DNA of 28,764 bases from Candidatus Altarchaeum sp. (GCA_018260755.1 JAGTWP010000013.1:1-28764), one strand, 5' to 3'; numbered from the stretch's first letter, positions 1 through 28,764 are shown. Program-made: numbers and translations. Notes: a model not told the origin generated them from the sequence alone.

Positions 1-86
1 AAACAACAACTGAGAAAGAAACAACAACTGAGAAAGAAACAACAACTGAGAAAGAAACAACAACTGAGAAAGAAACAACAACTGAA
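1..86 (+). repeat. 18-bp tandem repeat coding TTTEKE
   Basis: An 18-bp unit (acaacaactgagaaagaa) occurs four times without change from base 3, followed by a partial fifth copy. It may extend left of the window. The unit is a multiple of three and encodes the hexapeptide TTTEKE in the uS2 frame, so copy-number change would alter tail length without a frameshift. Confidence 0.9.
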
Positions 87-1001
87 AACTTAACTTCAAC
101 CGAAAGCAAGAACGAAAATGTTCCTACTCAAACAGAAGAAAATAAAGCGGAGAATGCCAAAATTTCCAATAAAGATGCAGATGATGGAAAGAAAGATGAT
201 GGACAAGTAGTTGCAGTAGATAGGAACTTTAAAAAGCATCTGACGATAGTAGGACTGACTGTTGAACCACCTGATATATATTTAGAGAATGGTGTTCATA
301 TTGGCTCAAAATTTAAAACAAATGATATGCGACAGTATATATACAGGGTAAAAACAGCAAGGACTCCGAAGGGATGGATAAAAATTTCCGTATTTGATGT
401 TGCAAAGATAGATAAAAAAATAAAACTGGCTGCAAAATTTTTATCCTCATACACACCCGGCGATGTTGTTGTCATTTCAAACGGTCTTTACGGAAGAAAA
501 CCAGCATCAATGTTTGCAAAATATTGCGGATTTAAATTTGTTGAGGGGAGATTTGACAGTGGCACACTTACAAATCCAAATTCAAAAAAATATGTGGAGC
601 CAAAGGTTGTCTTTATAACTAATCCAGCAGAAGATAAACAGGCAATAAAAGAGGCGGTAGAAGAACATCTGCCTGTAATTGTTTTTGCTAATTCAAATAC
701 ACGACTTAAAAATATTGATTTTGCAATTCCGGGCAATAATGTCGGAAAGTACTCAATTGCGATGCTTTACTGGCTTTTAACAAAAGAAATTTCAAAAATA
801 AAGGGGTTTGAATTTAATGTTCCCGTTCCAAGAGCAACTGTTGTTGATGCGGAAGGAAAAGAAATTCCGCATGAATTTGTTTCAACCGAAGAGCCCGCGG
901 ATTATTTAGTAACAATGAGAGAAATAAATAAGGCCTTAAAGAGAAAAAGAAGAAACAAAAAAGGAAGCATAAAGATAAAACACAAGATAATCATAAGATA
1001 A
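1..1001 (+). CDS. rps2: 30S ribosomal protein uS2 (archaeal S2), 5'-truncated by window edge
   Basis: Structural protein of the small ribosomal subunit. The reading frame is open from base 3, so the gene enters from the left; the ATG at 327 is internal. The diagnostic uS2 block GTLTNPNSKKYVEPKVV, the preceding ENGVHIGSKFKTNDM segment and the later KYSIAMLYWLLTKEI helix are all present. Before this core lies a low-complexity N-terminal tail: about five TTTEKE hexapeptides, then a Glu/Lys/Asn/Asp-rich stretch to about base 230. Such a tail is not part of the usual roughly 200-residue archaeal uS2 core. The last residues and the stop codon lie inside a tandem repeat (about 969-1072), so the C-terminal sequence IKIKHKIIIR is repeat-derived. 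The true start is outside the window. Confidence 0.93.
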   Translation, partial: TTTEKETTTEKETTTEKETTTEKETTTENLTSTESKNENVPTQTEENKAENAKISNKDADDGKKDDGQVVAVDRNFKKHLTIVGLTVEPPDIYLENGVHIGSKFKTNDMRQYIYRVKTARTPKGWIKISVFDVAKIDKKIKLAAKFLSSYTPGDVVVISNGLYGRKPASMFAKYCGFKFVEGRFDSGTLTNPNSKKYVEPKVVFITNPAEDKQAIKEAVEEHLPVIVFANSNTRLKNIDFAIPGNNVGKYSIAMLYWLLTKEISKIKGFEFNVPVPRATVVDAEGKEIPHEFVSTEEPADYLVTMREINKALKRKRRNKKGSIKIKHKIIIR

Positions 1002-1072
1002 AACACAAGATAATCATAAGATAATCATAAGATAATCATAAGATAATCATAAGATAATCATAAGATAAAACA
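969..1072 (+). repeat. 11/23-bp tandem repeat spanning the uS2 stop codon
   Basis: Two copies of a roughly 23-bp unit (aagataaaacacaagataatcat without the last bases) are followed by about five copies of an 11-bp unit (ataatcataag). The array starts inside the uS2 coding region and continues past the stop at 999-1001 to about 1072. Because the unit is not a multiple of three and the second copy carries the stop, the repeat sets the C-terminal end of uS2. No spacers are present, so it is not CRISPR. Confidence 0.88.
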
Positions 1073-1114
1073 GGATAAATTTTAACGATAAATTTTAACA
1101 GACATCAAACAACA

Positions 1115-1927
1115 ATGGATTTTTTAATCTCCGAAGAGGGAATTGTGATTTTTGTAATTGCAATTGTATTGGGACTGGCAAGCAGCTTGGTAATGAAATT
1201 TACCATGGGAAAGGATGCAAAGGAAGCGAGAGCAAAGCAAAAAGTACTTGGCGAGGACTTAAAAGCAGCATTAAAGGCAAATGATGTTAAAAAAGCAAAA
1301 GCACTGCAAAGCGAACTAATGAAATCATCGCTGTCTTCAATGAAATTTTCGCTAAAACCAATGCTTATTACATTTATTCCTTTCATATTGGTTTTTGGGT
1401 GGATGTCTACTTCTTATGGAAGTATTGGTAATGTAAATTTTGAGATGAATGTAAGTGATCCAGATTTTGCGGTTTTTAACTGCCCTTCACAGACCGATTC
1501 AAACCATCCTTATTATTGCAATTCTTCTTATTTTAACGGAACATTAACTGGAGGGCAAACAATTGATTTTGGTATCCTTGTTACTCAGAATCAATCGGAG
1601 GATAAAACAAAAATTGAAATTAATGGCTTTGCAAAAGACACTCATGGAGGAAAAGAATATATTTTATCTGCTGAAACAGTTACCGTATCAAACGGAGAAC
1701 CAGAAAAAAATCCTTATTATCAGAAGGAAAACAAAGATGTAGAAATAACTCCTAAATTTTTATCAGCATCAAGTAAAGGAATCGCACAATATAATTTTCA
1801 ATTGGCAAACCATCTGTCAGGCACTGTTATAACTTTATTTGGAATTGAATTGTCATGGTTTATATGGTATATACTTATCGCAATTCCGTTTTCATTTATC
1901 CTGGGAAGATTACTCAAATTATATTAA
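1115..1927 (+). CDS. DUF106 / EMC3-TMCO1-like membrane protein (Oxa1 superfamily)
   Basis: A 270-residue integral membrane protein of the archaeal DUF106 group, relatives of YidC/Oxa1/EMC3 that help insert membrane proteins. Visible parts: a hydrophobic segment at about residues 8-27, a charged Lys/Ala/Glu helical stretch (about 33-75, coiled-coil-like and probably cytoplasmic), a second hydrophobic segment (about 87-104), a polar domain of about 130 residues, and a C-terminal hydrophobic segment (about 243-264). The polar insert is unusually large for the family and carries four N-X-S/T sequons (NVS, NSS, NGT, NQS), which fits an extracytoplasmic position. The gene lies directly upstream of eL34, its common archaeal neighbour (secY-adk-DUF106-eL34). 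Family fairly sure; the exact role is inferred. Confidence 0.8.
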   Translation: MDFLISEEGIVIFVIAIVLGLASSLVMKFTMGKDAKEARAKQKVLGEDLKAALKANDVKKAKALQSELMKSSLSSMKFSLKPMLITFIPFILVFGWMSTSYGSIGNVNFEMNVSDPDFAVFNCPSQTDSNHPYYCNSSYFNGTLTGGQTIDFGILVTQNQSEDKTKIEINGFAKDTHGGKEYILSAETVTVSNGEPEKNPYYQKENKDVEITPKFLSASSKGIAQYNFQLANHLSGTVITLFGIELSWFIWYILIAIPFSFILGRLLKLY

Positions 1928-1981
1928 ATATTGAATTCATAAAATTCTTAATTGTATTAAATTTTGTATTAAATTTTTAAA

Positions 1982-2341
1982 ATGGTAAATAGACAACTAA
2001 GATCAACAACAATAAAACGTCTGATAAGGAAAACACCTGGCGGAAAGGTTGTTACGATATATAAACCAAAGAAAACCGGAAAGCATATATGCGGAAGATG
2101 CGGACAAGTATTAAATATGCCTTATGATCAACGTAAAGTAAGAAAACTTTCAAAGAGTGAAAAAATTCCTTCAAGGCCATATCCTATGCTTTGCTCAAAA
2201 TGTGCAGAGGAAGTTGAGAGATACAAAGCAATGGCGGATGTAACATTTAAATTTAAGTTTGATGCAAATTTTAAGAGGGATTTAACAATAGAGAAATTTT
2301 TGCAAAAAGGATGGTTTAAGAAGATTTCAGCGAGCAAATAA
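1982..2341 (+). CDS. rpl34e: 50S ribosomal protein eL34
   Basis: A 119-residue large-subunit protein found only in archaea and eukaryotes. The N-terminal basic segment, with TPGGKVVTIYKPKK, leads into a zinc-ribbon with two CxxC knuckles (C37/C40 and C71/C74). The RPYPMLCSKC segment is typical of the family. The C-terminal region of about 40 residues is basic. It starts 54 bases after the DUF106 stop, so the two are probably co-transcribed. The ATG follows an A/T-rich leader (tttttaaaATGG) with no Shine-Dalgarno-like sequence. Confidence 0.95.
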   Translation: MVNRQLRSTTIKRLIRKTPGGKVVTIYKPKKTGKHICGRCGQVLNMPYDQRKVRKLSKSEKIPSRPYPMLCSKCAEEVERYKAMADVTFKFKFDANFKRDLTIEKFLQKGWFKKISASK

Positions 2342-2360
2342 AAGAGATTGTGTTGCTGTT

Positions 2361-2379
2361 GTCCTGAAATTTTCAGGAC
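2361..2379. terminator. Perfect 8-bp hairpin after eL34
   Basis: The arms gtcctgaa (2361-2368) and ttcaggac (2372-2379) pair perfectly around a 3-nt loop, 20 bases after the eL34 stop. No T-tract follows, so it is not a classical intrinsic terminator. It may act in 3'-end formation or transcript stability between eL34 and tRNA-Val. Confidence 0.35.
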
Positions 2380-2483
2380 GACCTAAAAATGGTGAAAAGA
2401 AAAATTTTAAAATTTAAAACAAATTTTAAAACAAAAGTATAATTCTTAATATTAAATTTATTTGTATTAAATTTTATTTTAAA

Positions 2484-2556
2484 GGGCTTGTGATCTAGTG
2501 GTTATGATGTCTGCCTTACACGCAGAATATCCCCAGTCCGAATCTGGGCAAGCCCA
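2484..2556 (+). tRNA. tRNA-Val (anticodon TAC)
   Basis: A full cloverleaf can be drawn. Acceptor arms GGGCTTG (2484-2490) and CAAGCCC (2549-2555) pair perfectly, with discriminator A at 2556. The anticodon stem is TCTGC/GCAGA with loop CTTACAC, giving anticodon TAC. The T stem is CCCAG/CTGGG with loop TCCGAAT. The 3' CCA is not encoded and there is no intron. The T loop reads T-C-C rather than the usual T-T-C, so position 55 is C. Confidence 0.93.
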
Positions 2557-2611
2557 AATTTTAAATTTTTTAAATATTGGTGAAATTCTTAATAAAATTT
2601 ACTGAACCAAA

Positions 2612-3964
2612 ATGATTCATCCGATTGAGTATAGATACGGAAGAAAAGAAGTTAAAGAAATTTTTGACGAGGAAAAACGACTGGACTATATGCTTAAAGT
2701 TGAATGTGCAGTAGTCAAAGCCCATTATAAAGCCGGGAACATAAGGGATAAATCAATAGTTGATGAAGTTGAAAAGAAAGCCAACACAAAATTTGTGAAA
2801 TTAAGCAGAGTTAAACAAATTGAAAATGAAATAAATCATGATGTAATGGCAGTAGTGAAGGGACTAAGCGAGGTTTGCGAAGGCGATGCGGAAAAGTATA
2901 TCCATTTAGGTATTACCTCCAACGACACAATTGATACTGCAAATGCCTTGCAGTTCGCTGATTTTATAAAATTTCTGGAAAGCGATTTGCTCAATTTAAG
3001 AAGTGTTCTAACTAAACAGGCAGAAAAGAACAAACAATTAGTATGTATCGGAAGAACTCACGGACAGCACGCAATTCCGACAACTTACGGAATGAAATTT
3101 GCAATCTATGCAATGGAAATTCAGAGACATATTGAACGATTAAATGAATGCAAAAAGCGGTTGCTTGTCGGGAAAATCAGCGGAGCGGTGGGAACTTATG
3201 CGGCACTCGGAGAAAACGGAAATGAAATTGAAAAAGCAGTTATGGACGAATTAAATTTAAATCCGGCAGAAATTTCAAATCAGGTAATACAAAGGGACAG
3301 GTATGCAGAATTTTTCAGCCATCTCGCTTTAATTGCAAAGACACTTGAAAAGATTGCGATTGAAATCAGAAATTTGCAGAGAACAGAAATTGACGAAGTT
3401 GGTGAACATTTTGAAAAGGGAAAGCAGGTCGGTTCTTCAACGATGCCACAAAAGCGAAATCCGATAATAGGCGAAAGAATTTGCGGAATAGGAAGAATTA
3501 TCGTGGGAAACGCCATCGCATCGCTTGATAACATTCCTTTGTGGCATGAGCGGGATTTAACAAATTCATCAGCAGAGCGGATAATTATTCCCGAAATCTG
3601 CATTTTGAGCGATTATATCTTAAACTTGGCAATAAATTTAATCAAAAATCTGGAATTTAAGTATGAGAACATTGACAGAAATTTAAATTTAACAAACGGA
3701 TTAATAATGTCTGAAGCCGTGATGATAAATTTAACAAAAAAAGGACTTGGAAGGCAGGAAGCACACGAATTAGTAAGGGAATGTGCGATGAAGGTATATG
3801 AAAGTAACAATAAGATAAATTTCAAAGATGTCCTGCTTTCCGATGAAAAGATAAGGAAATTTTTAAGCGATGATGAAATCAGACAGGCATTAAATCCGAA
3901 GAATTATATCGGAATTGCTGTTAAAAAGGTTGATGAGATTTGTGAAATTTTGAAAAATAAGTAA
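2612..3964 (+). CDS. purB: Adenylosuccinate lyase
   Basis: Cytosolic purine enzyme of the fumarase/aspartase superfamily. It cleaves adenylosuccinate to AMP and fumarate, and SAICAR to AICAR and fumarate. At 450 residues it has the usual length. The superfamily signature GSSTMPQKRNP lies at residues 274-284. The GRTHGQHA motif, with the catalytic-region His at 150, and the upstream TSNDTIDT segment are intact. The ATG at 2612 gives the typical MIHPIEYRYG start. It stands alone between tRNA-Val and a repeat-filled gap; no other pur gene is in the window. Confidence 0.96.
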   Translation: MIHPIEYRYGRKEVKEIFDEEKRLDYMLKVECAVVKAHYKAGNIRDKSIVDEVEKKANTKFVKLSRVKQIENEINHDVMAVVKGLSEVCEGDAEKYIHLGITSNDTIDTANALQFADFIKFLESDLLNLRSVLTKQAEKNKQLVCIGRTHGQHAIPTTYGMKFAIYAMEIQRHIERLNECKKRLLVGKISGAVGTYAALGENGNEIEKAVMDELNLNPAEISNQVIQRDRYAEFFSHLALIAKTLEKIAIEIRNLQRTEIDEVGEHFEKGKQVGSSTMPQKRNPIIGERICGIGRIIVGNAIASLDNIPLWHERDLTNSSAERIIIPEICILSDYILNLAINLIKNLEFKYENIDRNLNLTNGLIMSEAVMINLTKKGLGRQEAHELVRECAMKVYESNNKINFKDVLLSDEKIRKFLSDDEIRQALNPKNYIGIAVKKVDEICEILKNK

Positions 3965-4025
3965 GAAAATTTAGATTTTAATATTTATTGTTAAAATTTA
4001 TAATTTATTATATCTCAAAAATTAT

Positions 4026-4177
4026 CGCTCTTATGTTGATTTTCACTGATAGAGATAAATACATTGTTGAAGTTTTGCAAATTTTAAAATTCAAGCACAA
4101 ACTCAAATATAAATCCAAGTTCAAATACACTATAAAATGCAAAACATAAAAGTTCAATGATAATAAGTATATGAGCG
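4026..4177 (+). mobile_element. Dispersed repeat, family A copy 1 (MITE-like)
   Basis: A 152-bp unit that recurs at roughly 90% identity in reverse orientation at 11935-12084. It begins CGCTC and ends GAGCG. The ends are imperfect inverted repeats (cgctc-n-tat against ata-n-gagcg), and weaker inverted similarity runs inward (cattg...gttttgca on both arms), so a single strand could fold into a long imperfect hairpin. There is no coding capacity. No clear target-site duplication is visible, so mobility is inferred from the second copy and the terminal symmetry. A structured RNA gene is the alternative. Confidence 0.7.
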
Positions 4178-4181
4178 AAAA

Positions 4182-4340
4182 TTGAATGAAGAAAATAAGT
4201 TAAGAAAAATTGAGAAATACAAAAAGAAATATATGCTTAAAAAATATGTTAGTGAAGTTAATGACATAAAGGTGATTTTTATTGATTCTGAAAGTGAAGA
4301 GCAATTAGCAAAGAAACTAAAGTTAAAAATTTTGAAATAA
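4182..4340 (+). CDS. Possible small protein of unknown function
   Basis: An open frame of 52 codons from a TTG at 4182 (35 residues if it starts at the ATG at 4233). The predicted peptide is Lys/Glu-rich and mixed helix/strand, ending KLKLKILK; I do not recognise it. It starts just past the end of the family A repeat and ends 17 bases before the convergent stop of the next gene. It could be a real small protein, the remnant of a larger gene cut by the repeat, or chance. Confidence 0.25.
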   Translation: MNEENKLRKIEKYKKKYMLKKYVSEVNDIKVIFIDSESEEQLAKKLKLKILK

Positions 4341-4357
4341 ATAATATGCTTTAAAAT

Positions 4358-4828
4358 TTACTCCTTTTTTAATCCGTAACTCTCTTCAATTTTCTTCAAC
4401 AACCTTTCAATAAATCGGACACTTTCATCAATAATTAACGGCCGGACATACATTTCAAATGCATCCAACGGAAATTTATCTCCCGAGAAAAAATACCTAT
4501 TATTTATGCACTCTACTATATTCATGTCTTTAAAAAATTTTAACCATATCTGGACATTTCTTCCTGATAACGAGTCCTCAATTTCGCCGTCAAATTCCCC
4601 GAGTTCTTTTCTATTTTTTCGCATCTCAATTACCTCATTTCTTATTTCACCGGATGTTAAATGAATTCCCTTTCTTTTGTTGAGCAGCAAAATTTCAAAT
4701 ATATCACTTGCCGTGCCTTTACTTACTCCGAGAGAGTTTAAAAATAATTCAACCAGTGCGCGGGGATTTTCTTTAAGTAATTCATCATCTGAAAACCAGC
4801 ATAATTCTATCTTTGATAACAAGGGCAT
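4358..4828 (-). CDS. Hypothetical protein, possible winged-helix regulator
   Basis: A 156-residue acidic, helical, cytosolic protein with no signal or membrane segment. I cannot name its family. Residues about 34-70 (SKGTASDIFEILLLNKRKG, then LTSGEIRNEVIEMRK) resemble a helix-turn-helix followed by a recognition helix. The segment FFKDMNIVECINNRYFF could form the wing. The C-terminal third is an amphipathic helical region ending KKIEESYGLKKE. It is convergent with the small frame at 4182-4340 and divergent from ilvN, so it could regulate ilvN, but that is speculation from position alone. Confidence 0.6.
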   Translation of the reverse strand: MPLLSKIELCWFSDDELLKENPRALVELFLNSLGVSKGTASDIFEILLLNKRKGIHLTSGEIRNEVIEMRKNRKELGEFDGEIEDSLSGRNVQIWLKFFKDMNIVECINNRYFFSGDKFPLDAFEMYVRPLIIDESVRFIERLLKKIEESYGLKKE

Positions 4829-4946
4829 TCTGAAAATTTAAAAATTTAATGAATTTTAATTAAAAATTTAATTTATCATACAAAATTTAAAAATTTAGAT
4901 TTAAAATTTAACATTAAAAATTTAATTGCTATTAAAGAAACAAAAA

Positions 4947-5420
4947 ATGTGCGTTATATCAGCATTAGTTGAGCATAAACCAGGAGTGCTGCAGAGGATT
5001 GCAGGATTGTTTTCAAGAAGAAATTTTAATATAGATGAAATCAGTGTGGGAGTTACAGAGAATCCTGAGATAGCAAGAATAACTATTAAAACAAAAGGAG
5101 ACGAAAAAGACATAGAACAAATGCTCAAACAGATGAATAAATTAGTAGAGGTTATAAAGGTAAGTGCACTAGATGAAAAAAAGAGCGTTACAAGAACATT
5201 GTGCTTGGTAAAGGCAAACACGCCGACGCGGGATGCAAAATCGGAATTTATTCAATATACTGATGTATTTAGAGGAAGGATTGTTGATGTAAGCAGAACA
5301 TGTCTGACTGCTGAAATAACAGGAGATGATGATAAAATAGATGCATTTATAAATTTAGTAAGGATACTCGGAATAAAGGAGATAGCAAGAACAGGAACAA
5401 CTGCACTGGAAAGAGGATAA
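4947..5420 (+). CDS. ilvN: Acetolactate synthase small (regulatory) subunit
   Basis: Regulatory subunit of acetohydroxyacid synthase, the first common step of Val/Leu/Ile synthesis. The N-terminal ACT domain begins [22 protein letters not shown] and continues with [12 protein letters not shown]. The C-terminal domain holds [11 protein letters not shown] and [10 protein letters not shown] chose the ATG at 4947 (157 residues), because it matches family N termini; a TTG at 4926 would add seven residues. The catalytic subunit IlvB is not in the window. The stop overlaps the next ATG by one base (TAATG), so the downstream gene is translationally coupled. Confidence 0.92.
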
Positions 5421-5785
5421 TGGTTGCAAAGAGATTTGTTGTTCAGGAACACTGGGCTTCTCACCACCATTTTGATTTTCGGCTTGAAATGGACGATGTC
5501 TTAAAGTCATGGGCAGTGCCAAAAGGAGTGCCTGAAAAATCAGGAGTTAAACATCTAGCGATAAATGTTGAGGACCATGCTCTTGATTATATTGACTTTG
5601 AAGGTGAAATTTCTGGGGGTTATGGAGCAGGAACAGTTAAAATTTTTGATAAAGGTGAGTATGAATTAATTAAAAGAAGCGAACATTCTCTTATTTTTGA
5701 ATTAAAAGGAGAGGTATTGAAAGGAAAATACAAATTGATGAAATTTAAAGAGCCAAACCAATATTTGTTGTTTATGATAAAATGA
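5420..5785 (+). CDS. Stand-alone LigD-type 3'-phosphoesterase domain
   Basis: A 121-residue DNA/RNA 3'-end-healing enzyme domain, equivalent to the N-terminal PE module of bacterial LigD, which removes 3'-ribonucleotides and 3'-phosphates. The conserved active-site residues known from Pseudomonas LigD are present in order: H11, H17, D19 and R21 in the EH...HFDFRLE block, then H53 and Y57 in VEDHALDY. The DFEGEISGGYGAGTV segment is also typical. No ligase or polymerase domain is attached, as in other archaeal single-domain PE proteins. It overlaps the ilvN stop by one base, an operon partner with no obvious metabolic link. Confidence 0.92.
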   Translation: MVAKRFVVQEHWASHHHFDFRLEMDDVLKSWAVPKGVPEKSGVKHLAINVEDHALDYIDFEGEISGGYGAGTVKIFDKGEYELIKRSEHSLIFELKGEVLKGKYKLMKFKEPNQYLLFMIK

Positions 5786-5828
5786 AATTTATTAAGGTGG
5801 ATTTATATTCGTTATTACAAAATTAACA

Positions 5829-6761
5829 ATGACTGACAAAAATGAAAATTTTATCACGGAAGAACAGAAAAATTTACTTGCTAAACATCAATACAAAATT
5901 ATAGGTAAAAATGCAGGAGTTAAAATATGTTTATGGACAAAAAGAAGTTTGACTGATAAGGGCGTATGCTATAAAGAAAAATTTTATGGAATAAAATCGC
6001 ATTGCTGCCTTCAGATGTCTCCTTCTTTAATGAACTGCACATACTCCTGCACATTCTGCTGGCGACTGCATGAATTATCCCCGAAAATTTCGGATGGTAT
6101 TTTTGATGAGCCGGAGGAAATTGTTGAGAAGTCCATAATTGCCCAACGTGTTTTGTTGAGCGGGTTTAAAGGAAACAAAAATATAAATATAAAGAAATTT
6201 GAGGAAGCACAAAATCCGAATCAGGTTGCAATCTCACTTGTCGGGGAGCCATTAATTTATCCGAAAATTTATGATTTAATTGAGGCATACAAAAAAAGAA
6301 ATTTTACAACATTCGTTGTTTCAAACGGAAGTGTTCCCGAAAAAATTGCTGAAATTAAACCAACACAGCTTTATATCTCAATGAACGCACCTGACGAAGA
6401 AACATTCAAAAAAATTTGCAGACCTTCAATTAAGGATGCATGGAAAATTTACAATGAAAGTTTGGAAATTTTTTCAAAAAAAAGCGATGTGAAACGAGTT
6501 ATACGACTAACTATGCTCAAGGATTTCAATACTCACAATATTGAGGGATATGTAAAATTGATAGAAAAAGCAAATCCGGATTTTATTGAATGTAAGTCGT
6601 TTATGTTTGTCGGAGGAAGCAGACACGAACCAGGATTGTCGCTTGATAAGATGCTTACTATGAAAGAAATTTTGGAATTTTCAGAAAAACTGGAAAAGGT
6701 TACGGGATACAAAGTAAAGGATTATAAAGAAGAAAGCAGGGTTGCTTTGCTTACAAGATAA
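5829..6761 (+). CDS. taw1: tRNA 4-demethylwyosine synthase (Taw1/TYW1), radical SAM
   Basis: Builds the tricyclic 4-demethylwyosine on m1G37 of tRNA-Phe from pyruvate. The 310-residue protein shows the radical-SAM triad C70-x3-C74-x2-C77 (CTYSCTFC). Three further cysteines at C34, C47 and C60 have exactly the spacing of the second Fe-S cluster in the Methanocaldococcus enzyme (26, 39, 52, then 62, 66, 69, offset 8). The SLVGEPLIYP and FVVSNG segments and the late CKSFMFVGGSR are family hallmarks. It lies 43 bases after the phosphoesterase gene. Taw1 is restricted to archaea and eukaryotes (TYW1), supporting the archaeal assignment. Confidence 0.96.
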   Translation: MTDKNENFITEEQKNLLAKHQYKIIGKNAGVKICLWTKRSLTDKGVCYKEKFYGIKSHCCLQMSPSLMNCTYSCTFCWRLHELSPKISDGIFDEPEEIVEKSIIAQRVLLSGFKGNKNINIKKFEEAQNPNQVAISLVGEPLIYPKIYDLIEAYKKRNFTTFVVSNGSVPEKIAEIKPTQLYISMNAPDEETFKKICRPSIKDAWKIYNESLEIFSKKSDVKRVIRLTMLKDFNTHNIEGYVKLIEKANPDFIECKSFMFVGGSRHEPGLSLDKMLTMKEILEFSEKLEKVTGYKVKDYKEESRVALLTR

Positions 6762-6867
6762 ATTGCAGAGGAGGGCAGAAAACATTGGAATAAGAATTAG
6801 AATAAAAAAAGTAAGAAATCTTGAAGAATATTACTTTAATTTTATCCTAAAATTATATTATTTAATA

Positions 6868-6968
6868 GTAACTATTCAGAGGGTACAAAAATTTACCTAC
6901 GAAAATTTCAAAAAATACAAAAAAATCAAAAAATTTACTTGTAATTTTTTGGGTGGCTGAATAGTTAC
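6868..6968 (+). mobile_element. TIR element, family B copy 1 (MITE) with 8-bp target duplication
   Basis: A 101-bp non-coding element with perfect 12-bp terminal inverted repeats, GTAACTATTCAG (6868-6879) and CTGAATAGTTAC (6957-6968). It is flanked by a perfect 8-bp direct repeat ATTTAATA (6860-6867 and 6969-6976), the footprint of a transposition event. The interior is A/T-rich. GTAA-starting ends with 8-bp duplications recall the IS66 family, so a transposase elsewhere in the genome may mobilise it; that link is inference. A longer copy lies at 21531-21774. Confidence 0.88.
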
Positions 6969-7024
6969 ATTTAATATTCTAAAATTTACTTCATTTAACC
7001 TATCCTTAAATTTAACTTTTTATC

Positions 7025-8305
7025 ATGGACACAACACTCGGAAAAATTTATAAAATTATGAATGCGCTGAGAGAAACAAAAATTCATCTCGGAGATGATG
7101 ATTTTAGTGTTGAAAATTTTAAAACAAACGGACAGCTGCTCTTTACAATAGCAAATTCCTGCCTGCACAACAGGATGCTTCTTCTTTACGGAGGAATGGG
7201 AGCAAACAAAACAACACTTATAAATGTCATAGGAAGCCGGCTTTGTAATGTTCCTTATGGTGATATGGTAAGCACAATGATAGCGGGTCATCCCGAGCAG
7301 ACCGAAGAAAAGATGATTGGTTTTATAGACCCGAGACAATGGATGAGTAAATACGAGGATGGAGATAGTATAAAAGTTATATGGACAAAGTGGGCAAAAA
7401 GCAGATGGAAGGTCATAGATGAACTTAACAGGTTTCCTCCGGGAAAGCAAAATTTATTCCACGATATTTTAAGGGCAAAACAAATTTCATACTCCGGACA
7501 AACGCTTAAAATAGAGGACTGCAGAATGTTTGCCACTATGAATCCGGAATTTAAGAGCACATATCCATTAGATGAGGCATTGCTTGACAGGGTTTCGGTT
7601 TGTATTCCTGTATATCAGCCGTCATTTAAGTATCTTCTTGACTTACTTTCCCGTCCGGCCGATATTGAGGGCCTGGTAGAGAGTGTTCCAACATTAAACG
7701 ATGCAGAATTTAATTCATTGCCTGAAATGGTTGATAATGTAAAATTTCCTCCTGTACTTCAGGTATGTACCGCTTCACTAATAAGGGATTTTGTAATACT
7801 TGAAAGAGCCCCTAATAATGATAAAACGCAATTAACGCCTTCGTCAAAACCAAGTAAAGGACTATGCACACGATACACAAAATCAAAATATTACGGAAAT
7901 TTAAATATTGTATCGTGGCAGGTTGATGAAGGATTATCCGTGAGAGCATTATTTGACATCAGGGATTTTACAAAGGCAATAGCGTTTTTGAGAGGTAGTA
8001 ATGAGGCAACGATTGCCGATTTAAAAGCAGTTGCTCCTTATATAATATGGCACAGAGTAACCCCAAACGAAACTGTTTATAATGCTCCTCCGTATTATGG
8101 AGCGGACAAATTAAAATTTATAAGCGATCTCGTTGAGAAAAGCATAAATACAACCCTCAATGAAAGAGCCGAAATAAACACAATATTCGCACAGGCAAAT
8201 GACGGAATGATTTCAACGGTTGAGGGAATAAGGAAATTAGCAAATTTTGAAGATCCGTTATGCCGGTTTGACATGATAAAATTTTTGGAAAACAAAAAGA
8301 AATAA
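7025..8305 (+). CDS. MoxR-like AAA+ ATPase
   Basis: A 426-residue cytosolic AAA+ protein. The Walker A loop is GGMGANKTT (residues 56-64), Walker B is WKVIDELNRF with the D-E pair, sensor 1 is ATMNPEF, and the arginine-finger region is YPLDEALLDRV, the arrangement of MoxR/AAA_5 proteins. The C-terminal part has the helical lid and a further 150 residues with no motif I can name. MoxR ATPases usually remodel or activate partner proteins, often through a vWA-domain partner; none is adjacent. The gene 38 bases downstream is probably in the same operon. Confidence 0.85.
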   Translation: MDTTLGKIYKIMNALRETKIHLGDDDFSVENFKTNGQLLFTIANSCLHNRMLLLYGGMGANKTTLINVIGSRLCNVPYGDMVSTMIAGHPEQTEEKMIGFIDPRQWMSKYEDGDSIKVIWTKWAKSRWKVIDELNRFPPGKQNLFHDILRAKQISYSGQTLKIEDCRMFATMNPEFKSTYPLDEALLDRVSVCIPVYQPSFKYLLDLLSRPADIEGLVESVPTLNDAEFNSLPEMVDNVKFPPVLQVCTASLIRDFVILERAPNNDKTQLTPSSKPSKGLCTRYTKSKYYGNLNIVSWQVDEGLSVRALFDIRDFTKAIAFLRGSNEATIADLKAVAPYIIWHRVTPNETVYNAPPYYGADKLKFISDLVEKSINTTLNERAEINTIFAQANDGMISTVEGIRKLANFEDPLCRFDMIKFLENKKK

Positions 8306-8343
8306 ATTTGAGAGATTAAAATTTAAAAATTTACTTTTTTAAG

Positions 8344-8835
8344 ATGTCAAATCTGTTACCTAAATATCCCTCAAGTAAGGGAATTAAGTCAAAGGAGTCA
8401 TTATACCTTCCAAGACACGATGGAAAATTTATAAGTGATAAAGGAGGACTTGACAAAAATATAATCTGGGGAGTTGAAGATGTAGTCGGCTTTATTTTTC
8501 CGAAAATTTATCAGCCGAAGTATAATGAAATTGCCATAAAATTTATAAATTTTGTTCTTGAATACGAAAAGACAGGAAAGGAAGAAATCACAAAATTTGT
8601 AAAGGACAATAATTATTCCCGTTCAACACTTGAAAACGAGATAATCCCGAAGATGGTTAGTTTTGGATTATTGAAGCGGGAAAGAGAGCAAGCAAAATCT
8701 GGAAAAAGCAGATTTCTCATTCTTTCGGACTCACTTACATTTTCAAACTATCTGGAAAGAATAGCCAGCGCATGGAGTATGGTTGTTTTAACCGCAAGAC
8801 AAAAAAGAAAAGTGAAAAATAAGGATAAAATTTAA
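8344..8835 (+). CDS. Hypothetical protein with a probable winged-helix domain
   Basis: A 163-residue basic, soluble protein that I do not recognise by family. The N-terminal 45 residues are polar and Gly/Lys-rich. Residues about 55-125 look like a winged helix: an EYEKTGKEEITKFVKDN helix pair, RSTLENEIIPKMVSFG as a recognition helix, then LLKREREQ and SRFLILSD as wing strands. The C terminus is strongly basic (RQKRKVKNKDK). It follows the MoxR-like gene by 38 bases and converges on the aIF2 gamma gene with a 24-base gap. The position suggests it is the client or nucleic-acid adaptor of the ATPase. Confidence 0.65.
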   Translation: MSNLLPKYPSSKGIKSKESLYLPRHDGKFISDKGGLDKNIIWGVEDVVGFIFPKIYQPKYNEIAIKFINFVLEYEKTGKEEITKFVKDNNYSRSTLENEIIPKMVSFGLLKREREQAKSGKSRFLILSDSLTFSNYLERIASAWSMVVLTARQKRKVKNKDKI

Positions 8836-8859
8836 ATTTTTAAAATTTTTTCTCAATTT

Positions 8860-10218
8860 TCATTTCACAATCCCATAACCAATTAAACGCCATGTCATTT
8901 TAAACCTCCTTCCAATCGCAATTCTCTGGCCTTTTTCAACACTGACCGGATGAGATAATTCTATTTCTCCTTTTTTAACATTTTTTATAGTGCCAATACG
9001 CAATGCCGTGCCAACACTTATCATCAGATTTTCATTCTGAGCAAGTGGTTTTATTTCGCCGGTTGTTATTAAATTTTTGAATAAATTTATCTTTACATTC
9101 AATTTATAAACAACTTCGGGTAATGTTTCTTTTAAGCCGACAACATTTCCTGTAATTCCATCACCTTTTGTTATGGATGGATCTAAGGTTGTACCTACAC
9201 TTATTAATCCCCCTGGTTTTGCAATGTCAATTTTTATATTTCCTGTATGTAGTTCAACGACTTTTGTAGTAAGCGGATGAAATTTATTCTTTATTGCAAT
9301 CCCGGGTTTTATCTCTATTTCATCACCAATCTTTATACGTCCTCTAAGTATGCTTCCGCCGATAACTCCTCCGTTTAGTTTGGAGATATTTTTTCCCGGT
9401 CTGTTAACATCAAATGACCTGATTACATGCATATACAACGGTTGACTTTCATTATTCCTTTTTTCTTCAATTTGTTTTTCGATCATATCCTTGATTGTTT
9501 TAAGCAGCACATCTATGTTAGCATTATATGTTGCTGCTATCGGAATAATCGGAGCATCTGGAAATGCATCCTTAACAAAATTTTTTATCTGAATGTAATT
9601 TTCTTTTGCTTCTTCCTTTGATACAAGGTCAACTTTGTTTTGAACGATAATAACATTTTTTATCCCCAATACGGATAAAGCAGTAAGGTGTTCCGCTGTT
9701 TGCGGCTGTGGACATTTTTCATTTGCACCGATAACAAGAATTGCTCCGTCCATTACTGCAGCACCCGAAAGCATTACTGCCATTAAACTTTCGTGTCCGG
9801 GGGTATCAACAATAGAAATTTTCCTTAAAAATTTTGTCTTACTGCCACAATGCTCGCATGTCTTTTTTGAAGTGAAACATTCCGGCTCCGAACACTTCGG
9901 ACATTTATAAATTGAGAAATCTGCATATCCGATTCTGATAGTAATTCCTCTGTCTAATTCTTCACTATATTTACTCGTCCAGACACCACTTAACGCCTTT
10001 GCTATTGTTGTCTTTCCATGATCTACATGTCCTATTAATCCGATATTCCATTCCGACTGCGTATTTTCTTCAATGCATTCTTCTGTTTTTCCTTCATATA
10101 CATTTTTTTTATCTATTTCCCCTGATATCTCTTTAACAGCTGTGGTTTTAGGAGCGTCTTTTTTACTATTATTTTCTTTCTTGGACGCATCCTTTTTATT
10201 TTTCTTTTTTTCTACCAT
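8860..10218 (-). CDS. eif2g: Translation initiation factor aIF2 subunit gamma
   Basis: GTPase core of the aIF2 complex, which delivers Met-tRNAi to the small ribosomal subunit. G1 is GHVDHGKTT (residues 63-71), G3 is DTPGHE and G4 is NKVD. Between G1 and G3 sits the zinc knuckle CPKCSEPE...CEHCG typical of gamma subunits and absent from EF-Tu. Beta-barrel domains II and III follow (RPGKNISKLNGGVIGGSI and later segments). The protein is 452 residues long because of a Lys/Glu-rich disordered N-terminal tail of about 55 residues; most archaeal homologues start close to the G domain. It lies 15 bases after eS6 and is co-transcribed with it. Confidence 0.96.
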   Translation of the reverse strand: MVEKKKNKKDASKKENNSKKDAPKTTAVKEISGEIDKKNVYEGKTEECIEENTQSEWNIGLIGHVDHGKTTIAKALSGVWTSKYSEELDRGITIRIGYADFSIYKCPKCSEPECFTSKKTCEHCGSKTKFLRKISIVDTPGHESLMAVMLSGAAVMDGAILVIGANEKCPQPQTAEHLTALSVLGIKNVIIVQNKVDLVSKEEAKENYIQIKNFVKDAFPDAPIIPIAATYNANIDVLLKTIKDMIEKQIEEKRNNESQPLYMHVIRSFDVNRPGKNISKLNGGVIGGSILRGRIKIGDEIEIKPGIAIKNKFHPLTTKVVELHTGNIKIDIAKPGGLISVGTTLDPSITKGDGITGNVVGLKETLPEVVYKLNVKINLFKNLITTGEIKPLAQNENLMISVGTALRIGTIKNVKKGEIELSHPVSVEKGQRIAIGRRFKMTWRLIGYGIVK

Positions 10219-10233
10219 TATTTTTATCTTTTA

Positions 10234-10617
10234 TTATTCTTTTTTCGGAGAAATTTTTTCTAAAATTTCCTCAATAGGAACATCTCCTTTTTTAATGATT
10301 TTTGCATTTATCTGAGATGTATTTTTATGTGTCCTTTCCCCCGCATAAGTTCTTCTCTTTCTGTCTCTTCCTTCTCCGACCATAACTGCTGCTCTTTCCT
10401 GGTGTATTCCTTTTTTCATAGGAAAGCCGGCAATATCACTCCCTCCTGTAATTTGTACTTCGTATCCGGGAATTCCGATTACGGAACAATCAACTTTATC
10501 ACCGATTCCGAAATTCAAAAAATTTTCACTCTTTTTTTCATCCAGTGCTACCTGGTATGTTTTTTTGTTTTCCCCGTCATTCATGACTAATTTAAAGCCA
10601 ATTTGTTTGACTGCCAT
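10234..10617 (-). CDS. rps6e: 30S ribosomal protein eS6
   Basis: A small-subunit protein specific to archaea and eukaryotes, 127 residues, the normal archaeal length. The core GGSDIAGFPMKKGIHQ is the eS6 hallmark, followed by the basic RDRKRRTYAGERTHKNTSQ segment. The N terminus MAVKQIGFKLVM begins directly at the ATG, preceded by an A/T-rich leader (aaataaaATGG) and no Shine-Dalgarno. It is the first gene of the eS6-aIF2 gamma pair, an arrangement seen in other archaea. Confidence 0.95.
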   Translation of the reverse strand: MAVKQIGFKLVMNDGENKKTYQVALDEKKSENFLNFGIGDKVDCSVIGIPGYEVQITGGSDIAGFPMKKGIHQERAAVMVGEGRDRKRRTYAGERTHKNTSQINAKIIKKGDVPIEEILEKISPKKE

Positions 10618-10736
10618 TTTATTTGTTTAATTTAACCTGTAATTTTATTATAAATTTTTTTATTGTTATATAAAGTATGATAATCTTTTTAAATTTTATA
10701 AATTTATCTTTTATTGTATTATTACATTTGATTTAA

Positions 10737-10790
10737 AATTTAAGTGTAAATTTAAGTGTAAATTTAAGTGTAAAATTTTAGGTGTAAAAT
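10737..10790. repeat. 12-bp tandem repeat between eS6 and tRNA-Ser
   Basis: The unit aaatttaagtgt is repeated about four times, the last copy degenerate (ttttaggtgt). It ends two bases before the 3' end of tRNA-Ser, so it lies in the trailer of that tRNA and upstream of the eS6 gene on the same strand. No coding capacity or known motif. Confidence 0.75.
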
Positions 10791-10792
10791 TT

Positions 10793-10874
10793 CGCCGAGA
10801 CAGAGATTCGAACTCTGGGGGCCTTTCAGCCACACGCTTTCCAGGCGTGCGCACTACCACTATGCGACCTCGGC
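10793..10874 (-). tRNA. tRNA-Ser (anticodon GGA)
   Basis: Class II tRNA. On the minus strand the acceptor arms GCCGAGG and TCTCGGC pair (one G-T), with discriminator G. The anticodon stem is CACGC/GCGTG with loop CTGGAAA, giving anticodon GGA. A long variable arm (TGGCTGAAAGGCC region) is present, as required for Ser. The T arm is standard, with loop TTCGAAT. No CCA is encoded and no intron is seen. Confidence 0.95.
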
Positions 10875-10888
10875 ATAAAACACATTTT

Positions 10889-10896
10889 TATTTAAA
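10889..10896 (-). promoter_or_regulatory. Possible TATA box for tRNA-Ser
   Basis: On the minus strand TTTAAATA lies 15-22 bases upstream of the mature tRNA-Ser 5' end. Transcription starting a few bases before the mature end would put it at about the archaeal TATA position. The whole gap is A/T-rich, so this is only a candidate. Confidence 0.3.
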
Positions 10897-10973
10897 AAAT
10901 TATTATTCTATTCCTAATAATTACCATAAATATTTAACTTAATTAAATTAAGATTAACTTAAATACTGCCAAA

Positions 10974-11816
10974 ATGAAAATATATATTGATGGAAAATTT
11001 TACGATAAGGAAGAAGCAAAAATTTCCGTATTTGACCATGGATTTTTATACGGTGACGGTGTATTTGAAGGAATCAGGGCATACAACGGGAAAATTTTCG
11101 GAGTGGATGAGCACATTGACAGAATTTTTGCGTCGGCACAATATATAAAATTACAAATTCCGATGACAAAGAAAGAAATTAAGGAAGCACTTTACAAAAC
11201 ACTTGAAGCAAACGCTCTGAAGGATGCTTATATACGATTAGTTGTAAGCAGAGGTATTGGGGATTTGGGATTAGATCCGAGAAAATGCCCGAATCCATGT
11301 GTAATTATAATCGCAACATACTGGGGGGCAATGTACGGGGATTTGTACAGCAAAGGTATTAAAGTAATAACCGCCTCAACGAGAAGAATTCCTCCGCAGT
11401 GTCTTGATGTCAAGGCAAAAACACTAAACTATTTAAATAACATACTTGCAAAAATTGAGACATTTGCTGTTCAGGCAGACGAGGCATTAATGCTGGATGT
11501 TGATGGATTTGTAAGCGAGGGAACAGGAGATAATGTTTTTGTTATTAAGGATGGGAAAATTTTAACACCTTCAATGGATTCATCAATATTATCAGGGGTA
11601 ACCAGAAAGACAGTTATAGACATAGCAAAAAATTTAAATATTGAAGTTGCGGAAAGAAAATTAACATTGCTTGAAATTTATAACGCCGATGAAACATTTA
11701 TGACTGGAACGGCAGCAGAGGTTATTCCGATAAGAGAAGTTGACGGAAGAAAAATAAAAAATTGTCCGGGAGAAATCACAATGAAAATTATAGAGGAATT
11801 TAGAAAGATAAGATAA
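10974..11816 (+). CDS. ilvE: Branched-chain amino acid aminotransferase
   Basis: PLP enzyme of fold type IV, which converts 2-oxo acids to Val, Leu and Ile. The 280-residue protein shows the DHGFLYGDGVFEGIRAYNGKIF segment near the N terminus and the PLP-lysine context KAKTLNYLNNILAK, with K149 the likely Schiff-base residue. EGTGDNVFVIKDG and FMTGTAAEVIPI form the phosphate and substrate pocket, as in class IV aminotransferases. A D-amino-acid aminotransferase is less likely given the NYLNN segment and length. It ends nine bases before tRNA-Leu and belongs to the same pathway as ilvN, 5.5 kb away. Confidence 0.93.
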   Translation: MKIYIDGKFYDKEEAKISVFDHGFLYGDGVFEGIRAYNGKIFGVDEHIDRIFASAQYIKLQIPMTKKEIKEALYKTLEANALKDAYIRLVVSRGIGDLGLDPRKCPNPCVIIIATYWGAMYGDLYSKGIKVITASTRRIPPQCLDVKAKTLNYLNNILAKIETFAVQADEALMLDVDGFVSEGTGDNVFVIKDGKILTPSMDSSILSGVTRKTVIDIAKNLNIEVAERKLTLLEIYNADETFMTGTAAEVIPIREVDGRKIKNCPGEITMKIIEEFRKIR

Positions 11817-11825
11817 AAATAATTT

Positions 11826-11909
11826 GCGGGGGTACCCAAGCGGTCAACGGGGCAGGACTTAAGATCCTGTGTGCGTAAGCCTTCGTGGGTTCGATTCCCA
11901 TCCCCCGCA
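11826..11909 (+). tRNA. tRNA-Leu (anticodon TAA)
   Basis: Class II tRNA with perfect acceptor arms GCGGGGG/CCCCCGC and discriminator A. The anticodon stem CAGGA/TCCTG encloses the loop CTTAAGA, giving anticodon TAA, and a long variable arm follows. The T loop is TTCGATT. No intron and no CCA. It begins nine bases after the ilvE stop, so it is probably transcribed together with ilvE. Confidence 0.95.
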
Positions 11910-11934
11910 TAAAATTTGAAAATTTAAAGAAATT

Positions 11935-12084
11935 CGCTCACATACCTATGAACATTAAACTTTTGTGTTTTGCATTTTTAGTGTATTTGACTTAATTTAT
12001 ATTTGAGTTTGTGCTTGAATTTTAAAATTTGCAAAACTTCAACAATGTATTTTATCTCTATCAGTGAATATCAACATAAGAGCG
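11935..12084 (-). mobile_element. Dispersed repeat, family A copy 2 (inverted)
   Basis: The reverse complement matches 4026-4177 over its full 150 bp at roughly 90% identity, with a handful of substitutions and 1-4-base indels. It has the same CGCTC...GAGCG ends. It fills the gap between tRNA-Leu and the ribosomal operon. The two copies face each other across about 7.8 kb, so they could support inversion of the ilvN-to-ilvE block. Confidence 0.7.
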
Positions 12085-12095
12085 AAAATTTTTAA

Positions 12096-12130
12096 ATTAC
12101 CGGTGATTTTTGGGGTGGCTGAATAGTTAC
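12096..12130 (+). mobile_element. Truncated right end of family B TIR element
   Basis: The last bases ggtggctgaatagttac are identical to the right ends of the elements at 6868-6968 and 21531-21774, and the preceding ttaccggtgattttt resembles their subterminal sequence. No matching left end is present; the family A repeat ends 11 bases upstream. It appears to be a decayed or interrupted copy. From here to the uL24 start I see only A/T-rich sequence, presumably holding the operon promoter. Confidence 0.65.
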
Positions 12131-12256
12131 TTTTATTTTTTTGAAAAGGCAAAATTTTTATTAATCTTTTTAATTTATACTGCTAATTATTAAACCCTAT
12201 TTTATTAACAAAATTAAATTTTATTTAAAGATTTTAAATTCAACAAGCATTTAAAG

Positions 12257-12655
12257 ATGGTAACAGCAATAAAGAGCAGTAAGCCGAGAAAGCAGAGGAA
12301 ATTTTTATACAATGCAGCATTACATGTGAGACACAGAATGCTCGCAGGACATTTAAGTGAAGAATTAAGTAATAAATATGCCCGCAGATCACTTCCGATA
12401 AGGCAGAAAGATACTGTAAAAATAATGAGGGGGGATTATAAAGGAAAAGAAGGAGAAGTTACAAAAGTGAATACAAAAAAATTTAAAATTTATATAAACG
12501 GAATCACTGTCCGAAAGAGCAACGGAAAGGATGCACTTGTTCCGATCCATCCTTCAAATTGTATGCTTACTGATATCTATTTAGACGATAGAATGCGAAG
12601 GGAAATTTTATCAAGAACATCGCCAGAAGTAAAAGAAGAAACAAAGAAAATTTAA
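12257..12655 (+). CDS. rpl24: 50S ribosomal protein uL24
   Basis: First gene of the ribosomal operon in this window, 132 residues. The archaeal N-terminal extension (SKPRKQRKFLYNAALHVRHR) precedes the KOW motif KIMRGDYKGKEGEVTKVN. The segment following it (GITVRKSNGKDALVPIHPSNC) is typical of the archaeal/eukaryotic form. uS17 and uL14, the usual upstream neighbours, are absent; instead there is repeat sequence and tRNA-Leu. The ATG follows catttaaag with no Shine-Dalgarno. Confidence 0.95.
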   Translation: MVTAIKSSKPRKQRKFLYNAALHVRHRMLAGHLSEELSNKYARRSLPIRQKDTVKIMRGDYKGKEGEVTKVNTKKFKIYINGITVRKSNGKDALVPIHPSNCMLTDIYLDDRMRREILSRTSPEVKEETKKI

Positions 12656-12708
12656 ATCATAAATTTAAAAAATAATCCTAAAATTCATAATTAAAACATC
12701 ATTGTAAA

Positions 12709-13485
12709 ATGACCATAAAAAGAATAGCAGTTGGATTAGGCAAGTATCCTAAAAAATTAGTAACGCCAAGAGGGCCTCACAAAAAGTATGAGTCTTATGC
12801 ATTGACTTATATAATCAGAGACTTATTAAAATTTGCAGGTAATAGTAGAGAAACAGATAAAATTTTGCGGGAAGGAAATGTAGTTGTAGATGGCAGAGTA
12901 ATAAAAGACGGAAATTTCGGAATTGGTCTTATGGATGTCATTTCATTTCCGAAAATAAACAAACATTACCTCATGATGCCTTCAACAATCAAATCAAAGG
13001 ATATATTTCTCAAAGAAATAAACGAAGAGGGCGCAAAAATTAAATTAGCAAAGGTTACGGAAAAACAGATTATAAAAGACGGCAAAATTCAAATTTCCAC
13101 TAGTGATGGTTATGTTTTTTTTGTTAATAAAGATGAAAATAATATAAATACAAAAGATACGATTGTTTTTGACATTTCTGCAAAAAAGAGGACAGTCAGG
13201 GAAATTTTAAAATTCAAAGAAGGAGCGGCTGTTCTGATAACACATGGCAGAAACAAGGGAAACGGAGGAAAAATTACCTTTATCAACAAGGGAACCAAAG
13301 ATATTCTTTCAACAACAAAGGTAGGAGATATTGAAACATCAACCGACTATATATTTGTTATCGGTGAAGAAACACCATTAATATCCGTTAATACTGATAA
13401 TACAAATACTCCTGGTAGTGCTACTGATAATATATCTAATACCGGCACACCCGAAAATGCTGATAGTATAAGCAATATAAATTAA
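12709..13485 (+). CDS. rps4e: 30S ribosomal protein eS4
   Basis: A 258-residue archaeal/eukaryotic S4e. The N-terminal basic part (PRGPHKKYESYALTYIIRDLL) leads to an S4-type RNA-binding fold (about 36-100, with REGNVVVDGRVIKDGNFGIGLMDVI), then a central domain, then a KOW-like stretch (AAVLITHGRNKGNGGKITFI). The last 30 or so residues are an Asn/Thr/Ser-rich disordered tail unlike the rest of the protein, another low-complexity tail on a ribosomal protein here. It sits in the conserved order uL24-eS4-uL5. Confidence 0.95.
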   Translation: MTIKRIAVGLGKYPKKLVTPRGPHKKYESYALTYIIRDLLKFAGNSRETDKILREGNVVVDGRVIKDGNFGIGLMDVISFPKINKHYLMMPSTIKSKDIFLKEINEEGAKIKLAKVTEKQIIKDGKIQISTSDGYVFFVNKDENNINTKDTIVFDISAKKRTVREILKFKEGAAVLITHGRNKGNGGKITFINKGTKDILSTTKVGDIETSTDYIFVIGEETPLISVNTDNTNTPGSATDNISNTGTPENADSISNIN

Positions 13486-13523
13486 TCAAACAAAAATAGT
13501 GCATATTCAACAAAACATTAACA

Positions 13524-14054
13524 ATGGAAACAGATACGCAACAAAATCCAATGAGGGACCTGAAAATAGAAAAGGTTGTGCTTAATATTGGTGTCGGGCA
13601 AGCAGGTGAGAGGGTAGAAAAAGCAGGAAAATTACTTAACATGCTTACAAAAAGAAAATTTGTAAAGACCATAAGCAGGAAAAGAATCCCCGCATGGAAT
13701 CTTAAAAAGAACGAAGCAATCGGCGTAAAGGTAACATTACGGGGGAAAGAGGCAGAAGAAATGTTACGAAGATGTCTTGAAGCGGCAGACAGGAAGGTTA
13801 AGCCGACTTGTTTTAACGGAGAAAATTTTTCATTCGGAATCAAAGAATATATTGATATTCCCGGAATGAAATATAATATGGATATCGGAAATTTCGGGCT
13901 GGATGTATGTACGAGGGTTGAAAGGAATGGCTATAACATTATGAGGAGAAGGGAAAAACGCCAAATTTCAAATACCCGCAGGGTGAAAAGTAAAGAAACA
14001 GAGGATTTTATCACAAAGAAATTTAATGTAGGTATCATAACAAAAGAAGAATAA
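13524..14054 (+). CDS. rpl5: 50S ribosomal protein uL5
   Basis: A 176-residue 5S rRNA-binding protein of the central protuberance. Recognisable segments are [25 protein letters not shown] at the start (after a short polar leader), the [26 protein letters not shown] block, and [16 protein letters not shown]. The archaeal-type C terminus includes [14 protein letters not shown]. It lies between eS4 and uS14 as in other archaea. Confidence 0.95.
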
Positions 14055-14074
14055 ATAAAAAATTTCATTTTAAA

Positions 14075-14236
14075 ATGGAAAAAACCGAAAATCAAAATAA
14101 AAAGAAAAAATTTGCAAAGGATAAATGCGAGATATGTAAAAATAGCAGAGGGATGATTCATAAACACGGATTAAATATATGCAGGCGATGCTTTAGGGAG
14201 GTAGCAACAAGTATTGGATTTAAAAAATACAGTTAA
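14075..14236 (+). CDS. rps14: 30S ribosomal protein uS14 (zinc-binding form)
   Basis: A short gene of 53 residues with a Lys-rich N terminus, then the zinc knuckles C18-x2-C21 and C36-x2-C39 (CEIC...CRRC), and the invariant C-terminal end [15 protein letters not shown]. This is the short zinc form found in archaea. It lies 20 bases after uL5 and 65 bases before uS8, its conserved position. The ATG follows cattttaaaATGG. Confidence 0.95.
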
Positions 14237-14301
14237 ATAAAAAATAAATAAAGAACGATTAATAAAAGAATACGATTAATAAAATTTATAAATTTTTCAA
14301 G

Positions 14302-14691
14302 ATGAGCAGAGATACACTTAACGATGCATTATCAACCATAAAAAATTATGAAGTATTGGGAAAAGAAGGGTGTGCAATTAGACCGTCATCAAAGTTATTA
14401 ATAGAAGTCCTGAAAATTTTTCAGAAGAATAACTTTATCGGTGACTTTGAGGTTGTTGAAACAGTTCCGGGAGGAGAAATAAAAATAAATTTAGCCCACA
14501 AAATAAATAATTGTGGTGTTGTAAAGCCAAGATTTTATGCAAAAAATAATGATATTATGCGGTGGGAGATGAGATATCTTCCTGCAATGAATTTCGGATT
14601 GCTGATCATTTCAACTTCAAAAGGCATTATGACTCACAAAGAAGCAAAAGATAATAATCTCGGAGGGTCATTATTGGCTTATATATATTAA
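14302..14691 (+). CDS. rps8: 30S ribosomal protein uS8
   Basis: A 129-residue protein that binds helix 21 of 16S rRNA and often autoregulates the spc operon. The N terminus DTLNDALSTIKNYEVLGKEGC and the pattern PSSKLLIEVLKIFQKNNFIGDFE are characteristic. The C-terminal block MNFGLLIISTSKGIMTHKEAK, followed by GGSLLAYIY, is the archaeal uS8 signature. The length is normal for archaea. Confidence 0.95.
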   Translation: MSRDTLNDALSTIKNYEVLGKEGCAIRPSSKLLIEVLKIFQKNNFIGDFEVVETVPGGEIKINLAHKINNCGVVKPRFYAKNNDIMRWEMRYLPAMNFGLLIISTSKGIMTHKEAKDNNLGGSLLAYIY

Positions 14692-14724
14692 TTAATTTCA
14701 TTCGTTTATTTGACAAGATTAAAA

Positions 14725-15258
14725 ATGGAAGATAAAATTTCAATTCCTCAGGGAACAGATGTTGAAATCGTAAATAATATAATAAAAGTAAAAGGAAAAT
14801 TTGGTACTATCGATAAAAAATTTAATTTATATGATTTAGAGATAAATGTCAAAGAAGGAAATGTTATTATATCTGTAAAGACAGATAAAAAAAGAGAAAA
14901 AAAGTTATTAAATACCTATTGTTCTCACATAAACAACATGATAAAAGGAGTAAATAAGAAGGTGATTTATAAATTAAAACTGGTCTTTTCGCATTTTCCC
15001 GTTTCACTTGAGCCCAAAGGCAGCGAATTAGTAATTAAAAATTTTTTAGGTGAAAAAGCACCGCGAAAAGCAAAAATTTTAGATGGTGTTGATGTGAAAG
15101 TCAAGGGAAAGGATTTAACTGTTGAAGGGGTGGATATAGAAAAGGTCTCACAAACAGCTGCGAATATTGAGCATGCCGGAAAAATTTTACATAAAGACAG
15201 GAGGGTATTTCAGGATGGAATATATATAACTGAAAAAGACGGAATACTTATAAAATAA
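14725..15258 (+). CDS. rpl6: 50S ribosomal protein uL6
   Basis: A 177-residue protein with two uL6 repeats near the GTPase-associated centre. It starts MEDKISIPQGTDVEIVNNIIKVKG, the normal family beginning, so I use the ATG at 14725 rather than the TTG five codons upstream at 14710. The second domain contains NFLGEKAPRKAKILDGVDVKV and the late HKDRRVFQDGIY, both typical. It lies 33 bases after uS8. Confidence 0.95.
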   Translation: MEDKISIPQGTDVEIVNNIIKVKGKFGTIDKKFNLYDLEINVKEGNVIISVKTDKKREKKLLNTYCSHINNMIKGVNKKVIYKLKLVFSHFPVSLEPKGSELVIKNFLGEKAPRKAKILDGVDVKVKGKDLTVEGVDIEKVSQTAANIEHAGKILHKDRRVFQDGIYITEKDGILIK

Positions 15259-15299
15259 TTAACAGTTAATAAATTTTAATAAATTTTCATTTTAAAAAG

Positions 15300-16142
15300 A
15301 TGGCAGATAACACAGAAAGTAATAATAAGAAAAACAATACAAAGAAAATCAAAACAGACGCAAAAGAAGATGCTAATAAGAATTTAAAACCTGAAAAAGT
15401 AACCGAAGAAAAAAAAACAGCGGATGAAAAGCAGGAAAAAGAAATAAAAGGAGTACAGGAAAAAGAAATAGAAGGAGTGCAGGAAAAAGAAATAGAAGGA
15501 GTGCAGGAAAAAGAAATAGAAGGAACGCAGGAAAAAGAAATAAAAGGAGTACAGGAAAAAGAAATAGAAGGAGCTAAAGAAAATGTTGAAATAGAGGTGG
15601 AAAAAGCACCGGGAGGAGAGACAACTAATATTAGTGAAGAAGAAAAGACACAGCCGGAGGCACCCGTAAAGAAATTAATAAAAAAAATTAAAAGGGGAAA
15701 GAAACCAAAGTTAATAGAAAAAATAACTAATGTAAAAGTTAAAAGAAAACTTGAAGGTGAAGAAAAGCGATTATTTAAAATTGCCGCTAATATAAGAGAT
15801 AAAAAGCCAAAATTTTTACGACAGCAATACGGGATGATTATGCGATTAAAGAAGGTGTGGAGAAAACCAAGAGGAATAGATAGCAAGCTGAAGATTGAAA
15901 AAAGAGGGCAGGGACATTTGGTTAAAATTGGTTATAAAAAACCCGAAAGTATCAGGGGGATTCATCCGTCCGGATATTGGACAGTTAATATTGCCAATCC
16001 GAAAGAACTTGAAAATATAAACAAAGAGACCCATGCGGCAATCATATTTTCTCAGGTGGGAAGGAAGAAAAGGAATGAGATTATAAAGAGAGCCAACGAA
16101 TTAAATATAATAATATTAAATCCTAGAAAAGGAGAAATTTAA
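15300..16142 (+). CDS. rpl32e: 50S ribosomal protein eL32 with a long repeat-bearing N-terminal tail
   Basis: The eL32 core lies at about residues 145-280: KKPKFLRQQYGMIMRLKKVWRKPRG, then RGIHPSG, then THAAIIFSQVGRKKRNEI. In front of it is a charged, probably disordered extension of about 145 residues, longer than the core itself. The tail starts Asn/Lys/Asp-rich, carries six copies of an octapeptide QEKEI(E/K)G(V/T/A) at residues 45-92, then an acidic stretch, then a Lys-rich stretch leading into the core. Archaeal eL32 is often about 130 residues, and some lineages have charged tails. The ATG at 15300 is the only good start before the tail. Confidence 0.93.
   Translation: MADNTESNNKKNNTKKIKTDAKEDANKNLKPEKVTEEKKTADEKQEKEIKGVQEKEIEGVQEKEIEGVQEKEIEGTQEKEIKGVQEKEIEGAKENVEIEVEKAPGGETTNISEEEKTQPEAPVKKLIKKIKRGKKPKLIEKITNVKVKRKLEGEEKRLFKIAANIRDKKPKFLRQQYGMIMRLKKVWRKPRGIDSKLKIEKRGQGHLVKIGYKKPESIRGIHPSGYWTVNIANPKELENINKETHAAIIFSQVGRKKRNEIIKRANELNIIILNPRKGEI
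15432..15575 (+). repeat. 24-bp tandem repeat coding QEKEIEGV in eL32
   Basis: Six in-frame copies of a 24-bp unit (caggaaaaagaaatagaaggagt plus one base) with a few substitutions. The unit length keeps the frame, so slippage would change only the number of octapeptides in the eL32 tail. Confidence 0.9.
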
Positions 16143-16192
16143 AAATTTAAATAATTTGTAAAATTTAATAAATTTAATTTTTTGAAATTAAA

Positions 16193-16666
16193 ATGAATGT
16201 TAAAAATCAGAAAAATTTAGTTGCGAGATTATTCGGTGTTGGTAAAAAGAGAATATACCTTAATCCTTTAAAGTTAGATGAAATAAAGAAGGCAATTACA
16301 AGAAGAGATATGGAAAAACTTACCGATGTAAAGGTAAATATCGGTGAGAGAAGGCCAATCGAAATCAAGCAAAAAAACGGAGTGTGCAGGGCAAAGGCAA
16401 GACACAGGGACATACAAAGAGCAAAAGGCAGACAAAGAGGTCACGGAAACAGAAAAGGAACGTTTAAAGCAAGAACAGATCCGAAAACAACATGGATTAC
16501 AAAAATAAGAGCATTAAGAAAAGTGCTTGTAGAGATGCGCAATAAAAAAGAAATAGATGTATCTGACTATGGAACACTTTACCTTCGTGCAAAAGGAAAT
16601 TTTTTCAGGAATAAAAAACATTTACAGGAATATGTTTCCGAGATGAAAAAAACAAAGCAAAAATAA
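16193..16666 (+). CDS. rpl19e: 50S ribosomal protein eL19
   Basis: A 157-residue archaeal/eukaryotic large-subunit protein, very basic. The N terminus NVKNQKNLVARLFGVGKKRI is typical. The central RQRGHGNRKGTFKAR segment and the helix LRKVLVEMRNKKEID follow. The C terminus is shorter than in eukaryotes, as usual for archaea. It is in the conserved order eL32-eL19-uL18. Confidence 0.95.
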   Translation: MNVKNQKNLVARLFGVGKKRIYLNPLKLDEIKKAITRRDMEKLTDVKVNIGERRPIEIKQKNGVCRAKARHRDIQRAKGRQRGHGNRKGTFKARTDPKTTWITKIRALRKVLVEMRNKKEIDVSDYGTLYLRAKGNFFRNKKHLQEYVSEMKKTKQK

Positions 16667-16685
16667 AAAATTTAATAAATTAAAA

Positions 16686-17195
16686 ATGGCAACAAATACA
16701 AATTATAGTATAAAATACAGGCGAAGAAGAGAAAACAAAACAAATTACAAAAAACGATTAAATTTACTCAAATCAAAAAGTATCAGGTTAGTAATCAGGC
16801 CAACGAATAAATATATTATTGCCCAGCTTGTAGATTTTCATCCTGATGGAGATAAAATTATGTGCTCGGTAAATTCAAAGGAATTAAAGAAACTAGGGTG
16901 GAATATTTCATGTTCAAATACTCCTGCGGCATATTTAACAGGGTTTTTATGCGGATTAAAAGCAATAAAAATTTCAAATACTGACGCAATTCTTGATATA
17001 GGAATCAAAATATCAACAAAAGGAAGTAAAATTTATGCAGCAGGAAAAGGTGCTGTTGATGCGGGAATGAAGATTCCGTTATCGGATGAAATTTTACCTG
17101 ATGAAAAACGACTAAAAGGAGGAAGTATCTCCGAAGCAACAATTAAAACTTTTGAACAAACATTAAATAATATAAAAAATTCATTTTCTAAGTAA
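16686..17195 (+). CDS. rpl18: 50S ribosomal protein uL18
   Basis: A 169-residue 5S rRNA-binding protein. The N-terminal basic segment (YRRRRENKTNYKKRLNLLKS) and RLVIRPTNKYIIAQLVDF are the uL18 signature. The region AAYLTGFLCGLKAI and the GAVDAGMKIPLSDEILPDE segment match the archaeal form. It ends three bases before the uS5 start, so the two are probably translationally coupled. Confidence 0.95.
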   Translation: MATNTNYSIKYRRRRENKTNYKKRLNLLKSKSIRLVIRPTNKYIIAQLVDFHPDGDKIMCSVNSKELKKLGWNISCSNTPAAYLTGFLCGLKAIKISNTDAILDIGIKISTKGSKIYAAGKGAVDAGMKIPLSDEILPDEKRLKGGSISEATIKTFEQTLNNIKNSFSK

Positions 17196-17198
17196 AGA

Positions 17199-18128
17199 AT
17201 GGCAGAAACAAGTGTTAATACGGAAAAAAAAACAGATAATGCTACAAGCACTACCGGGCGCGTTACAAAAGAAGGATCTGAAAGCAGCAGCAAAAGCGGA
17301 GATAGCGGAAGTAGAGGTGGATATGGAGGCGGCAGCAGAGGTGGAGATAGTAGAGGCGGCAGCAGAGGTGGAGATATTAGAGGCAGAGGTGGAGATAGCA
17401 GAGGCAGAGGTGGAGATAGCAGAGGCAGAGGTGGATATGGCGGAAGAGGCGGATTTGGCGGAGGTGGATTTAGAGGGGGAAGCAGAGGAAATGTTGTTGA
17501 CCTTAAAAGAAGAGTCCGAAGATTTGATATGGAAAAGGCTGCATGGGTGCCAAAAACAGAAATCGGAAAAAAAGTAGCAAATGGTGAAATTAAATCAATA
17601 GATGAAATCCTGGAAAAAAATATCAGGATAAAAGAGCCGGAGATTATTGAGAAGTTATTGCCTAATCTTGAGGAGGAAATACTTGAGAATAAAAGAGTAC
17701 AAAGAGTGACAACGAATGGCAGAGTCATGAGATTTAAGGTTATTATGGCTGTCGGTGATGGAGACGGACATATTGGTATAGGACAAGGCAAGGCAAAGGA
17801 AGTACCAATTGCAATTCAACAGGCAGTCAGGGCGGCAAAACTGAACATTATAAAAATAAACAGAGGATGCGGAAGCTGGTTTTGTAACTGTGGAAAGCAA
17901 CATACAATTCCTGTTACAATGGTTGGAACTAGCGGAAGTGTAAATGTTAAATTAGTCCCTGCAACAGGTGGTCTCGGATTAGTTGCCGGAGAAGTTACAA
18001 AAAAGGTGTTGTCATTGGCAGGAATAAAAGATGTATGGTCATGGTCATCGGGACATACAAGAACATCATTAAATTTAGCACAGGCAACAGTAGATGCATT
18101 AGTTAAATGCAGAGAGATGAAGAAATGA
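17199..18128 (+). CDS. rps5: 30S ribosomal protein uS5 with an RGG-rich N-terminal tail
   Basis: The core (about residues 98-309) is a full archaeal uS5. It contains WVPKTEIGKKV, the S5 fold with MAVGDGDGHIGIGQGKAKEV, the archaeal Cys motif RGCGSWFCNCGKQH, and GIKDVWSWSSGHT near the end. Before it is a tail of about 97 residues. Its first 34 residues are polar; residues 35-97 are almost only Gly, Arg, Ser, Asp and aromatic residues, with many RGG, RGRGG and SRGG motifs. Eukaryotic uS5 (RPS2) also has an N-terminal RG/RGG tail, methylated by PRMT3; archaeal uS5 usually does not. Last ribosomal gene of the cluster; uL30, uL15 and secY do not follow. Confidence 0.95.
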   Translation: MAETSVNTEKKTDNATSTTGRVTKEGSESSSKSGDSGSRGGYGGGSRGGDSRGGSRGGDIRGRGGDSRGRGGDSRGRGGYGGRGGFGGGGFRGGSRGNVVDLKRRVRRFDMEKAAWVPKTEIGKKVANGEIKSIDEILEKNIRIKEPEIIEKLLPNLEEEILENKRVQRVTTNGRVMRFKVIMAVGDGDGHIGIGQGKAKEVPIAIQQAVRAAKLNIIKINRGCGSWFCNCGKQHTIPVTMVGTSGSVNVKLVPATGGLGLVAGEVTKKVLSLAGIKDVWSWSSGHTRTSLNLAQATVDALVKCREMKK

Positions 18129-18140
18129 GGGATAAAAATA

Positions 18141-18185
18141 ATTGATATAATCGATAATATAATCGATAATATAATTGATATTGCA
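18141..18185. repeat. Short 12-bp tandem repeat upstream of the HD gene
   Basis: The unit ataatataatcg appears about three times, the last copy changed, between the uS5 stop and the HD-domain gene. It contains atcgat palindromes. It is another example of the short intergenic repeats seen through the window. Confidence 0.55.
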
Positions 18186-18197
18186 GATGAATTGCAG

Positions 18198-18770
18198 ATG
18201 AAGCACACTTTTCTTTCTTTTTTGAGAAATTATAAAATTTTAAGAGATATTCCGAGGAGCGGATGGATTTCCTGCGGAATTAAATTAAATGAAGTTGAGA
18301 ATGTCGCCGAGCATACATTGGATACAGCAATTATATCAATGCTGCTAACGGATTTATTCAGAAAAAACGGATTTGAAATTGACGGAGAAAAAATTTTAAG
18401 GGCGGCATTAATTCACGATGTTGAAGAATCAGTCCTTACCGATATTCCTTATCCCTGCAAAAAGTATCTTCCTGATTTAAGTAAAGCAAAGGAGGAAATA
18501 GCCAGAGAAATTTTTAGCAGGGCAAATATAAAAGACATAGAGGGAAATTACGATTACCTTGAATTATGGAAAGAGAAAAAGAAAGGGACTGTTGAAGGTG
18601 ATATCGTTGAAATTTCCGATTTGCTTTCTATGATTTACGAGCATGCTGAATTAAGAAGACGACACATTAAAACAGAAGAACTTTCTCAACATTTAAGAAA
18701 CTGCCTTGATGATTTAAAACCACTCATAAAAAAGTATAAATTTTTAAATGAGATTATTCCGAAATTTTGA
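18198..18770 (+). CDS. HD-domain phosphohydrolase (YfbR/HDDC2-like)
   Basis: A 190-residue cytosolic metal-dependent phosphohydrolase of the HD superfamily. The metal-binding residues are visible: H39 (NVAEHTLDTA), H73-D74 (LIHDVEES), and the later Asp in EISDLLS. The opening FLRNYKILRDIPRSGWISCGI and the arrangement fit the 5'-deoxynucleotidase YfbR/HDDC2 group, which removes phosphate from (deoxy)nucleoside monophosphates; the substrate here is inferred. I start at the ATG at 18198; a TTG two codons upstream is possible. It takes the place where uL30-uL15-secY would be expected after uS5. Confidence 0.85.
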   Translation: MKHTFLSFLRNYKILRDIPRSGWISCGIKLNEVENVAEHTLDTAIISMLLTDLFRKNGFEIDGEKILRAALIHDVEESVLTDIPYPCKKYLPDLSKAKEEIAREIFSRANIKDIEGNYDYLELWKEKKKGTVEGDIVEISDLLSMIYEHAELRRRHIKTEELSQHLRNCLDDLKPLIKKYKFLNEIIPKF

Positions 18771-18782
18771 AATTTTCTCAAC

Positions 18783-19184
18783 CTAATGCAAAACTAATGC
18801 GGGAACAAATTTCGCTAGCAAATATAAATCATCCTTGCCGGCAATAACCTTGTGCTTTACTCCTTTCGGAATTACAACCGAAACACCTGGTTTGAGGGAA
18901 ATTTCCTTTCCTGCAAGAATGCCTTTACCTTCTCCGCTGATTATTTCGTGCAATTCCCACTTATCCTCATGGATATGTTCTCCAATCTCACAGTTTGACT
19001 CTACTTTAACCAAATGACAGCTGAACTTGCCTTCGGTGTCTTCTCCTTTCACGAGATGTTTCAAAAACACACCCTTAAATTTTGCGTGTGCATTCCAATC
19101 CAGATCTTTTGCGTTTACTTCTTTCCCAATACAAACAATTTTTCCTTTGTCAATTTCCCTGACGATTTCGTTTGTTGCGGCCAT
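18783..19184 (-). CDS. Cupin-domain protein
   Basis: A 133-residue single-domain cupin. Motif 1 is IGEHIHEDKWELHEIISGEG, with the two His and the Glu as probable metal ligands. Motif 2 is PGVSVVIPKGVKHKV, with the last His ligand. Between them is the usual turn GKEISLKPG. No signal sequence or other domain. Small cupins bind metals and small molecules or isomerise sugars; nothing here fixes the function. It converges with the HD gene (12-base gap) and lies downstream of gatA on the same strand. Confidence 0.85.
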   Translation of the reverse strand: MAATNEIVREIDKGKIVCIGKEVNAKDLDWNAHAKFKGVFLKHLVKGEDTEGKFSCHLVKVESNCEIGEHIHEDKWELHEIISGEGKGILAGKEISLKPGVSVVIPKGVKHKVIAGKDDLYLLAKFVPALVLH

Positions 19185-19228
19185 TTTTGTTAAATTTTAT
19201 CTTTCAGATATAATTAAATTTTGAAATT

Positions 19229-20530
19229 TTACAAATTTTCAAATCCATACATCGCATTCAACACCTTCTGGTCACCTAACGCATTTCCCATAAACTGTAA
19301 AGCAGTTGGAATCCCATCAATTTTTCCCGCAGGCACAACCCCAGCAGGAATTCCTGCCAGATTTGCCAGAACGGTAAATATATCATAAGCATACATAACT
19401 CTCGGGTCGGAAATTTTCTCCCCGATTTTGTGGGGTAATTTCGGAACTGTCGGAGAAAGTAAAACATCAATATTCTTAAAAATTTCAGAAATTTCTTTTT
19501 TAATCAGGGTTCTCGCCATTATTGCTTTCCTGTAATATCTTTTCGCATTTTCCTTTTGTGAGATAAATTTTCCTAGTATAATCCTTCTTAATACCTCTTC
19601 TCCGCAGACATCCTCTATTTTATATCCGTATCTTCGCCCGTCAAATTTTCTTGTTGCAGAGAAAAACTCAACATATACATTTAAGTAATAAGTCGGAAGG
19701 GCAATGTTTAAGTCGGGCAACGATACATTCACAATTTCGCCACCCGCGGATGAAATTTTATCAATTGCTTTATGAATTACATTCTTTATTCCGGCATCAC
19801 TTATCAGGTCATCAAACTCTTTTGCATATCCGAATTTTAAATTTTTTAAATTTTCATCTAAATTTTTGTGAAAGGTGTAGAAATTTTTGTCTAAATTTAA
19901 GCATGTTGCATCCTTTCCATCCTGTCCCGCAATAACTTCTAATAATAAAGATGCTGTTTTCACATCTTTCGCCATCGGTCCGATCTGGTCAAGGGACATC
20001 GCTAGATCAATCAGTCCGTATCTTGAAACAACGCCATAAGTCGGCTTAAATCCGACAATGCCGCAGTGAGATGCGGGATTCCTTATACTTCCTCCTGTAT
20101 CACTTCCCAGCGCGCAATCAACAAATCCAGCAGCTACTGCAGCTGCACTTCCGCTGCTTGAACCGCCCGGAATATGTCCCGGTGCAGAAGGATTTTGTGT
20201 TGGATTGAAGTAAGATGTTTCTCCGGAACTTCCGCATGCAAATTCATCCATATTTGTCATTCCGGCAATCAATCCATTATTTGCCTTTACTCTTTCAACA
20301 ACAGTAGCATCATAGAAAGACAGGTAATTCTCAAGTGTTTTTGAAGCACAGGTTATTTTTAATCCGGAAACATTCATATTTGATTTGACTCCTACTTTCA
20401 GGCCTTTTAATTTTCCGTGAACAGATAAATTTATTCTTTTTAGTCCTTCCTCCTCTGATTTAAATTTATTGTTAAATGCAATAAACGCATTTATTTTTTC
20501 ATCCTTTTCTTTTATTTCTGAGATTTCCAT
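19229..20530 (-). CDS. gatA: Glutamyl-tRNA(Gln)/aspartyl-tRNA(Asn) amidotransferase subunit A
   Basis: Amidase-signature subunit of GatCAB, which releases ammonia from Gln to amidate mischarged tRNA. The Ser-cisSer-Lys triad is K49, S124 and S148, with spacings of 75 and 24 identical to S. aureus GatA (K79, S154, S178). The signature GGSSSGSAAAVAAG and SDTGGSIRNPAS are intact. The protein is 433 residues, and the offset shows about 30 N-terminal residues fewer than the bacterial protein. The frame upstream stays open for 50 codons through a 12-bp repeat but has no ATG, GTG or TTG, so the ATG at 20530 is the earliest usual start. gatB and gatC are not in the window. Confidence 0.92.
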   Translation of the reverse strand: MEISEIKEKDEKINAFIAFNNKFKSEEEGLKRINLSVHGKLKGLKVGVKSNMNVSGLKITCASKTLENYLSFYDATVVERVKANNGLIAGMTNMDEFACGSSGETSYFNPTQNPSAPGHIPGGSSSGSAAAVAAGFVDCALGSDTGGSIRNPASHCGIVGFKPTYGVVSRYGLIDLAMSLDQIGPMAKDVKTASLLLEVIAGQDGKDATCLNLDKNFYTFHKNLDENLKNLKFGYAKEFDDLISDAGIKNVIHKAIDKISSAGGEIVNVSLPDLNIALPTYYLNVYVEFFSATRKFDGRRYGYKIEDVCGEEVLRRIILGKFISQKENAKRYYRKAIMARTLIKKEISEIFKNIDVLLSPTVPKLPHKIGEKISDPRVMYAYDIFTVLANLAGIPAGVVPAGKIDGIPTALQFMGNALGDQKVLNAMYGFENL

Positions 20531-20562
20531 TTTAAAATTAATAGGTAAATTATTTAAGAATT

Positions 20563-20710
20563 TGTTTAATAACTTGATAACGTGTTTAATAACGTGTTTA
20601 ATAACGTGTTTAATAACTTGTTTAATAACGTGTTTAATAACGTGTTTAATAACTTGTTTAATAACTTGTTTAAAACGTGTTTAATAAGTGTTTAATAACT
20701 TGTTTAAGAA
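20563..20710. repeat. 12-bp tandem repeat between gatA and uppS
   Basis: About twelve copies of TGTTTAATAAC(G/T), with one 8-bp and two 11-bp variants. The array fills the divergent gatA/uppS interval, where promoters for both genes would be expected. Read on the minus strand it continues the gatA frame as repeated VIKH/VIKQ without a usual start codon; read on the plus strand it gives a meaningless ITCL repeat. From 20711 to the uppS start I see only A/T-rich sequence and a duplicated ttatttcaaaatgtt. Confidence 0.9.
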
Positions 20711-20829
20711 TTACACATCAGTTAAATTTATTTCAAAATGTTTTATTTCAAAATGTTATGTCTATAAATTTAAATTTATAAAATTTATAAATTTATTCAA
20801 AATCCAAATTCATAATTCGAAATTTTAAA

Positions 20830-21495
20830 ATGCACATTGCCATAACACCTGACGGAAACAGAAGGTATTCTAAAAAGAAAGGTATGAATTTTGAAGATGC
20901 CTACACAATCGGAATGAATAAATTCCGGGATTTTATTGAATGGTGCAGCAAAATGGATGTTGAGAGTATTACCGCTTATGCTTTATCTCTGGAAAATATT
21001 CGGAACAGAAGTGCAGCGGAACTGGAAATTTTAAACAAAATTTTAATAAAAGAAATAGACAAAACGATAAACGACGAAAGAATTCACAAAAACAAGGTCT
21101 GCGTCAGAATTTGCGGAAATTTAAATGCAATAAAAAGTAAAAAATTTGTTGAAAAATTAAAAGAATTAGAAGATGCAACGGCAAAATACAGCAAACACAG
21201 GGTAAATTTAGCGGTTGCTTACGGGGGAAGGCAAGAGATCATGGAAGTTATAGAAAAATTTAAGAACAGCAATGAAGAAGTTAATGAAGAAAATGTGCGA
21301 AATAAATTGCTTATTAAAGAGTATCCCGATATATTTATAAGGACAGGTGCGCATCGGATAAGCAACTTTTTGCTGTGGCAGGTGGCATACTCCGAAATTT
21401 ATTTCATAGATAAACTATGGCCTGAATTGGAAAAGGATGACCTGATAAAAATTATAAGCGACTATAACAAAACAAAGAGAAATTTTGGAAAATAA
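20830..21495 (+). CDS. uppS: cis-Prenyltransferase (undecaprenyl/dolichyl diphosphate synthase)
   Basis: Condenses isopentenyl diphosphate units in cis to make the long polyprenyl diphosphate used as a glycan carrier. The protein is 221 residues. The first conserved region is IAITPDGNRRYSKKKG, with catalytic D8 and the N-R-R triplet. The AYALSLENIRNRS segment follows. The C-terminal region RTGAHRISNFLLWQVAYSE, then WPE, is diagnostic. A missing start is unlikely: the ATG matches other members, which begin just before PDGN. It is the gene upstream of the STT3 oligosaccharyltransferase, which uses such a carrier. Confidence 0.94.
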   Translation: MHIAITPDGNRRYSKKKGMNFEDAYTIGMNKFRDFIEWCSKMDVESITAYALSLENIRNRSAAELEILNKILIKEIDKTINDERIHKNKVCVRICGNLNAIKSKKFVEKLKELEDATAKYSKHRVNLAVAYGGRQEIMEVIEKFKNSNEEVNEENVRNKLLIKEYPDIFIRTGAHRISNFLLWQVAYSEIYFIDKLWPELEKDDLIKIISDYNKTKRNFGK

Positions 21496-21530
21496 ACATA
21501 AATAAATATCAAAAAATGAGAATTAAAATT

Positions 21531-21774
21531 GTAACTATTCAGAGGGTACAAAAATTTACTGAAAATTTATAAATAAATTTTCAATCTTAAAAAATATTTC
21601 AAATATTTTTTAATACCTGCGATTTTCAAACTTGTTTGAAAATACACGAACGAAGTGAGCGTAAAATTTCAAAAAATACAATTTTAAAATCTCAAAGATT
21701 TTAAAATACACGAACGAAGTGAGCGTAAAAATCAAAAAATTTACTCGTAATTTTTTTGGTGGCTGAATAGTTAC
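21531..21774 (+). mobile_element. TIR element, family B copy 2 with hairpin modules and 8-bp target duplication
   Basis: A 244-bp non-coding element with the same 12-bp inverted ends as 6868-6968 and a perfect 8-bp direct duplication TTAAAATT on each side (21523-21530 and 21775-21782). The interior holds four perfect hairpins: 21560-21583, 21587-21613, 21622-21643 and 21681-21707. After the last two comes an identical linker, acacgaacgaagtgagcgt. Without these modules the sequence aligns with the 101-bp copy. It sits between uppS and the STT3 gene. Confidence 0.88.
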
Positions 21775-21829
21775 TTAAAATTTAATATTGTATTATAAAT
21801 TTATAAACTTTATAAACTAACTTTTTAAA

Positions 21830-24800
21830 ATGCAGGGTGTAAATTTACCGACATCAAAAAATTTAGACAAGTGGGTAGGGGGTATTAGCGAGAGGATTAT
21901 TGAACCGTTATTTATTATTTCGGTTTTGACATTTATACTGGCAATTATCAAACCATTCATTTCAGGAGCAAATCAAATTCCTCCGATTGTCTTTGCATAC
22001 ATATTTTTAACACTTGGTATAATATCATCTTATTTTGTTTATATGTATTTTAAGAAGGTTAAGAACTATTATCTTATGGGAGTTCCTGTTTTGATATTTA
22101 CAGAGGCATTGTTTTCTTTTTATGGACAGGCAGGTGGCTGGATGGCAGGTGATTTTAATGTTTTTGGAGTTGTGCTCGGAATTTATCTACTGTTTTATGT
22201 ATTATCTATGCATAAATTTTTATCAAAGGAATTTGCAGCAGTGCTCGCAATTGTTATTTCCGTATTTTTGTTCCATCTGGTTCCTGCAACAAATCCTTAT
22301 TTGACGAGCGGGGATGCATTTGATAGTCACTGGCATTATAAAATTGTTAATAATACTTATACAACTGAACATGTGATGGATTATGATAATTTGACATATC
22401 CGAAAATAACAGACCCTGCTTATTATGCGAGCACCCCTGAAAGTCAATGGAAAACATCCGGTGGGCTTGATTTTTCAACGAATTTTTATTTACATGCCGT
22501 ATTCATGGCATCAACGGCAAAAATTTTATCGCCTTTAGGTATTAACCAATACGATACTGCGATGCTGTTCGGCGGATTGATGGCTGGCTTTGCTGTGCTT
22601 CTTATGTATTTATTCCTTAGGGAAATTTTTTCTACTTACGCTCCGTATAACAAATTAGTCGGATTAATAGGTGCGTTTTGTCTGGGTTTTAATTATCTTT
22701 ACTCTACTAGGTCAATTGCAGGAAGTGACGAAGCAAGTGAAATGGGATTAATGCTTATGGCTGCAACGATGTATGTAATATTTAATGCGATTAAAAATAA
22801 GTCATTAAAATGGACATTACTTGCAGGAATCACATTTTTCTTTTGGTCACTTGCATGGAGCGGATATGCTGCTTATGGAATGTATGCTATCGGATTATTT
22901 GCTGTTTTGTACGCGTTGGCAAAATTTTTAAACAAAGAAAATACATTTTCGCATGTGCCGTACATAGTAATTCCGATGCTCTTTTCATTGTTTAATGTAT
23001 TAATTTTACATGCACATAATGTCCTTCCAGCATTTCAAATTTCAAAAACTGTAATGCTTATTTTTGCCGTGGTTATTGTTATCCCTTTAATCCTTGAAAT
23101 GTTAAGATTATTCTTGATAAAGTCAAATATAATAACATCAAATGAAGAATATAATGAAGGTAATAAAGGCAAAAGATTGGGCAAACTTGAAATAATAAAT
23201 TTGTTTATAGAGAGAACATTAAACAATCTTCCGAAAAGTGTTTTGGGAGGTGTAAGTGGAGGAATTATTGTTATTGGCATAATAGGAATTTTTACTCTCC
23301 ATGACATGTTTCTTGACCCTATTTTAGATGCATTAACAGTTACTACAAGCGGTGTTGTCTTTAAGACAATTGCGGAACAAATAGGCCAGGGTCATTTTAC
23401 AGATTATGGAATTTTATTTTTATACGGATTAGCAATGCTCCCCTTGCTTTCTTATTTAATTGCAGGCAGGCAAGGAAAACCTTCATTGCACACTCTTATA
23501 CCAATAGGAATAGCAATGTTGCTCCATTATATAGTAATAGTTATGATGGGTTCATCTTCATTATCCTTGATTGGAAGTACACATTCATGGTTGATATTTA
23601 TACTGTTTGCTTTTTTTGATATTATTGCTATACTTTTGCTTACACTTAAATTTTCTCCTGAAGGTGGAAGAAGGGGTGCTTTAATAATTTTAATTTTGGC
23701 AATTTCTGGATTGTGGGCATATTATAATGTACCTCAAAGAGGGGTAGATTCTGTTCTCGGAATTATTGCATTAGGTGCTACTATCGGATTAATTGCAGGA
23801 ATTAATAGAAAGAACTTAAACGGATTGAGAATAATAGGAACAATTGCAGTGCTTATAATTCCGTTATTTGTATTTCCTTTTATTTTCCCAACAGATGCAT
23901 CAGGAAATCCCGTCACTAATACATTTCTTTCATATTTTTCACCTTTATGGCATTCGTCAACAACAATGCTTCATCAGGGTGGTGACGGAGATTGGAATAT
24001 AGGAAGCGGAATAAACTGGTGGATGCCGGGATTGCAGTGGTTTAATGAAAATACAAATAAACAGGATATTGTTTTAACATGGTGGGATTACGGACACTGG
24101 ATCACTCCGATAGCAGAAAGGCCTGTATTGATTGACAATTTACAGGCGGTTCACTGGCAGCTTCAGGAAGTAGCGAGATTTTTTACATTATATCAGACAG
24201 AAGACGAAGCAATGAAATTAGTAAAAGAGTATCCGAATACAAAGTATATTGTTATTGACTATACATTAATTGGAAAGAATCATGCGTTACGGTTTATAGC
24301 ACAAGGCAATTTATCAAAACAGGAAGATAAGGAATATGAAGAATGGCTTAAAAACCCGGAAAATCCAAACAAAAATGCATTAGGGGTATGCGGTTTTGGC
24401 GGAAAGGTTGATAGAGTTGAAAAAAGCAGTGCAGGAGGCAGTGAAGAAGTTAGCAAATTGTACTTTTATTGTAGTTATCCTCCAAACAAAACACAACGAC
24501 CTGATTATATAGGAATAATTATCTTTGATATTGCAAAGCGAAATGTAAATATAAATACACCTGATAATTCACAGATATATGTTAAAAAGATAAGTGTGTG
24601 GGGATTAACCGACCAGGAAAGACCTGGAAGTGGACCCATTCCAACCGAAGAAATGTCCTTGGATGAATGGAAGAAGAATCATAATGGTTCTTTACTTGGA
24701 ATTCAGTCGTTTGGCGATGTAATTAATTGTGTTATGCGAGACGATACTTCCCGTACAGTTTGCGGATTGCCTATGTACAGGGAATTTGTTTATGCTCCGA

Positions 24801-25789
24801 ATGAGTTTCAAAATCATATGTTCACAAAGCTATATTTGGGAGAACATGCCGATAGTTATACCCAACAGGGATTATGTAATGCCGACTGGTGTAAAAATCT
24901 TTCGGAACGACTGAAGAACTGGAAACTTGTCTGGGATAATAACTATGGATATATAAGAATATGGAAATTGGCGATGCAATGTGGAATTGATAATGGCTGC
25001 GATACGACAAGCCAATATTGTGACGAAACAAAACATTGTGTAGATAAAAAGAAAGAAAAAGAAACATGCACAAATAGTACAGAATGTGCAAGTGGAATAT
25101 GCGAAAACAGTATTTGCAGAATAACGCATCTCAAAGAAGTTAATGAAGTATGTCAAAATAATAACGAATGTAAAAGTAATGCCTGTGTAAATGGAAAATG
25201 TGCTGAATTTTCACCTGAAATTTATGATGAGATGAAGAAATTTGAAAGTAAAAATGCAGTTATTCCCATGTGTATGAATGAGACAATATCTGAAAATGAC
25301 AAAGCTAAATTTTATACCTGCTATAAAAATAACCTATCCGAAGGAAAACTAAACGATGACTATAAACTTGCGCAAAGTATGGGTGTTAGCGGAACTCCTG
25401 CTTTTATTACTGGTTGTGACAGCAATGAAATGAAAGATTTATGTGTAAAAATCTCCGATGAAAATAAACAAGAATGCCAAGTCAGGTTAATTAAATATGT
25501 GCAACAAAACAAGAATTTGGAGTGCAGGAAAGACGGGAAAATTTTAATTTACGAATTTACAAACTTACAATGTCCTTTCTGTATTAGGGCAGAACCATTA
25601 GCTAGAGAGTTGAAAAAAAGAAATGATGTCGAAATGAGTGTTCATTTATTCTTCCCAAGTCATCCTGTTCCGTCTGTCCAAAATGAGCATATGGCGATAA
25701 AATGTGCAGAGGATGTAGGAAAATTTGATGAATTTAAGGACTGTGCATTTGATAAATTCTCCAAAGAAGGAATAAGTCAGGTTGATTAA
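21830..25789 (+). CDS. aglB: Oligosaccharyltransferase STT3/AglB fused to Cys-rich repeats and a permuted DsbA-like domain
   Basis: Membrane enzyme that transfers a lipid-linked glycan to Asn in N-X-S/T sequons on the extracytoplasmic face. Residues 1 to about 690 are a multi-span domain. It includes an Asp motif D162-A-F-D165-S-H-W-H (catalytic Asp probably 165), a second acidic loop at D300-E301, and the TIAE motif at 513-516. The soluble domain has WWDYGHW at 751-757, which recognises the sequon Ser/Thr. About four extra membrane segments precede the first Asp motif. From C1051 there are Dickkopf-like Cys repeats (CTNSTECASGICENSIC and a second copy), then a thioredoxin-like region with SGTPAF (cis-Pro 1190) placed before CPFC (1248-1251). 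At 1319 residues it is longer than usual AglB (roughly 800-1000). Confidence 0.93.
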   Translation: MQGVNLPTSKNLDKWVGGISERIIEPLFIISVLTFILAIIKPFISGANQIPPIVFAYIFLTLGIISSYFVYMYFKKVKNYYLMGVPVLIFTEALFSFYGQAGGWMAGDFNVFGVVLGIYLLFYVLSMHKFLSKEFAAVLAIVISVFLFHLVPATNPYLTSGDAFDSHWHYKIVNNTYTTEHVMDYDNLTYPKITDPAYYASTPESQWKTSGGLDFSTNFYLHAVFMASTAKILSPLGINQYDTAMLFGGLMAGFAVLLMYLFLREIFSTYAPYNKLVGLIGAFCLGFNYLYSTRSIAGSDEASEMGLMLMAATMYVIFNAIKNKSLKWTLLAGITFFFWSLAWSGYAAYGMYAIGLFAVLYALAKFLNKENTFSHVPYIVIPMLFSLFNVLILHAHNVLPAFQISKTVMLIFAVVIVIPLILEMLRLFLIKSNIITSNEEYNEGNKGKRLGKLEIINLFIERTLNNLPKSVLGGVSGGIIVIGIIGIFTLHDMFLDPILDALTVTTSGVVFKTIAEQIGQGHFTDYGILFLYGLAMLPLLSYLIAGRQGKPSLHTLIPIGIAMLLHYIVIVMMGSSSLSLIGSTHSWLIFILFAFFDIIAILLLTLKFSPEGGRRGALIILILAISGLWAYYNVPQRGVDSVLGIIALGATIGLIAGINRKNLNGLRIIGTIAVLIIPLFVFPFIFPTDASGNPVTNTFLSYFSPLWHSSTTMLHQGGDGDWNIGSGINWWMPGLQWFNENTNKQDIVLTWWDYGHWITPIAERPVLIDNLQAVHWQLQEVARFFTLYQTEDEAMKLVKEYPNTKYIVIDYTLIGKNHALRFIAQGNLSKQEDKEYEEWLKNPENPNKNALGVCGFGGKVDRVEKSSAGGSEEVSKLYFYCSYPPNKTQRPDYIGIIIFDIAKRNVNINTPDNSQIYVKKISVWGLTDQERPGSGPIPTEEMSLDEWKKNHNGSLLGIQSFGDVINCVMRDDTSRTVCGLPMYREFVYAPNEFQNHMFTKLYLGEHADSYTQQGLCNADWCKNLSERLKNWKLVWDNNYGYIRIWKLAMQCGIDNGCDTTSQYCDETKHCVDKKKEKETCTNSTECASGICENSICRITHLKEVNEVCQNNNECKSNACVNGKCAEFSPEIYDEMKKFESKNAVIPMCMNETISENDKAKFYTCYKNNLSEGKLNDDYKLAQSMGVSGTPAFITGCDSNEMKDLCVKISDENKQECQVRLIKYVQQNKNLECRKDGKILIYEFTNLQCPFCIRAEPLARELKKRNDVEMSVHLFFPSHPVPSVQNEHMAIKCAEDVGKFDEFKDCAFDKFSKEGISQVD

Positions 25790-25875
25790 TATATTGGCTC
25801 ATATTTTTAAGAGAGTGATATGCTTAAAATGATGTTAAAATTTTCAAAAATTGTCGATTTTTTAGATATTAGACA

Positions 25876-26069
25876 TGTTGCGAAATAATTTTAGTATATT
25901 GTCACAATATATTCATAACAATTTTGAATTTTTTCGCCCTAAAAAAATAAATTTTTTGGTGGATTATATATTGTTATTGTAAAAACCTCTCAGGTTTTTA
26001 GAATACTCAAAAATGTTTCAAACATTTTTGATATGGTATGAAATATCTTATATGACCTATTTCGCAACA
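25876..26069. mobile_element. TIR element, family C (MITE-like)
   Basis: A 194-bp non-coding stretch bounded by perfect 12-bp inverted repeats TGTTGCGAAATA (25876-25887) and TATTTCGCAACA (26058-26069). Inside are two perfect hairpins, 25981-25999 (aaaaacct/aggttttt) and 26008-26030 (caaaaatgtt/aacatttttg), and the string ttttttggtgg also found in family B. No clear target duplication flanks it. With its flanks it fills the gap between the STT3 and folC genes; the 86 bases before it hold nothing I recognise. Confidence 0.6.
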
Positions 26070-26115
26070 ACTCTATTGTAAAAAGTACAAAAAAATAATG
26101 CAACTCCTTTTTTAA

Positions 26116-27417
26116 ATGAAATTTTCTGATATTATTTTGTATTTGTATAATTTAAGAAGTTCAAAAGGAATTGACTTAACGCTTGAAAGAATAAAAGACG
26201 CGTTATCTGCTGCCGGCAATCCGAATGAAAAATTTAAAAGTATTCATATTGCAGGAACAAAAGGAAAGGGAAGTATAAGCACGATGCTTGCATCAATATT
26301 AAAAGAAAGCGGTTACAATGTCGGTTTATATACTTCCCCTCACTTAACTGATTTCAGGGAGCGGCTTCGGGTAAATAACAAGAAGATTTTAAAAAAAGAG
26401 GTCCGCGAAATTTTTAACGAATGTAAAGAAGTAATAGAAAAATTTAACCTGACATTTTTTGAGGCGGTAACTTTAATGGCATTTGTCTATTTTGAAAAAA
26501 ATAAAATTGAAATTGCTGTCATTGAGGTCGGAATGGGCGGTAGATACGATGCAACGAATGTTATAAATCCGATTCTTTCAATAATATCCAACATTTCAAT
26601 TGACCATCAGGAATTTTTGGGGAATGATGAAATTTCAATCGCAAAGGAAAAGGCAGGGATAATAAAAAACAATGTTCCTTTAATTACCTGTGTTGAGCAG
26701 GATGAAATTTTAAATTTATATAATACGATATGCAAACAAAAAAATTCCAAATTAATACACCTAAATTTTTTCCCGAAAGGAATGAACAAAGACCTAAAAT
26801 TTCAGGAATTTGTTTATAAAAACAAGCAATATACAATTCCTTTATTGGGGGAACATCAGATTAGAAACGCCGTCTGTGCAATAGAAGCAACAGAAAAATT
26901 AAAAAATTTAGGAATAGAAATTTCAGATAAGGCAATTAAAAATGGATTGAGGAATGTCCTAATTGAAGGTCGGCTTGAAGTGTTTAAAAGGATTCCTTTA
27001 ATTATTATTGATGTCGCTCACAACAAAGCAAGTTTTGAAGCATTGTTTAATACAATGTTAGAAATAAAACATACGGAAAATTTTAAAAGCATAATTTTGA
27101 TTCTTGGGATTTTAAAATACAAAAACATGGAAGAAATTTTTAATATAGTATCAAAATTTTCCGGCCTGATAAGTACAATAATTCTTACAAAGCCAAATTA
27201 CAAACTGGCTGCGGAACCTGAAGATATGAAAAAATTTTTAAATTTTGAAAATGTATTTTCCACAGGCAATGTGAAAGATGCAATTGAGATGGCGTTGGAT
27301 ATAAATAAAACAAAAACTAACAGCACAGCGGACATTACAACCGCTATTGTTATTGCAGGTTCATTTTTTACCGCCGCAGAAGGAAAAAAATACTTAAAAT
27401 TTAATTTAAAACATTAA
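26116..27417 (+). CDS. folC: Folylpolyglutamate synthase / dihydrofolate synthase
   Basis: ATP-dependent Mur-ligase-family enzyme that adds glutamate to dihydropteroate or folate. The 433-residue protein has the P-loop GTKGKGS (residues 47-53), the following SPHLTDFRERLRVN, the EVGMGGRYDATNV block and the ISIDHQEFLG segment with the metal-binding His. The C-terminal domain has the VAHNKASFEAL region in place of the usual DGAHN. The last residues (KFNLKH) and the stop are part of a tandem repeat that continues downstream. No other folate gene is in the window, and archaea vary in whether they use folate. Confidence 0.93.
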   Translation: MKFSDIILYLYNLRSSKGIDLTLERIKDALSAAGNPNEKFKSIHIAGTKGKGSISTMLASILKESGYNVGLYTSPHLTDFRERLRVNNKKILKKEVREIFNECKEVIEKFNLTFFEAVTLMAFVYFEKNKIEIAVIEVGMGGRYDATNVINPILSIISNISIDHQEFLGNDEISIAKEKAGIIKNNVPLITCVEQDEILNLYNTICKQKNSKLIHLNFFPKGMNKDLKFQEFVYKNKQYTIPLLGEHQIRNAVCAIEATEKLKNLGIEISDKAIKNGLRNVLIEGRLEVFKRIPLIIIDVAHNKASFEALFNTMLEIKHTENFKSIILILGILKYKNMEEIFNIVSKFSGLISTIILTKPNYKLAAEPEDMKKFLNFENVFSTGNVKDAIEMALDINKTKTNSTADITTAIVIAGSFFTAAEGKKYLKFNLKH

Positions 27418-27580
27418 TTACTAAAAAATAAATTTAATAATTACTAAAAAATAAATTTAATAATTACTAAAAAATTTAATTTAAAACGCTAATTACTAAA
27501 AAATAAATTTAATAATTAATAAAAAATTTAATTTAAAACGCTAATTACTAAAAAATAAATTTAATAATTAATAAAAATAT
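27396..27580. repeat. Nested 23/52-bp tandem repeat starting inside folC
   Basis: The 3' end of folC (aaatttaatttaaaacattaa, without its last base) recurs as aaatttaatttaaaacgctaa at about 27474 and 27526. The two downstream copies are 52 bp apart, and an inner unit (aattactaaaaaataaatttaat, 23 bp minus a few bases) is repeated between them. The array fills the folC-htpX gap up to the htpX leader. It would contain any htpX promoter. Confidence 0.88.
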
Positions 27581-27585
27581 ATAAA

Positions 27586-28611
27586 ATGGCAACAAGTGTA
27601 GAATATCCGAAAGTTAAAGGACTGGCAAAATTAGAAACAATCGCATTTTTGACAATGCTATTGGTCTTTGGATTTATTGTGTTCATAGGGGCAGTGGTCT
27701 TGTGGTATATGGATATAGGAGGAATTACAGGAATTTCCATAGCAATATTGTTTTCAGCGGTTATTGTTTTGGTTCAGTGGTATTTAGGGCCAATACTTAT
27801 CAAAAGAATGGCAAATATGCGGGAAATAAAAGAAGGTGAGCATCCGGAAATTGTTGCGATGGTTAAAAGGTTATCACAGGTTGCAGGAATTCCAATGCCA
27901 AAGTTGTATATCGTCTATAATTCGGAACCAAATGCTTTTGCATTCGGAAGGACACAATCAAGCAGCAATATCGCAGTTCATACCGGTTTATTAAATGTTT
28001 TAAATGAACGAGAGGTTGAAGGTGTTTTGGCACATGAAATCGGACACATAAAACACAAGGATGTTGCAGTTATGACCGTGGCAAGCATGATTCCGATAAT
28101 GCTTTATTATATAGTTATTGTCTTAGGCAGCAGCAGAGATAATAATAGAGGAGGTGCTCCTTTTATTGCTATATGGATTGGTGCAATGATTGCTCAGTTT
28201 ATAGGGCAATTATTTGTTTTATACTTATCAAGAAAAAGAGAGTACTATGCGGATGCATTCAGTGCTTATATCACAAAAAATCCCGTTGCTTTGATGTCTG
28301 GACTTGCTAAAATAACCTACGGATTAGGAGTTCATGCACAAGCAGGCAGGGCAGAAAATACAGACAAGGCATTAAGGTGTTTTTATATAGCAGATCCGGG
28401 TGAAAGTGATATGAAATCAATTGCCCAGATAGCAAGAGCAATAGATGCAAAAGACGCTCAGGAAATAGAAAAAGCAATTGAAAATGAAAAAAAGATGCTC
28501 GGGGGTGAATTTTTAAGAACGCATCCCTTTACGGCAAAAAGATTGCTTTCTTTGTGGAATATTGAAAAGGAATTACACAGAGGATACAGAAGTGTGGGTG
28601 CGGAATATTAA
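27586..28611 (+). CDS. htpX: HtpX-like membrane zinc metalloprotease
   Basis: M48-family protease that degrades damaged membrane proteins, active site on the cytoplasmic side. The 341-residue protein has two N-terminal hydrophobic segments (about 17-40 and 46-70) and the zinc motif HEIGHIKHKD, with H150, E151 and H154. Two hydrophobic segments follow (about 163-182 and 193-215). The third ligand, E219, is in SRKREYYADAFSA. The C-terminal FLRTHPFTAKRLLSL is typical. The ATG follows atatataaaATGG. Confidence 0.95.
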   Translation: MATSVEYPKVKGLAKLETIAFLTMLLVFGFIVFIGAVVLWYMDIGGITGISIAILFSAVIVLVQWYLGPILIKRMANMREIKEGEHPEIVAMVKRLSQVAGIPMPKLYIVYNSEPNAFAFGRTQSSSNIAVHTGLLNVLNEREVEGVLAHEIGHIKHKDVAVMTVASMIPIMLYYIVIVLGSSRDNNRGGAPFIAIWIGAMIAQFIGQLFVLYLSRKREYYADAFSAYITKNPVALMSGLAKITYGLGVHAQAGRAENTDKALRCFYIADPGESDMKSIAQIARAIDAKDAQEIEKAIENEKKMLGGEFLRTHPFTAKRLLSLWNIEKELHRGYRSVGAEY

Positions 28612-28615
28612 AAAT

Positions 28616-28764
28616 TAAATACCTACGAAATTTTAAAATTTACACTTTTTTTGCCATAAATTTTATCTCACTTACTTCCGCTTCATAATTATGATTTTAC
28701 ACTCTATTCGTTCGTGTATTTACAAAATGTTCCAAACATTTTGTCACCTCATTTCATTCGGAGA
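28616..28764. repeat. Hairpin and linker sequences related to family B, running off the window
   Basis: Non-coding end of the window. It contains aatacctacgaaattt, like the interior of the 6868-6968 element. A linker in reverse orientation (28697-28720, forward form acacgaacgaatagagtgtaaaa minus some bases) resembles acacgaacgaagtgagcgt. A perfect hairpin lies at 28722-28744 (acaaaatgtt/aacattttgt). The terminal motif, if any, is beyond the edge. Confidence 0.5.

Follow-up and report, generated by a model that had tools for sequence, protein, structure and literature searches.

An AglB/STT3 gene with a long C-terminal extension

We analysed a 28,764-nt stretch of DNA (the window) from Candidatus Altarchaeum, a subsurface archaeon of the phylum Altarchaeota. 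Positions 21830–25789 (+) carry a single ORF of 1319 amino acids, which runs from ATG to stop with no internal stop codon and no Ns in the window, and encodes an AglB/STT3 oligosaccharyltransferase fused to a Cys-rich stalk and a predicted circularly permuted DsbA-like domain. The gene is preceded by a cis-prenyltransferase gene of the uppS family (20830–21495, +), whose product would make the lipid carrier, and followed by folC (26116–27417, +). The prenyltransferase gene adjoins STT3 in four Altarchaeum genomes (the copies in the genus are 86.0–91.9% identical to that of the window) and in G012, a genome from another altiarchaeal family. Between STT3 and folC lies a 194-bp MITE-like element (25876–26069) with 13-bp terminal inverted repeats (TGTTGCGAAATAR), of which the window genome holds about ten or more related copies; Candidatus Altarchaeum sp. 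HURL_140 (G003) has just 25 nt at this position. Shortening of the tail by this element is ruled out, since it lies 86 bp past the stop codon and the HURL_140 protein ends alike without it.

Residues 1–1046 are AglB/STT3. The membrane region (residues 1–700; 21830–23929, +) contains the first Asp motif FDSHWHYK (D165) and TIAE at 513–516 (E516), the extracytoplasmic globular domain (residues 701–1046; 23930–24967, +) contains WWDYGHW at 751–757 (24080–24100), and these motifs can be aligned with the AglBs of relatives in the class. Pfam gives an AglB_core-like match over residues 747–812 (1e-7, over the cut-off), and a phmmer search of the PDB returned human STT3A (3e-11) together with archaeal AglBs. 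The fused STT3 is predicted to transfer glycan from lipid to Asn. The WWDYG domain of the STT3/AglB family is extracytoplasmic; as the last hydrophobic segment is near residue 690 and none is found in the tail, the chain beyond this point lies on the extracytoplasmic side. A previous sequence-only reading had given the same positions for WWDYGHW and TIAE, placed CPFC at 1248–1251 and described a complete AglB/STT3 continuing without a stop into Cys-rich repeats, with the added domains outside the cytoplasm, and on each of these points it was borne out.

The AglBs of class relatives stop shortly past a GYVRVYK-type motif, whereas the window protein continues with three four-Cys repeats (1051–1124) and a 193-residue domain (1127–1319). 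The repeats form a Cys-rich stalk (residues 1047–1126; 24968–25207, +) with a weak match to Dickkopf_N, at E values of 0.01 for the window protein and of 3e-4 and 8e-4 for relatives. All but two of the 29 cysteines of the fused protein lie beyond residue 880. Similar four-Cys repeats are present in a secreted substrate-binding-like protein encoded in the same genome (L002 604–2640, +; contig C43).

The terminal domain is predicted to be a circularly permuted DsbA

Pfam matches profile positions 135–173 of DSBA to residues 1157–1195 and positions 14–86 of Thioredoxin_4 to residues 1237–1305. Because the C-terminal part of the one profile lies ahead of the N-terminal part of the other, the halves of the domain are in reversed order: the C-half comes first (residues 1127–1225; 25208–25504, +; cis-Pro loop GTPAF at 1188, position 25391) and is followed by the N-half (residues 1226–1319; 25505–25786, +; CPFC at 1248–1251, 25571–25582). 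HMMs of the separate halves, built from 18 canonical archaeal DsbAs, located the C-half at tail residues 114–151 (i-E 2e-8) and the N-half at 183–264 (3e-12), so that neither these HMMs nor Pfam find the canonical order, N-half then C-half, in the window tail. The HMMs revealed reversed order in eight proteins, namely those of the window and HURL_140 and six standalone ones, of which L138 is altiarchaeal and the remaining five belong to other archaea; two canonical DsbA controls showed the ordinary order.

AlphaFold was run with two alignments. The first combined the tail with two permuted relatives and canonical halves as unpaired rows and gave pLDDT values of mostly 85–96 across the Dsb part; the second held the three permuted sequences only, without canonical DsbA rows, and gave lower confidence (pLDDT 63). 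With model 1, the sole PDB match of Foldseek below 1e-3 was 1UN2, an engineered permuted Escherichia coli DsbA (CPDSBA_Q100T99), which reached a VIA-align Z of 10.7 over 157 residues, compared with at most 6.1 over ∼95 residues for ordinary DsbAs. With model 2, 1UN2 again came top (Z 10.0 over 158 residues), the next best match scoring 4.8 over ∼95. Ordinary DsbAs thus match only half of the modelled tail. Two unrelated half-domains are ruled out, as both models pack as a single DsbA fold. On this modelling, the terminal domain is one DsbA fold, comprising a thioredoxin fold with a helical insert, that is naturally circularly permuted. The thioredoxin fold that had been proposed around CPFC is present in both models; what the earlier reading missed was the permuted DsbA order, as well as the different thioredoxin domain of the sister species and the prolyl isomerases on other AglBs (see below). 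The Cys and Pro residues of CPxC and of the cis-Pro loop are invariant in a three-row alignment of permuted sequences, and the domain may have dithiol oxidase activity. We found no report of a natural permuted DsbA in the literature searched, which covered few subscription papers.

Standalone circularly permuted DsbA-like proteins occur in several archaeal lineages (L038, L083, L084, L085, L086 and L138). The altiarchaeal L138 retains CxxC and the cis-Pro; L086 has CPYS instead of CPxC. Scanning the collection with the three-row permuted alignment yielded nine loci, among which the bacterial ones were in canonical order; the best match to the window tail in the collection was L137, the HURL_140 copy. 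Tandem canonical DsbA domains, two or three in a single ORF, were seen in L057, L076, L139 and L140.

The terminal domain is exchanged between Altarchaeum species

HURL_140 (L033/L137), a separate assembly, encodes the same architecture in one ORF of 1321 amino acids. It is 87.5% identical to the window protein in residues 1–700; the Cys repeats reach 90%, and the Dsb domain, with CPGC as its active-site motif, 51%. In G001 and G002 the STT3 part and the three Cys repeats are kept and the protein ends in a shorter thioredoxin-like domain of ordinary order with a CPHC motif (Pfam matches below cut-off); the STT3 gene of G001 is divided across two contigs. All four Altarchaeum genomes have folC downstream of STT3, so this difference sits inside a syntenic locus. 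A CxxC motif is therefore found in every genus member (CPFC, CPGC, CPHC and CPHC), on two different scaffolds. The dN/dS ratio is 0.27 for the permuted domain (the window genome, G000, against G003) and 0.08 for the CPHC domain (G001 against G002), and both terminal domains are under purifying selection. The permuted domain has diverged much faster than STT3 (dN 0.37 versus 0.07; dS 1.37 versus 0.35–0.75), which suggests that one copy was replaced or that constraint is looser.

Related domains and other AglB fusions

In the window's own genome the CPHC domain also forms the end of a lipoprotein that starts with FKBP (L131/L173) and adjoins a second FKBP-Dsb lipoprotein; on contig C52 the two genes overlap (L173 1074–2423 and 2377–3606), each encoding an FKBP and a domain of thioredoxin fold (DsbA-like; CPHC). 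A secreted NosD β-helix protein of the same genome (L150 637–2118, −; contig C49) contains, close to the N-terminus, an inserted thioredoxin-like domain with CPHC. Proteins combining FKBP_C and Thioredoxin_4 have been recorded previously in Altiarchaeales, and S_Layer_N, NosD and FKBP_C are domains of the hamus protein (PMC4975002). The genus has two membranes separated by a periplasm about 32 nm wide, in which the hamus subunit, predicted to be glycosylated, is assembled (PMC4460559).

G012 belongs to a different clade of the STT3 tree. Here the STT3 C-terminus is followed by CPHC, and the STT3 gene is interrupted by scaffold gaps that have 314 bp in common at their edges (98%); this is probably an STT3-CPHC fusion in a second altiarchaeal lineage. 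A 1220-residue altiarchaeal STT3 from G004 (L039 591–4253, −) has a Cys-rich tail with CAESC after an FPT strand. Its only match is to GILT (E = 0.11), and the tail is possibly a second permuted thioredoxin-like one.

Other archaeal AglBs carry prolyl isomerases. In one survey 12 of 30 AglB loci had, by sequence, a cyclophilin at the C-terminus (Pfam cyclophilin 1e-45 or better in ten). AglB-cyclophilin fusions (L113–L116, L118, L119, L122, L123, L125, L128–L130, L031 and L224) are common in genomes resembling Nitrososphaeria, and L047 (976–4392, −) encodes an AglB/STT3-FKBP prolyl isomerase fusion (PF00254, 2.9e-15). Some 40 further AglB tails from diverse archaea, mostly of long AglB ORFs, added one more cyclophilin and two Ig-like tails, with no thioredoxin tail seen among them (tails of at least 300 residues were displayed). 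No report of an AglB-thioredoxin or AglB-PPIase fusion was found in the literature searched (few subscription papers covered).

PF04756 (Ost3/Ost6) is absent from the Pfam matches of the fused protein at E ≤ 1, and no Ost3/6-like four-TM subunit was found in 29 genomes of the class. PF04756 matches in those genomes fall within profile positions 5–109 of 294 only, and the ORFs concerned, nearly all of 107–162 amino acids and one of 397, are plain thioredoxins. Homology of the tail to Ost3/6 is ruled out by both profile and architecture. VKOR was not found in the four incomplete Altarchaeum genomes, among which only G001 has a DsbD_TM/CcdA-like match; as the genomes are 65–87% complete, such absences are weak evidence.

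Discussion

The STT3-permuted DsbA fusion is real, conserved within one genus and apparently undescribed; that the two parts are fused at all and that the permutation is a natural one are both surprising. We propose, with a probability of about 60%, that this single chain combines an oligosaccharyltransferase with its own thiol oxidoreductase, which engages the cysteines of surface proteins as they emerge. As polypeptides emerge across the inner membrane, STT3 would glycosylate their Asn sequons from the lipid carrier, and the disulfide-rich stalk would position the DsbA-type domain on the membrane face where the globular domain of STT3 lies. Transient mixed disulfides may then link the CPFC pair to cysteines of that polypeptide, so that sequons close to cysteines would be kept unfolded for glycosylation and/or disulfides would be handed on meanwhile. 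We infer that the domain is redox active and favours oxidation over reduction, with a presumed redox partner; likely clients are surface proteins, for example of the hamus and NosD types. In support of this proposal we count the intact ORF and motifs, the recurrence of the fusion in a separate assembly, the CxxC present on two scaffolds that are both under purifying selection, the permuted order and fold, the neighbouring prenyl-carrier gene, the folding catalysts on other AglBs, the predicted glycosylated hamus subunit and the precedent of MAGT1/TUSC3, which form mixed disulfides with clients and aid glycosylation near cysteines (PMC7563561). Against it we count that most altiarchaeal AglBs have no oxidoreductase domain, that the Dsb domain diverges far more quickly than STT3, and that, with VKOR missing and the DsbD_TM/CcdA-like match confined to G001, an electron partner is not evident.

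The strongest competitor, which we regard as unlikely on balance but serious, is that the tail serves folding in general, as a DsbA-like oxidase or as an isomerase that oxidizes or shuffles the disulfides of passing clients, with STT3 a mere membrane anchor at the translocation site and glycosylation unaffected. The fold is indeed that of DsbA, an oxidase family, and not of Ost3/6; related CPHC domains occur in a NosD protein and in lipoproteins with FKBP, none of which has a link to an oligosaccharyltransferase, and the AglB-cyclophilin and AglB-FKBP fusions suggest that folding in general is assisted at the exit site. Why the AglB chain should be chosen over any other membrane anchor is left unexplained by such a role, which moreover overlaps with our proposal to the point that sequence gives no separation. 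An Ost3/6-like function, as the sequence-only reading had inferred, is the most likely reading; the data are equally compatible with a DsbA-type domain that simply oxidizes secreted proteins.

It is considerably less probable that the tail has a chiefly structural role or works on its own protein, either by forming or maintaining the stalk disulfides or as a degenerate peptide-binding domain devoid of redox catalysis. The clustering of cysteines beyond residue 880, the fast divergence of the Dsb domain and the CPYS of L086, a permuted relative in which the motif has been lost, would fit; what speaks against it is that the two permuted domains of Altarchaeum and the standalone L138 all retain CxxC and cis-Pro, and that the sister species have a different CxxC domain in this place. 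An artefact of assembly or binning that joined two genes, conceivable for a 78-contig incomplete MAG, can be dismissed almost entirely, since a second species has the same junction in a separate assembly with the uppS-STT3-folC order kept, and the junction itself lies, free of Ns, within a continuous ORF under purifying selection.

If our proposal of a single-chain enzyme with its own thiol oxidoreductase is widened to archaea at large, AglB would repeatedly have been made into a glycosylation-and-folding machine with an interchangeable C-terminal catalyst (cyclophilin, FKBP, ordinary-order CPHC thioredoxin or permuted DsbA), and the Altarchaeum thiol domain would be an independent invention of the Ost3/Ost6 job, tethering or oxidizing cysteines of surface proteins during glycosylation. 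We hold this wider view tentatively, at somewhat short of even odds. Eukaryotes couple N-glycosylation to the formation of disulfides via separate oligosaccharyltransferase subunits, and the origin of this link is obscure; were one archaeal polypeptide to have both activities, the coupling would be testable in a single protein. The exchange of terminal domains among sister species provides a natural experiment. A natural DsbA permutant that mirrors a laboratory one should be useful to folding studies, and the fusions of AglB to folding catalysts suggest that archaea use the site of glycosylation as a folding station too.

Comparison with known systems

The Altarchaeum protein shares WWDYG, TIAE and the membrane/globular layout with other archaeal AglBs of the STT3/PglB family, and differs in its additional Cys-rich stalk and thioredoxin-fold domain. 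To our knowledge, none of the known AglB structures has an oxidoreductase tail. The AglB-cyclophilin and AglB-FKBP proteins likewise bear a folding catalyst on the AglB C-terminus; these are prolyl isomerases from other lineages, whereas that of Altarchaeum is a thiol oxidoreductase. With DsbA (PF01323/PF13462) the terminal domain has in common CPxC, the cis-Pro loop, the helical insert and a predicted full-length fold match, but DsbA has its halves in the ordinary order and no oligosaccharyltransferase fusion, and the Altarchaeum domain is swapped and fused. 1UN2 aligns over almost its whole length (chain 1–189); it is laboratory-made, however, and the archaeal domain, with only about 15% identity to it, is natural. 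Ost3/Ost6 and TUSC3/MAGT1 (PF04756) also place a thioredoxin-fold CxxC domain beside STT3 on the extracytoplasmic side, with mixed disulfides to clients proposed in each case (PMC7563561). Ost3/Ost6 are, however, separate subunits in which the thioredoxin domain is N-terminal and is followed by four TM helices, whereas the Altarchaeum domain is a C-terminal extension of STT3 that has no TM helix and is of a permuted DsbA type.
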